A stretch of DNA of 64,000 nucleotides, taken from contig JAHIRF010000008.1 of the NCBI GenBank assembly GCA_018818785.1, positions 149,121 to 213,120 of the forward strand. The letters run 5' to 3'. The notes under the pieces were generated by a model, which made no database searches, was not told where the DNA came from, and saw only the letters and a list, made by a program, of their open reading frames with translations. Made by a program: the position numbers and the translations under genes. This DNA comes from Thermoplasmatota archaeon. GTDB taxonomy: Archaea; Thermoplasmatota; Thermoplasmata; UBA10834. This document shows positions 1 to 64,000 of the stretch, in pieces (the stretch's first letter is position 1; every line of letters begins with the position of its first letter).

Positions 1-258
1 ATCGCCTCCCATTCGCTCATGCAATCGATGCGCGGCATACTGAAGCGAGGCGCGAAGCATCTCCTGTCCAAGAGATTGACCATCACCTGCATCATTTTCA
101 TATGCGTCCTGGCAGCGGCCCTCACAGGCTTCAGAGGCATATTGCTGATGTCCGCCGCATGCTCGCTCGGTCTACTCCCTCCGAGGCTTGGCGTCCGTAG
201 GATCCATCTTATGGGGTGCCTGCTAGTGCCCATATCGATATCGTTCTTGACGGGGTGA
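1..258 (+). CDS. TctA/DUF112-family membrane protein, C-terminal fragment
   Basis: The frame is open from base 1 (the first visible ATG is 19) to the TGA at 256-258, so this is the 3' end of a gene that begins outside the window. The visible part, about 85 residues, has a basic stretch, a hydrophobic segment (CIIFICVLAAALTGF), a second hydrophobic segment and a final GVRRIHLMGCLLVPI motif. That ending resembles archaeal DUF112/TctA-type proteins, related to tripartite tricarboxylate transporter permeases, which end in an IPP..GVRR.H.MGVLL.P pattern. Substrate cannot be inferred from the tail. The family call rests only on this C-terminal motif. Confidence 0.6.
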   Translation: MASHSLMQSMRGILKRGAKHLLSKRLTITCIIFICVLAAALTGFRGILLMSAACSLGLLPPRLGVRRIHLMGCLLVPISISFLTG

Positions 259-371
259 CACCCGATCGACACAGCTCATGCTAAGAAATGGATTGTTAAG
301 AAGGTGGAAGGGGTGACGGCCTTTCTCCCCCCGTTTAAAATTGGCGTGGACCCAATTGCCGCTCTGGTCGG

Positions 372-872
372 TTAATCCTTCTCTTCAGAAGGAGGCCAGG
401 GCTCAATACCCAGCTCATCAGGTCCGCCTGCCCAAGGCACGCGCCCTTCCACCTTTATTGTGATCTCTTCACCAGTGTCGAGGTTGACTATCTTCCACGC
501 CTCGAGCACTGTTATGTCATCCACTAGCTTCAGCACACCGGTGACGTTCACTCTGTCACCTACGCTGACGACGTCCTTCACTGTCACTTCCTGGGTGGAC
601 CAGTACCACCATGGACCGAACTTCACGAGGACCTCCTCGCCGTCGTCAGTCTCTAGGATGAACGCGCCCTCTCGTTCCTCGCAGAGGTCGCAGCAATCGT
701 CAACATCCGTTTCATTGTAGTTGTCACAGCAGACGAACTCTGTGACTGTTCCTTCGACCGAGATGAGTTCGCATGCACCGTCGGAATTTGTGAATGCGAT
801 CGTTGCGGGCACGGCTATGAGTGCGAAAACAGCTATTGCGACAACAGGTACCGTGTATTTTGAACCGAACAT
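372..872 (-). CDS. secreted cysteine-rich protein with OB-like repeats, unknown function
   Basis: A 166-residue protein that I do not recognise. It starts with a typical signal peptide (hydrophobic stretch VVAIAVFALIAVPATIAF, residues 10-27) and is probably exported. Two stretches look like OB-fold strands (ISVEGTVTEF near 38-47 and VGDRVNVTGVLK near 103-114), as in small secreted nucleic-acid- or metal-related OB proteins. Between them lies an acidic Cys-rich insert (CCD...DDCCDLC, about residues 48-64) with six cysteines, suited to disulfides or metal binding. A second EGRVP strand precedes a Pro/Glu-rich tail. It is transcribed alone, downstream of polB and with its own TATA-like element. 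Function unknown. Confidence 0.7.
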   Translation of the reverse strand: MFGSKYTVPVVAIAVFALIAVPATIAFTNSDGACELISVEGTVTEFVCCDNYNETDVDDCCDLCEEREGAFILETDDGEEVLVKFGPWWYWSTQEVTVKDVVSVGDRVNVTGVLKLVDDITVLEAWKIVNLDTGEEITIKVEGRVPWAGGPDELGIEPWPPSEEKD

Positions 873-921
873 TTTACTGTGGTCCTCCCCCTCGGTCTAC
901 GCATACCTGTTTTGCCAACAT

Positions 922-936
922 CGTATATAGTTTTAT
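922..936 (-). promoter_or_regulatory. TATA box for the secreted Cys-rich protein
   Basis: On the minus strand the sequence reads TAAAACTATATAC, an archaeal TATA-like element about 50 bases upstream of the ATG at 872. It lies in the short gap after polB, which suggests independent transcription. Position-based inference only. Confidence 0.4.
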
Positions 937-990
937 CTATTACTGACCCCCCCCTTAGAACAAATGTCAAAATTAGATGCCCGAAGTGGT

Positions 991-3672
991 CTAACATAAC
1001 AATGTATTGCGCAATTTTGCGCATCCGTGTCCCATCGGGAGTAGCATCGTCTCTGCAGCCCTCAGCAACAGCTCCACATACGCGCTAGCATCGTATTCTT
1101 CGTATCCTGTGAGCAGGATCTCCGCCCTAACCCTCTCTTCTAGATCCTTGCTCTTCGAGGCTGTAATGACGTATCCTATGCACTCACCTGGCTTCACATC
1201 GATACCCTCGTCGCTCAGCTGGGACAACGCCGCGACAGAGTCGTTCAGCTGTGTGTATCCGTCGAGCGGTTTGGATACCTTCTTCGTGAGTACCAACTTA
1301 TTCATGGGGATTGTGCCCGATTTGATGTCATCGACATATCTTTCTATGACTTCCAATGCTGCTGGCACGAGCCTCTTCAAACCATCTGCGTCGTCCGCTT
1401 GAGAGAAACGATCGAGGACATCTGTCTGCATGTCCCTCACGATTCCTGGTGTGTCCCTGCGTCTCAACTCTATGCCCCTCAGCTTCAACTTCCCGTTCTC
1501 GAACATGCCGTAGTACCTGTTCAGGACGCCGACGCCGTTCGTCTTGTCAGGCAGGAACACGATCCATTTGTAAACCCCTTCGGGTTCGAGCGGTATGCCT
1601 ATGTGCCCGGAGGCATGCTCGCAGAACCTCTCAGGGTCCCCTGTGCCCTTGAGCCAAAGTGAGTCGACTATACCGTGGAGTATCTCGAACCCGTGGGCCT
1701 CGGCTATCTCGGATGCCTGGAGCAATATCTCCCTTCCGTAGGCGTTGATCGCCTCGTGACATTCTATTCGCCCGAACCTCGCGTTCTTGTATCCAGTATA
1801 TCCGAAACAGTTGTGCGTGAGTATCCCGTTGGAGAGAGCGAACCCGTGCATCGGTCCATCCACCGAGAAACAGTAGACGTGTCGGCCAGATGTCTCGGTC
1901 CTACTGACGGAATCTATCCTTACCTCGGACAGATGACGGCCCCTCCTCGCCTCTGGGTCGTAGAGCGGGAGTATTCGCGGGACCAGGTCTCCCGCGGCCA
2001 GCGAGTCCGCACGTCGCACCTCCAGCACACTGCCATCGAAAATGTAACTGGGATGGTCAGGAGTCACCACGATACGGTCCCCATCGATAGTAAGCTCCAC
2101 CATCTCCTCGGGCGCTTCGAATCTGAACGCGGTCACCGCTGATTTCATAGCGGGTTGCTGGTATCGGTCCAGGCCGAACAGGTTCAACGAACCTCTAACC
2201 CTGTGCTCGCCACACCCTCTTCCGGCCACCCTGTCGATGATGTCCCGTATCGCCTCGATCCCGAACCTGCCGTCGAGCTTGAACGGTATCTCCGTGGACC
2301 CGTCCAGGCAAGTCACAAGGAGCCATTTCAGTATGTCCACGCGCTCCTTGTAGTCTTTCGTGTCCCCTACGCCGTCCCTCACCCGCCTCTTCAGCGTCGT
2401 CCTGCGGTCGACCACTGGTTTCAGGACCCTAGGTATCAGCCCATGTCTCCTGTCGCATATGCCATATCCAAGCACGGGCACTCTCATGGATGGCTCGGGA
2501 CAGCAGGAGCACATGATCGTCTCGGGCGAGATGTTGAACTTGGCCATGATGTTCGGATAGAGCGATGTGAAGTCCACTTCGAGCACATGGTCATGGACGC
2601 CGACTACTGGCTCGTAGATGAACCCGCCCCTATCCGCCAATATCAACTCCTGCGCAGTCTTGAACCCCTCTGGCAGGTTCTTCTTCCACAGCACTACGCA
2701 TCCATCCTTGAGCGCCTGGTTCACTTCCATCGCGCTGATAGCGCTCCCGGGCGACAGACGCGCCAGCTCCTGGACAGGCACCGAAGATATCCTCGAGAGG
2801 TCGATAAGTCCGTTCAACCCACTCTCGACATACATGAACGAGCTGGTCTTGTCTATGTGGATTCGCCCTCTGAGCTTGTACGATGGTGGCTTGTACTTGA
2901 TCTGGCCATATGTGAAGTACGACTTGCCTCTCCTATCCGTGTTTAGGTCGTCATCGTCCCGACCGAGGCGCAGGCGGTCCATGCCAATCTGCTTGGCCTT
3001 GTTGTATAGGTAAGGTATGTCGAATATGTCTCCGAATTCTGTGCATATGATATCTGGATCGAGTCTGTCTAGGGTATCAACGACCCCTTTCAGTACCCGT
3101 TCCTCGTCTCCGTCTATCGTGGTGTCGCCCACCCTCGCGGATACGAGCTTGTCGTCCATGGCCGGCATCCTGTTCTTCGCAGCCACGGACACATTCAGTT
3201 CCGCGCTTGTCAACGGTGGCTTCTCGTAATCTAAGGCGAAGCGGTCGTCGAGCATGGCCGGTTTCGGCTTCAACTCCATCAGCCCGAGCGGGAAGATATC
3301 CTTCTCATGGAAGAACCGCTGGCTGAAACGCAGGTCTACGTTGAACAAAGAGTATCTCTTGTATTTTCCGCGATTGTCTATCGTGTGGGCGACGTCCTCT
3401 ATCCTCGAGAACTTCCTTATGCCGATGCCGAGCACCTCGCGCGGCTCCTCGCCCAACCAGGTACTCTTCATCTCGCGCTCAACATTCGCTACAGCGTCCA
3501 ATATCGGGAGCGCCTTCTCCAGCTCATCCATATCGTCTCTGGACGAGTGCGCGAATATCTTCGGCACGAACGAACGCTCGACGATCTTGTGCGCTCCCTT
3601 CCTGGTCTTGATCCAGTAGACGATGGAGTTGTCCTTGTAATCGGGATATATGTCGAGCAGCCAGCCCCTCAT
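991..3672 (-). CDS. polB: family-B DNA polymerase with an in-frame mini-intein
   Basis: An 893-residue precursor, or 726 after removal of the intein (residues 455-621). Replicative or repair DNA polymerase of the divergent B type seen in Thermoplasmata and Methanosarcina. Motif A is DFTSLYPN (367-374). Motif B after splicing is [20 protein letters not shown]. Motif C is HGIVDSLW (666-673), so the first Asp of the usual DTD is replaced while the catalytic D670 is kept. In the exonuclease region Exo I reads FNVDLRF (D113, with Arg at the usual Glu), Exo II keeps D218 (GDIFDIPYL) and no YxxxD Exo III is visible, so proofreading may be lost. The ATG at 3672 overlaps the stop of the upstream small gene by four bases, implying co-transcription with the RecA-like gene further upstream. 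Confidence 0.93.
   Translation of the reverse strand: [893 protein letters not shown]
1810..2310 (-). other. mini-intein inside polB (no homing endonuclease)
   Basis: A 167-residue insertion interrupts polymerase motif B between T454 and C622. It starts with C455 (block A, [9 protein letters not shown]). Block B contains T537 and H540 (TPDH). Block F is near 597-612 (HVYCFSVDG...HGFAL). It ends with block G GILTHN, followed by the +1 Cys, C622. The C1, TxxH, penultimate His, terminal Asn and +1 Cys needed for protein splicing are all present. The gap between blocks B and F is only about 55 residues and lacks LAGLIDADG or HNH motifs, so it is a splicing-only mini-intein at the motif-B (pol-b-like) site. 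Removing it restores a continuous [11 protein letters not shown]. Confidence 0.93.
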
Positions 3673-3968
3673 CTATCGGACTCACCGCTCCAAACACTCC
3701 CATCCTCTTCCGAGCATTCGTTCTTCTTCCTCAGGGCGAGCAACTCTTTCTCGTGTTCCAGGAGCATCGAGAGCAGAGCGGACTCCGTCGGGTCCATGCT
3801 TATCGCGTATGTCGCAGCAGAGGCGTGCATGCGGGCCCTGTTCATCAGCGAGTCGAAAGCCACCCTGTCATCCTTCCTCAGCGCCCTTCTGAAATCGTTC
3901 CATTGCCTGGCCATCGCCTCAAGTGCTAGGCGATATGTAGGCACCGTCCTCCCCGTCGTGATCACCAC
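3669..3968 (-). CDS. small DUF8156-like protein encoded with polB
   Basis: A 99-residue hydrophilic protein. The N-terminal GRTVPTYRLALEAM, the central WNDFRRALRKDD.VAFD.L...AR.HA.AA.Y and the LL.ML.EHEKEL helix resemble a small archaeal family I know from haloarchaea (DUF8156), whose members start with a similar GRTNPTYR motif. No function is established. Its stop overlaps the polB ATG by four bases (ATGA) and its start lies inside the end of the RecA-like gene, so the three genes form one transcription unit. The start is a GTG at 3968 without a clear ribosome-binding site; a downstream start would lose the conserved GRT motif. The helical, charged make-up suggests a protein-interaction role with the polymerase (inference). 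Confidence 0.7.
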   Translation of the reverse strand: MVITTGRTVPTYRLALEAMARQWNDFRRALRKDDRVAFDSLMNRARMHASAATYAISMDPTESALLSMLLEHEKELLALRKKNECSEEDGSVWSGESDR

Positions 3969-4560
3969 CGTACTCGTCTAACGTGGACTGGTTCCACGGG
4001 ACCGGATGGAATAGTGTGGACCTCCCCTCCTTTGGTAGATTGAAGACGGTCCCATCCTTCTTCTCTTTCATGTGGATGACGCGATCAGCCTGGACGCGTA
4101 TCAGCGCAGTCAGCCTGTTGTCCGTTCTACCATATCCCGCGGTGTGGTCCGTGACGAAAGATATGGTCTCATGCTCCTGGGTCATCCTCCTTATGTCGTC
4201 TACGCACCTCCTCAGTAACTGGTACGATTCCGCCCACTTCATGTCCTTGTCCTGGAAGAGGTCTGTGAGCGACGACACTATTACCACAGCAGGAGTGCTC
4301 TCGATGATCTCCTGCTCGAGCTTTTCATCTATGAGCGTGACGAGTTGGTATGCCGTGAACGCCCGCGAGATGTTCACCCTGGAGAGCACATCCCTCTTGT
4401 CCATGCGCATCTTCTTGCACAGGGCGCTTATCGAGTACGGATCGACCGTGTTCCCGCCGTCGATCCACACGACCTCCTCGTCGAACTCATGCACCGCTTT
4501 GACGCATAGTAGATGAAGTAGGGTGGACGCGTAGCCCGTATCCCCCTCGAACAGTACCAA
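3919..4560 (-). CDS. RecA-superfamily protein with degenerate Walker motifs (5' end uncertain)
   Basis: A RadB/KaiC-like RecA-fold protein encoded upstream of polB. The coordinates use the longest ORF with an accepted start (TTG 4560), but the same frame stays coding-like upstream to about 4719 and encodes the usual pre-P-loop segment APLDRLVGGF. The true protein is therefore longer. The P-loop reads GDTGYAST where RecA proteins have GxxxxGK[ST], so the catalytic Lys is missing. The Walker B strand reads VVIVSSLTDLF, lacking the Asp. A VVWIDGGN segment matches the DxGN/DTE strand of this fold. ATP hydrolysis is therefore unlikely, and a structural or regulatory role with the polymerase is plausible (inference). 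It overlaps the DUF8156-like gene by 50 bases. Confidence 0.8.
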   Translation of the reverse strand: MVLFEGDTGYASTLLHLLCVKAVHEFDEEVVWIDGGNTVDPYSISALCKKMRMDKRDVLSRVNISRAFTAYQLVTLIDEKLEQEIIESTPAVVIVSSLTDLFQDKDMKWAESYQLLRRCVDDIRRMTQEHETISFVTDHTAGYGRTDNRLTALIRVQADRVIHMKEKKDGTVFNLPKEGRSTLFHPVPWNQSTLDEYGGDHDGEDGAYISPST

Positions 4561-4728
4561 TTCTGATGCCCTGAAGCCGCCTACGAGCCTGTCCAGGGGC
4601 GCGACCGATGTTCGGAGTACACGCTCGACATGCAGCGTTTCCTCTTCGAACTCGTGCGCTAATGGATGGACCTGAGCGTAGGCTGGCCTATGGTCGTGCG
4701 TGGTATCACCGGCATGATTCTATCCTCC
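4561..4728 (-). other. 5' part of the RecA-like gene: apparent frameshift or non-canonical start
   Basis: In the frame of the RecA-like gene, codons from 4561 to 4719 have no stop and no ATG, GTG or TTG. A strong Shine-Dalgarno (GGAGG, minus strand, 4724-4728) sits eight bases before an ATG at 4715, but that ATG is in another frame, which ends after 18 codons at TAG 4659-4661. A single extra base between 4713 and about 4660 would join this start to the coding frame. The alternative is a CTG start at 4635 preceded by GAGG. Either a one-base deletion (real or assembly), a programmed shift or a leader peptide is present. Confidence 0.6.
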
Positions 4729-4734
4729 GCGCGG

Positions 4735-4745
4735 GAGTTAAAGCG
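4735..4745 (-). promoter_or_regulatory. TATA box for the RecA-like/DUF8156-like/polB unit
   Basis: Minus-strand CGCTTTAACTC, a weak archaeal TATA element, placed so that transcription would start near 4712-4715, close to the well-placed ATG at 4715. Inferred from position and sequence only. Confidence 0.35.
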
Positions 4746-4893
4746 ATAGCCTGGGGAGGGCGGTGAAACTAGTCATGATAGATGCACGCACCCGCGTCAT
4801 ATCCCCCAATACCTTATGGGACGTCTCAAGCTCTTGACCGGCGGGTCTTCCGATGGGGCACAAATCGGGTCAGTGGTGCATTGCGCCAGCATG

Positions 4894-4913
4894 ATCGGGA
4901 ATTTTGTCCCGAT
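4894..4913. promoter_or_regulatory. perfect inverted repeat, candidate operator
   Basis: ATCGGGA - ATTTTG - TCCCGAT forms a perfect 7-base inverted repeat with a 6-base spacer in the divergent region between the polB unit and the KaiC-fusion gene. It lies about 20 bases upstream of the plus-strand TATA element at 4932-4940, a usual place for an archaeal activator or repressor site. No regulator can be named. Confidence 0.4.
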
Positions 4914-4931
4914 TGTAAACCATAAACCAAT

Positions 4932-4940
4932 GTTTAAGTA
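4932..4940 (+). promoter_or_regulatory. TATA box for the coiled-coil KaiC fusion gene
   Basis: GTTTAAGTA lies 67 bases before the ATG at 5007. It predicts a transcript start near 4963 and a leader of about 45 bases, which contains the GGAAGAG ribosome-binding site at 4991-4997. Confidence 0.45.
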
Positions 4941-5006
4941 TCCATAGCATGCTCTTTAGCGATAGTCCAGCAGCTGAAAGGGACTGGCCCGGAAGAGTTG
5001 AGATAT

Positions 5007-7859
5007 ATGGCGCCCAGATCGACTAAGAAGAAATCATCTGCGGCGACTGCGCCAAAGATCACTTCACGAGTCCGTGACAAGTATTCTAGTGATATCGAAG
5101 CCTCAGAGGCACCAAGGTCCAGGAAGGCAGCGATGCTCCAACTGAGGATGGGGCGGTTGGCACATGTCCTGGGCATAGCATCCGGACTCGCTCTGGCCGT
5201 CACCGCGGTCCTCGCATATCTTCTGGAGAACTGGAGCTATCTCACGGACGCTCCCGAGTTCGTGACCGCGTTGAAATGGGTGGTCCCGCTCGTCGGAGGC
5301 CTGGCCGTTGCAATAGTCGCGATAGCGATGAAGTGGGAGCCGTACTTCGCGGACCGCACAGACCCGCATTTCATAATGAGCGCCGCATCGGTCGCGGTGC
5401 CCTCGGTTCTGATTGCCCTAGTGGCCCTAGACGAGGGCGGGTACATCGCCATTGGTCGGCCAGATTGGCTCTATTCCGTATCGTTGCTCGGCATGAGCTT
5501 AACCTTGATCTCATTGGCGATGACCTGGGAAGGCACCAGTCGTCGCAAGATAATCAGCATAGCATCCGCGGTGTTCCCTCCAGTCCTTCTGATATTCCCC
5601 ATGTTGTTCAGATTCACCCCGCTCGAGCTGGCCAGCATACTGCCCATGGCATACCTGGGCAGCGCGGTGTCGATCCAGTTGAGCGGTTCGATGCTCCACA
5701 TAATCGCGAGCTCCACGAACGTCCAGGAGCGCGAGGTCCTGAAGGCGAGCGACGGGAAGCTCAAGATGATCATAGTGGACGTCGAGAAGCGCAAGGAGGC
5801 GCTCGAGTACAGAGAGGACGCGCTACGTTCAAGGGAATCGGACCTGGAGGCCTACGAGAAGCGTCTGTCCGAGGAGCTGGCATCGATCGATGACGGAAAG
5901 CGGCAGATTGAGTCTATGGAAGCGGAGCTCCAGCAGCGCATCAATCAATCCAGACGAGCAGCCGAGGAGCTTGCGCGGAAGGATGTCGATAACGAGGGCA
6001 AGCTGGACACATTGCGCTTGATGCAGGCAGACATCGACGTGCAGAAGAATACGCTCGATAAATCGCTCAAATTGATATCGTCCAAAGAACAGAAGTTGGC
6101 GGCAAGGGAAGCAGAGGCCGAGAAGGTGCTCCTGGACGTACACGCTAAGGAGCGCGATGCCCGAGCGAAGTTCGGCGACGCCGGAGCTCAGGAGGCCGAG
6201 CTCGAGCTGTGGGCGAAGGAACTTGACGCGCTGAAAAGATCTCTCGCGGAAAGGGAGAAGCATCTGAGCATGAGGGAGAACTCCCTCGACATGAAGAGCG
6301 TGGAACTCATCGCAGCGAAGGAACAGCTGGGCAAGGTCGCAGCAGAGAGGAACATAGTTAAGAGCATCGAGCAGCAGCTCCTGCTGAAGCAGGAATCTGT
6401 CGCCGAGAAAGAGATCTCTCTACGGGAGAAAGAGACCTCGCTCAGGATGGCCTCTGAGCGCGCACAAAGGCTGATAGAACGCTCGGACAAACAGATGAAC
6501 GAGCTAGTAGACAAGGAGAATACATTACTCAAGCGCGAGAAAGCCTTCGCAGACCGGGAAGCGGAGCTGAGGAACTCGATGAGCAAGCTCAATACCCAGC
6601 TGGAGGAGATCGAGCGAGCGAAGGATTCCGCGGGCGAGAGGGAGAAGCAATACCTGTCACTTTCCGAGAACACCAGGACCAAGATCGCCAGCGTATCAGC
6701 AAAGGAGCAGGAGCTCAGCAGGAAGATGGCCGCCCTCGAGAGACGCGAGTCGAGCATCAAGGACCTGGAGCAACGGATCAGGGCCGAGCAGGAACAGATG
6801 AACTCGAAGTTGAGGACTCTGCTCGAGAGGGAGAAGGGTCTGAAGGCTGACGAAACGAAGATGACACTCAGGAGCGCAGAGCTGAAGGCCCGTGAGAGGG
6901 ACATGCTCCGGTCGGTCGAGGATGTCGAGAGTGCGCGTGCCGAGATATCACCTGCAGATGATCATTCAAAAACGATAGAGCTGCGCGAGAGACGCCTTCG
7001 GGAGAAGGAGCACGAGATGAAGGCCCGGCTCTACCAGCGTGAGAAGGAGCTGGAGAACCGCGAGCACGCCCTTCAAGCGCATCTGATGAAAGACCTGGAC
7101 GAGAGCACGGAGGTACAGGAGGAGCAGAAGGAGGCGAAGGTCAAGACAGGCATAGAACGTCTGGACGATCTGCTGCTCGGTGGTATGCCGTTCGGGTCCA
7201 ACATCCTGTTCGCAGGTCCGCCGTTCATAGGCAAGGAGACCGCCATGCTTCTGTTCATAGCCGAGGGACTGAAGAAAGGTGTGCCGGTCATGATCGTGAC
7301 CACCTCCAAGCCGCCAGTCGAGATAGCCAAGGACATGGCTCCGATAATGCCCACATTCATGGAATTCGAGCAGCTGGGTCTTGTGAGATGGATCGACGCT
7401 ACAGGTCTTCCGATAGATCCGAACAGCCGCAGGAGCAATGTCTTCAAGACGAAAGGTCAGGACGATTTCGATGGCATCCTGAAAGGTCTGGACGAATCCG
7501 TCAAACTGTCCATGTCCAGCGGGAAATCATACTTCAGGTTGGCGTATTTGTCGCTCTCTATGAGCATCACAGGCAAGGATGATAAGCGGTCGTTCCAGTT
7601 CGTGCAGGAGTTGACCAGCAAGGTCCGTCAACATCAGGCAGTGGCCTCTTTCGCCGTGGAGAAAGGAATGCACACCGACCAGCAGCTAAACTCGATCCAG
7701 CATCAGATGACGGGCGCGGTCCACTTCAAGAGCGAGAAACAGAAGACTCTGTTGAGTATCGAGGGGATATGTGATGCCCAGACACGGGGCTGGATCGATT
7801 ACAGGCACACGAACAAGGCAATCCTTATGGGAGCATTTTCACTCGAGAGGATAAGATAA
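5007..7859 (+). CDS. membrane protein with long coiled coil and C-terminal KaiC/RecA-like ATPase domain
   Basis: About 950 residues. A basic N-terminal tail of about 40 residues is followed by a hydrophobic region of six or seven probable membrane segments (to about residue 235). A very long charged coiled coil follows (about 245-690, rich in Glu/Lys/Arg with repeated EREKxL-type heptads). A C-terminal KaiC/RAD55-like domain runs from about 712 (KTGIERLDDLLLGG). Its P-loop GPPFIGKET (about 737-745) keeps the Lys, but the Walker B strand (RLAYLSLSMSI) has no Asp. The architecture suggests a membrane-anchored, rod-like protein positioning a nucleotide-binding head; the partner is unknown. ATG 5007 is chosen over TTG 4998 because GGAAGAG is nine bases before it. 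It stands alone behind its own promoter. Confidence 0.75.
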   Translation: MAPRSTKKKSSAATAPKITSRVRDKYSSDIEASEAPRSRKAAMLQLRMGRLAHVLGIASGLALAVTAVLAYLLENWSYLTDAPEFVTALKWVVPLVGGLAVAIVAIAMKWEPYFADRTDPHFIMSAASVAVPSVLIALVALDEGGYIAIGRPDWLYSVSLLGMSLTLISLAMTWEGTSRRKIISIASAVFPPVLLIFPMLFRFTPLELASILPMAYLGSAVSIQLSGSMLHIIASSTNVQEREVLKASDGKLKMIIVDVEKRKEALEYREDALRSRESDLEAYEKRLSEELASIDDGKRQIESMEAELQQRINQSRRAAEELARKDVDNEGKLDTLRLMQADIDVQKNTLDKSLKLISSKEQKLAAREAEAEKVLLDVHAKERDARAKFGDAGAQEAELELWAKELDALKRSLAEREKHLSMRENSLDMKSVELIAAKEQLGKVAAERNIVKSIEQQLLLKQESVAEKEISLREKETSLRMASERAQRLIERSDKQMNELVDKENTLLKREKAFADREAELRNSMSKLNTQLEEIERAKDSAGEREKQYLSLSENTRTKIASVSAKEQELSRKMAALERRESSIKDLEQRIRAEQEQMNSKLRTLLEREKGLKADETKMTLRSAELKARERDMLRSVEDVESARAEISPADDHSKTIELRERRLREKEHEMKARLYQREKELENREHALQAHLMKDLDESTEVQEEQKEAKVKTGIERLDDLLLGGMPFGSNILFAGPPFIGKETAMLLFIAEGLKKGVPVMIVTTSKPPVEIAKDMAPIMPTFMEFEQLGLVRWIDATGLPIDPNSRRSNVFKTKGQDDFDGILKGLDESVKLSMSSGKSYFRLAYLSLSMSITGKDDKRSFQFVQELTSKVRQHQAVASFAVEKGMHTDQQLNSIQHQMTGAVHFKSEKQKTLLSIEGICDAQTRGWIDYRHTNKAILMGAFSLERIR

Positions 7860-7904
7860 CTATATCCCCATGGGCCGGTCACGTGATGCTAGCCGCCGGA
7901 TACC

Positions 7905-8885
7905 ATGAGGATTGTGGGCACTTTGATATGTCTCGGAAACGGCATCTTGGTCGAAGTCGATGGCCGTCGGTATCGTCTGGATCCACGGAGGACTACCGTT
8001 GATGATACGAATGTGATATCCCATGCGCATACCGATCACATACCGCGATCGTTCAAGACGCTGGATGTGACCTGCTCCGAGATAACGCGCGATTTCGCAA
8101 GTGAACGATGCCGAAAGGATCTGCGGGCCATCAAGGACGACCATGTGGAACTCGTGGACGCTGGTCACATACCTGGATCTACGATGTGCCGCATCTCTGG
8201 GAGCAGGAGGGTCGTATATACCGGTGATTTCTGCGTGCGCTCCAAAACTCATACAGATGGCGCGAAGCCCTTGAGCTGCGAAGTGCTCGTTATGGAAGCG
8301 ACATACGGTAAGCCTCGTTACAGGTTCCCGGATCATTCTGAAGTCGTGTCTGCCATGAAGGACTGGGTCTCTGAAGTCCTCCATTCGGGGTCGTCCGCGA
8401 TATTGCTCTCATACCCTCTCGGGAAATCACAGGAACTCGCATCAATATTCCGCGAGTTCCCCATCTTCTTCCATCCCGCCATAGCATCATACAATCGAAT
8501 CCTGCGCACGCATGGTTTCGACATCCCGAGCGAACCGTTCGAAGACATCAAGGGCGGCTCACCGATAGTCTATGTCTCATCTGGCCTCGGCAAGGATAGC
8601 AGCAGGGTGCAGACGATGCGCAAACGTGGAGCGAAGACCGCTGCATTCTCCGGATGGGCAGTCGATGGCATGTTCGGCGGTCGATCGTCCTATGTCGACC
8701 GCGCGTTTCCCCTATCGGATCACTGCGGCTACGACGAACTGCTGTGGTTCGTCAAGAGGTGCGCACCGGAGGTCGTGTATACGGTCCATGGGTTCGCAAG
8801 GGAGTTCGCAGGATCCATAAGAAGTGAGCTGGGCATCGATGCGCGTCCATTGATCGCCAATCAGAGGATGATCGACCAGTTCTGA
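7905..8885 (+). CDS. beta-CASP metallo-beta-lactamase-fold nuclease (mRNA 3'-end processing/Ysh1-like)
   Basis: A 326-residue metal-dependent hydrolase. The HAHTDH signature (about residues 40-45) supplies the zinc ligands. DAGHIPGS and YTGDF are the second and third metallo-beta-lactamase motifs. The beta-CASP part includes ATYG, the SYPLGKSQE segment and the C-terminal SDHCGYDEL and TVHG motifs. Such short proteins are annotated in archaea as RNA 3'-end processing factors or exonucleases of the COG1236 group; DNA repair roles (SNM1-like) are also possible. It is shorter than the archaeal KH-containing CPSF proteins and lacks a KH domain. It lies 45 bases after the KaiC-fusion gene and converges on cbf5. 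Substrate, RNA or DNA, is undetermined. Confidence 0.75.
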   Translation: MRIVGTLICLGNGILVEVDGRRYRLDPRRTTVDDTNVISHAHTDHIPRSFKTLDVTCSEITRDFASERCRKDLRAIKDDHVELVDAGHIPGSTMCRISGSRRVVYTGDFCVRSKTHTDGAKPLSCEVLVMEATYGKPRYRFPDHSEVVSAMKDWVSEVLHSGSSAILLSYPLGKSQELASIFREFPIFFHPAIASYNRILRTHGFDIPSEPFEDIKGGSPIVYVSSGLGKDSSRVQTMRKRGAKTAAFSGWAVDGMFGGRSSYVDRAFPLSDHCGYDELLWFVKRCAPEVVYTVHGFAREFAGSIRSELGIDARPLIANQRMIDQF

Positions 8886-8890
8886 ATGGC

Positions 8891-9859
8891 CTATTCCTTG
8901 CTAGTGCCCCACGATTTCGTATAAGTGCCAGTGGCCATGAACACCCTTGAGATGTCCACGCCGAAACCCTCAGATCTCATCAGCATCTCGCTGCTGTCCA
9001 TTAGGGTGCGTCCCAAAGCTACGCTCTCTCCGCTTAGCGACATCACGGCTACGACATCCCCTTTCCTGATGCTCTCATCCAGAGAGATAATACCAGGCAT
9101 CGCGAGGTTCGCTCCGTGACAGATCGCGTCCACTGCGGAATCCTTGACCACTATCTTTGGCATGTGGGAAAGGAGCGACTCCAGCGGCTTCATCATCTTG
9201 GCCAGGTGCGAGCTGTCGCCGGACCTGTGCGCCTCGATGGCGTCTCGGAGGTCGTGGAGCGTGACAGCGTCGTCCTCCACGAGCGCCCCAGCCCTCGTCC
9301 TTCTGAGGTCTTGGAGGTGCGCCCCGACTGCGAGCGCATCCCCGACATCGACCGCGAGGCTCCTGATATACGTCCCCGCATCGCACTTGACATCGAACAG
9401 GATGTCCCTTCCGGATGATTCGAGCAGGTTCAACTCGTGTACCCTCCTCGCCCTCTGTTCTCGCTTGACCGCTGATCTCATCGGTGGCGTCTGGAATATC
9501 TCGTCCGTGAACTCCTTGAACACATTCTCAAGCCTGGTCTTGTCCACGTTGCCGTGCATCCTCATGACCCCGACATACGCCTTCGTGCCGTAATGTAGGA
9601 CATCCATGGCACGGACACATATCCCGACGCCGACGGGCAAGACCCCGGTCACCCGAGGGTCCAGCGTGCCACCATGAGCAGCCTTGTCGGCACCGATCAT
9701 CTCCTTCACCCATGTCGTAATCTGGTGGGAGGTCGGTCCCGATGGCTTGTCGATCACGACGACTCCGTTGGCCATGAGCTCGTCCACGGATCTGTCCTCG
9801 GGCCGTTTGCCTGTCCCAGACCTAGACGCCTTCTTGGACTTGACGAGCATCTTCGACAT
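8891..9859 (-). CDS. cbf5: tRNA/rRNA pseudouridine synthase Cbf5 (TruB family)
   Basis: 322 residues. Catalytic subunit of the archaeal H/ACA RNP and a stand-alone tRNA U55 synthase. The TruB signature KPSGPTSHQ is near 40-48, and the catalytic Asp lies in HGGTLDPRVTGVLPV (about 83-97). The SCDAGTYIRSLA-type motif appears as CDAGTYIRSLAVDVG. A PUA domain follows in the C-terminal third (KIVVKDSAVDAICHGANLA). ATG 9859 is preceded by a perfect AAGGAGG, so the 38-base overlap with the end of cmk is real. It is the last gene of the long ribosomal operon, the usual place in Euryarchaeota. Confidence 0.95.
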   Translation of the reverse strand: MSKMLVKSKKASRSGTGKRPEDRSVDELMANGVVVIDKPSGPTSHQITTWVKEMIGADKAAHGGTLDPRVTGVLPVGVGICVRAMDVLHYGTKAYVGVMRMHGNVDKTRLENVFKEFTDEIFQTPPMRSAVKREQRARRVHELNLLESSGRDILFDVKCDAGTYIRSLAVDVGDALAVGAHLQDLRRTRAGALVEDDAVTLHDLRDAIEAHRSGDSSHLAKMMKPLESLLSHMPKIVVKDSAVDAICHGANLAMPGIISLDESIRKGDVVAVMSLSGESVALGRTLMDSSEMLMRSEGFGVDISRVFMATGTYTKSWGTSKE

Positions 9860-10388
9860 GGATCCTCCTTACCTCCTTGATAATGATGTCCGTGATATCG
9901 TCGGGCGTCATCTCGCCCGATTCGAGCCACAGATCGTAAGAGCACTTGTCCGAGACATCTATCCCGTAATACGCCTTGTATCGCTTCTTCTCGGACCGTT
10001 CCCTGGAGTTCATCTCATTTAGGACGGTCTCGAAATCATTGCCCTCTCTCTCCACTATACGCTTCGCCCTCACATTCTCTGGCGCATCGATGTATATCGT
10101 TAGTCCAGGAATATCGTTCCGTTTCATCAGGGCTGCGGTCAGCCGTCCCTCGAGCACCACGTCGGTCTTCGATTCCGCGATCTTCATAGTGCGGTCGTCC
10201 AGCTCCTTGTCTATGGTCTCGTTCTCCTCCGCGAGGGCACCGAACGTCTCCAGGCTCACGCCTCTCTCGGAAGCCATCTGTCTGAAAATCTGACCGACGA
10301 GCACCAGCTCATAACCGAGCCTCTGGGCGACGAGCGCGGACACGGTGGTCTTTCCGCTCCCAGGGGGGCCGGATATAGCGATTCTCAT
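9822..10388 (-). CDS. cmk: cytidylate kinase (CMP kinase)
   Basis: 188 residues. Phosphorylates CMP/dCMP with ATP in pyrimidine nucleotide salvage. The N-terminal P-loop is ISGPPGSGKTT (residues 4-14), followed by the archaeal short-type CMP-kinase features LVGQIFR, the VVLEGRL strand and IDAPENVRAKRIVEREG. ATG 10388 is chosen over TTG 10394 because the protein family begins MRIxISGxPGSGKT and an AAGGA element lies about ten bases upstream. It is encoded between the insertase gene and cbf5, as in many Euryarchaeota. Adk, eL34 and eL14, which often sit here, are absent. Confidence 0.94.
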   Translation of the reverse strand: MRIAISGPPGSGKTTVSALVAQRLGYELVLVGQIFRQMASERGVSLETFGALAEENETIDKELDDRTMKIAESKTDVVLEGRLTAALMKRNDIPGLTIYIDAPENVRAKRIVEREGNDFETVLNEMNSRERSEKKRYKAYYGIDVSDKCSYDLWLESGEMTPDDITDIIIKEVRRIHVEDARQVQEGV

Positions 10389-10400
10389 CAGCAACCATCC

Positions 10401-11105
10401 TTAATGCTTATATCGATCGAGAGGCGGCGCGACGCCCACCGTCTCGAGTTCCCTCAGCCTTCTGCTGAAGCTGAACATCTTGAGGAATCTCTGGAGCACC
10501 TGTCCGAATGGCAACGTCATGAGAGAATAGAGCAGCACCCAGTTGGGCAGCAGGTTCGAATTCCTCATGTTCGAGTTGAACTCCCACGGGACCGAGAACA
10601 CGGTAGAACCAAGACCTATGTACACGAAGTTGGCCAACCATGCGAAGATGGGGATGATCACCAGCATCGTTATGGGCATGAGCTTGAACTGCGATTGCGT
10701 CGTCTTGAGCGACGCCGACATTATCTGCGGCTGGAGCTCCATGAGCTTCTTCAGCTTGTAGGTATTGTTGCTCGTCCTGGCCTCCCTCATCTCCTTCGAG
10801 AAGGCGGACTGTATCCTCTGGTTCCTTGCCTGGCCCACCCAGTCGATGAAGAAGTGCCTGACCGATATGCTGAAGCAGGTCATGACGAGACCGCTCAATA
10901 GCAGCGTGACGATCGGGTACTCCCCGTTGAAGCCTACGACAGGCTCGAGACCGTAACCCACGATCTCTCCCAGTCCCTCTCGGATGCTCGGGTTGAACAG
11001 GATGAATATGGCGAACATGAACGCCATCAGCATCACTAGCTGATTGGTCATGTTAGATCCGGCCGGTTTCCCGGCTGGACCTCCGGCTGTGCCGCTGCTT
11101 GCCAT
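10401..11105 (-). CDS. DUF106/EMC3-TMCO1-like membrane insertase (archaeal YidC/Oxa1 homologue)
   Basis: 234 residues with three clear membrane segments (about 25-42, 63-83 and 138-160) and a further hydrophobic stretch near 190-205. A charged cytosolic coiled coil (about 90-128, ending KKLMELQPQIM) follows the second hydrophobic stretch. This is the DUF106 pattern, the archaeal Oxa1/YidC/EMC3 family that inserts membrane proteins at the ribosome. The family's position directly downstream of secY, here with only four bases between, supports a joint role in membrane insertion. The positive C-terminal tail is suited to ribosome contact. Confidence 0.9.
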   Translation of the reverse strand: MASSGTAGGPAGKPAGSNMTNQLVMLMAFMFAIFILFNPSIREGLGEIVGYGLEPVVGFNGEYPIVTLLLSGLVMTCFSISVRHFFIDWVGQARNQRIQSAFSKEMREARTSNNTYKLKKLMELQPQIMSASLKTTQSQFKLMPITMLVIIPIFAWLANFVYIGLGSTVFSVPWEFNSNMRNSNLLPNWVLLYSLMTLPFGQVLQRFLKMFSFSRRLRELETVGVAPPLDRYKH

Positions 11106-11109
11106 CTAC

Positions 11110-12705
11110 TTACTCTCCGCCGAAGAACCCTCTCATCACAGGGTGCATCTCCATCATCTGCTCTCGGCCTATCGCATCGTAGAGCTGTATCATTATACCG
11201 ACCGCGAGCAGGACACCGGTTCCTGTAGCATTACCTACAGTACCTATGAGGTCAGCTCCCGCGGCTAAACCACCTACCGTAGCGCCGGATATCACCGTGA
11301 CCACAGGAATATACCGCTCAAGCACGCGCTTGAGCACTCTGGGATCCCGTCTGAAACCAGGTATCTGCATGCCGCTCGACTCTATCTGCGAGGCGACCGC
11401 TTCGGGACCCATGTTCGTGGTCTCTATCCAGAACTTGGCGAACATGATCGATCCTACTATCATTACCGAGACGTAGACGATGACGTGTATGCCTATCTGC
11501 AGGGTCGATTTGACCACCACCCCGCCAGACAGGTTCGAATTATACGACGCTAGGTACTCCGGACTCAGCATGGGTAGAAGCCAATCGCTAACACCGTTAA
11601 CTGTTGATAGATAATACGCTAAACCAGCGGCAGGCGTGGTGCTACCCTCAGCATAGTATCCTAACATCCAATTATTGCCGAGCAAGGGCATGTTCATGAA
11701 GCTCCCGTGGCTCCAGAAAAGCATCGAGAACATGCTCACGTTTGCCAGCAGCGCGGCCATCAATATGACAGGGATGTTGGATGCGTATATCAGCTTGATC
11801 GGATACCTTCCCCTCGCACCCCTCGCACCTCCATGCGAGAGAGGCAGTTCTATCCTGCTGGATTCGGTATATGCAACGAATAGGAATATGACAATGGTGC
11901 CAATGAGCGCGACCATCGGGTTCGGCTGCGCTAAGAAGATCTGTTCATAGCCGCCGCTAGATAATTCCGGCGCGGACATATGGTGGAACATATAGATCGT
12001 CTTCGGCAACGTCCCTGCGGGAGGGTTGTTCACACTCAAAGCCGTGCTCGGGTCCGCGGAATGCCAGTTCAACGTGCCTGTGAATATCTGCTGCGCGACA
12101 CCGGCTGCGATGAAGAGCGAGATACCGCTGCCTATGCCCCACTTGGACACTACCTCGTCCATGAGGAACACCAGGTATGAACCTGCGAACAGCTGCGCGA
12201 CTATGAGCATCCTAGCCATCGAGTCGCCGTTGCCGCCTATGAACGAGCCCATGCCGTCCACGAACTTCTGGGACGGCTCCATGAACCCGTAGACCTGAGG
12301 CACGGACTCGACAATGATCATCACTATGACCAGGAGCTTCTGCGTGCCCTGGTATATCGCCTTGTCCTCCTCGTTCTTGAGGTTGAGCTTGATGATCTTG
12401 GCACCGGTGAACAGCTGCATGATGATAGAACCGGTGACGATCGGACCGATACCAAGGTGCATCAGAGAGAACTGCGCGCCTGCAAGTATCGCCCTGTACT
12501 GTGCGAACAGGTCGACTCTAGTTTCCGCGTCAAGCCCATAGATGACGACATTCGTCATCGCGAAGTAGATGATGAGTATGAGGATGATCCACATCATCTT
12601 CGTTCTGAAATGAACATGCCCTTCTGGCCTGGTCACGGCCGGTAACCGGTCCGTGATCGGCTTGAGCTTGTAGAGCATGCTCTTCTCTTCTTTGCCCTCC
12701 GCCAT
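11110..12705 (-). CDS. secY: Sec translocon channel subunit SecY
   Basis: About 531 residues with ten predicted membrane helices. The conserved plug region (QLFTGAKIIKL), the GIGSGISLFI segment of helix 5, and the C-terminal EQMMEMHP end are all present. SecY forms the protein-conducting channel with SecE and Sec-beta, which are not in this window. ATG 12705 follows a GGAAGGG ribosome-binding site; the upstream GTG at 12711 is not supported. A hydrophobic insertion near 340-390, with Gly/Ala-rich loops between helices 7 and 8, makes it slightly longer than bacterial SecY, as usual for Euryarchaeota. Confidence 0.96.
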   Translation of the reverse strand: MAEGKEEKSMLYKLKPITDRLPAVTRPEGHVHFRTKMMWIILILIIYFAMTNVVIYGLDAETRVDLFAQYRAILAGAQFSLMHLGIGPIVTGSIIMQLFTGAKIIKLNLKNEEDKAIYQGTQKLLVIVMIIVESVPQVYGFMEPSQKFVDGMGSFIGGNGDSMARMLIVAQLFAGSYLVFLMDEVVSKWGIGSGISLFIAAGVAQQIFTGTLNWHSADPSTALSVNNPPAGTLPKTIYMFHHMSAPELSSGGYEQIFLAQPNPMVALIGTIVIFLFVAYTESSRIELPLSHGGARGARGRYPIKLIYASNIPVILMAALLANVSMFSMLFWSHGSFMNMPLLGNNWMLGYYAEGSTTPAAGLAYYLSTVNGVSDWLLPMLSPEYLASYNSNLSGGVVVKSTLQIGIHVIVYVSVMIVGSIMFAKFWIETTNMGPEAVASQIESSGMQIPGFRRDPRVLKRVLERYIPVVTVISGATVGGLAAGADLIGTVGNATGTGVLLAVGIMIQLYDAIGREQMMEMHPVMRGFFGGE

Positions 12706-12811
12706 CAGCACCCTTCCTCTTGTCCCACGGCTCTAGTGTTATCCTATGGTTTCAAAGGACACTCGCGTGCCCCGCAGACAGGAGCCACCCATCAGGTGGT
12801 CGTCCTGAAGG

Positions 12812-13237
12812 TCATTCCTTGATCAGTTCCCCACCGGCCGCCTTGAGCTTCTCCGCGGCTTTGGCAGATGCTTCCGCAACCTTGACTGAGATCGGTAGGT
12901 TTATCCTGCCCGTTCCCAGCAATTTGTCCACACCCATCTTGGTAAGGTCCACGATCCATTTCCCGTTCTTCTCGGTCGCGAATCCATCTTTCGCCAGTGT
13001 AGGCAAGGTCGCCTCGACCTCCGAGAGGTTGATGGTCACCTTGCTTTCCACTACGGATTGTGGCCTCTTGAACCCGTGGTGGCCGAAATGATTGGGATAG
13101 TACTTAACCGTGCTTATCCACTTGTGTTTGTGAAGGCCTGCGTTTCCGCGGCCGCCCCTCAGGCCAGCACCCCTGCCGGCCTTCTGGCCACGCCCGTGGG
13201 TCCTGCTTCCCCTGAACTTGCTGGTCCTACTTACCAT
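12812..13237 (-). CDS. rpl15: ribosomal protein uL15
   Basis: 141 residues. The Gly/Arg-rich N-terminus (GSRTHGRGQKAGRGAGLRGG) that threads into 23S rRNA and the KPQS/VNLSEVE-type globular part identify uL15. Its start follows the uL30 stop directly. A 106-base gap separates it from secY, with no obvious promoter and so probably continuous transcription. A C-terminal Ala/Lys segment is typical. Confidence 0.95.
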   Translation of the reverse strand: MVSRTSKFRGSRTHGRGQKAGRGAGLRGGRGNAGLHKHKWISTVKYYPNHFGHHGFKRPQSVVESKVTINLSEVEATLPTLAKDGFATEKNGKWIVDLTKMGVDKLLGTGRINLPISVKVAEASAKAAEKLKAAGGELIKE

Positions 13238-13726
13238 CTACTTCGCCTCCTGGGATTTCGGCAGCATCTTGTCGACGAGCGTCTCCATCGCCGCCCCTCG
13301 GTATCCGAGGGCGCCGCCATTCGCGAACTGCAGCTTCGCACCCTTGTAACCTGTCCTTGGCGGATGCATCCTGAGGACCGGCTTCAGCCCTTTGACATCG
13401 GAGAGCTTCGCCTCTCCTTTCTCGACCGCCTTCGCGAGCGAGAGTATCGATGTGTATGTCGAGTTCTCCTTGACGAACGCGTCAGTGAGCCTATCGCCGC
13501 CGACCACCTCGCCTCTGTGGAAGAGGAGCCGCGCGATCGTCTCGTGGGAGACCTCGCCCCAAGTGACGAAATCCTTCACCATCTGTAGCATACCCTTGTT
13601 ACAGTCGTTCACTGGGAGTAGTACGCAATGGTTAGGCCTGAACAGTCTGAGCATCTCCATAGTCTCAACGACCTTGTGGTTTATCCTTGAATGGCCACGA
13701 ACCCTTACTACCGCAACTGTAGGCAT
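13238..13726 (-). CDS. rpl30: ribosomal protein uL30
   Basis: 162 residues, the long archaeal/eukaryotic form. The VVRVRG start, the TMEMLRLFRPNHCVLLP core and an extended C-terminal part ending in LVDKMLPKSQEAK support this. It abuts uL15 with no spacer, and its ATG follows the uS5 stop by one base, fitting coupled translation. Confidence 0.95.
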   Translation of the reverse strand: MPTVAVVRVRGHSRINHKVVETMEMLRLFRPNHCVLLPVNDCNKGMLQMVKDFVTWGEVSHETIARLLFHRGEVVGGDRLTDAFVKENSTYTSILSLAKAVEKGEAKLSDVKGLKPVLRMHPPRTGYKGAKLQFANGGALGYRGAAMETLVDKMLPKSQEAK

Positions 13727-14449
13727 CTAACTCCCCTCCTGCTCTTTGGCGACCTCGCCCTCGTTCTCGGCCGATTCCTCGACCACGATCGGGGACGGTG
13801 CAATATGCATCTTGACGGGTCCAGAGACGATGTTCAGCCTCTCCTTCTGCTCGCCGGTGATCCTCACTGCGGAGGTCTGCCTGAGAGCCTCGAACGCAGC
13901 TATGGAGTAGTTTATGGTGGTCTTCGTGTGTCCCTTCGTGAACCCCCATGCATCCTCCACGCCCGCCATCTTGATGACGCTCTTCGCGATCTTGCCGACC
14001 GCGAGACCGGTACCTCTCGGTGCTGGCTTGACTGTGACGACGACCGATCCAGCACGTCCTTGTACGTTGAACGGCAACGAGTGAGGCGTGAGGCACCCGC
14101 ATTCCCACGAGCCGCAGCCTCTCTTGACCTCGATTATGTTCAGTTTGGCGACGTCTATCGCGGCCCTGATCGCAGGTCCGACTTCCTTGCCCTTGAACCT
14201 TCCAAGGCCTACGAAGCCATCTTGGTTGCCGACGACGACGGTTATCGCGAACCTGACTCTTCGTCCAGAGTCGGTCATACGCTGGACCATGTTCACGTCC
14301 AGCACCTCGTCCACGAGATCCGGGAGAAGTATGTCCACTATCTCCGGTTCCCTGAGCGGGAGCCTCGTATTGAGAGCTTCGCTCATCGTGGTGATCTTAC
14401 CCTGCGAGACGAGCTTTCCCAGCATCGTCTTCGGGATCCACTCTGCCAT
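13727..14449 (-). CDS. rps5: ribosomal protein uS5
   Basis: 240 residues. The archaeal uS5 N-terminus [16 protein letters not shown], the double-stranded RNA-binding part with [19 protein letters not shown], and the [18 protein letters not shown] loop are present. ATG 14449 is chosen because the longer in-frame extension to 14740 is only the antisense-free read-through of uL18 in another frame. The start overlaps the uL18 stop (TGATG). A Glu-rich tail of about 15 residues follows the core. Confidence 0.95.
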
Positions 14450-14952
14450 CAGTGTCCACCTCCAATCTTCTTCTTGACTTCTTCGAACGCCGCCTCGGTA
14501 CCTTCCTTCATGTGCTTGCCAGATATGCGCTCTCCCACTGGCAGCACTTCCTTGCCGTGCGGGATCTCTACGCCAGCATCGAGCAGCCCCTTGAGGGCCG
14601 CGAACAGCAAGTTGCCCTTGGTCGGCTCGTGCAGACCGATGTCCAGCACCGCCTCTTCGATGCCCTTCTCCTTGGCCCTCGTGCCTGCGAGGTAACCTGT
14701 GAGGTAGGCACCTGGCGAGTTCTTGCCAGAGAGCTTCCATCCCAGCTCGGCCAGCTCGGTCGAGACTGCCGATGCGAGGACGAAGTCGCCCCCGTCCTTG
14801 TATTCTATCAACTGTATCGTCATGTTCTTGTTAGACTTACGAACGACCGCTCTCGGAACATGGCTCCGGAGCAGCGCCGCCCTCCGCCTGTAATCCGTGC
14901 GGCCCTCGCGTCTCCTTCTGAACGGAACTCTGTATCTAGGTCCTGTGGCCAT
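14449..14952 (-). CDS. rpl18: ribosomal protein uL18
   Basis: 167 residues, 5S rRNA-binding. [20 protein letters not shown] at the start is the archaeal uL18 signature. ATG 14952 is used rather than GTG 14961 because homologues begin MATGPRY and GGAG lies nine bases before it. AYLTGYLAG and [11 protein letters not shown] are further family motifs. Confidence 0.95.
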
Positions 14953-14957
14953 CTTGC

Positions 14958-15407
14958 TCACTCCTTCAATATGCCTTCGGACCTGAGGTGCGAGTCGAGG
15001 TGCGGCCTGTTCTTGAACATTCCACCCTTGGCCCTCATGTAGTACTTCCTGTAGGTCCTGGTGTCTATCTTACCATTTTCTCTGAGCTCCCTCAACCTTA
15101 TCCTGATGGGTCGGATGGACTGCATCCAGACCTCCTTCGAGGGCTTCCTCGCGTTCTTCGTGCCACGCCTGGAACCCTGGCCCTTCCTGCGGCCTTTGGC
15201 CTTCTGGTCCTTATTATGGTTGGCCCTGCCTCTGGACACACCGGTCTTCTGCCTCGCGGCGATGGTGCCCGAGGCGATGAGGGTCCTCACATCCGCCCTC
15301 GTGATGGCGTCTGCTGCGTCTTCCGTTCGGTTCGGGTCTATCCAGACTCTGTTCTCACCGCACTTGAGCAGCTCCGAAGCGACCCTCCTCTGATTCTTCA
15401 GATCCAT
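14958..15407 (-). CDS. rpl19e: ribosomal protein eL19
   Basis: 149 residues, an archaeal/eukaryotic large-subunit protein. MDLKNQRRVASELLKCG at the start, the RVWIDPNRTEDAADAITR segment and the basic GRRKGQGSRRGTKNAR stretch are diagnostic. GTG 15413 would overlap the eL32 stop, but homologues begin at the ATG used here. Confidence 0.95.
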   Translation of the reverse strand: MDLKNQRRVASELLKCGENRVWIDPNRTEDAADAITRADVRTLIASGTIAARQKTGVSRGRANHNKDQKAKGRRKGQGSRRGTKNARKPSKEVWMQSIRPIRIRLRELRENGKIDTRTYRKYYMRAKGGMFKNRPHLDSHLRSEGILKE

Positions 15408-15409
15408 GG

Positions 15410-16189
15410 TCACACGCTCCTGTTGAGTACTCTGATCTTGAGTTCATCGGCCTTCGCCTCGATCTCGATGCGCTTCTTCATGCCGACCTTGTGTGCGATC
15501 CTCGCGGCCTCTACCTCGGGGTTTATCTTCTCGAGGTCCCGGACGTTATGGACCATCACCTCTCTGAATCCCGATGGATGCAGATACCTCGCGAGCTTCG
15601 GGGAGCCGTAGCCGATCGACACGACCGGTCGCCTGTATCCGAAGTTCTGCCTCATCTTGGAGTGCATACCCATCGGCTTCCTCCATTTGACTTTCTGAAG
15701 CCTTGGCCTCTTGTGCCATTCCTGCCTGAGGAACTCGGGCCTTCGGGATTGTATCTCCGCGCGCTTCTTGAGCGCATCCAGCATCTCCTTCGAGAGTTTG
15801 GGCTTGAGCTTGACTTTGTATCCGATGTCCTCGTCGTCTCCGATCTTGACGTCCTCTTCCTCATCGTCCTTGATCTCGACGTCTTCGTCCTCATCGGCTT
15901 CCTTCACCTTGCGCGTCTTGGGGGCGGGCTTCTCGTCAGCCTCCACCTCTGCCTCGGCCTCGTCTCCCTCTTCGTCGGGTTCGACACCGAGCTCCTCGCG
16001 CCAGTGTTCGATGGTCTTCGGGCCCACGCCCTTGCAGTGCTCGTGGATCTCCGTCACACGGGCATCGTCAGCGAGCGCTTCGGCCAGATCGTCTAACGTC
16101 TCTATGCCCAAGGCTGCGAGTTTCTCGACGTACTCCTCCTTGAACATCTTGAGCTTCATGAAATCCTGTTGATCCTTCTTCTCTGCCAA
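15410..16189 (-). CDS. rpl32e: ribosomal protein eL32 with N-terminal helix-hairpin-helix and acidic linker
   Basis: 259 residues, about twice the usual length. The C-terminal half (from about RRPEFLRQEWHK) is standard eL32, with WRKP.GMHSKMR, GYGSP and the VHNVRDLEKI motifs. The N-terminal part (residues about 10-75) contains a helix-hairpin-helix-like unit (LAALGIETLDDLAEAL and CKGVGPKTIEHWREEL) followed by a Glu/Asp-rich linker (about 80-130). Such HhH extensions occur in some euryarchaeal eL32 proteins. TTG 16189 is chosen: a perfect GGAGGTGA sits five bases upstream, whereas GTG 16198 lies inside that element. The extension may contact rRNA or another factor (inference). Confidence 0.9.
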   Translation of the reverse strand: MAEKKDQQDFMKLKMFKEEYVEKLAALGIETLDDLAEALADDARVTEIHEHCKGVGPKTIEHWREELGVEPDEEGDEAEAEVEADEKPAPKTRKVKEADEDEDVEIKDDEEEDVKIGDDEDIGYKVKLKPKLSKEMLDALKKRAEIQSRRPEFLRQEWHKRPRLQKVKWRKPMGMHSKMRQNFGYRRPVVSIGYGSPKLARYLHPSGFREVMVHNVRDLEKINPEVEAARIAHKVGMKKRIEIEAKADELKIRVLNRSV

Positions 16190-16194
16190 ACCGC

Positions 16195-16737
16195 TCACCT
16201 CCCGGGCTTCTCCGTGATGTATATGCCATCCTGGAATATCCTGGGGTCGAATCCCCTGATCTTCGTGGCCCTCTCTATGTTCGCGGCGGTCTGTCCGACC
16301 TCCTCGATGTCCGAGCCGTTCAGGAGGACCTGGTCGCCCTTGACCGTGACCTTCGTCTTCCCTAGGATGCTCGTCTTCCTCGGGCACTTCTCACCAAGGA
16401 AGTTCTCGACCACGAACGTGTCACCCTTCACCGATGCCTTGATCGGGAAGTGGGCGTACACGATCTTCATCTTGTACTCGAAGCCTTCTGTGACTCCGAG
16501 TATCATGTTGCGCATGTGCGCCGCATAGGTGCCGACAAGCGCCCTCTCCTTCGCCCTCATGGTCTCGCACGAGACGAAGAAATCCTTCCCCTTCTGTGCG
16601 ATCCTGATCTTCGGGTGGTGGAGTCTCCTGGAGATCTCCCCCTTCGGCCCCTTGACCTTGACCATGCCGTTGTCGAGGGTGACCTGGACCTTCTCCGGCA
16701 CCTTGACCTGCTCCGTCACCAAACCTTCGGAAGTCAT
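16195..16737 (-). CDS. rpl6: ribosomal protein uL6
   Basis: 180 residues. KVQVTLDNGMVKVKGPKGE and the GTYAAHMRNMILGVTEGFEYKM segment are uL6 signatures, and the second repeat carries FLGEKCPRKT. ATG 16737 follows GAGGTG by about six bases; the longer frame to 16758 would run into uS8. The C-terminus RDPRIFQDGIYITEK-type ending is normal for archaea. Confidence 0.95.
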   Translation of the reverse strand: MTSEGLVTEQVKVPEKVQVTLDNGMVKVKGPKGEISRRLHHPKIRIAQKGKDFFVSCETMRAKERALVGTYAAHMRNMILGVTEGFEYKMKIVYAHFPIKASVKGDTFVVENFLGEKCPRKTSILGKTKVTVKGDQVLLNGSDIEEVGQTAANIERATKIRGFDPRIFQDGIYITEKPGR

Positions 16738-16747
16738 CTGTGACACC

Positions 16748-17137
16748 TCAGTATACATACGCCAGGAGCTTGCCCCCGACGCCTCCTTTCTTTGCCTCGG
16801 AGTGGTTCACGACCCCCTTGGTGGTCGTGAGTATCAGCACGCCGAAGTCCTGGGCAGGAAGGTATCTCGCCTCGAACTTCTCGAGGTCGGTCGTCTTCAC
16901 CGAGTACCTTGGTCTTATGACCCCGCAATTGTTTATCTGGCCGGCCAGAGTGACTTTGAACATGCCGCTCCTTCCATCCTCCAGCAGCTCGAACTGCTTG
17001 ATGTATCCGCTCTCCTCCATCACCCGGAGGACGCGTCCGATGAGCTTGGACGACGGCTTGATGTAGCATTCTCCCTTACCGACTTTCTCTGCGTTCTTGA
17101 TGGTAACCATCGCGTCATTGAGTGTATCTTGTTGCAT
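16748..17137 (-). CDS. rps8: ribosomal protein uS8
   Basis: 129 residues. Primary 16S rRNA-binding protein. [15 protein letters not shown] at the start, [18 protein letters not shown], and the C-terminal [20 protein letters not shown] with the conserved GxLI.TT.G motif identify it. Good AGGTGACC ribosome-binding element upstream. Confidence 0.95.
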
Positions 17138-17148
17138 TTCTGGTCACC

Positions 17149-17295
17149 TCATGAGTATTTCCTGAATCCAATCTGTGGGGCGATCTCTCTGAAGCACTGT
17201 CTGCACAAGTGGAGCCCATATCTCCTTACGAGCCCCCTCTTCCTGCCGCACCTCAGGCACCCTATCTTTCTTCCAAACTGTTTCTTAGGCTTCAA
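17149..17295 (-). CDS. rps14: ribosomal protein uS14 (zinc-binding form)
   Basis: A 48-residue gene between uS8 and uL5. It reads [20 protein letters not shown]... to ...[12 protein letters not shown]13, C16, C31 and C34 form the C2C2 zinc site of the archaeal uS14. The start is TTG 17295, which overlaps the uL5 stop by four bases (ATTGA) and follows a GAGGTGG ribosome-binding element inside the end of uL5. Length and gene order match the family. Confidence 0.95.
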
Positions 17296-17804
17296 TCGAC
17301 CACCTCTATGTTGAACTTGGACCTTACAAACTCCTGGCCTTCTTCCGTCGTGATCCTATGGTCCTTCGGGATGGATCTCTTCATGACCCGTCGTATCCTC
17401 ACACGCTTGCCTGGTCGGCTCAACGAGATGCAGACATCTAGGCCGAATATGCCTATCTCCGGATCGTACTTCATGCCAGGGAAGTCCGTATAGTCCTGGA
17501 TGCCGAAGGAGAAGTTGCCTTCCGGGTCGAATGACCACTTGGCCAGCTTGTTCTCCCTGATCCAGAGTGCCTTCTTGACGAACTCCTCGGCCTCTTCGCG
17601 CCTAAGGGTGACCTTGCACCCAATGTCCTGTCCCTCCCTGATGCCGAGGTCCCTGTTCGTGGTCTTCGCGATCGTGCGCACGGGCTTCTTACCAGTGACC
17701 ATCGCCAGGACCTTCACGGCTTTCAGGAGACGTTCTCCGGCGTCGCCGGCACCGATATTCACCACGACCTTTTCCAGTCGTATGTCTCTCATAACGTCGC
17801 TCAT
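17292..17804 (-). CDS. rpl5: ribosomal protein uL5
   Basis: 170 residues, binds 5S r[21 protein letters not shown], the [22 protein letters not shown] segment, and [25 protein letters not shown] are family signatures. The ATG overlaps the eS4 stop by four bases. Confidence 0.95.
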
Positions 17805-18511
17805 GCTACTTTCGCCTCCAGGAGCGTGATCTCAGGAGTCTTGTCGCCGACTACGAATACGTTCTTCTCGATGGTCGTCAGACCCTCCTTGAATGTCACT
17901 ATGTTCGCAGCGGAACCCCTCTTGACCTGGTAGCTGTCGACGGTCTGGAGGCTGCCCGGGTGCGAGCCTCCCGTGAGCAGCGCGACGCTGCCCTTGTCCA
18001 GCGTGAATGCCTTCAGGACCTTCTGGGACGGCACCTCTATCTTGAGCACATCGCCAGTCTTGTACTGATCCACAGGCAGGAGTATGTTCCTCCCGTCGTG
18101 GAGCGTCACCTGGGTCTTGCCCCCGCGTACGGTCGTCTTGTTGTCGACCCTCGCGAGCTTCCAGCCGCTCTCGTTCTCGTCAATCGGAGCGAGCTGCAGC
18201 CTGCCTTTGTAGTCCATCAGCATCCTGTAGCTCAGCTTCGTCTTCTTGATAGTCACGACATCCATCAGTCCGACCGGGAACTTGTAGTCCGTGACCACGC
18301 GTCCGTCGACCGCGATGTTCCTGCTGCTCAGTATGAGTTTCGCCTCTCTCGCGTTGTCACATACTTTCAACATGTCCCTCAGGACCGTCTCGATGGGTAT
18401 GCTGTCCATCATTGCGTGCGGTCCTGGCCTCGGCTTCGTGACCCAGTGGCTGGTCTTCCTTGTCACGGACCAGCTCCGGGGAGCCGTCATTCTCTTCATG
18501 TGCTTCTTCAC
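17801..18511 (-). CDS. rps4e: ribosomal protein eS4
   Basis: 236 residues. KHMKRMTAPRSWSV at the start is the archaeal eS4 signature. An S4-type RNA-binding segment (EAKLILSSRNIAVDGRVVTDYKFPVGLMDV) and a C-terminal KOW segment follow. The start is GTG 18511, with an AAGGAGG element seven bases before it, overlapping uL24 by four bases. Confidence 0.95.
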   Translation of the reverse strand: MKKHMKRMTAPRSWSVTRKTSHWVTKPRPGPHAMMDSIPIETVLRDMLKVCDNAREAKLILSSRNIAVDGRVVTDYKFPVGLMDVVTIKKTKLSYRMLMDYKGRLQLAPIDENESGWKLARVDNKTTVRGGKTQVTLHDGRNILLPVDQYKTGDVLKIEVPSQKVLKAFTLDKGSVALLTGGSHPGSLQTVDSYQVKRGSAANIVTFKEGLTTIEKNVFVVGDKTPEITLLEAKVA

Positions 18512-18891
18512 GCTCTCGCCTCCTTAAGGCTGTCGAGCTTGCGCTTTCTCCACGGATCGGATAGGTCCAGCTTGGTGATCAACACGTTCGACGGGTCGAT
18601 CGCCCTCGGTTTCTGTGTGCCGTCAGCCTTCGCGATCGTGATGTTCTCTATGATGATCTTGCATTCGTTGAGGTCCACGGAGGCGACCTTCGACTCGACG
18701 CCCTTCACGCCCTCGGGCCCTCTTACCACCTTGACGGTGTCGCCTCTCTTCACGGTAAGCGAACGCACGTTGTACTCACTCATGAGCGTGGAACTCAGAT
18801 GGGCTGCGACCATACGCCTCTTCTTGTGCAACGGGGCATTGGCCCTCGCCTTCCTCTGCTTCCCCGCCCTGGTGCTCTTAGTCGTTGTCAT
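18508..18891 (-). CDS. rpl24: ribosomal protein uL24
   Basis: 127 residues. KQRKARANAPLHKKRRMVAAHLS is the archaeal uL24 N-terminus, followed by the KOW motif VKRGDTVKVVRGPEGVKGVESKVA. ATG 18891 is chosen over the longer frame to 18942 because GAGGTG lies nine to ten bases upstream and the extra residues overlap uL14. Confidence 0.95.
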   Translation of the reverse strand: MTTTKSTRAGKQRKARANAPLHKKRRMVAAHLSSTLMSEYNVRSLTVKRGDTVKVVRGPEGVKGVESKVASVDLNECKIIIENITIAKADGTQKPRAIDPSNVLITKLDLSDPWRKRKLDSLKEARA

Positions 18892-18902
18892 TCCTGAACA
18901 CC

Positions 18903-19301
18903 TCACACTATCATGGACGCCGTCGCTGCGATCCGAGGCCATCTCTCGGCGGCCTCTCTCGCCACGGGTCCCTTGATATCCGTACCTTTGGTCTCACCAG
19001 TCTCGGTCACGATGACCACTGCGTTGTCGTCGAACTGGACCATCGTGCCCTCGGGCCTCCTGAACGCCCTCTTCTGACGGACTATGACTGCCCTCATGAC
19101 CTGCTTCCTCGTCTCCGGTGAGCCCTTCTTGACCGTCACCACGATTACTTCGCCAAGGGCGCCTGCCGGATACCTCCTCTTCACACCGTGCCAGTTCAGA
19201 ACGGCGATTACCTCGACGATCTTGGCCCCCGTGTTGTCTATGCAATCGAGCCTCGCCCCGGTCGGTATGCCCCTGGTCTGTCTTCCTGGAACTCCTTTCA
19301 T
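18903..19301 (-). CDS. rpl14: ribosomal protein uL14
   Basis: 132 residues. RGIPTGARLDCIDNTGAKIVEVI and GEVIVVTVKKGSPETRKQVMRAVIVRQK are uL14 hallmarks. ATG 19301 sits six bases after AGGTG; GTG 19310 lies inside that element. It borders uS17. Confidence 0.95.
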   Translation of the reverse strand: MKGVPGRQTRGIPTGARLDCIDNTGAKIVEVIAVLNWHGVKRRYPAGALGEVIVVTVKKGSPETRKQVMRAVIVRQKRAFRRPEGTMVQFDDNAVVIVTETGETKGTDIKGPVAREAAERWPRIAATASMIV

Positions 19302-19311
19302 CGCGGCCACC

Positions 19312-19671
19312 TCACTTCCTGTTCTCTATTACGACGTATGATACGCGCTTGCTGAGAGGCCTGCACTCCATGATGCTGACCTTGTCCCCGAGCTTGGCTA
19401 GCTGGCAGGGCGGAGAATGAGCGAGGTACTTGCTGGTCCTCTTCTCATACCTCTCGTACTTGGGCACGTATTTCATGTGCTCCCTCTCAACGACTACTGT
19501 GCCCTGCATCTTGGCCGAGACTATCGTGCCGCTCAAGACGGTGCCCCTCACAGGGAGCTTTCCGTGGAACGGACAGTGGATGTCTTCACAGCCTTCCATC
19601 GGCGGCACGACGTCCAGCCCTATATCGTTCGCCTTGGGCTTGTCGCCCGCCTCTTTTGACTTGTCTGCCAT
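19312..19671 (-). CDS. rps17: ribosomal protein uS17
   Basis: 119 residues, an OB-fold 16S rRNA-binding protein of the archaeal type. A hydrophilic N-terminal extension is followed by [45 protein letters not shown] and the [15 protein letters not shown] segment. Standard gene order. Confidence 0.95.
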
Positions 19672-19688
19672 CGTACTTCACCTTCGTG

Positions 19689-19952
19689 TCATCGTACTTT
19701 CTTGATCCTGTCTTCAGGTCTGAATTTGATGTCCTTGCCGGAGACCTTGAATGCATGCGAACCCTCCCTGAAGAGGAACTCACAGCACTCCTTCGGCACG
19801 ACCTTCTCGGCCCCCTCGTGCTCTATGACGAATGTGTTCCTCGTCTCGTCCACGACCTTGCCGCGGATCTCGAGGTACGAAGCACATGTCGCCTGCACGA
19901 TCTCTACTTCGAGGCCTATCAGTTCGCGCCTTCGGAAGTCACCTGCCTTCAT
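19689..19952 (-). CDS. rnp1: RNase P protein component 1 (Rpp29)
   Basis: 87 residues. Protein subunit of archaeal RNase P, which removes 5' leaders from pre-tRNA. RRELIGLEVEIVQA, the EIRGKVVDETRNTFVIE strand pair and the C-terminal PEDRIKK match Rpp29/aRpp29. ATG 19952 is chosen because the upstream frame to 20000 only overlaps the aIF1 gene. It is encoded between aIF1 and uS17, the usual archaeal place. Confidence 0.93.
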   Translation of the reverse strand: MKAGDFRRRELIGLEVEIVQATCASYLEIRGKVVDETRNTFVIEHEGAEKVVPKECCEFLFREGSHAFKVSGKDIKFRPEDRIKKVR

Positions 19953-19959
19953 GCTCGGT

Positions 19960-20259
19960 TTACCTGCTGTCCACGGAGAAGCCCAGCTCCTCCAGGACAT
20001 CCTTCACCTTCTTCTTGTGGTCGCCCTGCAGCTCTATCTTCCCGTCCTTGTAGGTCCCTCCGGCGGCGCACCGTGTCTTGAGCTTCCTCGCGAGGTCTTC
20101 CATGTCTATCTCACCCGAGTTTATCCCGACGATCACGGTCATCACCTTTCCGTAGCGCCTAGTGTCCGTTAAGATGCGTATCTGTTGCTGCTCTTTGGCG
20201 ATCTGTTCACACATGCACAGTTCTTCAGGCAATCCACAAACCGAGCAAATACCAGCCAT
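19960..20259 (-). CDS. translation initiation factor aIF1 (SUI1 family)
   Basis: 99 residues. Guides start-codon selection on the small subunit. An N-terminal zinc-like cluster (CSVCGLPEELCMC, residues 5-17) precedes the SUI1 domain, with RRYGKVMTVIVGI, the LKTRCAAGGTYKDGKIELQGDH segment and VLEELGF. The ATG overlaps the uL29 stop (TAATG). aIF1 within the ribosomal operon is normal for Euryarchaeota. Confidence 0.94.
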   Translation of the reverse strand: MAGICSVCGLPEELCMCEQIAKEQQQIRILTDTRRYGKVMTVIVGINSGEIDMEDLARKLKTRCAAGGTYKDGKIELQGDHKKKVKDVLEELGFSVDSR

Positions 20260-20576
20260 TACTTCTTCTCCTCCTTCTCCTGGGCATCATTCTCCTTCTT
20301 CTTCGCAGAAGTCGAAGCCTTCTTCGGGGAAGCCCCGATCCCCTTGGCCTTCGCCTTCGCAGGAGCGGCCTTCTCCGCCCTCTCCTTCTCGAGCATGATA
20401 GTGAACATCCTGGCGACGTTGGTCCTCAGCGCCCTGATCTTACCAGGGCTGGCTGGCGCGCCACCCATCGCCGCGACGCCGCGTTCGTGCATGAGCTCGT
20501 CCTTGAGCTCCTGTAGCTTGATGGTCCGGTCCTCCGGCCTCATATCCCTGATATCCTTCGTCTTGAGAAGAGCCAT
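20259..20576 (-). CDS. rpl29: ribosomal protein uL29 with Lys/Ala/Glu tail
   Basis: 105 residues. The uL29 core (about 1-67) has MRPEDRTIKLQELKDELMHERG and IRALRTNVARMFTIM. A low-complexity Lys/Ala/Glu tail of about 35 residues follows, which most archaeal uL29 proteins lack. uS3, uS19 and eL43 carry similar tails in this genome. Confidence 0.93.
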   Translation of the reverse strand: MALLKTKDIRDMRPEDRTIKLQELKDELMHERGVAAMGGAPASPGKIRALRTNVARMFTIMLEKERAEKAAPAKAKAKGIGASPKKASTSAKKKENDAQEKEEKK

Positions 20577-20581
20577 CTATC

Positions 20582-21487
20582 TCACTCCTTCGTCTCCGCT
20601 GGCGCCTCGACCTTTGGCGCATCGGGCGTCTCCTTGGCGGGAACTGGTTCTGTCGCTTCGGCCTTCTTCTCCTCGACTTCCTTCTTCTTGGTGGCGCGCT
20701 TCCTGGGCTTCTTCTCCTCACCCGCAGCGCCAGCCTCGGTCGCGTCCTTCTTCTTCGGGGAACGTCTCTTTGGCTTCTCCTCGTCATCCGCGGCCTTCTT
20801 GAGATTCTGGACCGCCTCGTCGACCTTCTTCTCCTCTTCCTTCGCGGTCTCCTTCTTCTGAACCGGGACCTCGGGCTTCTCCTCGACCGGTGCTGGCGGT
20901 ATGATATCTATCTCATCCGGCAGTCTAGCGTTCGGATCCATTATCCTGACGGTGATGCCTATCACTCCGGGCTTCAACTTGGCGACGGCGAATCCGTTGT
21001 GCATGAACACCAGCTTGACATGGCCGCAGTACTTGATGTGCCCGTCCTTGAACTTCTCAGTCCTGTGCCTCTGTCCGGTCAGCTTGCCGGATATGACGAC
21101 CTGGCATCCCCTCGCGCCGGATTCCATGATCCTCCTGACGGTGGAGTGTCCCGCCCGTCTGAAGTGCCATCCACGCTCGAGTGCGTTCGCCAGCTTCTCC
21201 GCCATGATCTGCGCGTTCAGGTTGGGGTTTTCCACTTCCTGCACCTCGATCTGCGGGTTGCTGTACTTGAAATCCTCTTCGATCGCTTTGGTGAGGCTCT
21301 TGATCGCCTCTCCTCTGCGGCCGATGACGAGCCCAGGCCTCTCCGTTATGAGCGTGACCCTGGTGCCCATGGGGGTCCTCTGCACGTCCAATCCTCCGAA
21401 GCCGGCCCTGCTGACTCTCTTCTGCACGAACTCCTTCAGCAGGACTCTGCGGACATTCTCAGTGACGAATTTTCTCTCACTTGCCAT
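20582..21487 (-). CDS. rps3: ribosomal protein uS3 with long charged C-terminal tail
   Basis: 301 residues. The first 200 or so are a normal archaeal uS3: the KH domain with RPGLVIGRRGEAIKSL and GWHFRRAGHSTVRRIMESGARG, then LVFMHNGFAVAKLKPGVIGITVRI. About 100 residues of Lys/Glu/Ala/Pro low complexity follow, with SPKKK and RATKKK blocks. Five bases from uL29. Confidence 0.94.
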   Translation of the reverse strand: MASERKFVTENVRRVLLKEFVQKRVSRAGFGGLDVQRTPMGTRVTLITERPGLVIGRRGEAIKSLTKAIEEDFKYSNPQIEVQEVENPNLNAQIMAEKLANALERGWHFRRAGHSTVRRIMESGARGCQVVISGKLTGQRHRTEKFKDGHIKYCGHVKLVFMHNGFAVAKLKPGVIGITVRIMDPNARLPDEIDIIPPAPVEEKPEVPVQKKETAKEEEKKVDEAVQNLKKAADDEEKPKRRSPKKKDATEAGAAGEEKKPRKRATKKKEVEEKKAEATEPVPAKETPDAPKVEAPAETKE

Positions 21488-21510
21488 GTAATATCCTCCT
21501 TCGAAGGCGA

Positions 21511-21960
21511 CTAGGACGCCTCGACCTCCTCTAGTATGATCTCTATATTGGTGGTCTGCTCGTTCCAGGGCGTGCTTCTGCCCTGCGCCCTCGGCATGAA
21601 GGACTTCTCGATCCTGCCCCTGTGGGCGCAGGCGACCTTGATCTTCATGTTGTCGGCGTCCAGACCTTTGTACTCGGCGTTCGCCCTGGCGCTCTCGACC
21701 ACTTCGAGGATCGCCTTGGCGGCATTCACGGGGTACTTGGCCGGGCCAACCCCTGGTTTCGGGCTGACGTACTTCTTGTATCTTGTATGGGGAACGGCCA
21801 CTTTCAGCTCGATGACTCCTTGGAGATACTCCTTCGCCTTCTCAACGGTCATGCCCTTGAGTTCCTTCAGTACCTCTCTGCAGTTCTTGGGTGAGACGCC
21901 CCTCTCCTTGCCTATCGCCTTCGAGGTCTTCTCCGGGTCGGTTTCCTGTGTGTATCCCAT
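21511..21960 (-). CDS. rpl22: ribosomal protein uL22
   Basis: 149 residues, the long archaeal form. ASKAIGKERGVSPKNCREV-type N-terminus (here SKAIGKERGVSPKNCREVL), YKKYVSPKPGVGPAKYPV, and the rRNA hairpin ending RAQGRSTPWNEQTTNIEIIL identify it. Confidence 0.95.
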   Translation of the reverse strand: MGYTQETDPEKTSKAIGKERGVSPKNCREVLKELKGMTVEKAKEYLQGVIELKVAVPHTRYKKYVSPKPGVGPAKYPVNAAKAILEVVESARANAEYKGLDADNMKIKVACAHRGRIEKSFMPRAQGRSTPWNEQTTNIEIILEEVEAS

Positions 21961-21969
21961 GTAAATCCC

Positions 21970-22572
21970 TCACTTCAGCGGCATGAACTTGGACGATCTC
22001 GTGGCACCGACACCTAGACCGCTGTGGTTCACGGTCCTCCTAGTGAGAGCGAACTCTCCCAGGGCATGTCCGATCATCTCGGACTTGATCTCGACCATCT
22101 GGAACTCCTTCCCGTTGTACACGTGCACCGTCTTGCCCACGAAGTCTGGGAGTATCGGTATCTCCCTCCTGTGGGTCCTGATCGGGACGTCAGATTTCCT
22201 GAGCTTGTCGACGAAAGTCTGCTGCTCCTCGTTGAGTCCACGGATATATGATCTGCGGGGTCTCGCGGGCAACAGTTCGATTATGTCTGCAAGCGGCATC
22301 TTCTGGAGCTCCTCCAGCGAGTATCCGCGGTATGTGAATTCCTTCTTCCTTCTGGCCTGTATCTGGCTCCTCTTCTTCCTGAGCTTTCTCCTCGCGGCTT
22401 TGGCTGACCCCACGTGTCTCGCAGAGGGCTTCATCTTCTTCTGCATCGGGGCGGTCGCTGGAGCGACTGCGGCAGCTGCTGCCGTCTTCGGAGCCGCTGC
22501 TGCAGGAGCCGCTGCTGCCTTCCCCTTGTCTTGGGCAGGAGCCTTGGCAGTTGCCTTCTTCTCTTCGGCCAT
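21970..22572 (-). CDS. rps19: ribosomal protein uS19 with Ala/Pro-rich N-terminal extension
   Basis: 200 residues. The core starts near residue 75 (RKKEFTYRGYSLEELQKM) and contains IPILPDFVGKTVHVYNGKEF and the GEFALTRRTVNHSGLGVGATRSSKFMPLK end. The first 45 residues are almost pure Ala/Pro/Lys, followed by a basic KAARRKLRKKRSQIQARRK stretch. The extension is unusual in length for uS19. Confidence 0.94.
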   Translation of the reverse strand: MAEEKKATAKAPAQDKGKAAAAPAAAAPKTAAAAAVAPATAPMQKKMKPSARHVGSAKAARRKLRKKRSQIQARRKKEFTYRGYSLEELQKMPLADIIELLPARPRRSYIRGLNEEQQTFVDKLRKSDVPIRTHRREIPILPDFVGKTVHVYNGKEFQMVEIKSEMIGHALGEFALTRRTVNHSGLGVGATRSSKFMPLK

Positions 22573-22574
22573 GT

Positions 22575-23279
22575 CTACACCTTCCTTACTTTCTTCTTGG
22601 GCGCCAATCTACCGACCTTCCTGCCCGGTGGCGTGTTCCTTCCGACGCTGGATTGCGTACCAACGTGTGGGTGACTGCCACCACCGTGCGGGTGGTCTAC
22701 CGGGTTCTTGGCCACACCCTTCACTGAGAAATATGCTTTCGACTTCGCGCCGTATGCGTGGAACTTCTTTCCTGCTTTCGCGAAGGGCTTCTCCGTGTGC
22801 CCTCCGCCGGATACGAGTCCCACCGTCGCGATACATTTATTGTCAATATCCTTGAACTTGCCAGACGGCAACAGGACTACGGTCTTCGCGCCGTGGCTGA
22901 CGATCGTTGCCGCGTTCCCGGCAGTCCTCGCGAGCTTGCCACCGTCTCCCGGCTGCAGCTCGATGTTGTGGAGCAACGTACCCTCGGGCATGTCCCCGAC
23001 GGGCATCGTGTTGCCAGCGGTTATCGCACCCCTTCTTCCGAAGGTGACCTCCTGGCCGACCAAGATCCCATCCGGCGCCAGCATCCAGTGCTCGGCGCCG
23101 CCGTATTCGACCTTGGCCAAAGGTGCGATCCTGCCCGCCTCGTGTTTGAGCTCGGTGATCGTACCGTTGACAGTCTCCTTCAGTTTCGGGTGCTTCGCAT
23201 CAGTGAACCTGAGGTGACTCGGGGATCGATATCTTCCGAACCCGCGCCCTCTCCTCTGTGTTATCAGCCTCTTTCCCAT
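22575..23279 (-). CDS. rpl2: ribosomal protein uL2
   Basis: 234 residues. MGKRLITQRRGRGFGRYRSPSH start, and the peptidyl-transferase-proximal VDHPHGGGSHPHVG loop with the family's conserved His. The C-terminus GRNTPPGRKVGRLAPKK is typical of archaea. Confidence 0.96.
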   Translation of the reverse strand: MGKRLITQRRGRGFGRYRSPSHLRFTDAKHPKLKETVNGTITELKHEAGRIAPLAKVEYGGAEHWMLAPDGILVGQEVTFGRRGAITAGNTMPVGDMPEGTLLHNIELQPGDGGKLARTAGNAATIVSHGAKTVVLLPSGKFKDIDNKCIATVGLVSGGGHTEKPFAKAGKKFHAYGAKSKAYFSVKGVAKNPVDHPHGGGSHPHVGTQSSVGRNTPPGRKVGRLAPKKKVRKV

Positions 23280-23288
23280 GTAAGCACC

Positions 23289-23576
23289 TCAGAATATTCC
23301 TATCCTCATGCCAATCTCCTCTGCGGAGTAGCCTTCCTTCAATTTGATGATCGCGTGCTTGCCGTCCTTCGATATCTTGATATTTATCTTGTCCACCTTC
23401 GCGTCGAACCGCTCCTCGAAGGCCTTCTTGATCTCCGGCCTCCTGGCGTCCCTGCGGACCACGAATTCCAGCCTGTTGCCGTCCTTGAGGTCCTGGGATG
23501 GTGTTCCAGACATCGCGTTCATCGTCTTCTCAGTCACATACGGATGAAGTAGGACCTGTCGTCTCAGGAGCTTCAC
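23289..23576 (-). CDS. rpl23: ribosomal protein uL23
   Basis: 95 residues from GTG 23576. LLHPYVTEKTMN, LEFVVRRDARRPEIKKAFEERF and VDKINIKI are uL23 motifs. It forms part of the exit-tunnel rim where SRP and translocon dock. The GTG overlaps the uL4 stop (GTGA) and is preceded by GGGGGTGG; the earlier GTG at 23585 is less well placed. Confidence 0.93.
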   Translation of the reverse strand: MKLLRRQVLLHPYVTEKTMNAMSGTPSQDLKDGNRLEFVVRRDARRPEIKKAFEERFDAKVDKINIKISKDGKHAIIKLKEGYSAEEIGMRIGIF

Positions 23577-24400
23577 GAGCTCCACCCCCTTATCTCTTCC
23601 AGAGCCGCCTCTGACAGGACCATCAGCCTACCTGCATCGCCGCCAGGCGCCAATAGCGACGCATTCAGCGACTTTGGGGTGGCGATATCCACACCCGTCA
23701 GGTTCCTGAGGCTCTTGCCTCCTTCGCAGTCCCTCTTGGAGAGCACCACGAGCAAGCTCTTCGGGGTCCTGTATCTCCTGCCCCTCATCTTGCCCTTGCC
23801 TGCGCGGACGCTCCTGCCGTCGATCGCCCTCAGGACATCGTCGTAGACACCGATCGACTCGAGCGCCTCGACCGCATCCTTCGTGCTCTTCAATGATTCC
23901 AGGCCGTCCTTCACGACGACCGGCATCGTCAATTCGTCCTTGAACTGGTGACCCCTGGCCTTCACCAGGTCTGTCGAGCTGGTTGCTCCGAGCGCGGAGA
24001 CCTTGGCCAGGTACATCTCCTTCTTGTTGATCTTCTTGCCCAGGTCCTTATCGACCTTTGGCGGGTGCGCACGCCTGCCACCGACGTTGTTCGGTGATTG
24101 TGCAGCGTTCGAGCCGCCCTTGATCCTCTGGACCCTGGCGACTCCGCGACCCTTGCCCCATGTCTCGACTGAGTGGCGGCTGCCGCTCCACCTGCCCGGC
24201 CCGTAGGGCTGCCTCGCGTTCGCCTCTATGGCGACGACCGCCCTGTGGATCACATCGGTCCTCAGCTCGTTCTTGAATATCTCGGGCAGATCCCTCTCGC
24301 CCGAAACATCACCCTTGAGATCGTAGACATTGACCTTGCCGGAAGCGGCCAGAACCTTGGATTCGTCTGCCTTTATTTTCTTCACTTTCTTCTCGGCCAT
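23573..24400 (-). CDS. rpl4: ribosomal protein uL4
   Basis: 275 residues, with VNVYDLKGDVSGERDLPEIF, the PYGPGRWSGSRHSVETWGKGRG loop, and GGRRAHPPKV. The start ATG 24400 avoids the overlap with uL3 that the longer frame to 24436 would need. uL4 autoregulates S10 operons in bacteria; whether it does so in archaea is not known. Confidence 0.94.
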   Translation of the reverse strand: MAEKKVKKIKADESKVLAASGKVNVYDLKGDVSGERDLPEIFKNELRTDVIHRAVVAIEANARQPYGPGRWSGSRHSVETWGKGRGVARVQRIKGGSNAAQSPNNVGGRRAHPPKVDKDLGKKINKKEMYLAKVSALGATSSTDLVKARGHQFKDELTMPVVVKDGLESLKSTKDAVEALESIGVYDDVLRAIDGRSVRAGKGKMRGRRYRTPKSLLVVLSKRDCEGGKSLRNLTGVDIATPKSLNASLLAPGGDAGRLMVLSEAALEEIRGWSS

Positions 24401-24404
24401 CGAA

Positions 24405-25409
24405 TCACACTCCCTGTTTTGATTCAAGTGATACAAAAGTGACCTGCGGCGCTTCCGACAGTTTGATTCCGATGTCCCTCACGGGTTCCCTGAGCCTTAT
24501 CAGACGCTTCGAGGGTCCCGGCACCGACCCGTGCAACAGGACGTACGAGTTGGACACATTCCCATAGTGGAGGAAACCTCCCTTGGGTGTGATCTCCTCG
24601 CCCTTCTCACCGATCTTGAGTATGCGCTTGTTGAGCTCGGTCCTCTGGTGGAATCCTATCTGTCCACCCTGCGGGACAGTGGGGTGGACGTAGTTCGGCC
24701 TCTTTTGGCCGAGGGTACCGATGAGTCTCCTGTGCTTGCTGTTCTTGTGCATGAGTAGCTTGGTGCCCCAACGCTTGGTCACACCCTGCCATCCTCTGCC
24801 CTTGGTGATGGATGCGACATCGACCATCTCGCCATCCTTCGTAAAATCCTTGACTGTGACTGGCTTGCCGAGGATCTCCTTTGCGTAATTCATCCTGTCC
24901 TCGAGCTTCGCTCCGCCGATCCTGACTTCCATCATCTCGGGCCTCTTCTTGGGCAGCCCGCTCACCAGCACTGGCTGTGTGTACATGATGGCCCGGATAT
25001 CGTCATATTCCAGCTTGTCGGTCTTCTTCCAGGCGGATGCCTCATCGTAATCCTTCGGGACCGGGAACTTCCTTGAGAGTTCCTTGTCCAACTTCTTCGC
25101 CCAGACCTCTCCCACGACCTTCTTGCCGTAGGCAGTCTCAGCATAGAATCGTATTCCGCATACTTTCATGGGTGGGACCTCGAGCACCGTCACGGGGATC
25201 TGTATCTCCTGTCCGGCGGTCGTGCTCCTGGGCCTGTAATCCACGACGAATGCGTGAGTCATTCCGGCCTTGTAGCCTGCGAACCCTTGCAGCTTCGCGC
25301 CATCTCCATCCGACTCGGGCCACGTGGAGACTCTGGCGGTTATGCTCCTGGCTCTCTTCCTGGGAGAATATCCCCTCGAGCCTTTTCTTGGGCTTCTTCT
25401 GGTTGACAT
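24405..25409 (-). CDS. rpl3: ribosomal protein uL3
   Basis: 334 residues. First gene of the long ribosomal operon. RRSPRKGSRGYSPRKRA start, GFAGYKAGMTHAFVVD, the GKPVTVKDF segment and the GRGWQGVTKRWGTKLLMHKNSKHRR loop near the peptidyl-transferase centre. It is preceded by a leader of about 190 bases with inverted repeats. Confidence 0.95.
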   Translation of the reverse strand: MSTRRSPRKGSRGYSPRKRARSITARVSTWPESDGDGAKLQGFAGYKAGMTHAFVVDYRPRSTTAGQEIQIPVTVLEVPPMKVCGIRFYAETAYGKKVVGEVWAKKLDKELSRKFPVPKDYDEASAWKKTDKLEYDDIRAIMYTQPVLVSGLPKKRPEMMEVRIGGAKLEDRMNYAKEILGKPVTVKDFTKDGEMVDVASITKGRGWQGVTKRWGTKLLMHKNSKHRRLIGTLGQKRPNYVHPTVPQGGQIGFHQRTELNKRILKIGEKGEEITPKGGFLHYGNVSNSYVLLHGSVPGPSKRLIRLREPVRDIGIKLSEAPQVTFVSLESKQGV

Positions 25410-25451
25410 CTACTATCCCTCTTCTTGAAGCGACAGACCTGGCTGAACAAA

Positions 25452-25597
25452 CTCGAATAGTTCGAGCACACAGTCCGAGGCATCACTTCTCGGCCGTGAC
25501 GCCTCGTGCACGCCTGAAAATTTGTTCTGGCGCGAGTGATGGGTTGCTCATTAGGCATTGCCCAAACGGCGTCTGGCCGATACCGCCTCTGGTATCG
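25452..25597 (-). promoter_or_regulatory. structured 5' leader of the ribosomal operon (three inverted repeats)
   Basis: Between the predicted transcript start (about 25598) and the uL3 ATG there are three hairpins. At 25578-25597, CGATACC/GGTATCG is a perfect 7-base stem with a 6-base loop, right at the mRNA 5' end. At 25476-25506 a stem of 6 + 4 pairs (CGAGGC/GCCTCG, then TCAC/GTGA) has one mismatch and a 9-base loop. At 25452-25466, CTCGAA/TTCGAG is a 6-base stem with a 3-base loop. This suggests post-transcriptional control by a ribosomal protein or termination control. The stems are seen directly; the function is inferred. Confidence 0.5.
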
Positions 25598-25616
25598 CAA
25601 TGTGGCGAATGGGGTA

Positions 25617-25630
25617 CTTATATATAAATC
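25617..25630 (-). promoter_or_regulatory. TATA box of the uL3-to-cbf5 ribosomal operon
   Basis: Minus-strand ATTTATATATAAG is a strong archaeal TATA element with no other gene to serve: the DUF5611 gene ends at 25657. It predicts a transcript start near 25598 and an unusually long, structured leader of about 190 bases. Confidence 0.65.
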
Positions 25631-25656
25631 TAGCAGGTGTCTGCGAGGGGTGTTGG

Positions 25657-25983
25657 CTATGCGCCGCCCTGCTTGACTTTCTTCTGGGCGCGCTTGCCGC
25701 GTTCCTTCGCGTTCAATCCCGTGACATTCTCTAGGAACGTGTTGTACGCCTTGATCGTCTTCTGAGCGGTCTCGTCATCCACGGTCGGGTCCATCTTTGT
25801 CTCGACGCACAGGGACTTCTTCGACTCGCCTGGCCATGCTGTCAGTTCCTTGAGTGCACCGAAGGATGCGAAGAGCTTCCCATCCCTCTCGCTGACGTTC
25901 CCGAAGCTCTCCTTCATAGCAGTCTTCAGATTGTCGGCCTTGACGTTGTCGTACTTCCCTCTCTTGACATCGTACTCGTTCAT
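25657..25983 (-). CDS. DUF5611-like archaeal protein
   Basis: 108 residues. The start YDVKRGKYDNVKADNLKTAM and the central FASFGALKELTAWPGESKKSLCVETKM resemble the DUF5611 family, found in methanogens and Thermoplasmata, with no known function. The pattern DVDDETAQKTIKAYNTFLENVTG-like helix and a basic tail (KERGKRAQKKVKQ) complete it. It is a single-gene unit between the radical-SAM gene and the ribosomal operon. A minus-strand TATA-like CATAAATGCAT lies near 26090. Its place upstream of the ribosomal operon may be incidental. Confidence 0.65.
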   Translation of the reverse strand: MNEYDVKRGKYDNVKADNLKTAMKESFGNVSERDGKLFASFGALKELTAWPGESKKSLCVETKMDPTVDDETAQKTIKAYNTFLENVTGLNAKERGKRAQKKVKQGGA

Positions 25984-26166
25984 GCGGTCGTCACCTTGCT
26001 AACCTCTAAGCTCGATAGGTACTGAAAAACCTTTGCGAATCCTCCAGCCCCTCGCGTCCACCCCATGGGTATGCATTTATGGTTATGTTATCCATTCATG
26101 AGGGTGGATGGATGAGAATCTCACCTAGCGCGATGGATGAGGGAGTCTCCCGTCTGAGGGAATCCG

Positions 26167-27195
26167 TCATCGGCGTTGTGATCTGAAGAACCTCTGAAGG
26201 TCGCAAGTCCCGCCCGTGACCAGCCCTTCAATATCTAGGATCATGTTCCACATGTCCTTGCAGCTGCAATCCTTGGAGCCCAACCTTGACCGGTTCTGGG
26301 AGATGCTGAAATCCTTCAGGCCATCGATGATAGTCTGGTCGCACTCTCCGCAGTTGTGCGCGCCCCTGATGCTGCCACCGCCGACCGGGTCGCACACGAC
26401 CTTCACTCCGAAGTCCTCGCTCGCCCTCACGACCTGGAGGACGCTCCATAACCATGGCGGTCTGTAAGCCCAGTTCCTCCACAGCTTATCGACGACCGTC
26501 CCCTTCTGGACGTTCACCGCGTTTATGGATATCGTGGCGCTGGTCCTGGCCGCATGCTTGACGGTCGCGACCGCATCCGCGATCGCCTCCGCCTCTGTGA
26601 GGAACGGGGGCTTTATCAGAACATATGATCGCAAGTCCACCTTCCGTTCATTCAGGATATCCGCCGCCAGGTCATAGTCCGCAACGGTGAACCCCTTATT
26701 GATTGAGTATCTCAGAACCTTGTCATTCGCACTCTCGAAACCTATCGCGATCTCCAGGTCATCATGCACGGACAGGATCTGATCGACGCGCTCACCGGTG
26801 ACATATTCCGGTCTGGACTCCACGAGGAGCCTCATCCCTCTCGACGAACACTCCTCCAGGATCCTCCTTGCAGCTTCCTCAGGCACCTCGGCCTTGTCCA
26901 GGAACGACCCGGAGGTATAGATCTTGAGGACCTGCACATCGCCTATGCCTGGGAGGGCGCGTTCGAACTGCTTCACGATGTGCTCGGCGGAGATGCCCAT
27001 CTTCGACACGGTGTTGTACCCGCACATGGAACATCCGCCGGTGTGGAAATGGCTGCAACCGCCCGTCCGTAGGATTATGACGCCTGCATCGAGCAGCTTG
27101 CCTTTCAGGAACTCCTTCTCCGTCCAGACGGCTACAGCGCTCCCATCGTCCTTCCTTCGAGGACGCCGGCAACTATCACTCTCAAATCCAGTCAT
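26167..27195 (-). CDS. archaeosine biosynthesis radical SAM protein RaSEA
   Basis: 342 residues. RaSEA works with ArcS to turn the lysine adduct of preQ0 at tRNA position 15 into archaeosine. The N-terminal region has the 4Fe-4S/radical-SAM cysteines in the family's pattern CSHFHTGGCSMCGYN (about 47-61), then KIYTSGSFLD, SRPEYVT and the IGFESANDKVLRYSINKGF motif. The C-terminal part has a further Cys group (HNCGECDQ and KDCSCKDMW) typical of this family. It stands alone between DUF5611 and the histone-fold gene. ArcS/TGT are not in the window. Confidence 0.88.
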   Translation of the reverse strand: MTGFESDSCRRPRRKDDGSAVAVWTEKEFLKGKLLDAGVIILRTGGCSHFHTGGCSMCGYNTVSKMGISAEHIVKQFERALPGIGDVQVLKIYTSGSFLDKAEVPEEAARRILEECSSRGMRLLVESRPEYVTGERVDQILSVHDDLEIAIGFESANDKVLRYSINKGFTVADYDLAADILNERKVDLRSYVLIKPPFLTEAEAIADAVATVKHAARTSATISINAVNVQKGTVVDKLWRNWAYRPPWLWSVLQVVRASEDFGVKVVCDPVGGGSIRGAHNCGECDQTIIDGLKDFSISQNRSRLGSKDCSCKDMWNMILDIEGLVTGGTCDLQRFFRSQRR

Positions 27196-27229
27196 TCGAT
27201 CGCGCCGTGGTATGATTTCGAGAATATGC

Positions 27230-27424
27230 TCAGAGGTCGTATGGCTTCAGGGTCTTGCGCCCGTTCTTCTTGGCCCTTCTCACCGCGCGCTCAATCATCT
27301 CGTGGACCTCACGGTCCAGCTCGCAGTAGAATTCTTCCGAGATCCTGAGTCGGTCGCCCACAGCATCCTTCACGTCTGAGACCTTGATTATCATCTTTCC
27401 ATTCCGAAGACTAGAAACAGGCAT
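27230..27424 (-). CDS. small histone-fold DNA-binding protein
   Basis: 64 residues. IKVSDVKDAVGDRLRISEEFYCELDREVHEMI followed by RAVRRAKKNGRKTLKPYDL is a single histone fold. The final RAKKNGRKTLxPxDL matches the L2/alpha-3 end of archaeal histone-like (DUF1931/CENP-like) proteins. It is shorter than canonical HMf histones at the N-terminus. ATG 27424 is preceded by GAGGGGAG; a second ATG at 27394 would also leave the fold intact. Likely a chromatin or transcription factor. It is divergent from tyrS. Confidence 0.75.
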   Translation of the reverse strand: MPVSSLRNGKMIIKVSDVKDAVGDRLRISEEFYCELDREVHEMIERAVRRAKKNGRKTLKPYDL

Positions 27425-27549
27425 CTTCTCCCCTCTACACGGCCCCGTCAGGGAGATATTGCTAATGCGTGCTCAGTTCTTAACTCTTTTCGGTCGGACC
27501 TCCGCAAAGCTTTTCCACGGGTCCGATTCTTTACTGTCGAGGCACTAGG

Positions 27550-28593
27550 ATGGACGTCGACTCGAAAGTTGAGCTCGCAACCAGGAACGCACTCGAAGTG
27601 GTCACGGAGGATGAGCTCAAGACACTTTTCGAGACGAAGCAGACGCCGACCGCGTATATTGGCTACGAGCCGAGCGGTTTCGTGCATGTCGGACAGGTGA
27701 TAACTGCGACCAAGATCGCGGAGCTCCAGAAGGCAGGCGTCGACGTGACCATGTTCCTGGCCGACTGGCACGCCATGATAAACGACAAGCTGGGTGCAGA
27801 CATCGAGAACATCCGCATATGCGGCGAGTACATGCGAGAGAGCTTCATCGCGCTCGGCATCCGAGAAGATACGAAGTTCGTATGGGCGAACGATCTCGTC
27901 AACAGGGCAGAGTACTGGGAGAAATTCATACGCGTATGCAAGGCGAGCTCGTTGATGAGGATCAAGAGGGCTATGACCATAATGGGCAGGACCGAGGACG
28001 AGGCCGAGATTGATGCATCCAAGGTGATGTACCCACCGATGCAGGTCGCGGATATATTCGAGTTGGATGTCGATATCGCACTTGCGGGCATGGATCAGAG
28101 AAGGGCGCATATGCTGGCCAGGGATGTCGCCGAGAAGCTCGGTTGGAGGAAACCCGTCGCATTGCACACACCGCTCTTGATGAACCTAGTGGGCGGAGGC
28201 CGTATGGACCCTGTCGAGGCGAAGATGTCGAAGAGCGATCCGAACAGTGCGATATTCCTCCATGACACGCCGGAGGACATACACCGCAAGATGAAGAACG
28301 CGTTCTGCCCGCCCGAGGCGGAGAACAACCCCGTGTTGGAAGTCATGAGGTTGATTGTCTTCCCGAAGCTGGGCGGTGTCACCATCGAGAGGCCCGCGAA
28401 GTTCGGAGGGCCGGTCACATTCGACAGCTACCAGGAGATCCACTCGACCTACGAGTCGAAGAGCCTGCACCCGATGGACCTCAAGAAGGGCGCCGCGGAT
28501 TCTCTCGCAGCGGTCCTAGCTCCAGTCAGGGAGTATTTCTCGAAGAACCCGAAGAACCTCGACAGGCTGAAGAACATCTCAATCACGAGATGA
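27550..28593 (+). CDS. tyrS: tyrosyl-tRNA synthetase
   Basis: 347 residues, the archaeal/eukaryotic-type class Ic enzyme charging tRNA-Tyr. AYIGYEPSGFVHVGQ contains the HIGH-like motif (HVG), with the KMSKSD catalytic loop at about residue 225. The YPPMQVADIFELDVDIALAGMDQRRAHMLARDVA stretch is the tyrosine/tRNA-binding segment. TATA-like TTCTTTACT about 22 bases before the ATG suggests a nearly leaderless transcript. Its last 15 bases overlap the end of the opposing DHH gene. Confidence 0.95.
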   Translation: MDVDSKVELATRNALEVVTEDELKTLFETKQTPTAYIGYEPSGFVHVGQVITATKIAELQKAGVDVTMFLADWHAMINDKLGADIENIRICGEYMRESFIALGIREDTKFVWANDLVNRAEYWEKFIRVCKASSLMRIKRAMTIMGRTEDEAEIDASKVMYPPMQVADIFELDVDIALAGMDQRRAHMLARDVAEKLGWRKPVALHTPLLMNLVGGGRMDPVEAKMSKSDPNSAIFLHDTPEDIHRKMKNAFCPPEAENNPVLEVMRLIVFPKLGGVTIERPAKFGGPVTFDSYQEIHSTYESKSLHPMDLKKGAADSLAAVLAPVREYFSKNPKNLDRLKNISITR

Positions 28594-29589
28594 GTCCAGG
28601 TTCCTCAGCAGCTTCATGGCGTTGTCGACCGAAATGTTCAGGATGGCTTCCACGTCGCCCATGCCAGTTATGCCTGCCGCCCCTGGATGACCCCCGCCGC
28701 CGTTGGTGGTCTCCGTCCCGATGCCTCCGAGCAACTTGCCCAGGTGCACTCCGCGCCTCACCATGGCCTGCGTGGCTCTCGCGCTTATCCTGAACATGTT
28801 CCCTCTCTGCGAGCCCACGAACACTATGTCCGCTCCCAGGCCAATAAGCGCCTTGCAGACGGATGCTTCGAAAGCGCTTCCTTGGGACGCCGCGATGATC
28901 TTGTCTCCGACCTTCCAGTACTTCAATCTCTGGGCCCCTCTGAGCTGAGATATCTTCTCGGATGTGTCGACGTCTATAGAGACCAGCCCGGTGGCCTCGT
29001 CTATCTGTGTGCCGTTCTGTTCCATCAGCTCAGAGAACACACGCAGGGTGGCTGGCTTGGCGAACTTGAACATGCCCGTGTCGGTTATTATCCCCGCCAT
29101 GAGCGCCAACGCGACCTCCCGCGTCATCTTCATGCCTGCCAGCTTCACTAGCTCGTACACTATCTCAGCGCAGGAGCTCTTGCCGTCATCACAATAATAG
29201 TACATCGCTTCGGACCATCTGTCGTTCCTGGCATGATGGTCTATCACAATAGCATCCTTGAGGTCGATCCCTTCGGGGAGCTGTTCAGGCCCCGAAGTGT
29301 CCAGGACCAAGAGCCTGCCGGGCGGCTCGTCAGGACCCTCGACGGTCTCGATCCCGAGGGTCTTCGTCATCACCTTCCCCATACGATCTATCCCTCCAGG
29401 GGTCCAGATGACGACATCGGGGAAAGCGGACTGCACCACGAACGCGCTAGCGATCGCATCAGGGTCGGCGTTTCCGTGCAGGACAACCTTCGTCGGCCCC
29501 TTCGACAATTCCTCAACTATACTGGAAAGCACGTATCTCAAGGCTGAATGATGCCCTACGATAAAATAGATGCCGAAAATACCATGCAT
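28579..29589 (-). CDS. DHH-family phosphoesterase (nanoRNase/RecJ-like)
   Basis: 336 residues. DHH motif I is LHGNADPDAIASA (about 38-50), motif II LVLDTSG, motif III IDHHARND (the DHH signature) and a further GIITDTGMF. The C-terminal DHHA1 motif is GGGGHPGAAGI (about 300-310). Such stand-alone DHH/DHHA1 proteins degrade short RNAs or cyclic dinucleotides, or pAp. Mn-dependent. It follows prefoldin beta by 46 bases and may share its transcript, although a TATA-like CTTTATCTTC at about 29605-29614 would give a leaderless mRNA. Its end overlaps tyrS convergently. Confidence 0.9.
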   Translation of the reverse strand: MHGIFGIYFIVGHHSALRYVLSSIVEELSKGPTKVVLHGNADPDAIASAFVVQSAFPDVVIWTPGGIDRMGKVMTKTLGIETVEGPDEPPGRLLVLDTSGPEQLPEGIDLKDAIVIDHHARNDRWSEAMYYYCDDGKSSCAEIVYELVKLAGMKMTREVALALMAGIITDTGMFKFAKPATLRVFSELMEQNGTQIDEATGLVSIDVDTSEKISQLRGAQRLKYWKVGDKIIAASQGSAFEASVCKALIGLGADIVFVGSQRGNMFRISARATQAMVRRGVHLGKLLGGIGTETTNGGGGHPGAAGITGMGDVEAILNISVDNAMKLLRNLDSSRD

Positions 29590-29635
29590 CCTGGTTAGAA
29601 TGAAGATAAAGAGTTTGTCGGTTCATCCGGTCCGA

Positions 29636-30019
29636 TCAGTTGTCTTCGGATTCATCGGACTTCTGTGCGGGACCGCCCTGGAGCGCCTGGGTGATCTGCT
29701 GCTGGAGCGTCTGGTGCCTCTCCCTCAGATGCTTGTCCTGCCTCTCGAGGGTCTTCACGCGCACCTCTACCGTCTCCTTCTGCTCCTTCAGCTCGGTCAC
29801 GAGCCCGTTCCTGTCCTTGTTCTGGACCAGAAGCGTCCCGACGTTCTTGAACACCGCAGCATCCTCAGAGGCCCTCTCGAGCTCCTGGACCGTCCGGTCC
29901 AGCTCCTTGGCCTGCGCCTCGAGCTGGATCTTCTGCGTGGTGACCATCTGTATCTGCTGCGTGAGCTGCTGGAACTGCGCGATCTGGTTCTGAACCTTCG
30001 GTGGGATGTTGTCCATCAT
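29636..30019 (-). CDS. pfdB: prefoldin beta subunit
   Basis: 127 residues. A hexameric chaperone with the alpha subunit. The two long heptad-rich helices (PPKVQNQIAQFQQLTQQIQM and LERQDKHLRERHQTLQQQI) flank the short beta hairpin FKNVGTLLVQ. ATG 30019 follows AAAGGAGG by seven bases; the longer frame to 30061 overlaps pcc1. C-terminal acidic tail. Last gene, or second last, of the exosome neighbourhood. Confidence 0.93.
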   Translation of the reverse strand: MMDNIPPKVQNQIAQFQQLTQQIQMVTTQKIQLEAQAKELDRTVQELERASEDAAVFKNVGTLLVQNKDRNGLVTELKEQKETVEVRVKTLERQDKHLRERHQTLQQQITQALQGGPAQKSDESEDN

Positions 30020-30258
30020 CTGTTTGCCTCCTTTGCCGTTTCCTCTGCCACATTGGCCCATCTGATATATGAGTTGAGGGCCGCTCTCAGCGATGTGAGG
30101 TCGTCCGCCTGTACGCGAATCGTCACCTCGCCCTCTCCTCCGAGCACATCGACCTTCGTCCGTGGGATGCTCTCTGACATCTCAGGGGACAGCGCACGCA
30201 CGACCACATCGGCATGTACCGTCCTGAAGGTCAACTCCGCCCTGTTCGTCAAGTTCAT
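30016..30258 (-). CDS. KEOPS complex subunit Pcc1
   Basis: 80 residues. Part of the KEOPS complex that makes t6A in tRNAs. The VVVRALSPEM motif and the RVQADDLTSLRAALNSYIRW end match archaeal Pcc1, which dimerises and bridges Kae1. The ATG overlaps the rpoP stop (ATGA) and its own stop overlaps the prefoldin ATG. This order rpoP-pcc1-pfdB is conserved in Euryarchaeota. Confidence 0.9.
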   Translation of the reverse strand: MNLTNRAELTFRTVHADVVVRALSPEMSESIPRTKVDVLGGEGEVTIRVQADDLTSLRAALNSYIRWANVAEETAKEANR

Positions 30259-30389
30259 CTGCCCTTGACCGATTTGCGCACGTTAGGTCTCTCCTTGTAG
30301 AACACCTTGGACCCGCACTTCTCACACTGAAGTCCCACGGTGTTCATGCCAGACCTGACGGGCTCTTTGCATCTCGAGCATTTGTACAT
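30255..30389 (-). CDS. rpoP: RNA polymerase subunit P (Rpb12-like)
   Basis: 44 residues. MYKCSRCKEPV at the start and QCEKCGSKVFYKERP later provide the four Cys (C4, C7, C22, C25) of the zinc ribbon. The ending KERPNVRKSVKG is the family's conserved tail. It overlaps pcc1 by four bases and starts nine bases after the eL43 stop. Confidence 0.93.
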   Translation of the reverse strand: MYKCSRCKEPVRSGMNTVGLQCEKCGSKVFYKERPNVRKSVKGR

Positions 30390-30397
30390 TCGTTCAT

Positions 30398-30754
30398 CTA
30401 CTCCTTCTCAGAGACCTCTTCCAGCCTCTCTTCTTCGCTGAGCACTTCGTTCTCCTCGTCTGCGGCAGCAGCGGCTTTGGCCAGCGCCCTTGCCTCCGCG
30501 AGCACGTCTGTCACTTCGCGTTTGACTGCGACGGGCTTCGTCAGCACGTACGAGCTGCTCGCAATAGATACGCCACAGTGCCTGCATTTCCAGATGCCGT
30601 TCGCCTCTCTCTTGACGGCTTTCGCCATGCACTTGGGGCACTCATGCCACTTCTTGCTCAGCTTCTCTATATCGGCTATGCGTTTCCTGATCCTGACGCC
30701 GTATCTCGGGCCCAGCCGACCGGCCGAGCCAACCTTCTTGGTTCTTTTGGCCAT
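30398..30754 (-). CDS. rpl37ae: ribosomal protein eL43 (L37Ae) with long C-terminal tail
   Basis: 118 residues. KRTKKVGSAGRLGPRYGVRIRKRI is the eL43 start, followed by the zinc ribbon CPKC...CRHC (about residues 38-60). The core ends near 80 and is followed by an Ala/Glu tail of about 40 residues. ATG 30754 is chosen over the frame to 30871 because GGTGA lies just upstream and the extension overlaps rrp42. Confidence 0.92.
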   Translation of the reverse strand: MAKRTKKVGSAGRLGPRYGVRIRKRIADIEKLSKKWHECPKCMAKAVKREANGIWKCRHCGVSIASSSYVLTKPVAVKREVTDVLAEARALAKAAAAADEENEVLSEEERLEEVSEKE

Positions 30755-30759
30755 GGTCA

Positions 30760-31536
30760 TCACCCAGAGAGTTTGGCGCGCACCTCCGCGCCCCGCTTCC
30801 TCGACATCTCGATTATCTTGAAGACTTCGTCCATCTTGAGCGATCCGCTGCCACCCTTCTGCATGGCGCATATGCTGCCGTTCTCCAAAGTCGCGACCGT
30901 GAGCCTCGCATCTGCGACCCTCTCCTCGTCGTGGGTCGGGTCTATGAGCAGGTGCTCGCCTATCTTGACCGCGGTTACTGAGATCGGTTCATGGGAGATC
31001 GGCATCGGATAATCCTCGCCCTTGCCCGCCCTTGCCGCCGGCACGATCGCCGACTTCAGTGCGGCCAAGGCTCCAATGTTGCCCGCGTCGAACAGGTTGC
31101 CATCGAAGTCGAGTGCATGGATGTCCAGGAACATTATCCAGACCTCCTTTCCAGCCTCTATGCAGAGCTTCTTCATGTCGACCGCGTGCCCTTCCCTTAT
31201 GCCTCTGTCGATCACACGGGACACCTCGATCGATTCCTGGTCCGGCGGACCGGATTCGAATGTCTCGCTTGCCAATGGGATGAGCTCTGCGTTCGTGGTC
31301 ATCACGCCGGAGTTGGGCGTATCCGGGAACGGCGAGCCTACCATCATCTTGATGCCGACCAGCACGTCCGTTTTGCCCAGTCGGACCCTTGCGGATCCTT
31401 CTGCTGATAGGACGTAGTTTATCTCCACCGTGAGCGGGCGCATCTCGTCGAAGGCTCTCCCGTCGACCCTTGTGCCCTTGGACAGGAGTTGTACTATGTG
31501 GTCCCTCTTCAGGTCGGCCATCACATCCTTGCTCAT
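30760..31536 (-). CDS. rrp42: exosome subunit Rrp42
   Basis: 258 residues. RNase PH-fold subunit that forms the hexameric exosome ring with Rrp41 but is itself catalytically inactive. DGRAFDEMRPLTVEIN start, SARVRLGKTDVLVGIK, and the structural LCIEAGKEVWIMFLDIHALDFDGN motif identify Rrp42 rather than Rrp41. It directly abuts rrp41. Confidence 0.95.
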   Translation of the reverse strand: MSKDVMADLKRDHIVQLLSKGTRVDGRAFDEMRPLTVEINYVLSAEGSARVRLGKTDVLVGIKMMVGSPFPDTPNSGVMTTNAELIPLASETFESGPPDQESIEVSRVIDRGIREGHAVDMKKLCIEAGKEVWIMFLDIHALDFDGNLFDAGNIGALAALKSAIVPAARAGKGEDYPMPISHEPISVTAVKIGEHLLIDPTHDEERVADARLTVATLENGSICAMQKGGSGSLKMDEVFKIIEMSRKRGAEVRAKLSG

Positions 31537-32304
31537 CTAGGCCACCCCCTTCGGTTCTTCCACGGCATCCACGGACCGCACCTGGTATCTCCTTTTGAGT
31601 GCGTTCCTCTGCTCCTCGTACACCTTCTTGCAGCCCTCGATCGCCATCTTCAGACTCAGAGTATATTCATCGTGTGTGAGTTCGCCGTCCATCTGGAGCA
31701 GGACGATCTCTTCGGTCCTCGGGACATAGCCGACGGGCACGTCTGCCTGCCCGAAGTTGTCCTCCTCCTTTCCGAGGTCCACCATGACGGTGTCTGCCGC
31801 CTTTCCAGCAGCGCATGACGCGACCAGGTCCCTCATCGGCACGCCAGCGTCTGCCAGCGCGACTGATGCAGCCGTCAACCCTGCACATCTCGTGCCGGCG
31901 TTCGCCTGCAGGACCTCGATGTACACATCGATGGATGTCCTCGGGAAGTACTCGGTGAACACAACATGCGTGAGTGCCTCACTGGTGATCTTGGAGATCT
32001 CGTGGGACCTCCTGTCCGGTCCCGGTCTCTTCCTGTCGTCCACCGAGAACGCTGCCATGTTGTAGTGGCACTGCACCAGGGCCCTAGTCGTGTTCTGCAG
32101 ATGCCTCGGGTGACATTCCCTCGGTCCGTAGACCGCCGCTAGTACCTTGTTCAGTCCCCATTCGACATATGCGGAGCCGTCTGCCTTATTCAGCACGCCC
32201 GCCTCGATCTTTATCGGCCTCATCTCGTCGGGTCTCCGGCCATCGACCCTCTTGCCGTTCTCATCTAGCAACTTGATATCATTGGGTATAGGTGTTCCGC
32301 CCAT
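31537..32304 (-). CDS. rrp41: exosome catalytic subunit Rrp41
   Basis: 255 residues. Phosphate-dependent 3'-5' exoribonuclease and RNA-tailing subunit. [18 protein letters not shown], the [20 protein letters not shown] loop and the active-site region [26 protein letters not shown] (with the catalytic Asp residues) are typical. ATG 32304 follows GGAGAGTGA; it overlaps the end of rrp4. Confidence 0.95.
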
Positions 32305-33019
32305 CAGTCTCACTCTCCGTCTCCTGGACCGTGTCTCCCAGGAGTTTCTTGACTTTCTCGGTGAGGCCTACGCTGTGCGCCTCTTCCTCTATCAGTTTGA
32401 CGGCCTTGATGGCCCTGACAATATTATCGAGGTCCCCGTCGATCCATATCCTGCCGTTCTGCCCGACGTATATCCTGCATCCAGTCGAGTTCTTCAACAT
32501 CTGGATCATGGAACCGCTCTTGCCAATCACTCGTGGTACTTTCGAGGGCGATATGTCCAGGATCATGCCCCCTGTGAGCTTCCTCAATCCGTCCTCCTTC
32601 ATGGAGATATGGATCTTCCTAGTCTCGTCCACATTGATGACCTTGAGGAGCACGACGTCTCCGACTGTCATGAACCTCTTGGTCTCTCCGAACTCCACCC
32701 TCCAAGGCACCTCGTTGACATGCAACGGTGCTGGGTACGGGGAATTGATGTCGACCAACCAGTTGGATGAACTCACATCCACGATCTTGCCAACGACCAT
32801 GTCTCCTCTATCGGGCACATATTGCCCTGACAACGGGACAACGCCGACCACGTTCTGCCTCACACTCTTAATCCCTAGCTGTGCGGCGTATATGTTCTTG
32901 CCCTCGTTGAAAGTCCCGGGGCCCGGAGTCAATCCGGAGCTGTCCAGGAGGTCCCCCGGTACAACTATCTCTCTCTCAACATCTTTAGAATCACTTGTCT
33001 GCATCTGACTCACTCGCAT
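32279..33019 (-). CDS. rrp4: exosome RNA-binding subunit Rrp4
   Basis: 246 residues. The cap subunit with S1 and KH domains. VVPGDLL start, an S1-type [23 protein letters not shown], and the KH motif [15 protein letters not shown] with [13 protein letters not shown] are all present. The minus-strand TATA-like ATATTTATC at 33030-33037 is so close that the transcript is almost leaderless; ATG 33004 (MQTSD) is an alternative start. Confidence 0.94.
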
Positions 33020-33193
33020 TCACCGTCAGATAAATATGCCAGCACGGCCCTGGACAAAGATTCGTCCCGAGACCTGCAGCGCATTTACCTCTATCTCTTT
33101 TCGAATGGCTGAAGAACATCTCCTGTTTTAATCTTTTGGTCGTAATAGGGTCCTTTCAGGGAACTGCCTGGCATTGTGAGGGAGTGGGCGTGC

Positions 33194-33898
33194 TCACTTG
33201 CCCGCCTTCAGGACCTTGACGTCGGCCTCTCCATGGGTCTTGTTGTTTATCTTCTCGAAGAACTCCGTCTGCAGCCCCGCAGGCATCTCCACGACCCCTA
33301 TCCAGGAACCATCGGTCTGCCATTCCTCCTTGACGATCTTCCCGAAATGGCGGAATTCCTCGTAGCAGCGACCGTAGTCCTCCCCGGACACCTTGACCGC
33401 GATCCTCACCTTGTCGAACTTGATTGGTATGAGCGGTCTGAGCGCGTCCATGATAGCGGGGACCTGCGCCTCGACAGACTTGAACGGGTCTATGTGTATC
33501 CTCGCCTCTTCCATGGCGGTCTCGATCCTGGTCGGTGGGTGCGGTCCGCCCGTCTGAGGGTTCATCGCGTTCCTCGCGATGTACTCCACGACCCTCTTGC
33601 GCTTGTTCTCCTGCATCACCTTGCGCTGTTCCGTGGTGAGCTGGACCTCGCCCTTGAGGATGATGATTTTCGCGACTTCCATCGGGTCCGTGGTCCCGAA
33701 TATCTCCTTGATCTTGTCCTCGGACGCCCTAGTGCCCTTCTTGGCGTTCTTGAAAATGGTGTCTATCGCCATGTGGTCAAGAAGGTCTACCTCTTTGCCG
33801 TCCTTCATCTTCTGGACGACGTCTGGGTCTATCAGTATCTCGAAGCTCTCGCCATGAGATTCCATCCTGGCGACTATCGCCTCATCGAGGTCGACCAT
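33194..33898 (-). CDS. ribosome maturation protein SBDS
   Basis: 234 residues with the three SBDS domains: [18 protein letters not shown] (FYSH domain), an alpha-helical central domain with [22 protein letters not shown], and a ferredoxin-like C-terminal domain ([20 protein letters not shown]). SBDS removes aIF6 to finish large-subunit maturation. It is ten bases from psmA and conserved in this neighbourhood. Confidence 0.95.
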
Positions 33899-33908
33899 GG
33901 TCCTCAGC

Positions 33909-34631
33909 TCATGCCGTTAATTTCTTGACGTATCCCTCTACTTCGGTGTCTGTCAATCTCCGGAAATTCTCTCCGACCCTGACTACGCCGATCTCCACGG
34001 CCTTCGTGTTCAGGGTCTCCTCGGTGGCCTTCGATAGCGCCTTGAGTCCGAGCAGGATGGCCTCGTCCACCGTGAGGCCCTCTTTGTACTCCTCCTCGAA
34101 GACATCTATGATGGCGTTCTTGCCGGCACCGATTGATCCTGCCTTGTATGAGACCAGCGCGCCGCTGGGGTCCGTCTCGTACAGGTGGCAGCCTTGATCG
34201 TCAACACCCGCGACCAGGAGGGCTGTTCCGAACGGCCTGACGCCGCCGTATTGTGTGTAGTTCTGCTTGAAGTCGCAGAGCCTCTTCACGAGGGTCTCGA
34301 TATCGACCTTCTCCGCATAGGTGACCTTGTTGATCTGCGAGACCACTCTTGCGTGGTCCACGAGCACCCTTGCATCCGCGACCAGTCCGGAGGTCGCGCA
34401 GCCTATGTGCTCGTCGATCTGGAATATCTTCTCTATCGAGCGTGATTCGATGAGCCTGCTCGCTATCCTCTTGTCGACTATGAGTGCGACACCGTCCTTG
34501 AACTTCAAACCGACTGTCGTAGTGCCTCTCTTAACTGCTTCTCTTGCGTATTCGACCTGGAATAGTCTGCCATCGGGTGAGAACACCGTGATTGCCCGGT
34601 CATACGCCATCTGTCCTGGCTGCATCTTCAT
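33909..34631 (-). CDS. psmA: 20S proteasome alpha subunit
   Basis: 240 residues. [28 protein letters not shown] is the alpha-type signature, with the N-terminal gate helix and a RFGTALL-type [12 protein letters not shown] segment. The alpha ring gates substrate entry; the beta subunit is elsewhere. A minus-strand TATA-like CTTTATACC lies near 34713-34723, giving a leader of about 65 bases. Confidence 0.96.
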
Positions 34632-34712
34632 TACACCTCTTTTCTTGACTGTGATATAAGTCTAGCTAGCATATCGCCCGCTATGTCTGGAAAGTGCCTA
34701 ACGCGGTTGCCG

Positions 34713-34723
34713 GTATAAAGGTT
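34713..34723 (-). promoter_or_regulatory. TATA box upstream of psmA
   Basis: Minus-strand CCTTTATACCG in the 145-base gap between pop5 and psmA. It predicts a transcript start near 34695 and separates the psmA/SBDS unit from the ftsZ/pop5 unit. Confidence 0.5.
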
Positions 34724-34776
34724 TTTGGCGAATGAGGTTCTGTCAATTATCGCGTGGTGGTCACAAGGACCCCGAC

Positions 34777-35115
34777 CTACTCCCGAGTCTTCTGCTTGGG
34801 CGAGGTCGCCTTCAGATATTGCCGCTTGAGGTTCTTGATGGTGCCCGAAGTCCTGAGCGTGACTACCTTGCACGGGACATTCATGACAGAATCCACCTTC
34901 GTCAGCACCTCTATCGCCTCGTCCTTGAATCTGTGAGGTACCTTGAGTATCCCGACCTCGGGCTCGAACACGGTTATCCTGAAGTCGTTCTGGATGAGCG
35001 TGCCTTTTGCCTTTGCCAGAAGTGATGAGAGAAAATCGTTTCTGGCGAAAGGTCTCACGCTCTCGATCCTGAAAGCGATGTATCTCCACCTCTCGCCAGG
35101 GGCCTTCTTCGGCAT
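34777..35115 (-). CDS. rnp2: RNase P protein component 2 (Pop5)
   Basis: 112 residues. Ferredoxin-like RNA-binding subunit of archaeal RNase P. PGERWRYIAFRIESVRPFARNDFLSSL, the FEPEVGILKVPHRFKDEAIEVL segment and the VVTLRTSGTIKNLK motif are Pop5 features. ATG 35115 lies five bases after the ftsZ stop; the longer frame overlaps ftsZ. The Rpp30 gene (rnp3), usual next to it, is absent. Confidence 0.93.
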   Translation of the reverse strand: MPKKAPGERWRYIAFRIESVRPFARNDFLSSLLAKAKGTLIQNDFRITVFEPEVGILKVPHRFKDEAIEVLTKVDSVMNVPCKVVTLRTSGTIKNLKRQYLKATSPKQKTRE

Positions 35116-35120
35116 GGATC

Positions 35121-36230
35121 TCAGCGCACGAAGTCCATGCCATGTTTGGCGGTGTTCTGGGGATCGGGGGACAACAGCTGCGGGCTCTTGACTCCCGTGA
35201 GGACGACCATGACCCTCATGAGTCCGTCCATTGCCGGGTCCACGCTGCAACCCCAGATTATCCTCGCGTTCGGATTGATCTTCGCGTTGACGAGTTCGGC
35301 CGCCTTCTCCGCCTCAGAGACGGTCATGTCCGGTCCGCCCGTCACCCTGATCAGGGCGCCCCTCGCACTGGATAGGTCGATATCTCCCAGGAGCGGCGAT
35401 TCGAGCGCCTGTCTAACTGCGCTGTCCACGCGGTCTCCTCTCGAGGAAGTCTTGTTGTCCGCCTCGCCCATTCCTATGAGCGCGACGCCGCCGTTCTTCA
35501 TGATAGTCATGACATCGTTGAAATCCAGGTTGACGAGCCCGGGTTTGGTGATTATCTCGGTGAGCCCCTTGATGGATTCCATCAGGACTTCATCGGCCAC
35601 TCTGAAAGCAGCGTCCAGTGGCAGTTTGGGGACCAGCTCCAGAAGCTTGTCGTTCGATATGACCGCGGTGGTATCGCAATTCATCCTGAGCCGGTCTAGA
35701 CCCCTGACCGCGTTCTCCATGCGGATCTTGCCCTCGGCTTTGAATGGCATAGTGACTATTCCGATCGTTAGAGCGCCGGATTCCCTGGCCATCCTCGCGA
35801 CGACTGGTGCGGACCCAGTGCCCGTGCCGCCGCCCATACCGGCAGTGACGAAGACGATGTTGGACCCCTTCACGTACTGTTTCAGGTCCTCTTCGGATTC
35901 CATCGCGGCTCTCTCGCCCACCTCGGGGAGTGCTCCTGCGCCCAACCCCTTCGTCAAGGTCTTGCCTAGGAGAATCTTGTGTGGCGAATGGATATGCAAC
36001 AGGTGCTTGGCATCGGTGTTCGCGGCGACAATGTCGGCACCGAAAATGCCCGATTGCTGGAGGCGGTTGACCGTGTTGGAACCTCCGCCTCCACATCCTA
36101 CGATAGTTATGTTCACCTTCAGCTTCTCGACTATCTTGGCAAGTTCCTCATCCTCGGGAATGCCCATCTTGTCCTTCGTGCTCTTTTCCGTCGCGTGCAG
36201 CTCGAGAGCATCATCTATGAGTGATTTCAT
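35121..36230 (-). CDS. ftsZ: cell division GTPase FtsZ (first copy)
   Basis: 369 residues. The tubulin signature AGMGGGTGTGSAPV binds the GTP phosphates, IVGCGGGGSNTVNR is the N-terminal loop, and NLDFNDVMTIM is the T7 synergy loop with catalytic Asp. A short linker ends in the C-terminal peptide GMDFVR. It shares a 360-base divergent region with the second ftsZ. One of the pair may correspond to archaeal FtsZ1 and the other to FtsZ2; the sequence alone does not let me assign which. Confidence 0.97.
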   Translation of the reverse strand: MKSLIDDALELHATEKSTKDKMGIPEDEELAKIVEKLKVNITIVGCGGGGSNTVNRLQQSGIFGADIVAANTDAKHLLHIHSPHKILLGKTLTKGLGAGALPEVGERAAMESEEDLKQYVKGSNIVFVTAGMGGGTGTGSAPVVARMARESGALTIGIVTMPFKAEGKIRMENAVRGLDRLRMNCDTTAVISNDKLLELVPKLPLDAAFRVADEVLMESIKGLTEIITKPGLVNLDFNDVMTIMKNGGVALIGMGEADNKTSSRGDRVDSAVRQALESPLLGDIDLSSARGALIRVTGGPDMTVSEAEKAAELVNAKINPNARIIWGCSVDPAMDGLMRVMVVLTGVKSPQLLSPDPQNTAKHGMDFVR

Positions 36231-36590
36231 TTCATCCCATCCTAAATTGTTTGCAGATATGAAATAATCAGCTAACTATATAAACGAATCCACACCCGCC
36301 AGTATGCATTTCTCCGAAGGTGTGTGAGCGCGCACGCGCATCGTGTCTCGGGCAACATCCGAGACAGTTCCTTTGATCTCACGGGTCCATTGTTCGACTG
36401 CCCGCATGTGCATGCGTACGCTCAGATAGACTACGATGAATTACCGAGCATCGAGCGCGCGCACCCCCGTGCACGGTGAGCGGAACGGGACTCTATCGTG
36501 TTTCAGACAAAAATACTGGCTAGACCCAGTACTTAGGAATGTTTATATTCGAGTTACTGGATATCTTACACAGCTTTATGGGGTGCATTA
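36231..36590. promoter_or_regulatory. divergent ftsZ-ftsZ promoter region
   Basis: 360 bases without a gene. A TATA element for the minus-strand copy lies at 36276-36286 (CTATATAAACG read on the plus strand), and one for the plus-strand copy at 36539-36549 (ATGTTTATATT). Between them are a perfect 8-base inverted repeat TGTCTCGG/CCGAGACA with a 7-base spacer (36344-36366) and three stretches of alternating purine-pyrimidine (about 36320-36340, 36404-36421 and 36448-36462). No conserved RNA gene was recognised. Confidence 0.6.
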
Positions 36591-37799
36591 ATGCCGAAAT
36601 CACTTGTCAAAGACGCATTGGGAAAAGACGTGCAAGAAATTATCGAGAAATCTTCTCAACAGCCCGAACAGCAGGCGCATGCTTCACAACCTGCGCCTAT
36701 GTCCGCGGACGATGAAGAGATTGCCAAGATCGCGGAACAGCTGGATGTTAGCATCAAGATCATAGGCTGCGGTGGTGGCGGATCGAACACCATAAACAGG
36801 TGTGTTGAGGGAGGGATCTCAGGAGCGCAGTTGTGTGCCATAAACACGGATGCCAAGCATCTGCTGGTGATACACGCGCCCAAGAAGATATTGATCGGAA
36901 AGAACATCACGCGGGGCCTGGGTGCCGGCGCGATACCGCAGGTCGGAGAGGCCGCCGCGAAGGAGAACGAGCGCGATATACGCGATTTCCTGAACGGTGC
37001 CAACATAGTGTTCGTCACCGCAGGCATGGGTGGCGGAACAGGTACTGGCTCGGCACACTTCGCTGCAAGGCTCGCGAAGGAGATGAAGGCACTGACCATC
37101 GGAGTCGTCACCCTCCCATTCAAGGCTGAGGGAGAACTCAGGATGGATAACGCCCTTGACGGGCTGGAGAGGCTGAGGAGACTCTGCGACACAACCATCG
37201 TGATACCGAACGACAAGCTCCTGGAACTGGTCCCGAAGCTACCAGTCGATGCTGCGTTCAAGGTTGCTGATGAGATACTGATGCAGACCATCAGAGGCCT
37301 TACTGAGATCATAACGAAGCCCGGACTGGTCAACCTCGACTACAGCGACATAATGACCGTCATGAACGAGGGCGGAGTGGCCTTCGTAGGCATGGGCGAG
37401 TCGGAGGACACAGACGCCGAGGAGAGGATCCAGTCCGCAGTGGATGAGGCTCTTAACTCTCCGTTGCTGGGCGAGATCGACCTCGGAGACGCGAGGGGTG
37501 CGCTCATCAGGGTAGTCGGTGGACCGGACATGACCGTCACCGAAGCTCAGAGGGCTGCGGAGGTCGTCGGTGAGAGGATCAACAAGCATGCGAGGCTCAT
37601 CTGGGGATGCAGTGTGGACCCGGCCTACGAGGGACAGGTCCGCGTGCTGCTGATCGTGACCGGTGCGAAGTCGACCACATTGATCGGCAAGAACCACAAC
37701 AGCGTGGCCTCCGACAAGTCGAACAATGACAGGCCTTCAGCTGCACCATCGCGATCGTACGGGTCCGATGACGACTCTGGGATCGACTTCGTGAGATAG
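36591..37799 (+). CDS. ftsZ: cell division GTPase FtsZ (second copy)
   Basis: 402 residues. The same core as the first copy (AGMGGGTGTGSAHF, IIGCGGGGSNTINR, NLDYSDIMTVM), with a longer N-terminal lead (about 45 residues, Gln/Ala-rich) and a longer Ser/Asn-rich C-terminal linker. It ends in GIDFVR, nearly identical to the end of the first copy, which suggests that both bind the same partner, probably SepF. TATA at 36539-36549 and a GGGG ribosome-binding site lie upstream. Its own single-gene transcript. Confidence 0.97.
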   Translation: MPKSLVKDALGKDVQEIIEKSSQQPEQQAHASQPAPMSADDEEIAKIAEQLDVSIKIIGCGGGGSNTINRCVEGGISGAQLCAINTDAKHLLVIHAPKKILIGKNITRGLGAGAIPQVGEAAAKENERDIRDFLNGANIVFVTAGMGGGTGTGSAHFAARLAKEMKALTIGVVTLPFKAEGELRMDNALDGLERLRRLCDTTIVIPNDKLLELVPKLPVDAAFKVADEILMQTIRGLTEIITKPGLVNLDYSDIMTVMNEGGVAFVGMGESEDTDAEERIQSAVDEALNSPLLGEIDLGDARGALIRVVGGPDMTVTEAQRAAEVVGERINKHARLIWGCSVDPAYEGQVRVLLIVTGAKSTTLIGKNHNSVASDKSNNDRPSAAPSRSYGSDDDSGIDFVR

Positions 37800-37854
37800 A
37801 CCGATCTGATAGTCAACAAACACAAACGGCGCGGCGGCCGAGAGGTCGTCCCGC

Positions 37855-38844
37855 CTAAACCTTGATTTTTCTCTCCCTCTTTCCTTCCAGTTTTGGCTCG
37901 TCCGCGAACCTAGCACCGCACTTCGGGCAGAACTTGTCATCTAGACTCACCTTGGACCCGCATAGGGAGCATTCCGCCCCGCCCACTCTGTCGGAGAACA
38001 CGACACCGCACAGACAGGCGAAGGCGTCCTTGTCCACCCGTCGTCCGCACGATGGACATTCGGTAATGTATTCAATGAAAGACCGTCCACAGAAATGGCA
38101 CTCCGACGACGACTCTGGTATCTCCTCGCCGCATCCTGTACATATCATGTTGCCTTCTCCGACCAGTCTCGCTCCGCACTTGCATAGACCCTCCTCATCG
38201 GAGACTATCCGCCCACATTCCGGGCATTGGTACAGGTCTCTCGAGAAATCCGTCGAGAAGACGACGCCGCAGCTGTTGCAGAACTGGTCGTCCTCCGATA
38301 ATGTGTTCGCGCACTCGGGGCATTGGAGAGCCCGTTCGTACAGCGAGCAATCGCAGCTTTCGCCATCGATGAGCCTGCGTCCGCATATGTTGCAGAACAT
38401 CGCGTTGTCCGGCGAACTCCGCACCTGCCCCTTGAAGGCGAGATAAGTGTGCTCGGTCATCTCTCCCAGCAGGAACCTCTCCTCGATGAGCAGTAATTTA
38501 TCCTCTTTCGATAGAGAGATCGACCTCACCGAAGGCATCTCTGAGTCGACGACATGAGGTTTCTGCCTCGAGTATCCGAGCTCTCTGTCGCACACAGGGC
38601 AATTCTCGACGCGCATGGCACATGAGTTGTGGAACTGCTTTCCGCACCCGCACAGGACGCTTGGCAGCCCCTGCTTGATGACCCCGAGGCATATGTCGCA
38701 CTTGGTCTGCCCCTTCACTCTGACCGCCTTGACCTGTGGTCTTGTCCGGACCTGCACCCTCCTGGTGGCCGCCCGGATCTTCTGGCCCTTCGGCACCTTG
38801 ATCAGACGCGGGCCAGTCTTGGACTTTCCACGAGGAGCAGTCAT
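37855..38844 (-). CDS. RING-CH-like domain plus SHOCT-like and six zinc ribbons
   Basis: 329 residues. A basic N-terminal tail (about 1-45) precedes a RING-CH-like cluster: C49, C52, C65, C67, H72, C75, C82 and C85 in the C4HC3 spacing of RINGv domains. A SHOCT-like helix pair (LLLIEERFLLGEMTEHTYLAFK, about 118-139) follows. Then come six CxxC...CxC/CxxC zinc ribbons (CNICGRR, CPECANT, CPECGRI, CTGCGEE, CPSCGRR, CSLCGSK). Tandem zinc ribbons occur in many archaeal proteins of unknown function, but with a RING-like unit they are rare. A role in protein interaction or ubiquitin-like modification is possible but unproven. It is convergent with ftsZ. Confidence 0.7.
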   Translation of the reverse strand: MTAPRGKSKTGPRLIKVPKGQKIRAATRRVQVRTRPQVKAVRVKGQTKCDICLGVIKQGLPSVLCGCGKQFHNSCAMRVENCPVCDRELGYSRQKPHVVDSEMPSVRSISLSKEDKLLLIEERFLLGEMTEHTYLAFKGQVRSSPDNAMFCNICGRRLIDGESCDCSLYERALQCPECANTLSEDDQFCNSCGVVFSTDFSRDLYQCPECGRIVSDEEGLCKCGARLVGEGNMICTGCGEEIPESSSECHFCGRSFIEYITECPSCGRRVDKDAFACLCGVVFSDRVGGAECSLCGSKVSLDDKFCPKCGARFADEPKLEGKRERKIKV

Positions 38845-38943
38845 TCTGGATGATTTCCCTGCTCTGATAGACAAACTCTTTTCTCCAGCGATCAGTGCAA
38901 CGTCTGCAACGGATATAAATTCCAGGCACCCGATTCCCCCATC

Positions 38944-39477
38944 ATGTCCCTTAAGGAGACTGTACGGTTCGTGGGCGAACTGATGGCCCTGTCCGCCAGG
39001 ACCGCTCCGAAGGCAGTGGGCCAGGATTTCATCGAGATCAGGCTGCTCACAGATTCCGAACGGATAGCGGTCGGCAACGACATGATCCAGATAGCTAAGG
39101 AAAGGAACTCTCCAGGATTCGAGAGGGACGGGCAGAACGTCCTCGATTCGGATGCAGTGCTTCTCATCGGTCTACAGGCACACAAAGGGATAGGCCTGGA
39201 CTGCGGCGCCTGCGGATACGATGGCTGCACGGGGTTCAACGAGGCCACCTACAAGGGCGATTTCCAGGGACCCAACTGCGCGGTTCGATTGCTCGACCTG
39301 GGCATCGCCCTCGGTTCGGCGGCTAAGACTGCATCCGATCATAATGTGGATAACAGGATCATGTATCGTGTGGGCGTCTCAGCAAGGCGTCTCGGTCTCT
39401 CTCAGTCGAATATCGTCCATGGTATACCACTGTCTGCCACAGGCAAGAGCATCTTCTTTGATCGTACGAAGAAGTGA
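38944..39477 (+). CDS. DUF2148 ferredoxin-domain protein
   Basis: 177 residues. DUF2148 family: a Cys group LDCGACGYDGC (about 85-95) with C in PNCAVRLLDLGIALGSA (about 110-126), giving four Cys for an Fe-S cluster as in the NADPH- or Fe-S-linked members. The N-terminal SLKETVRFVGELMALSARTAPK and the middle DAVLLIGLQ are also typical. Function unknown, probably redox-related. It is divergent from the zinc-ribbon gene with only about 100 bases between. Confidence 0.85.
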   Translation: MSLKETVRFVGELMALSARTAPKAVGQDFIEIRLLTDSERIAVGNDMIQIAKERNSPGFERDGQNVLDSDAVLLIGLQAHKGIGLDCGACGYDGCTGFNEATYKGDFQGPNCAVRLLDLGIALGSAAKTASDHNVDNRIMYRVGVSARRLGLSQSNIVHGIPLSATGKSIFFDRTKK

Positions 39478-39481
39478 TGGG

Positions 39482-40315
39482 TCATAGTTCCGAGGGATTC
39501 CGGAGTTTCAGCGGATTTCCTACAAATGTACCATCGAGAAGGTATGCTCTGAACGATCCCTCGTCCGCGATGGAGTTTCTGAATATGGGTCCGAGGAACG
39601 CTCTGGGGTCGCTGTTCACCGCTGTGCCTGTCAGCAGAGGGTTGAATGCTGGAATCACTACAAGTTCACTGGGACACGAATCGTATCTCTCCAATGTCGT
39701 CTCCTCGTGCAAGGATGTTCTGAGCCAACATTTCTCGATGTTCCTCGCGCCGAGCGAATCCTTCAGTAGAACGGATGGGTGTATGTGTCCCATGACGATC
39801 TTCTCGCATCTCATGACCTCATCGGACGGCCACACGTGCCCGTGGAACAGACCTGTATCCTGCACGGTCCATCCCTTGCTTCCCATGCCCTCGCACCCTT
39901 CGGGAAGAACGGATGCGATGCCGCCATCGTGATTGCCGGAGATCAGGACGACCCTGTCGAACACCTCCAGCATGCGCCCGAGCAGTTGTCTGATTTCCGC
40001 ATCCTCCTTTCGGTCCACGGTGGGTATCTTATGCTTGAGATCCCCCAGCAAGACCAGGTTACGTGCGATCTTTGACAGGGATTCCAGATCCCTCATCATC
40101 CTTGGCATCTGGGTGGGGATGCTGAACCCAGCCCTCCTCATTTGGACCTCTATGCCTATGTGAAGGTCCGCTACGGCCGCCCAGCTGTCCCTCCCCGTCA
40201 TTATGAGCGCTGGCATGTCTGGCACTGGTTCCAGGTCCACGGTCTCTTGTACCGCCTGGGCTGTGATAAATATCCTTCCCCTATCGGCCTGTCCTGAGTC
40301 GCTCGGCCAGGACAT
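39482..40315 (-). CDS. COG1407-type metallophosphoesterase
   Basis: 277 residues. DLHIG (DxH), GDLKH (GDxxH) and SGNHDGG (GNHD) provide the dinuclear metal site, followed by GHVWP and MGHIHP. This is the COG1407 group, found beside Lhr-like helicases or DNA ligase in other archaea and bacteria and probably a DNA/RNA phosphoesterase. The start overlaps the next gene by 35 bases; the family's usual start would be near the internal MPALIMTGRDSWAAVADLHIG. The C-terminus has a GPIFRNSIADEG...YLLDGTFVGNPLKLR extension. Specificity is not known. Confidence 0.8.
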   Translation of the reverse strand: MSWPSDSGQADRGRIFITAQAVQETVDLEPVPDMPALIMTGRDSWAAVADLHIGIEVQMRRAGFSIPTQMPRMMRDLESLSKIARNLVLLGDLKHKIPTVDRKEDAEIRQLLGRMLEVFDRVVLISGNHDGGIASVLPEGCEGMGSKGWTVQDTGLFHGHVWPSDEVMRCEKIVMGHIHPSVLLKDSLGARNIEKCWLRTSLHEETTLERYDSCPSELVVIPAFNPLLTGTAVNSDPRAFLGPIFRNSIADEGSFRAYLLDGTFVGNPLKLRNPSEL

Positions 40316-40958
40316 GGGGCAGCCCCTGGTCTCTTATCGCTTTCGCGGCATCATCTATCAGGTAGCCGAAGCGGATTATGCGGCATCTCAGCGGGTCCGT
40401 TTCAACCACCGCGAGGCTGCCATGCGGATCGCTGTCCCTCGGCTGCCCGACAGAGCCCGGGTTCAGGATGATGCCTCTCGTGAACTCCTTGACATAGGGC
40501 ATATGAGTATGGCCGAGGATGACCATATCTGCCTTCGCGATGTCCAGGATATCTTCTTGCGCACTTTCCGCGTACACATACTCATTCATCGTCCTCGGTG
40601 AGCCATGGTACATGGCAATCGTCCGGTTGTCGATGACTTCGTTTGCGGACGGTCGGAGTGATTCGAGGAACATCCGTGCGCTCTCATTCAGCACTCCAAT
40701 GGTCCAGTTCGCCGCTGCATGGGCGTACGGATTCATCCCTGAGAATATCTTCGTCACGACGGCTTCATCATGGTTCCCTCGGATCGAGCGATGGCATATC
40801 CTCCGGAGGGTATCACAACATTCGTTCGGGTTCGCACCGTAACCGACGGCATCGCCTGCGAAGAATATCGCCTCGACCCTCTCGGCATCCATGACCTCGA
40901 CCGCGCTCCTCAGGGCATGGATGTTCGAATGCACGTCCGCGATCACGCCCAGCCTCAT
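40281..40958 (-). CDS. metallophosphoesterase (MJ0936/YfcE-like)
   Basis: 225 residues. ADVHSN (DxHxN), AGDAVGYG (GD), RGNHDEA (GNHD), YHGSPR and LGHTHMP (GHTH) are the calcineurin-type metal motifs, with the spacing of the archaeal MJ0936 phosphodiesterase. Substrate unknown, though 2',3'-cAMP or bis-p-nitrophenyl phosphate is hydrolysed by homologues. It shares its transcript with the COG1407 gene and nnr. Confidence 0.85.
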   Translation of the reverse strand: MRLGVIADVHSNIHALRSAVEVMDAERVEAIFFAGDAVGYGANPNECCDTLRRICHRSIRGNHDEAVVTKIFSGMNPYAHAAANWTIGVLNESARMFLESLRPSANEVIDNRTIAMYHGSPRTMNEYVYAESAQEDILDIAKADMVILGHTHMPYVKEFTRGIILNPGSVGQPRDSDPHGSLAVVETDPLRCRIIRFGYLIDDAAKAIRDQGLPHVLAERLRTGR

Positions 40959-40966
40959 GCCCTCAC

Positions 40967-42418
40967 TCAGCTTCCGATGGCCACGAGATACCTCCTCAGA
41001 ACGATGGGTATCTTATCGATCACATCAGTGGCCAAAAGGCCGTAGCTCTTCTCCTCGAATGCGAGGTCCCCTGCGAGGCCGGCCGTGAACACCCCTATCC
41101 GACCAGCCGCATATGGAGTCGCCTTCTGCGCCATTATCCCCGCAATCAGACCGGTCAGCACGTCCCCGGTCCCCCCGACGGTCATCCCATCGTTGCCGGT
41201 CCTGTTGAGCTTCACATACCTGCCATCGCTCACGATGTCCCTCGGACCTTTGAGGACGACCGTCATACTCAGCTTGGCGGCGGCCTCACGGACCATCTGG
41301 GCACGTCTCTCGTAATCATCCTGGGGCACGGTCTTCCTCGTGAGCTTCTTGAATTCGCCCGCATGGGGGGTGATGACCCCGGATTTTCCTCTCAGTATGT
41401 GCGGCTTCGCTCCGCACGCAGCGATGGCATCCGCATCTATCACCATAGGTTTCCTACATTTGCTTATGAATCTCTGAACAGCTATCATGGTCGGCTTGGA
41501 GTCCCCCAGTCCAGGTCCTATGACCACTACATCGAACTCCGCGGACATTTTGAGCAGTTCCTCCACGTGCTCGGACCCGAACACCATACCTTTGAGCGGA
41601 CGAACGATCAGGTTGGGTGAATATATCGATACTGGGATCGCGGCAGGCTCCGGTGTCGCAACGAATATCAGATCGATGCCCGACCTCATGGCGGCCATAC
41701 CTGCAAATGCGGGTGCGCCGCTGTAAGGTCCCCCGCCGATCACCAGGACCCTCCCAGAGTCACCCTTGTGGCTGTCCCTAATCCTCGGTGGCAGGAGTGC
41801 ATACTCCCCGGGTCCGCAGTACATCTCCGCTTCGGGTGGTATGCCAATATCCGCGACGACTATCTTGCCACAGTTCCGCTTGGTCATCCCAGTCTTCGGA
41901 GCGTGGAAAGTGATCGTGGTATCTGCGCGGACCGCCAAGTTCGAAGGCCATCCTGATGGCACATCCACAGCTATCCTTGGCTTCTTAGTCCTGTTCAGAC
42001 TTCTAATGATGCTGGCATACGGCTCCCTCGGTCGGCCCTTGATGCCCACGCCGAGCATCGAATCTATGATGATATCGTACTGCCGGATATCCATGAACTT
42101 GATCGGTCTGGCCACACCTCTGACCAGGTGCAGGTTTGATCGTGCGAGGTCTGTCGTGATCTCCTGCTCGGATTCCACGAGGAACACATCTGGCCTCATG
42201 CTCTTGAGAAGATGCCTGGCAGCGACGAAGCCGTCCCCGCCGTTGTTGCCCTTCCCGCAGATGATCGCTATGCGCGAGTTCGTCGGATAATTCTCGATTA
42301 TGTATCTGGCCACAGCTTCGCCTGCGCGTTCCATGAGCGTGATAGTCCTGACGCCGTGATAAGCGGCGTTGATGTCTAGAACCTTGACCTCTTCCGGGGG
42401 AATAGCTGCCTTGACCAC
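40967..42418 (-). CDS. nnr: bifunctional NAD(P)HX epimerase/dehydratase
   Basis: 483 residues. Repairs hydrated NAD(P)H. The N-terminal YjeF-N/epimerase part has ICGKGNNGGDGFVAARHL (about 53-70). The C-terminal ADP/ATP-dependent dehydratase (YjeF-C) has VIGPGLGDS, a GVITPHAGEFKKL motif and the NRTGNDGMTVGGTGDVLTGLIAG nucleotide loop (about 412-433). Fusion of the two is usual in archaea and bacteria. It starts with GTG 42418. First gene of a three-gene set with two phosphoesterases. Confidence 0.95.
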   Translation of the reverse strand: MVKAAIPPEEVKVLDINAAYHGVRTITLMERAGEAVARYIIENYPTNSRIAIICGKGNNGGDGFVAARHLLKSMRPDVFLVESEQEITTDLARSNLHLVRGVARPIKFMDIRQYDIIIDSMLGVGIKGRPREPYASIIRSLNRTKKPRIAVDVPSGWPSNLAVRADTTITFHAPKTGMTKRNCGKIVVADIGIPPEAEMYCGPGEYALLPPRIRDSHKGDSGRVLVIGGGPYSGAPAFAGMAAMRSGIDLIFVATPEPAAIPVSIYSPNLIVRPLKGMVFGSEHVEELLKMSAEFDVVVIGPGLGDSKPTMIAVQRFISKCRKPMVIDADAIAACGAKPHILRGKSGVITPHAGEFKKLTRKTVPQDDYERRAQMVREAAAKLSMTVVLKGPRDIVSDGRYVKLNRTGNDGMTVGGTGDVLTGLIAGIMAQKATPYAAGRIGVFTAGLAGDLAFEEKSYGLLATDVIDKIPIVLRRYLVAIGS

Positions 42419-42554
42419 GAGCGCTGATTGGTCGGAAACGTAATAAACGTGACTAGTTGCCTTTATGAGCCCAAAGACGATGAGGCGCGCGGTTTTTCAA
42501 AAGAACTAAATACACAGACTTCGTAGTCCCGAAATACTGGCAGGGATCGTATAA

Positions 42555-42845
42555 TTGAGCGATATAAAACGTCTGGTATTGGACGTATTGAAACCACACC
42601 ATCCGACCATCATCGAACTGTCGCGTAGGATATCGGTTCTGAATGGTGTCTCTGGTGTGAACTGCAGCCTTGAGGAAGTGGATCGCGAGACCGAGAGCGT
42701 GAAGATCACGGTCGTTGGCAATGCAATCGATTTCGAGAGCCTCGAAGAGACCATCTCCGATTGCGGAGCCGTGATCCACTCGGTCGACAGCGTGTCCGCG
42801 GGCAAGATGCTCGTCGAAGAAGTGGAGACCCCTCAGGACCGCTGA
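42555..42845 (+). CDS. DUF211 protein
   Basis: 96 residues. IKRLVLDVLKPHHPTIIELSRRIS and DFESLEETISDCGAVIHSVDSV match DUF211, a ferredoxin-like archaeal family (MTH889) that may bind Ca or other metals. Starts at TTG 42555, since homologues begin just before the IRRLVLDVLKP motif. It converges on srp19. Confidence 0.88.
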   Translation: MSDIKRLVLDVLKPHHPTIIELSRRISVLNGVSGVNCSLEEVDRETESVKITVVGNAIDFESLEETISDCGAVIHSVDSVSAGKMLVEEVETPQDR

Positions 42846-42854
42846 GTTCCCGAT

Positions 42855-43160
42855 CTACTTTTCGCGGGGTGTCGTCTTCAGTTTAGCTGCCACCTCGGCA
42901 ACCAACTTCTTCTTGTCCAGCTTGGGCTCCACAAGCACTCTTCCCTCTTTCCTGTACCAGAATCTCGGATACGCCTTATCGAGTTCGAGTATACAATCCA
43001 GGTTGAGGGCCCTCACCGCCTGATAGAGCATGTGTGCCGTGGGCGCATCGATGGCGTCCCTCCTAGGCACTCGCCGTCCACCCTCCCTGCTTATCTTCAC
43101 ATCGAAATAAGTCGGCCAGAGGACGATGGCTTTCTCAGGATCTACGGTCATATGGCTCAT
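42855..43160 (-). CDS. srp19: signal recognition particle 19 kDa protein
   Basis: 101 residues. Binds the SRP RNA and helps to load SRP54. IVLWPTYFDVKISREGGRRVPRRDAI and the LELDKAYPRFWYRKEGRVLVE segment are SRP19 signatures. ATG 43160 (or 43151) is chosen; the longer start at 43181 would lie in the divergent promoter region of the tldDE gene. Confidence 0.93.
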   Translation of the reverse strand: MSHMTVDPEKAIVLWPTYFDVKISREGGRRVPRRDAIDAPTAHMLYQAVRALNLDCILELDKAYPRFWYRKEGRVLVEPKLDKKKLVAEVAAKLKTTPREK

Positions 43161-43231
43161 CAGTCCAAATGTCCCACCCATATCTAATCCTGTCGGTTCG
43201 CACGTTCGGAAGTACTCTTATCTACCGGACT

Positions 43232-46018
43232 ATGCGATTACCTGGCCGGGGCGAGGTTGTGATTGACGAAGATATTGCCGAAACGGTCCTTGATTATGCA
43301 CGCTCGTTCGCGAATGCGAAACTGGTGGAGGTCCGTATGGAAGTCTCTGAGAAGACGGATGTCACTGTTCAATCCGGAGTGGTTGGCAGTCTGGGCTCCA
43401 ATAGAGATATCGGAATGAATGTTCGCGTAGTCCTTCCGACCGGGATAGGCTTCGCAAGCACGAATGGCGTCTCGAAGGAAATCGGCAAGGCGATCGTGGA
43501 CAAGGCGTTCAAACTAGCAAGGAATGTCGACCTCAAGGTGCCGATCTCTTTCTCGGACGAACCTGCAGTCACTACAAACTGGTCGGTCAGTGAGTCTAAA
43601 CCCATCGTAGACATGACGATAGATGACAGGGTCGAGTTCCTCAAGGGAATCGACAAGTCGATCATTGGTTCGAAGGTGAAAGTCCAAGGAAGATTCCTCC
43701 AGCTTCGCGACGCCAAAATCGAGAGCTATTTTGCGAATTCTGAAGGATCGAGGATATCATCCCATCTGCCGAGGTTGAGGTTCGATTCGTACATGGTGGT
43801 AACATCGAAGGGCCAGAGCGAACAATCGAGCAGGGAATGGGGCGGAACCGGCGGCTGGGAGGTCGCAGAGGGATGGGATCTGCCGAGCGCGCTCGACAAG
43901 GAAGTGCACATGCTCAAGAAGATGATCGAGCATGGCAAGCCTGTGAAGCTCGGGAAATATGATTTGATCTGCGGACCTGAGGTTGCTGGCATAGCTGCTC
44001 ATGAATCGTGCGGCCACCCGATGGAGGCCGACCGCATACTGGGGCGGGAGATGTCACAGGCAGGCAAATCATTCGTTTCCCCTGGCATGATCGGGTCGAG
44101 GATCGGCTCGGAATATGCGACGGTCATAGATGATCCGACGGTCCGTAACTCCTACGGTTACTATGCGTATGATCAGGAAGGGGTGAAGGCCCGTCCGCGA
44201 CACTTGTACAAAGAGGGCATCATCAATGAGTTCTACACCAACAGAGAGACCGCGGGTAGGCTTGACACGACCAGCAATGGCTCATCAAGATCAGAGACAT
44301 ACCTTCAGGAGCCGATCGTCCGTATGGCGAACACGTATGTGGCCCCAGGAGATTTTGAGGATGATGAGATATTCGGGTCGGTGAAATCGGGCGTGTTGAT
44401 GCATTCGTTCACCGAATGGAACATCGATGACAAGAGATTCAATCAGAAATATGTCTCTCGCGAGGCATACTTCATAAAAGATGGTGAGTTGGCCGAACCC
44501 GCGAGAAAGTGCGTTCTCGAGATAACGACCCCTGAATTCTGGGGCTCCCTGGATGCAGTGTCCAAGAATGTCGAATATCAGGCAGCGGAATGTGGGAAGG
44601 GCGACCCGATCCAGAGCATGGCGGTGTTCACCGGCGGGCCGATGATGCGTTTGAGGGGGGGTGACGTTATCTTGAGGAGCTTCAAGGACACGGCCGAGGA
44701 GATCGTGCAGAAAGCCCGCAGCCTTGGCGCGGACGACGTCATATGCGAAGTGATCGAGTCCAGGACCAATCAGATCAGGTATTCTTCCAACCGCATCGAC
44801 GCCTCCAACATGTGGCGTGAGCATCACGCGGTTCTTTTCGTTGCGATAGGCAAGAGGAACTTCGTCACGGATCTGAGGGACATCAACCACGCTCTGGATG
44901 CGGTACCAGATGTGGTCCAGGCTGCGAGGATCGCGCCTGAGAACAGGAACTATAGCGGCATCCCTGGCGGCCGATTCAAGTACAAACGATCTCCTGCCGA
45001 CAAGAAGATCACCGACCTAAGGTCTCCTGCGAAGTTCGTCTACGATGCGATCTCGGGTGCGGAGTCCGAGGGAGCGATCGAAGTTGGCGGCACTTTCTTC
45101 GCACGACATAACAAGGCAGGGATTGCGAGTTCCGGAGGCGCGTATGCAGATGATGAATCCGCATCCGTCGAGCTCTCCGTCCGGGCTTTCTCGGAACCGG
45201 AAGCATCTGGTCACGCGATCTGTTGCGTTCCCCGACTCGCCAAGATGGATGCGCGTGGTACCGGGGTTCGCGCAGGAACTCTGGCAAAGAGTGCCAAGAA
45301 TCCTATGCATGGCGATGTGGGAAGGACCGACATCATCGTCGAACCGCTGTTCCTTGGAAGCTTGACGCATTCGACATCCGATATGATGTCAGCGTTCGCG
45401 GTGGATATCGGCATGTCCATGTTCGCGAAGAAGCTCGGAAAGAAGGTTATGTCGGATGAGGTCACGTTCGTTGATGATCCCACTATCATATCCACTTCCA
45501 GAAGGTCTTTCGATCATGAAGGTGTGCCTACAAGACGCAACGTCGTGATCAAGGATGGTATCCTCAAGACATATCTCCACAACACATCGACTGCCAAGAA
45601 ATTCAAGACGAAGTCCACCAGCAACATGGGATCTCTCATCCCGATCGCTTTCAATTTCCCCGGTCAACCGTACGCCTTCCACCCGATCATAGAGTCGGGC
45701 AGCTGGAAGACGGATGAGCTGATAGAAGATACCAAATCCGGCCTTTACTTGAACAATGCCTGGTACACTAGGTTCCAGAGCTATTCGAAAGGAGATTTCT
45801 CAACGATACCTCGTGACGCCATTCTGCAAATACGGGACGGAGAGATAGTTGGCTCTGTCAAGAATATCCGGGTGAGCGACAACATGCTGAATCTCTGGAA
45901 GAACGTGGATGGTATAACAAAGGCTGCCCAGGAGGTCTTCTGGTGGGACGAAGCTTCTCCACCGTCCACCTTGCCCTGGCTACGCATGAGAAAGGCGAAT
46001 ATCACGCGCTCAGCGTAA
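43232..46018 (+). CDS. TldD-TldE (PmbA) fusion metalloprotease
   Basis: About 928 residues. The first half is TldD, with the zinc site HESCGH (about 257-262, HExxxH) and the conserved YAYDQEGVKA and FYTNRETAGR segments. From about residue 490 a second full-length TldD/E-like domain (SFKDTAEEIVQKARSLGADD... to the end) matches TldE/PmbA. It lacks the HExxxH and keeps the structural motifs VDDPTI and VVIKDGILKTYLHN. TldD and TldE normally act as a heterodimer that degrades or processes peptides, including microcin B17 and CcdA. A single-chain fusion is unusual. ATG 43232 is chosen because the frame to 43169 overlaps srp19. Confidence 0.88.
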   Translation: MRLPGRGEVVIDEDIAETVLDYARSFANAKLVEVRMEVSEKTDVTVQSGVVGSLGSNRDIGMNVRVVLPTGIGFASTNGVSKEIGKAIVDKAFKLARNVDLKVPISFSDEPAVTTNWSVSESKPIVDMTIDDRVEFLKGIDKSIIGSKVKVQGRFLQLRDAKIESYFANSEGSRISSHLPRLRFDSYMVVTSKGQSEQSSREWGGTGGWEVAEGWDLPSALDKEVHMLKKMIEHGKPVKLGKYDLICGPEVAGIAAHESCGHPMEADRILGREMSQAGKSFVSPGMIGSRIGSEYATVIDDPTVRNSYGYYAYDQEGVKARPRHLYKEGIINEFYTNRETAGRLDTTSNGSSRSETYLQEPIVRMANTYVAPGDFEDDEIFGSVKSGVLMHSFTEWNIDDKRFNQKYVSREAYFIKDGELAEPARKCVLEITTPEFWGSLDAVSKNVEYQAAECGKGDPIQSMAVFTGGPMMRLRGGDVILRSFKDTAEEIVQKARSLGADDVICEVIESRTNQIRYSSNRIDASNMWREHHAVLFVAIGKRNFVTDLRDINHALDAVPDVVQAARIAPENRNYSGIPGGRFKYKRSPADKKITDLRSPAKFVYDAISGAESEGAIEVGGTFFARHNKAGIASSGGAYADDESASVELSVRAFSEPEASGHAICCVPRLAKMDARGTGVRAGTLAKSAKNPMHGDVGRTDIIVEPLFLGSLTHSTSDMMSAFAVDIGMSMFAKKLGKKVMSDEVTFVDDPTIISTSRRSFDHEGVPTRRNVVIKDGILKTYLHNTSTAKKFKTKSTSNMGSLIPIAFNFPGQPYAFHPIIESGSWKTDELIEDTKSGLYLNNAWYTRFQSYSKGDFSTIPRDAILQIRDGEIVGSVKNIRVSDNMLNLWKNVDGITKAAQEVFWWDEASPPSTLPWLRMRKANITRSA

Positions 46019-46063
46019 TCATGCAAAGAATCGGGAAAATAATCCTCTGAACCTGGTCGCCGA

Positions 46064-46450
46064 TCATTCCGGCTTGATCAAGGTGGCGTTCACAACGCCG
46101 TCTTGACCGCATCTGGATGTGATGACAGCCTCGCCCAGCTCAGTCATGATCGTAGCGCCCTTCGTCATGATGTTACGCTGGACATAGTTCGGATTCGAGG
46201 GGTTACTCTTGACCGTCTGGATCTCGACCTTCTTGATGGTCTTCGTTGTCGGGTCCACGACATTCACCGAATCGACCATCAGGAGTCTTGCCTTCGAGTT
46301 TGCCCCCTTCGTCCTGTACATCTTGACCTTCCTGGGGCCCAGGCGGGTGAACTGCTTCTCTCGGCCGATCTCGAACTTCCTCTTCTTCCTGGCCGGTGTA
46401 ATCCTTCCGCCCGAAGACTTCCTCTTTGGTCTTCCTTGCCAAATGGCCAT
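46064..46450 (-). CDS. rps8e: ribosomal protein eS8
   Basis: 128 residues, an archaeal/eukaryotic small-subunit protein. WQGRPKRKSSGGRITPARKKRKFEIG is the family start, followed by the YVQRNIMTKGATIMTELGEAVITSR end. A single-gene unit convergent with the TldDE gene; its upstream gap of 65 bases separates it from the COG2129-like gene. Confidence 0.95.
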   Translation of the reverse strand: MAIWQGRPKRKSSGGRITPARKKRKFEIGREKQFTRLGPRKVKMYRTKGANSKARLLMVDSVNVVDPTTKTIKKVEIQTVKSNPSNPNYVQRNIMTKGATIMTELGEAVITSRCGQDGVVNATLIKPE

Positions 46451-46515
46451 CTGAAACCTCTCGCGAGATGTGAAAGTGGGAAGGGTATTAAAAGCTTTTG
46501 CGACTCACCGGCGAC

Positions 46516-47151
46516 TCAGAAGAGATCGACCAGGATGCCTTCCCCTATCCTGGCGATGGCATAGTGCCCTCCCCTAGCAGGTCCAGGGTTCACGAAGACT
46601 GTGCCGTCCTTCTCCTTGCATCCTCTGGACTCATGGATGTGTCCTGAGAGTACCATTCTTGGTCTGTGTTTCTCTATCACTCCCATGATCCCCCGCGATC
46701 CCGCGTTCCTTCCAGACCTGTCGACATCGTTCATGCCATGGGGTGGCGTATGGGTCACCATGACGCCTCCTCTGACCGCGACATCGTTCAATATCCTGAC
46801 CACCTCCTGCTCATCCAGTTCGAATGGCATTGATGCGGTCGAGGGGAGCCCTCCACCGCAGCCATAGAACACTCTACCATCTATCTCGAACGATGCGCCG
46901 TGCAGGCTGCATCCCGATTGTTCCAGCAACTTGAGCGTGTCCGCAGTGTCGCAGTTGCCAGGAACTGCTAGCAGCTTCGGCCCGAAGGTGTCCATGACCT
47001 TCTTCACATACTTCTCGGAACCATATGTCGTGAGGTCGCCGCACACTACTACCGCATCGTAAGTGTCTTCGCTCGCCACCTTACCCAGCAGCTTGATCGC
47101 ATCCTCCGACGCGTGGAGGTCGGCGCATATCAGCAATCTCAATTCCTTCAT
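46516..47151 (-). CDS. metallophosphoesterase (COG2129-like)
   Basis: 211 residues. CADLHAS (DxH), CGDLTTYG (GD), VPGNCDT (GNxD with Cys for His), THTPPHG and SGHIHESRG (GHxH) are present. The Cys in place of His in the GNHD motif is typical of the archaeal Icc-like COG2129 group. Substrate unknown. It starts five bases downstream of the presenilin-like gene's end. Confidence 0.85.
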   Translation of the reverse strand: MKELRLLICADLHASEDAIKLLGKVASEDTYDAVVVCGDLTTYGSEKYVKKVMDTFGPKLLAVPGNCDTADTLKLLEQSGCSLHGASFEIDGRVFYGCGGGLPSTASMPFELDEQEVVRILNDVAVRGGVMVTHTPPHGMNDVDRSGRNAGSRGIMGVIEKHRPRMVLSGHIHESRGCKEKDGTVFVNPGPARGGHYAIARIGEGILVDLF

Positions 47152-47155
47152 CAGA

Positions 47156-48085
47156 TCACCATGGCGTTACGATTCCCAGAGAGAATTCCTGGAATACGAT
47201 AAGATAGGATATCACGTATCCGGCGACAGCGCCACCGTTCAACAATGGTAGCCCCGCCAGAGGGTTCCCTTTGATCACGTATCTCATGAGCACCAAGAAT
47301 CCAATCGTTGCGCCGACTATGGTGCCCAGTGCGATCAATAGGTTGCCCGCTCCTATTCCTCCCACGATATCGGATGGCAGGAAATAGAACGCCGAAGCCA
47401 CGAGCACACCCGGGATTATGATGTCTCCCAGGCCCATGTACATGGCCTCCCTCTCCTCTCCATCGTCGAGCTGAGCCTTCAGAGACTTCTGTCGGAGATA
47501 TGAGAACCCTCTTCTCTTCGGTATGACCAGCAGGATGGGGAGATGCATCTTGGTCACGCCATCCGCCAGATCGATCATGTGCTTCGTGCCATAGACCGAT
47601 ATCGCATCGTATACGGCGAGTATTATGAGTAATATCAGAACTGGCAGGATGTTGAGCGATACGCCCAGTATCCCGATGACGCCTATCGCGACTAGTATCC
47701 CTGTCGCATCGACGACGTACCATTCTGGTTTCTTCGCGAGCAGATATACCAGGATGGCTGTGAGCATGATCGAGACCATCAGCGCCAGCAATCCCTCGTC
47801 GAACAGCGTCGCGACTGTCAGGATCACATAGAATATCGTGAACGAAACCGCGCCGATGAATATGATCCTCACGACATCGTCTCGCTTCTTCTTTATTATG
47901 TATAATACAAGGAATGTGAACAGCACGATGGCAATCACATAATACACCGGTATCATCGGATCGTTCGGATCCTCGAACGCCTGGTTCTCCTCTCCAAGCG
48001 CGGACGCGACGAGTGCTAGCGCTCCCAGCTGCGAGAACACGAATATCGCAGCCATGATCAGAACCGCTCTGTTGGTGTCGTCCAT
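47156..48085 (-). CDS. presenilin/signal-peptide-peptidase-like intramembrane aspartyl protease
   Basis: 309 residues, with about nine membrane helices. The catalytic aspartates lie in LAVYDAISVYG (YD motif, helix 6) and MGLGDIIIPG (GxGD, helix 7). The family's PAL-like segment appears as GLPLLNGG near the C-terminus. Such archaeal A22 proteases (PSH) cleave transmembrane helices. ATG 48085 is chosen because the extra frame up to 48487 has no hydrophobic pattern and overlaps the opposite phzF gene. Confidence 0.88.
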   Translation of the reverse strand: MDDTNRAVLIMAAIFVFSQLGALALVASALGEENQAFEDPNDPMIPVYYVIAIVLFTFLVLYIIKKKRDDVVRIIFIGAVSFTIFYVILTVATLFDEGLLALMVSIMLTAILVYLLAKKPEWYVVDATGILVAIGVIGILGVSLNILPVLILLIILAVYDAISVYGTKHMIDLADGVTKMHLPILLVIPKRRGFSYLRQKSLKAQLDDGEEREAMYMGLGDIIIPGVLVASAFYFLPSDIVGGIGAGNLLIALGTIVGATIGFLVLMRYVIKGNPLAGLPLLNGGAVAGYVISYLIVFQEFSLGIVTPW

Positions 48086-48170
48086 CGTCCCGCTATTCCG
48101 ACGCGCTTTAGAAATACTTTTGCGTCCGATGGGAAAAACATCAATATAGCCAAAAGCCCTAGCAATATCC

Positions 48171-49073
48171 GTGACTGAGCTGGAAGTGCTCAAGCTGGAC
48201 GTGTTCGCGGAGAGCCTGTTTAGCGGCAATCCCACATGGGTGGTGTTCGATGCGGACACGCTCGATGAGGTCGTGATGCAGCGAATAGCGTACGAGCTCG
48301 GATCACCCGAGACTGTCTTCATCATGAGATCGAAGAAGGCGGATGTCAGACTGAGATTTTTCAATGGTGATTCTGAGGAGCCGATAAGCGGACACTCGAC
48401 GATAGGCGCGCTCTGGGCCATGGCAGACCAGGGCGCTTTCGGGACATCCTTCGGGAGCAGGCACCGAGCCGAGACCTCAGTGGGCATACTCCCGTTCTAT
48501 GTGGAACTCAGCCCTGAGGGGACCAAGAGGGTATGGATGACTCAGAAGCGGCCACTGTTCTCCAAGGTCGAGGAAGTGACTGAGGTGGCCAGCGCGCTGG
48601 GCATCGGTGCGGAATCGATATTCCACAAAGAGTTTCCGATGAGCAGAGCATCGACGGGGTTGCCTTGTTTGCTGGTCGCGGTGCGATCCCTCGAAGTGAT
48701 CGAGAGGCTCAACCCACGACCGAATGAACTTGTCAGCCTATGCAAGGATCTCGAGGTGGGCGCGGTCGCGGTCTATGTGTGGGGAGGGTTCGATTCTTCC
48801 ACGACCGTCCATACTAGATGCTTCCTCCCGACGCCGTCGTTTCATGAGGACCCAGCATCAGGCATGCCCGCAGGTGCCCTTGCATCGTACATCGCAGATA
48901 ATGATTTCATACCCAGGGATAGACTGGGTGAAGTGATAATCGAGCAGGGGCATTTCATGGGACGGCCATCCAGGATCCATATCAGAATTGAGAAGCGTGG
49001 ATCGACCATAAAGAAAGTGGATGTGGGCGGATCCGTGAGGCCGACCGTGAGAGGGAAGATAACGGTCCCGTGA
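48171..49073 (+). CDS. PhzF-family protein
   Basis: 300 residues. The diaminopimelate-epimerase fold PhzF family. LDVFAESLFSGNPTWVV start, the LGSPETVFI motif with the family's catalytic Glu, and SGHSTIGALWAM follow, then a second half with HEDPASGMPAGALASYI (conserved DPASG.A.GAL). Functions in this family range from phenazine synthesis to unknown isomerisations; no phenazine genes are visible, so the role is open. Start GTG 48171. Confidence 0.88.
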   Translation: MTELEVLKLDVFAESLFSGNPTWVVFDADTLDEVVMQRIAYELGSPETVFIMRSKKADVRLRFFNGDSEEPISGHSTIGALWAMADQGAFGTSFGSRHRAETSVGILPFYVELSPEGTKRVWMTQKRPLFSKVEEVTEVASALGIGAESIFHKEFPMSRASTGLPCLLVAVRSLEVIERLNPRPNELVSLCKDLEVGAVAVYVWGGFDSSTTVHTRCFLPTPSFHEDPASGMPAGALASYIADNDFIPRDRLGEVIIEQGHFMGRPSRIHIRIEKRGSTIKKVDVGGSVRPTVRGKITVP

Positions 49074-49082
49074 TGCTGCGTC

Positions 49083-49709
49083 CTATCTCACGAGTGTGCC
49101 AAAAGCCACAGTTCCGGATACCTTCTCGATCATGACCTTGACCTGAACGCCCTTTGCAGTGCCAGGTACATAGATGATGAACTCTCCCTTGCGAGCGATT
49201 CCATCACCCTTCTTGCCGACATCTTTTATGAGGAGGTCGTACACCTTTCCGGCCTCTATCTCCTTCACTTCTTCGGCCTTCATGTGCTTTCTCACATGCA
49301 CCGGTCTATGAGCGCCGCAGGTCTCACAGGTGAGTATGAGCACTCTCCCGTCTTTGACCATGTTCGTATCAGGGCTCTCGCACTCAGAGCATAGTACGTA
49401 TTCTGAAACGTAATTGTCGATCCTGTCGACGATCTGCGATGTGGCGACCTTACCCTTGAAGACCACCCTCGTTCCCTCCATCGTCCCTGCTGTCCCGAGT
49501 TCTCTAAGCAGATATCCTAGGAGGTGGTCGGGTTCCCGTCTGAGTGTATCGACGATATCAGCGAAGTTCCTGATGGCAGTAGTCTTGCCCTCGATCATCA
49601 CATCTGGCTCAGGTATCTTGAACCTCTCGTGTGACTCCACTTTCAGGGGCAACTTCTTCTTTGCCCTTTCGAGGAGGGCTTCGTAATCGACACTCTCGTC
49701 GGCCGCCAT
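49083..49709 (-). CDS. translation initiation factor aIF2 beta with C-terminal TRAM domain
   Basis: 208 residues. The aIF2-beta core (about 1-140) has the YEALLERAKKKLP start, RNFADIVDTLRREPDHLLGYLLRELGTAG, and the zinc ribbon CSECESPDTNMVKDGRVLILTCETCG. A TRAM domain follows (from about 145, GKVYDLLIKDVGKKGDGIARKGEFIIYVPG and VKVMIEKVSGTVAFGT). This beta-TRAM fusion occurs in some Euryarchaeota. A TATA-like GCTTTAACTAG near 49731-49741 makes the transcript almost leaderless. Confidence 0.93.
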   Translation of the reverse strand: MAADESVDYEALLERAKKKLPLKVESHERFKIPEPDVMIEGKTTAIRNFADIVDTLRREPDHLLGYLLRELGTAGTMEGTRVVFKGKVATSQIVDRIDNYVSEYVLCSECESPDTNMVKDGRVLILTCETCGAHRPVHVRKHMKAEEVKEIEAGKVYDLLIKDVGKKGDGIARKGEFIIYVPGTAKGVQVKVMIEKVSGTVAFGTLVR

Positions 49710-49825
49710 CGTGGTTCCATAGTGGATTTGCTAGTTAAAGCTATTGGATTCCATAGCGGACAACTCGTGCAATCGCAGGCCAGAATGAGCGTGCGGATCA
49801 CCTACTTCTCCATAGAGGCGACCCG

Positions 49826-49838
49826 CTGCGAAACGTTT
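49826..49838 (+). promoter_or_regulatory. BRE/TATA element of the histidine-kinase gene
   Basis: CGAAAC GTTTATT is an excellent archaeal BRE plus TATA box. It lies right before an in-frame ATG at 49840, so that ATG cannot be in the mRNA. The transcript should start near 49860, and the real start codon lies further on. Confidence 0.65.
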
Positions 49839-49899
49839 ATTGATGACCGGGAACTATGAGTCGGATTGCCAGCCTCGAAGTAGGGTGAAATTGACGACG

Positions 49900-52800
49900 A
49901 TGAGGAGTTCTATAGACACCCTTAAGCATGAGAAGCCAGCCGGTTCGTTCGAGCATCGGCTTTCGTTGCTGGAAGCCTATCCGGGGCGCGTATCCGTGGT
50001 TCGTGAGGACCGCACAGTTGTCTTCATGAGCAAAGCTCTGCGGGATTCGTATGGCGATCTCGTGGGCAAGAAATGTTACGAGACCGCGCTCGGATCCGAG
50101 GACGTGTGCAAAGGATGTCCTGTTGCCCAGAACTGGGATGCATCCAATTTCCCACACTCCCGCACAACGAAGGAGCCGGACGGAACAACGTACGAACTGA
50201 CCACGACCAGATACGAAGACGATGAGACCGGCGAGGTTTACTACTTCTCATTCGAGCGTGACATAACCGTGCAGGTCGAGCAGGAGCGGTATCTGAGAAG
50301 CCTCGCCGCATCGCTAGATCAGATGGCAGAAGCGGTCGCCGTGGCAGACGCAGACGGACGCATCGTCTATTCCAACAAATTCTTCGAGACTGTGACAGGG
50401 TACAGCAGAGATAGGCTCTCTAAACTCAACATAATTACGATGGAAGAGCACATCGAATCCGAGGGCCTGGTACGTCAGATACTCAAGGACTCGCTGGGCC
50501 ACGGTTGGTCCGGAGAGATGACCATCGATCGAGGCGGCAATGGACCGTCCATCATCCATGTCGAAACCAAACCCGTCAAGACGCCTGAAGGAACCGCGAT
50601 CGGCATAGTAGGTTTGTTCAGGGATATCACGAGGGAACGGTGCGAAAAGGTCGAGCTCGAGAAGTACAAATCGCAGCTGGAGAAGAAGATGGAAGCAAGG
50701 ACCGCCGAGCTTGCAAGACGGGTCAACCAGCTCACGACCATCAACAAGATCAGCAGGGTAGTGACATCGATCCTGGACCCAGACGACCTGATAAAGGAGT
50801 TCGCAAAGTCCATCGCCAGCGGGTTCGGATATCAACATGTCGTGATCATGATGATGGACAAGGATCGGGGCGAGCTGCACTTCAATGCAGGCGAGGGTTC
50901 CAAAATACGCCAGGTCCACAGGGACATCACGATCAAGCTGAAGGAGGGCATAATAGGTCATGCCGCATTCTTCGGAGAGACGCTGGTGACAGGGGACGTC
51001 GATTCCGACCCACGCTATTTGAGCAAGGACATCAGCACCACAAAATCCGAACTAGCTATCCCCATCGTATTCAGAGGCGACCTCATAGGTATATTGGATA
51101 TCCAGAGCGATGCCAAGGATGCGTTCACCAGAAACGATGTCACATTGCTCGAGATGCTCGCCGATATCCTCGCCACATCCATAATCAACGCTAGGACATT
51201 CACGGAATCCAAGGAACGAGAGCAGGCGCTTACCATCCTGGACAGGATTAGCAGACAGATCTCCTTCAGGAGGGAGCCCGCGGTGATTCTCGACCAGGTC
51301 GCCAGGGACGCCGTATCCCTGCTGAAGGGCGAGAAGGCTCTAGTAGGTCTGAAAGAGGAGGGAACGGAGTGCCTGCGATGGTTAGCATCATGCAATGTCG
51401 AGACATCAATGCTTGACAAGCTCGAGTTCAACTCGGACCGAGGAGTGACTGGGCGTGCCATGTCCCAGCTGAAGACAGAAGTGGTGAACAATTATCTGCT
51501 CGACTCGGACGCGCGCCCGAGGGATGCGCAGCTTTTCAATATCAAGTCTATCGTATCGGCGCCCTTGATCATCGAGGGACGTGGCATCGGCGTGATAAAT
51601 GTATACAACAAGCAGGATGGTGCCAAATTCACGAAGAGCGATGCGCTCTTCTTGTCCTCGCTCGCGGATCATGCGGCGATCGCCCTTGAGAACTCCAACT
51701 TGATGACATCCCTGAACCAGAGGGTACGGTCTCAGCTAGCGCTCCTCGAGACCGCCTTCCTCATGCAGAGACAGATCGATTCGAGCGGAATATACGAATA
51801 CGTCGCGGAGAAGCTCCGTGAAGTCATCTGGTACGATGCCCTTACATTCTATCGATTGGATGCCGAGAATGAGCTGGTCGTGCCCGTCCTCGCGATAGGA
51901 CCGTATACGGACGAGGTGATGTCCGACATATTCCCGATCGGAACCGGAGTTACCGGCCAAGTCGCCCAGACTGGCAAGGCTGAGGTAATCAATGACGCGA
52001 TCTCCGATTCCCGCGCGGTCCAGGTCGAGGGCACACCCTTGGATGAGGAGGCCATCTTGGCCATCCCGCTGAAGGGCCGCGAGCGCGTGATCGGCGTACT
52101 GACGGTGTATCGACAGGGAGGCAAGGTTTTCACATCATCCGAATTCGAGATCGCTCAGTTATTCGCCAACCAAGCTACGGTCGCGGTCGAGAACGCCGAA
52201 CTGTACAAGACGGAAGAGAGTCTCCTGAATGAGAGCAAGAAGAAGATCGAACAGATGTCCAGCGTACTCGAGCTTACGACATCCGTGATGTACATGGACA
52301 GCCTCGACACCCTTCTGCGAAGACTGGCGAATGCGACCGTCCGGTCGTTCGGATTCAAGCGAGCGTCCGTATCCCTGCTCGAGCCGGACAAGAATGTGTT
52401 CGTGAACTGTGCGTTGGCCGGATACCCTGAATGGGTGTCGGTGGGCGAGCACATGCCTGCGGAGGAGGTCCTCGAGGACATGAAGGATGAGTTCCGGGTG
52501 GGTGAGACAAGTTATTACGTCCCATACGAGAAGCAGGAGTATGGCATAGAGAAGTTCGACTTCATCGCGCACCCCGAACTCGCATCGAAGCCCCGTGAAT
52601 CAGAAGACGCCTGGCACGAGAGAGATATCCTGATGCTCGCGCTGAAGGATCGAAGCGGTCGACTCACAGGCTATATGCTTGTGGACGAGCCGGCCGATAT
52701 GAAAGTTCCCACGAAGGAACAGATCGAGTTCCTCGAAATATTGTCAGGGATCGCATCGATCGCTGTCGAGAACTCCAGGCTGTTCGAGAAGCAAGTCTTT

Positions 52801-53508
52801 GCTGTCAACGAGATCGCGTTGCTGAACGATCTGATGACCCATGACATCAACAACTTCAACCAGGGCATAATGGGCTATATCGAGTTGTTACTTCAGGACA
52901 GGCGCCTGGAGGATGGTCCACGCAGATATGCAGATAAGGCGTTGGTGCAGGTGAGGAACAACGCACGTATCATAGACAACATACGCAAGTTGTCCAAGGT
53001 CCGGGCGATGGCCGATAAGGACTTCGTGCAATGGGATCTGTACGATCCAATCGCCAACGCGGTAGATGTCTTGAATAAGTCATTCTCCGACCGGACGGTG
53101 ACGGTGGCGTCATCGGTTCCGAAGGGCGAGCATTATGTGATGGCGAATCAATTTATTACAGATCTGTTCCAGAACATCATATCGAATGCTGTCAAGTTCG
53201 ACAGCGCGAAATCGGTCCACGTCGATATCATGGTATCGGATGCGACCGATGCGAAGGGGGCCTTCTGGGTGATATCGGTCATCGACAGAGGTCGCGGTAT
53301 CTCGGATGAACGGAAGAAGACCGTGTTCGAAAGGTTCGCCACGGGCAGTACCGGTGTGAAAGGGTTCGGACTCGGCCTATCGATCGTTAGCACCATCGTA
53401 GAGAAGTTCCAGGGTAGGATATGGGTCGAGGACAGAGTCCCTGGCGATTTCTCGAATGGCACGGTCTTCAAGATCATGCTTCCAAAGGCTCGACCTCGGG
53501 AGAAGTGA
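49900..53508 (+). CDS. multi-PAS/GAF sensor histidine kinase
   Basis: About 1202 residues, soluble, with no membrane segment. Two N-terminal PAS domains (about 25-130 and 140-255, with ADGRIVYSNKFFETVTGYS) are followed by a coiled-coil linker. At least four GAF domains follow (about 295-440, 455-605, 625-770 and 790-975). The kinase core has an H-box (LLNDLMTHDINNFNQ), the N-box (QFITDLFQNIISNAVKF), G1 (VIDRGRGI) and G2 (GFGLGLSI). No receiver domain. ATG 49900 is used because a BRE/TATA pair ends at 49838. The ligands are unknown; GAF domains often bind nucleotides or haem. It is followed closely by convergent pyrG. Confidence 0.88.
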   Translation: MRSSIDTLKHEKPAGSFEHRLSLLEAYPGRVSVVREDRTVVFMSKALRDSYGDLVGKKCYETALGSEDVCKGCPVAQNWDASNFPHSRTTKEPDGTTYELTTTRYEDDETGEVYYFSFERDITVQVEQERYLRSLAASLDQMAEAVAVADADGRIVYSNKFFETVTGYSRDRLSKLNIITMEEHIESEGLVRQILKDSLGHGWSGEMTIDRGGNGPSIIHVETKPVKTPEGTAIGIVGLFRDITRERCEKVELEKYKSQLEKKMEARTAELARRVNQLTTINKISRVVTSILDPDDLIKEFAKSIASGFGYQHVVIMMMDKDRGELHFNAGEGSKIRQVHRDITIKLKEGIIGHAAFFGETLVTGDVDSDPRYLSKDISTTKSELAIPIVFRGDLIGILDIQSDAKDAFTRNDVTLLEMLADILATSIINARTFTESKEREQALTILDRISRQISFRREPAVILDQVARDAVSLLKGEKALVGLKEEGTECLRWLASCNVETSMLDKLEFNSDRGVTGRAMSQLKTEVVNNYLLDSDARPRDAQLFNIKSIVSAPLIIEGRGIGVINVYNKQDGAKFTKSDALFLSSLADHAAIALENSNLMTSLNQRVRSQLALLETAFLMQRQIDSSGIYEYVAEKLREVIWYDALTFYRLDAENELVVPVLAIGPYTDEVMSDIFPIGTGVTGQVAQTGKAEVINDAISDSRAVQVEGTPLDEEAILAIPLKGRERVIGVLTVYRQGGKVFTSSEFEIAQLFANQATVAVENAELYKTEESLLNESKKKIEQMSSVLELTTSVMYMDSLDTLLRRLANATVRSFGFKRASVSLLEPDKNVFVNCALAGYPEWVSVGEHMPAEEVLEDMKDEFRVGETSYYVPYEKQEYGIEKFDFIAHPELASKPRESEDAWHERDILMLALKDRSGRLTGYMLVDEPADMKVPTKEQIEFLEILSGIASIAVENSRLFEKQVFAVNEIALLNDLMTHDINNFNQGIMGYIELLLQDRRLEDGPRRYADKALVQVRNNARIIDNIRKLSKVRAMADKDFVQWDLYDPIANAVDVLNKSFSDRTVTVASSVPKGEHYVMANQFITDLFQNIISNAVKFDSAKSVHVDIMVSDATDAKGAFWVISVIDRGRGISDERKKTVFERFATGSTGVKGFGLGLSIVSTIVEKFQGRIWVEDRVPGDFSNGTVFKIMLPKARPREK

Positions 53509-53530
53509 ATCAGCGCTGCCGGATCCCGAT

Positions 53531-55141
53531 CTACATCTTCCTCTTCTTCGAGAACTCCAGGGCGGCTTTGACCAGGCCGAAATGCATGTGCGCCGGTTTC
53601 TGAGGTCTCGACTTGAACTCTGGGTGGAACTGGGATCCCATGAAGAACGGATGTCCATCGAGTTCGAATATCTCCATCCTTTTACCATCGGGGGATCTTC
53701 CAGTGTACTTGAGCCCGCTCTCCTGTATCCTGTCGATGTAGTGCGGGTTGACCTCGTACCTATGCCTGTGTCTCTCCGAGATCTCGTTCGATCCATACAT
53801 TTTCTCTGCTTTCGATCCCTTCTCTATCACGATCGCCTGCGCTCCCAATCTCATGGTCGCGCCCATCCTTGTCACATTCTTCTGCTCGGGAAGGATGTCG
53901 ATTACTGGATGTGATGTGTGTGAGTCGAACTCAGTGCTGTTCGCGTCGTGCATCTGAAGGACGTTCCTCGAGAACTCGACCGTGGCGAGCTGGAATCCGA
54001 GGCATACCCCAAGGAACGGAACCTTGTTCATCCTGGCGTGCTTGATCGCCTCAATCTTGCCCTCGGCACCTCTCGAGCCGAACCCTCCGGGGATGAGAAC
54101 GCCATCTGCATCGTCCAGAAACTTCTTGGGGTTATCCTTCTCGATATCCTCCGCTTCAAGTCTGATGAAGGTTACTTTCGTATCGAGTTCGGCCCCTGCA
54201 TGTGCCAATGCCTCGTAATGGCTCATGTACGAATCGTATTGGTCCATGTACTTTCCCACGAGCGCGATCTTGACCTCGTGCTTGGGGTTCATCACCTTGT
54301 TCAGGAACTTCTTCCATTCCTTGAGCCCGTCCTTGGGCACATTGATGTTCATCCGCTTCATCAGATAATCCGGAAGCCCCTGTTCATCCAGGAATATCGG
54401 GACCTGGTAGATCGATTTCGCATCGGGGGCGCTAACGACGGCTTCCAAAGGGACATCGCAGAACAGGGCTATCTTCTTCCTCGCACTATCCTCAAGCGGC
54501 CGTTCGCACCTCGCGACGATCACATCGGGCTGTATCCCGAGTCCTCTGAGCTCTCTGACTGAGTGCTGGGTCGGTTTAGTCTTCTGCTCCTTCAACGACC
54601 CCAACGTCGGGACGAGGGTGGTGTGTACGAACAGAATGTTCTCGTGTCCCATCTCGGAGTGCATCTGCCTCATGGCCTCCAGGAACGGCATGGACTCGAT
54701 GTCACCGACGGTGCCTCCAAGCTCGACTATGACCACCTCCGCACCGGACTTGATACCGACATTGGATATCATCGATTTGATCTCGTTCGTTATGTGCGGG
54801 ATTATCTGCACGGTCTTTCCTAGGAAGTGGCCATCCCTCTCCTTCTCGATCACATTGCCATAGACCTTCCCCGTGGTCATGACGTGGTCGCTGGTGAGGC
54901 TGGCATCCATGAAACGTTCATAATTGCCGAGGTCGAGATCGGCTTCTCCCCCATCATCGAGGACGAAGACCTCTCCATGTTCGAACGGGTTGAGTGTCCC
55001 CGCATCGGAGTTGAGATACGGGTCGATCTTCATCGCAGTGACGTTGACACCCCGTGCTCTCAGAACGCATCCGATGGACGACGATGTGATGCCCTTTCCG
55101 AGGCCAGACAAAACTCCGCCCGTGACAATAATACACTTCAT
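53531..55141 (-). CDS. pyrG: CTP synthase
   Basis: 536 residues. The synthase domain (KCIIVTGGVLSGLGKGITSSSIG, KIDPYLNSDAGTLNPFEHGEVFVLDDGGE) makes CTP from UTP with ATP and ammonia. A class-I glutaminase domain follows, with the Cys in FLGVCLGFQLA and HPEF (His and Glu of the triad). The sequence is typical in length. It is followed by a 150-base gap before the hydrogenase operon, on the same strand but with no sign of co-transcription. Confidence 0.97.
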   Translation of the reverse strand: MKCIIVTGGVLSGLGKGITSSSIGCVLRARGVNVTAMKIDPYLNSDAGTLNPFEHGEVFVLDDGGEADLDLGNYERFMDASLTSDHVMTTGKVYGNVIEKERDGHFLGKTVQIIPHITNEIKSMISNVGIKSGAEVVIVELGGTVGDIESMPFLEAMRQMHSEMGHENILFVHTTLVPTLGSLKEQKTKPTQHSVRELRGLGIQPDVIVARCERPLEDSARKKIALFCDVPLEAVVSAPDAKSIYQVPIFLDEQGLPDYLMKRMNINVPKDGLKEWKKFLNKVMNPKHEVKIALVGKYMDQYDSYMSHYEALAHAGAELDTKVTFIRLEAEDIEKDNPKKFLDDADGVLIPGGFGSRGAEGKIEAIKHARMNKVPFLGVCLGFQLATVEFSRNVLQMHDANSTEFDSHTSHPVIDILPEQKNVTRMGATMRLGAQAIVIEKGSKAEKMYGSNEISERHRHRYEVNPHYIDRIQESGLKYTGRSPDGKRMEIFELDGHPFFMGSQFHPEFKSRPQKPAHMHFGLVKAALEFSKKRKM

Positions 55142-55295
55142 CTTAACTCACGGGATACGGAGAACAGTTCGGACCAACTTAAAGATTTGCTACGACTTCC
55201 GATGGGGTCACCAGGCATATCTGTCCCTTGGGATGCGGACTGTATCGTACGTGTGGTATCTATCAGGTGCATCTTCATTGATCGATGGATATGAA

Positions 55296-55808
55296 TCAGT
55301 TCATCAGCTTCATGAGGCTGCCGAGTGCACCAGTTACCGCAGCGATCGCTTCCGCGACCGGCTGCGATACCTCTCCTCGGAACTCGATCGTGCCGGGTTG
55401 AATGCCTATGACTGCGACCCTCTTGCCCGCCTTGGCCAGCACTGATGACAGGAGCGCGACAGCGACCCTGTGCGTGGTGATCTCCCTTTCCTGTATCTCT
55501 TCCCTCATGATCACGCGGATGGTACCGGGCTCTGATTTGAGTGCAGCCGCATCGACGAAGAATACAGTCGCGTCCTCGTCCTTCTCGGAGATGTCCAGGA
55601 CAGTGCCCTCTACTCCGTCGTGCTCTGAAAATGAATAGGCTGGAAAGAGTTTCTTCAAGGCCTCGGCCACGAGCACGCCCGCACCGTCATCGGCCTTGTC
55701 CAGGTATCCCAGGCCAAGGACATAGACACGCCCCTTGCCCGCGATCTCTTCGAGACAGCGCCTCAGATCCTCTTCAGATTCACAAGGTGTGTCGCACAGC
55801 TTATGCAT
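55296..55808 (-). CDS. NiFe hydrogenase maturation protease (HyaD/HycI family)
   Basis: 170 residues. VLGLGYLDKADDGAGVLVAEAL has the GxGN-like and DDGxG motif of the HybD/HycI endoproteases. These clip the C-terminal extension of the hydrogenase large subunit after nickel insertion. The THRVAVALL segment and the GIQPGTIEFRG strand contain the other conserved residues. It overlaps the large-subunit gene (ending 55763) by 46 bases and is last in the operon. It would process the LVNLKRI tail of the large subunit. Confidence 0.92.
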   Translation of the reverse strand: MHKLCDTPCESEEDLRRCLEEIAGKGRVYVLGLGYLDKADDGAGVLVAEALKKLFPAYSFSEHDGVEGTVLDISEKDEDATVFFVDAAALKSEPGTIRVIMREEIQEREITTHRVAVALLSSVLAKAGKRVAVIGIQPGTIEFRGEVSQPVAEAIAAVTGALGSLMKLMN

Positions 55809-57055
55809 GGATCGTACGCCCTCGCTACCATCTCTAGGCCAAGTCTGACCTCGGCATCGCTCTTGTCGTCCGCGAGCATCCTCTCGGCCGTGACCTTCAT
55901 GTGCAGCTCTATGTCATCGAGGTTCTGCGCGGTGGGTGTGATGATGTCCGCGACATCGATCAGACCGTCCTTGATCTCGTAGTGGTGGTATAGCGTACCG
56001 CGAGGAGCTTCGACCGCCCCTGTACCAGATCCAGTCTGCCTCGTAGGCTGCTCTATCGCCGGGTCGGCCAGAGCTGCGACCTGGTCGCATGCCTCGGGTA
56101 GGTGCTCCATCGACCATAGCATCTCGATGGCCTGGGCGAGGTTGTTGTACAGCGGGTTCACGAGCCACTTGTCGTTGAAGTGTTCCTTGAAGAGATCCGC
56201 AGCTTGCCCGTCGAGCCTCTTGCCCATGTTGACCATCCTGGCGTTAGCTCCGACCGTGAATGGCTTCTCGTTGAACAGCGACCTCTTGGCGAACGAGTGC
56301 GGGACGACGCGCTCATTCGTGAGCTTCTTGTAATCCTCTGCGCTCGTTTCCTTGCCGTTCGATATGAGGATGGTGTCTCCGTGGTATCCGTACTTCTTCT
56401 TCGGAGCGTTCACGGACATGAAGACCATCTTCTCGGATTCCGGGTACTCGGGGTACTCGACCACGGTTGCGAATAGCTCGACAGCCCTTACCGCGTCGGG
56501 CACGAGCTCGCGGGACCTCAGCTTGATCTCTTCGAGCGACTTCTTGCTCGGGTACTTGCCGAATCCTCCGATGATCGGGTTCTCACCGTGCACGATCCTT
56601 CCACTGGTGACCGCCATGACATGGTTACCGAACTTCTTCAGACGCAGCGCACGCTTGACATCGTCACCGAAGTCGTTCAACATGGCGATCGCGGACGGAT
56701 ATCCGAGGAAGTCGGGCAGTGCCAGGAGGAACGTGTGAAGCGAGTTGCTCTCGACGTTCTCTCCGAGCATCATCAGCTCCCTCGTGAGCTGCGCCTTCTC
56801 TGGCGGCGTTATGCCGAGCGCTTTCTCAAGGCCGCGGATCGCGGCGAACTTGTGAGATAGGGTGCATATGGCGCATATCCTCGGCACCACGTTCAGATCG
56901 TCAGCCGGTGTCATGCCACGTACCAGCTGCTCTATGAGCCTCGGGCCCTCGTGGACATCCAATGTGACGCTCTTTACCTTCTTGCCTTCGAGTGTGACGG
57001 TTATGCCACCGTCTCCCTCGACCCTTGCGAGTGCTGGAACGTTAAGCTCCCTCAT
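55763..57055 (-). CDS. hydA: NiFe hydrogenase large (alpha) subunit, group 3b
   Basis: 430 residues. The NiFe site motifs are RICAICTLSHKFAA (L1, RxCxxC, about 59-72) and DPCISCATH (L2, DPCxxCxxH) at the C-terminus, followed by LVNLKRI, the peptide removed by the protease. The middle has AVTSGRIVHGENPIIGGF and the EAPRGTLYHHYEI motif. Together with the gamma and beta subunits, this is the soluble bidirectional NADP-linked type (sulfhydrogenase) of Thermococcales and many Thermoplasmatota. Assigned group by gene content, not by phylogeny. Confidence 0.93.
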   Translation of the reverse strand: MRELNVPALARVEGDGGITVTLEGKKVKSVTLDVHEGPRLIEQLVRGMTPADDLNVVPRICAICTLSHKFAAIRGLEKALGITPPEKAQLTRELMMLGENVESNSLHTFLLALPDFLGYPSAIAMLNDFGDDVKRALRLKKFGNHVMAVTSGRIVHGENPIIGGFGKYPSKKSLEEIKLRSRELVPDAVRAVELFATVVEYPEYPESEKMVFMSVNAPKKKYGYHGDTILISNGKETSAEDYKKLTNERVVPHSFAKRSLFNEKPFTVGANARMVNMGKRLDGQAADLFKEHFNDKWLVNPLYNNLAQAIEMLWSMEHLPEACDQVAALADPAIEQPTRQTGSGTGAVEAPRGTLYHHYEIKDGLIDVADIITPTAQNLDDIELHMKVTAERMLADDKSDAEVRLGLEMVARAYDPCISCATHLVNLKRI

Positions 57056-57843
57056 TTCTTAGCCCCCTTCTTCTTCTCGAGGTCCTTGACAAGCTCGACG
57101 ACACCAGACCCGCCGAACTTCCTGATCTTCGTGATGATCTCATTCGGATCGTACCCCTTCTCCTTGAGCAGGTTGTATTCCGAAGTCACATTCAGATCGT
57201 CAGTCGGTCCCCAACAGCCAACGCATGGTATGTTGTGAGACGGACATACCGCGCCACATCCTCCCTTCGTGAGTGGGCCTGCGCAGAACTTACCTTCGTT
57301 GAGCAGGCAGATGTTCTCCTTCCACTTACACTCCAGGCATACGGGTGACTTCAGCAGGTACGGGTGTTTGCCAGCGACCAGTTTCGATACTGATTTCAAG
57401 AACTCCATCTTATCTATCGGGCATCCCGGGATCTTCATGTCCACCTTGACGAACGCGTCCAGTGGCTGCGCCTCGAACGCCTTGGATATAGTGATCTTGG
57501 CGTTGCCATAGACCTTCTTGTAGCGCTCCTCGAAGCCGCCATCGCCGAGCTTCATCGCCTGGGGTCCTCCCCAGCAGGCGCATGTGCCGATCGCGATGAG
57601 TATCTTGGCCCGCCCTCTGATATCCTTCAGATGCTTCAGCTGCGCCTCGGTGGATATCGATCCCTCGACGAGCGCGACGTCCATCTCTCCCTCGTGGTTG
57701 TCGCTCTTCGCCATCACGAACGAGCGTATCTCGGTCGCGCCGAAGATATCCACCAGCTGATCCTCGCAGTTGAGTATCATGAGCTGGTCGCCCGCGCAAC
57801 CCGTGAATCCGTATACTCCGATCTTAGGCGATGATTTTGTCAC
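57052..57843 (-). CDS. hydD: NiFe hydrogenase small (delta) subunit, group 3b
   Basis: 263 residues. Carries the proximal and further Fe-S clusters. GVYGFTGCAGDQ, AIGTCACWGG and IPGCPIDK supply the proximal cluster cysteines, and the C-terminal part has PVCLECKWKENICLLNEGKFCAGP...CGAVCPSHNIPCVGCWGP. GTG 57843 is chosen because GGGAGG lies seven bases upstream; GTG 57849 is inside that element. It overlaps the gamma stop. Confidence 0.92.
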   Translation of the reverse strand: MTKSSPKIGVYGFTGCAGDQLMILNCEDQLVDIFGATEIRSFVMAKSDNHEGEMDVALVEGSISTEAQLKHLKDIRGRAKILIAIGTCACWGGPQAMKLGDGGFEERYKKVYGNAKITISKAFEAQPLDAFVKVDMKIPGCPIDKMEFLKSVSKLVAGKHPYLLKSPVCLECKWKENICLLNEGKFCAGPLTKGGCGAVCPSHNIPCVGCWGPTDDLNVTSEYNLLKEKGYDPNEIITKIRKFGGSGVVELVKDLEKKKGAKK

Positions 57844-58726
57844 TGACACCCCTCCCTATGAGCTCCTTCATGTGGAGCACGTCCCAGTAGGTGAATATAG
57901 GACCGTCGATGCAAGTGTACAGATATTCTATTGCACAGTGCCCGCACTTGCCGATCCCGCACTTCATCCTCCTCTCAAGGGTCATCACAATCTGGTGCTT
58001 CGGTATGCCGAGCTTCACCAGGTTCTCCATCACGAACTTGTACATGATAGGCGGACCGCAAACGGCCGCGTATGTGTTCTTCGCGTCGACCGGTCCGAGG
58101 TCCTTGAACAGGGTCGTGATCAATCCGACCTTCTCGGTCCACTTGCCCGTGTCGTCCTTGTCCACGGTGAGGAGACAGTTCAGGTCCTCCCGCTCCTTCA
58201 GCTGGAAGAACTCCTCCCTGAAGAGCATCTCTCCCGGGTTCTTCGCGCCGTGCAGATAGGTCACCTTGCCGAACTTGTCCCTGTTATCCAAGATGTAAAG
58301 GAGCAGCGACCTCAACGGAGCGACTCCCATACCTCCAGCGACGATCATGATGTCCTTGCCTTCCATCTTCTCGATAGGGAAGGTGTTGCCGTACGGCCCC
58401 CTTATCCCGATCGTCTGGTTCTCCTTCAGTCCGAAGAGGGATTCCGTCAGGGTTCCCGTCTTCCTTATGCAGAACTCCAGGAGCCCCGGCCTCGACGGCG
58501 TGGACGATATGCAGAACGGTGCCTCACCCTCTCCAGGAACGGAGAGCATGACGAACTGCCCAGGAAGATAACTCATCTTCAACGCCTCATCCACATCCAC
58601 GGGCCTCACCTGGAAGAAATTCACATCGCTGGTCAACGGGTACTTGCGGACGATCCGCCACATGTCCGGCTGGTAGGGGTTCTCATCGACCTCCCTGTCG
58701 TCCAGCACCACGCACAGTCTCTTCAC
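57824..58726 (-). CDS. hydG: hydrogenase gamma subunit (FAD/NAD(P)-binding, 2Fe-2S)
   Basis: 300 residues. An NAD(P)-ferredoxin-reductase-like module: FAD-binding YLPGQFVMLSVPGEGEAPFCISS, NAD-binding VAGGMGVAPLRSLLLYI and CGPPIMYKFVMENL. The C-terminal KCGIGKCGHC...YTCIDGPIF holds the [2Fe-2S] cysteines. It connects the hydrogenase to NADP(H). GTG 58726 overlaps the beta stop by four bases; the longer frame to 58801 runs into the beta gene. The symbol follows the hyd naming and is not the FeFe-hydrogenase HydG. Confidence 0.92.
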   Translation of the reverse strand: MKRLCVVLDDREVDENPYQPDMWRIVRKYPLTSDVNFFQVRPVDVDEALKMSYLPGQFVMLSVPGEGEAPFCISSTPSRPGLLEFCIRKTGTLTESLFGLKENQTIGIRGPYGNTFPIEKMEGKDIMIVAGGMGVAPLRSLLLYILDNRDKFGKVTYLHGAKNPGEMLFREEFFQLKEREDLNCLLTVDKDDTGKWTEKVGLITTLFKDLGPVDAKNTYAAVCGPPIMYKFVMENLVKLGIPKHQIVMTLERRMKCGIGKCGHCAIEYLYTCIDGPIFTYWDVLHMKELIGRGVSDKIIA

Positions 58727-59748
58727 TTGCCCACCTCCTGTTCCTTCAACGCCTGCGAAACCGTCTCGACATTGATGTCTACCGGGCAGGTCGAGACGCA
58801 TCTTCCGCAGCCAACGCAGGCCGGCTTCCCGAACTCGCCGATGTATGCCTGCAGTTTGTGAGTGTACCAGAGCCTCAGTCTGTCGGCTCTCTTGTCCCTG
58901 AAGTTATGTCCGCCCGCGACGAGCGAATACTCCCTGAACATGCAGCTATCCCAGGACCGTTCCCTCGTTCCTTCCGCGGTCCCGAGTTCGACCTCGTCGA
59001 CCACGTTGAAGCAGTTGCAGGTCGGGCAGACCATGGAGCACTGTCCGCATGACAGGCACTTCTCCCCCAGCTCTTCCCATATCGGGCTGCTGTAGGCGAG
59101 CTCGAATATGTCTGGCATGCCGGTGAAGTCCACCTTCGCCTTGAACTGGGAGTTCTTCCACTTCCTATATTCAGTGTAATTGAGGATATCGTCCTTGCTC
59201 AGGTCCCGGCTGAACAGCTCTGGCCTCATCCTGATGAGGTCGTGGCCCCTGCTGGAGCCGACCCAGACCAGATAGAACATCTTGAGGTCCGTGAAGAACA
59301 GATCGAAACCCTCAGCAACGAAATCGGTGTTCGTCGCGAAGCACATGCACTTCTCATCCGGAATGCAGCTGTGGCCCAAGAGTATGGTTTTCTCCCTGCG
59401 CTCGGCGTAGTACGGGTCCTTGTAAGTCTCCAGGAAGAGCTTGTCCATGATCAAGATCCCGTGTACGTCGCATGGGTGCAGACCGAACAGAATCTTCTTC
59501 GAGACATCGCCCGTCCTCTCGACGAACCCTTCCTCGTCAAAGTCGAACATTGTGAACTTTGGCGGGTATAGGAACTTCTTCGGCGGGATGACCGTCCTGG
59601 TCGCCTTCAGATCCATCTGGGAGAGCGATTCGACCTTCGCGTAGGTCGTCTTGCCGCCCTTGCTCGTAGGACCCCATAGCTCCCCCCATTCCTTGGCGCT
59701 CTCGAGGAAAGCGGGAAGGTCCTCTTTCTTCATCTTCAAAATCATCAT
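58723..59748 (-). CDS. hydB: hydrogenase beta subunit (2 x 4Fe-4S)
   Basis: 341 residues, related to anaerobic sulfite reductase subunit A. Two 4Fe-4S motifs: CLSCGQCSMVCPTC (about 228-241) and CVGCGRCVSTCPVDI (about 308-322). Also LHPCDVHGI and HSCIPDEKCMCF. It passes electrons between the gamma module and the NiFe pair. First gene of the operon (order beta, gamma, delta, alpha, then the protease). The minus-strand TATA element lies near 59851-59862. Confidence 0.93.
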   Translation of the reverse strand: MMILKMKKEDLPAFLESAKEWGELWGPTSKGGKTTYAKVESLSQMDLKATRTVIPPKKFLYPPKFTMFDFDEEGFVERTGDVSKKILFGLHPCDVHGILIMDKLFLETYKDPYYAERREKTILLGHSCIPDEKCMCFATNTDFVAEGFDLFFTDLKMFYLVWVGSSRGHDLIRMRPELFSRDLSKDDILNYTEYRKWKNSQFKAKVDFTGMPDIFELAYSSPIWEELGEKCLSCGQCSMVCPTCNCFNVVDEVELGTAEGTRERSWDSCMFREYSLVAGGHNFRDKRADRLRLWYTHKLQAYIGEFGKPACVGCGRCVSTCPVDINVETVSQALKEQEVGK

Positions 59749-60157
59749 GGTATCTCTTCCCTAGCTCGGAGTATCACCCTATCTCAACACAGGCGCATGC
59801 AAAAGACTGCCAGACCTGTGGATAAGTCGTGTAGTTGGGAGTATCGAGCCGTGGTATAAAAACATTCGGAACGGGCACCGAAAAACGGTTGAATTCGCGG
59901 GTGGTCTCATCGATTTTTATTCAATATGAATGGCTATGCGAATGATGAGCATTCTATAGTAGTGGTGATACGATTCGCTCCTCATCATTAATCCATCGCA
60001 CATGTACACACAGAAAGGGCAGGGGCTAGTAAGCTTACATTTAGAAATCGCTATTTCGCAGAGTTTTTAAACTGTTCGGGTAATATTGAATGGACCGTGA
60101 TGGTCTTAGAAAGGGATGCACTCAATGGATATTGGGTGGATCAAAGAGGTTGAAAAG
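59749..60157. promoter_or_regulatory. divergent promoter region between hydrogenase operon and kelch protein gene
   Basis: About 410 bases. A minus-strand TATA element lies at 59851-59862 (GTTTTTATACCAC on that strand) for hydB. A plus-strand TATA-like TTTTTAAA sits at 60063-60070 for the kelch gene, with an AGAGGT ribosome-binding site at 60145-60150. Between them, AATGATGAG (59941-59949) and CTCATCATT (59981-59989) are exact inverted copies 31 bases apart. No protein-coding ORF or RNA was recognised. Confidence 0.5.
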
Positions 60158-61891
60158 ATGAAGAATGTTATGGTAGTGAGAGGCATGGCATTATGCACAG
60201 TGTCCCTACTGGCGCTATGCTCACTGGTCTGTCTTCCTCCTGCATCCGGAGCATCTTATGTTCCGACATGGCAGGTGGAGGAGCCTATGTCTTTCAATAT
60301 GACACAGGGAGTGGTTGTTCAGAACGAGGACGGCATGATATATGCACTCGGCGGAGTGAACGAATTCGTCGGGTCTGGATACGGGGCGGAGGTTCCGGAT
60401 TCCTACGTCTTCAATCCGGCGACAGAAGAATGGTCCGTAATCGCCCCCATGACGATAGGCGTGCGAGGCGCAGCCGGTGCTATGGGTCATGATGGCAAGA
60501 TATATGTGATCGGAGGCGTCAACAGTTCGATAGGTACGGTAGCATATACCCAGATATACGATCCAATGATGGACAGTTGGAGCTACGGCACGGATGCTCC
60601 TAGCGCGGTCTGGGAGGGCAAGGCAGTCGCCGGCGTATACGACAATGAGATTCTGCTGGTCGGCGGCGAAGGCCTCGGATCCGCGACATACATCTATGAC
60701 ACTGAAGGCGACAGCTGGTCCGCACGGGCGAGCGCACCTGCGGCACCAATCGCTGGCGCGTTGGTCGCCGATGGCTCTTACTTCTACTACTTCGGTGGCG
60801 GAGATGGTGGCTACTCGGCGACTGATAGTGTCTACAGATACTACTACTGGGGCGATTCATGGAGCACGTTGGATAGCATGCCAGTTGCTCTTGCTTCGCA
60901 CGTTGCCATCATGGGTCCGGACGACCTCATATACGTCCTTGGTGGAGGTTCATCGGGATTGAACGTCGGCTCGGCGTACAACTCCAGCTTCTGCTACAAC
61001 ACGGAAACCAATGAATGGACACGACTTGGAAATCTCTCTTTCGCTGCAAGGTACCTCGGCGCCGCTACGAGTCTGGATGGCATCATATATGCCCTTGGCG
61101 GGAACGACGAACTGGCCACTTACGATGATATCTCATCATTGCAGGTGTATGTTTCCCACGCGAGCCTATCAAAGACGACCTTGAACCCAGGCGAGAGTTT
61201 CACAGTTATGCTCAGCGTCGATATGGCTTACGCGATGCCTGATGGCGGTCTCGAATATCTCGCGACAATCTTGTCATCTGACGGGACTCCATTCAACCCA
61301 ATCTATGGTTATGTCCCTGGGGAATACTCCTCGGTCGCGTTCGACATGACCGTATCCGTGAGTTCCGAACCAGGTGACTACACTGTCTCGGTCATGTGGT
61401 ACATCGACACCGATGCTGGGAGCATTGATTTTGAAGGTATCGAACTGGAGTTCACCGTATTGAGCGCCTACACGCTCGAGGAGCAGGTGGCCATGCTCGA
61501 GGAGAACCTGACTGCCCTCCAAGACGATATGGCCGCCCAGTTGGACGCCCTGTCTGCTCAGATGGACTTACAGGCCGAGGATATCAGCGCCCTCCAGACG
61601 GAAATAGCAGCACTGCAGACCCAAGTGACAGCCCTCGAAGATGCTCTGGCAGCGTTGGAGGCATCCGTGTCCTCCGACAACCAGGATCTGATGGACGAAA
61701 TCACCGCACTGCAGGACCAGATAGCTCTGCTCCAGGACTCGCTCGACAACGTGAGTGCTGATGTGGCGGCCGATGATACGGACAACACGATGAACTATGT
61801 CATGATCGTTCTGGTCATCATCGTCATCCTGCTGCTGGTCGTCATGATGCTCATGAGACCGAAGTCCGTGCCTCCACCACCAGTAGAATAA
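60158..61891 (+). CDS. kelch-repeat surface protein with coiled-coil stalk and C-terminal membrane anchor
   Basis: About 577 residues. A signal peptide (hydrophobic GMALCTVSLLALCSLVCLPPASGA) is followed by kelch repeats forming a beta-propeller (about 45-330, six units with GGxN or GGG and paired Tyr/Trp, e.g. IYALGGVN, IYVIGGVN, IYVLGGGS, IYALGGND). A beta-sandwich domain follows (about 330-430), then a Leu/Ala heptad coiled coil (about 440-535). A final membrane helix (MNYVMIVLVIIVILLLVVMMLM) and a short basic/Pro tail end it. ATG 60158 is chosen because AGAGGT lies seven bases before it. Probably extracellular, membrane-held on a stalk. Ligand unknown. Confidence 0.85.
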   Translation: MKNVMVVRGMALCTVSLLALCSLVCLPPASGASYVPTWQVEEPMSFNMTQGVVVQNEDGMIYALGGVNEFVGSGYGAEVPDSYVFNPATEEWSVIAPMTIGVRGAAGAMGHDGKIYVIGGVNSSIGTVAYTQIYDPMMDSWSYGTDAPSAVWEGKAVAGVYDNEILLVGGEGLGSATYIYDTEGDSWSARASAPAAPIAGALVADGSYFYYFGGGDGGYSATDSVYRYYYWGDSWSTLDSMPVALASHVAIMGPDDLIYVLGGGSSGLNVGSAYNSSFCYNTETNEWTRLGNLSFAARYLGAATSLDGIIYALGGNDELATYDDISSLQVYVSHASLSKTTLNPGESFTVMLSVDMAYAMPDGGLEYLATILSSDGTPFNPIYGYVPGEYSSVAFDMTVSVSSEPGDYTVSVMWYIDTDAGSIDFEGIELEFTVLSAYTLEEQVAMLEENLTALQDDMAAQLDALSAQMDLQAEDISALQTEIAALQTQVTALEDALAALEASVSSDNQDLMDEITALQDQIALLQDSLDNVSADVAADDTDNTMNYVMIVLVIIVILLLVVMMLMRPKSVPPPPVE

Positions 61892-62016
61892 TCGTGGAAG
61901 CAGAAACCAAACCCATTAAACCTCTTACCGTTTTATCTTCTTGATCAGTTGGCTCAAGAGCGTATTCGCACTTTTCGAATTCAATGCCAATAGAGCTGAA
62001 GCTGATCGATGTGAAT

Positions 62017-62115
62017 AAAAAAGTTATGATGGTCGTTCGATGGCAGACAGTTGCGTTCCAGGTCTCGGAACCTTGCCTTCTTCTGCAAATCTGGTTGGAG
62101 GGGTAGTTCCCCTCC
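62017..62115 (-). terminator. candidate transcription terminator of the 16S rRNA gene
   Basis: Downstream of the 16S 3' end, a perfect 7-base hairpin GGAGGGG/CCCCTCC with a 5-base loop (62097-62115) and a smaller GTTCC/GGAAC stem (62054-62070) precede a T6 run on the minus strand (62017-62022). In archaea the T-run is the main terminating signal; the hairpins may be processing sites. Confidence 0.45.
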
Positions 62116-62126
62116 GTTGATTGCGT

Positions 62127-63594
<1,468 letters not shown>

Positions 63595-63890
63595 TGATCG
63601 ATCTGTCGTCGCCACTACTATTGTTGGTCGCTTGATCTTGTCTCATTGAAATCGGCAGGGTTCTCAAGTCTCACCGACTCGTGTTATTTCCCTGCGTGTG
63701 ACACATGTTGTGCCACAGGATTTGCACGAAACCTTCTATCATCGAACGTCAGAATCAAGAGGTCACGACGCTCGCCGGAGATCTTGATCCTCCACCATGT
63801 CTGCGACAGATGGAGTAGGGTTGATCACAGATAATGGCGAGTTAACGCCTCCCTCCCAACCTTCGCCGCTGTCGCAGCTGTTTGGGTAGC
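63595..63890 (-). other. 5' external transcribed spacer of the 16S rRNA
   Basis: About 295 bases between the predicted start (near 63888) and the mature 16S 5' end, with no ORF of credible coding character. It can fold: CTGCGACAG (63801-63809) pairs with CTGTCGCAG (63869-63877), with GGTTG/CAACC and GGCG/CGCC stems nested inside. CCCTGC/GCAGGG near 63655 and 63692 form a second stem. No tRNA or 5S gene was found in it. Confidence 0.5.
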
Positions 63891-63910
63891 CCCGCTTAAG
63901 TCCGATGCGG

Positions 63911-63928
63911 TATTTATGCGTTTCGAAC
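63911..63928 (-). promoter_or_regulatory. 16S rRNA promoter (BRE + TATA) with inverted-repeat overlap
   Basis: Minus strand GTTCGAAA CGCATAAATA: a good BRE (CGAAA) next to a TATA box. An 8-base inverted repeat TCGAACTC/GAGTTCGA (63923-63930 and 63942-63949, 11-base spacer) overlaps the BRE side, a candidate operator for growth-rate control. Confidence 0.65.
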
Positions 63929-64000
63929 TCGCCATCCGGCGGAGTTCGAGCGCGCCGCACGCGGGACTACTGCTATACTCTACTCGTGCTACGTATATGA

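Follow-up and report, generated by a model that had tools for sequence, protein, structure and literature searches.

In the window, by which we mean the whole 64-kb stretch of DNA that was analysed, positions 5007..7859 of the plus strand encode a protein of 950 amino acids (aa) that consists of a membrane domain, a coiled-coil rod and a KaiC-type head. As the start codon we favour the ATG at 5007 over the mechanically assigned TTG at 4998, since several orthologues begin with MAPR at an equivalent ATG. The orthologues in the same family (f1) have the same full length and contain no internal stops. The original prediction had been unable to match this architecture to a named family, and our searches agree with it: no family in Pfam or NCBIfam extends over the full length of the protein, and NCBIfam has no model covering it.

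The membrane domain (approximately aa 41-239, positions 5127..5723, plus strand) was delimited by hydropathy and an alignment of 17 homologues. Hydropathy analysis finds six hydrophobic segments within approximately aa 55-230, of which the sixth is weaker, and an AlphaFold2 (AF2) model of this part, although of low confidence (pLDDT 59), likewise has six helices, with the last one continuing into the rod. Of the six or seven membrane segments originally proposed, we thus retain six and discard the seventh. The domain carries the motif xALLQLxxGRxAH ... SGSxLHxIxSxTxxQERE and can be aligned across families f1, f15 and f10, in which LQLxxGRxA and one His-Phe pair are invariant. A basic N-terminus and the TWEGTSRRK loop are compatible with an N-in/C-in topology, and from these loop charges the positive-inside rule predicts that the N-terminus and the rod are cytoplasmic. 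The domain has no Pfam match above the cut-off and no sequence match in the PDB. OppC-type oligopeptide permease proteins of the same family (L177:3233-5431, L178:2944-5145 and L179:2545-4170) contain segments that are related to it, with E-values down to 6e-41, raising the possibility that it is a membrane module used more than once.

The rod (approximately aa 240-711, positions 5724..7139, plus strand) comprises 472 residues, which at 0.15 nm per residue corresponds to a length of about 70 nm. Its strongest hydrophobic period is exactly 3.50, with a power of 2.83, while none of 300 shuffles exceeds 2.37. This period runs throughout the rod, with weaker heptad periodicity at roughly aa 340-450, and aa 227-700 include a single proline. 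The coiled coil of about 450 residues that had been predicted is therefore borne out, at about 470 residues. A hendecad coil was also considered and rejected, as the power at a period of 3.667 is near zero. Among the f1 orthologues, the membrane domain and head are 61-75% identical and the rod is 46-62% identical; despite this level of rod identity, the rod and linker together span 489-492 residues in each of nine f1 sequences (two of them from one genome). The rods of family f10 are shorter, at 421-450 residues.

The head (aa 712-950, positions 7140..7856, plus strand) matches the KaiC model PF06745 (6.8e-12; 45.7 bits, above the curated cut-off of 26.6), and its match to DUF7504 (PF24336), at 22.3-23.7 bits, lies below the curated cut-off of 27. 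Profile searches of the PDB match it to KaiC, PH0284 and SSO2452, and an AF2 model (core pLDDT approximately 85-92) has the RecA/KaiC fold. The original prediction described a RecA/KaiC-like domain with a Walker A motif but no Walker B Asp. The fold and the loss of Walker B are both supported, but Walker A is not intact: it reads GPPFIGKE (7215..7238, plus strand), with Glu in place of the Ser/Thr that should follow the GK, as it does in all 19 anchored heads and in 46 of 59 soluble heads. The Walker B position (YFRLAYLSLS, 7530..7559, plus strand) has Ser instead of the standard Asp. None of the 19 anchored heads has this Asp, which several stand-alone heads from other families retain in the form FDSLS. 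With the Walker A Ser/Thr replaced by Glu and the Walker B Asp gone, the anchored head is probably a pseudo-ATPase, although its conserved Gly-Lys could still bind nucleotide. Despite the lost catalytic residues, it is strongly conserved up to its final residues, GSFxLxxI[RK].

The source genome encodes one close paralogue of this head, which is 38% identical to it and belongs to a soluble protein. This second protein starts with a zinc-ribbon-like region, followed by an HHH_5 domain (6.8e-14), a coiled coil and a head of the same kind, and it matches DUF7504 with 54.1 bits, above the cut-off of 27. The Walker B Asp is gone from both paralogues, as for the most part is the Walker A Ser/Thr, yet the heads of both are strongly conserved. 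In searches of solved structures, the helix-hairpin-helix (HhH) region of the soluble paralogue resembles the N-terminal domain of archaeal RadA (about 1e-5). It matches ribosomal protein eL32 as strongly, and DNA binding by this region is thus likely but not certain; HhH domains can also have RNA or protein as ligands. Several soluble homologues, e.g. those at L060 and L061, have no recognizable HhH domain. The genes for the anchored and soluble versions lie on different contigs in the source genome and were not found as neighbours elsewhere. Genus g24, in which the membrane version is missing, has a tandem of two overlapping head genes (L064), and in family f9 there are two soluble proteins that share the head but have different N-termini. 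Heads thus recur in pairs with differing adaptors. The second f9 protein (L066:6106-8157 and L068:5895-7760) is distinct in its N-terminal region, which is about 250 residues long and gives no match in Pfam.

We surveyed 349 genomes of the class Thermoplasmata with a completeness of at least 80%. Of these, 88, from families f1, f2, f10, f15 and f56-f59, have the membrane domain, and 225 have the family head. A separate soluble head is present in approximately 79 of the 88 genomes with the membrane domain, compared to a head in 140 of the 261 genomes without it (Fisher p = 1.6e-10, a value that overstates the association because the genomes are related). The figure of 79 is a manual tally in which two head matches per genome were mostly counted as one anchored and one soluble head, with some of the cases inspected, and it includes four genomes (G009, G342, G463 and G474) in which the anchored head appears to be cut by a contig end. 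Nine genomes with the membrane domain have no normal soluble head (G015, G207, G356, G360, G362, G377, G174, G382 and G475), and some of these exceptions may be assembly gaps. Three of the nine (G356, G360 and G174) have no family head at all, and their membrane proteins, of 409-539 aa, are headless with a shortened coil (L163:2676-3902, L164:1129-2745 and L165:2818-4047). Apart from these three derived cases, homologues keep the head, so that neither a loss of the ATPase domain among homologues nor a full-length named family speaks against the predicted architecture. Degraded head matches are found in G362 and G377, and five genomes (G015, G207, G362, G377 and G382) still have a good anchored head although a normal soluble partner is missing. 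When 86 heads are placed in a tree, the 19 anchored proteins group together in a single clade (support 100/100), which indicates that the membrane version and the soluble one are stable paralogues of long standing, each with its own adaptor.

The best structural matches of the head model are PH0284 (2dr3, Z 21.6) and SSO2452 (2w0m, Z 20.4), with KaiC at a Z of about 20. Both PH0284 and SSO2452, the latter of which we take to be a RadA paralogue, are solved RecA-superfamily proteins, but they consist of a single domain and have neither anchor nor rod. The RecA fold is also shared with the Elongator subunits Elp456 (4a8j, Z 18.7), and the PAXNEB model gives a weak match to the anchored protein that is below its cut-off (3.8e-06). 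Elp456 forms a mixed hexameric ring of RecA-fold paralogues, but belongs to a eukaryotic tRNA-modification complex and lacks membrane and HhH parts. SMC proteins similarly combine a head with a long coiled coil, and a role in chromosome organization may be common to both, but the SMC head is of the ABC type and the one described here is of the KaiC/RecA type; the SMC model TIGR02168 scores 21.5 bits against the 567 needed, reflecting only weak coiled-coil similarity. We also considered that the anchored protein might replace SMC, and rejected this since the source genome encodes SMC elsewhere (an SMC hinge is found at another locus).

The head itself is of a known kind. Archaea widely encode KaiC-like proteins; one of these is ArlH (FlaH) of the archaellum, which acts together with ArlI, a motor ATPase of the T2SSE type (PMC8978795). 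ArlH (4yds) is among the top Foldseek matches of our head, but is small, soluble and ATP-binding, and the anchored protein shows no link to the archaellum. Relatives of the head on haloarchaeal plasmids are annotated as hypothetical. The anchored protein has its head sequence and fold in common with the archaeal KaiC-like ATPases (PF06745) and DUF7504 proteins, and differs from them in that it lacks the catalytic residues and combines the head with a membrane domain and a long rod. Our literature searches found no description of this architecture, which may nevertheless have been mentioned in a 2017 mBio review of archaeal KaiC-like proteins. We therefore treat the combination of membrane domain, rod and apparently inactive head as a variant of the known KaiC-like/DUF7504 kind that was not met in the literature searched.

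The original prediction suggested that the protein could link DNA, or some other partner, to the membrane. This idea can now be put more specifically, since a second protein in the genome combines a paralogous head with a RadA-like HhH domain, and since the soluble version accompanies the membrane version in most genomes that have the latter. The two proteins together have the layout of a two-part tether, with a membrane anchor in one partner and a DNA-binding-type domain (HHH_5) in the other. The six helices would fix the anchored protein in the cytoplasmic membrane, and the fixed-length rod would extend about 70 nm into the cytoplasm. At the tip of the rod, the head, apparently unable to hydrolyse ATP, would serve as a coupling module that pairs, or forms a mixed ring, with the head of the soluble paralogue via the RecA-type oligomer interface. 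At the other end of the second coiled coil, DNA would be bound by the paralogue's zinc ribbon and RadA-like HhH domain, and the chromosome would thereby be tethered to the membrane. Judged from sequence, it is a tentative but leading proposal that the two kinds of head, anchored and soluble, assemble together and act as couplers, which would tie DNA on the soluble partner to the membrane. We are more hesitant about the fuller statement that, in archaea that possess SMC as well, inactive RecA/KaiC heads on a membrane rod and an HhH rod couple and thereby link the chromosome to the membrane, which might perhaps be the case.

The mixed ring of Elp456, which is also a structural match of the head, provides a precedent for the joining of RecA-fold paralogues. 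Moreover, the occurrence of headless membrane proteins in genomes without any family head is what one would predict for a head whose function is to bind a second head of the family. Counted against the coupling of the two proteins are the lack of gene linkage between them, the five genomes with an intact anchored head but no normal partner, the ambiguous ligand of the HhH domain and the soluble homologues that lack this domain. The attachment and positioning of the chromosome at the membrane is a largely open question in archaea, and a conserved pair of paralogues that share an apparently inactive RecA-type head, with a membrane anchor on one and a DNA-binding-type domain on the other, makes it testable with two genes. 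If true, our proposal would be a clear case of a RecA fold put to new use as a coupler and not as a motor.

Among the alternatives, the one that survives best, although we consider it unlikely, is a membrane-linked signalling hub, in which the head would sense a nucleotide state or phosphorylation and recruit an output protein such as a type IV pilus motor, with the coil as a spacer and DNA uninvolved. Archaeal KaiC-like proteins are widespread and, in the title of a 2017 mBio paper cited in PMC6393860 and PMC8978795, are proposed as signalling hubs. Two pairs of T2SSE (type II/IV secretion ATPase) and T2SSF genes (L047:10722-16000) lie downstream of the f1 soluble paralogue, as would suit a head that, like ArlH, has a T2SSE-type partner. 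However, this pilus-type neighbourhood is confined to f1, the neighbours in other families looking unrelated, and a sensor of this kind is difficult to reconcile with the loss of the head's catalytic residues and leaves the HhH domain of the paralogue unexplained. An improbable alternative is a membrane cytoskeleton or scaffold of rods packed side by side under the membrane, with the heads as rings or a lattice for mechanical support or spacing and the soluble paralogue as a cross-linker. The long heptad rod of fixed length, the membrane anchor and the oligomer-type head fold would all fit, but the HhH domain and zinc ribbon of the paralogue are not accounted for, and most of the class has no membrane version. 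For a role in cell shape, which the original prediction had also mentioned, we found nothing in support.

Less probable again is that the protein anchors a replication or repair factory, holding replication or recombination machinery at the membrane. In several f1 genomes its gene is flanked by one for a family B DNA polymerase (polB), with a RadA/Rad51-like gene between the two, and both the head and the HhH domain of the partner are RecA/RadA-like. These flanking genes are, however, transcribed divergently, and the linkage is found only within f1, being absent at the f15 and f10 loci examined, so that there is no conserved operon. That an ordinary membrane protein was by chance fused to a decaying KaiC remnant is hardly credible despite the degenerate ATP site, as conservation already contradicts it: 19 proteins from several families have the same architecture, their heads are 61-74% identical within f1, and they form a single clade.

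Some features of the neighbouring genes are worth recording. Directly downstream of the soluble paralogue, and convergent with it, several families have a gene for a 145-aa protein (family F7; L047:8832-9269, minus strand) with no Pfam match, which we presume to resemble SecB-like proteins. Within the 64-kb window, no tRNA was found by ARAGORN and no RNA family by Rfam other than an archaeal 16S rRNA gene (62127-63594, minus strand). The RadA/Rad51-like protein (3919-4560, minus strand, with a frame open upstream to approximately 4690) has a degenerate Walker A motif, GDTGYAST. The polymerase (991-3672, minus strand) contains an apparent in-frame mini-intein (CLDGSTEI...GILTHNC), whose match to Intein_splicing is below the cut-off.
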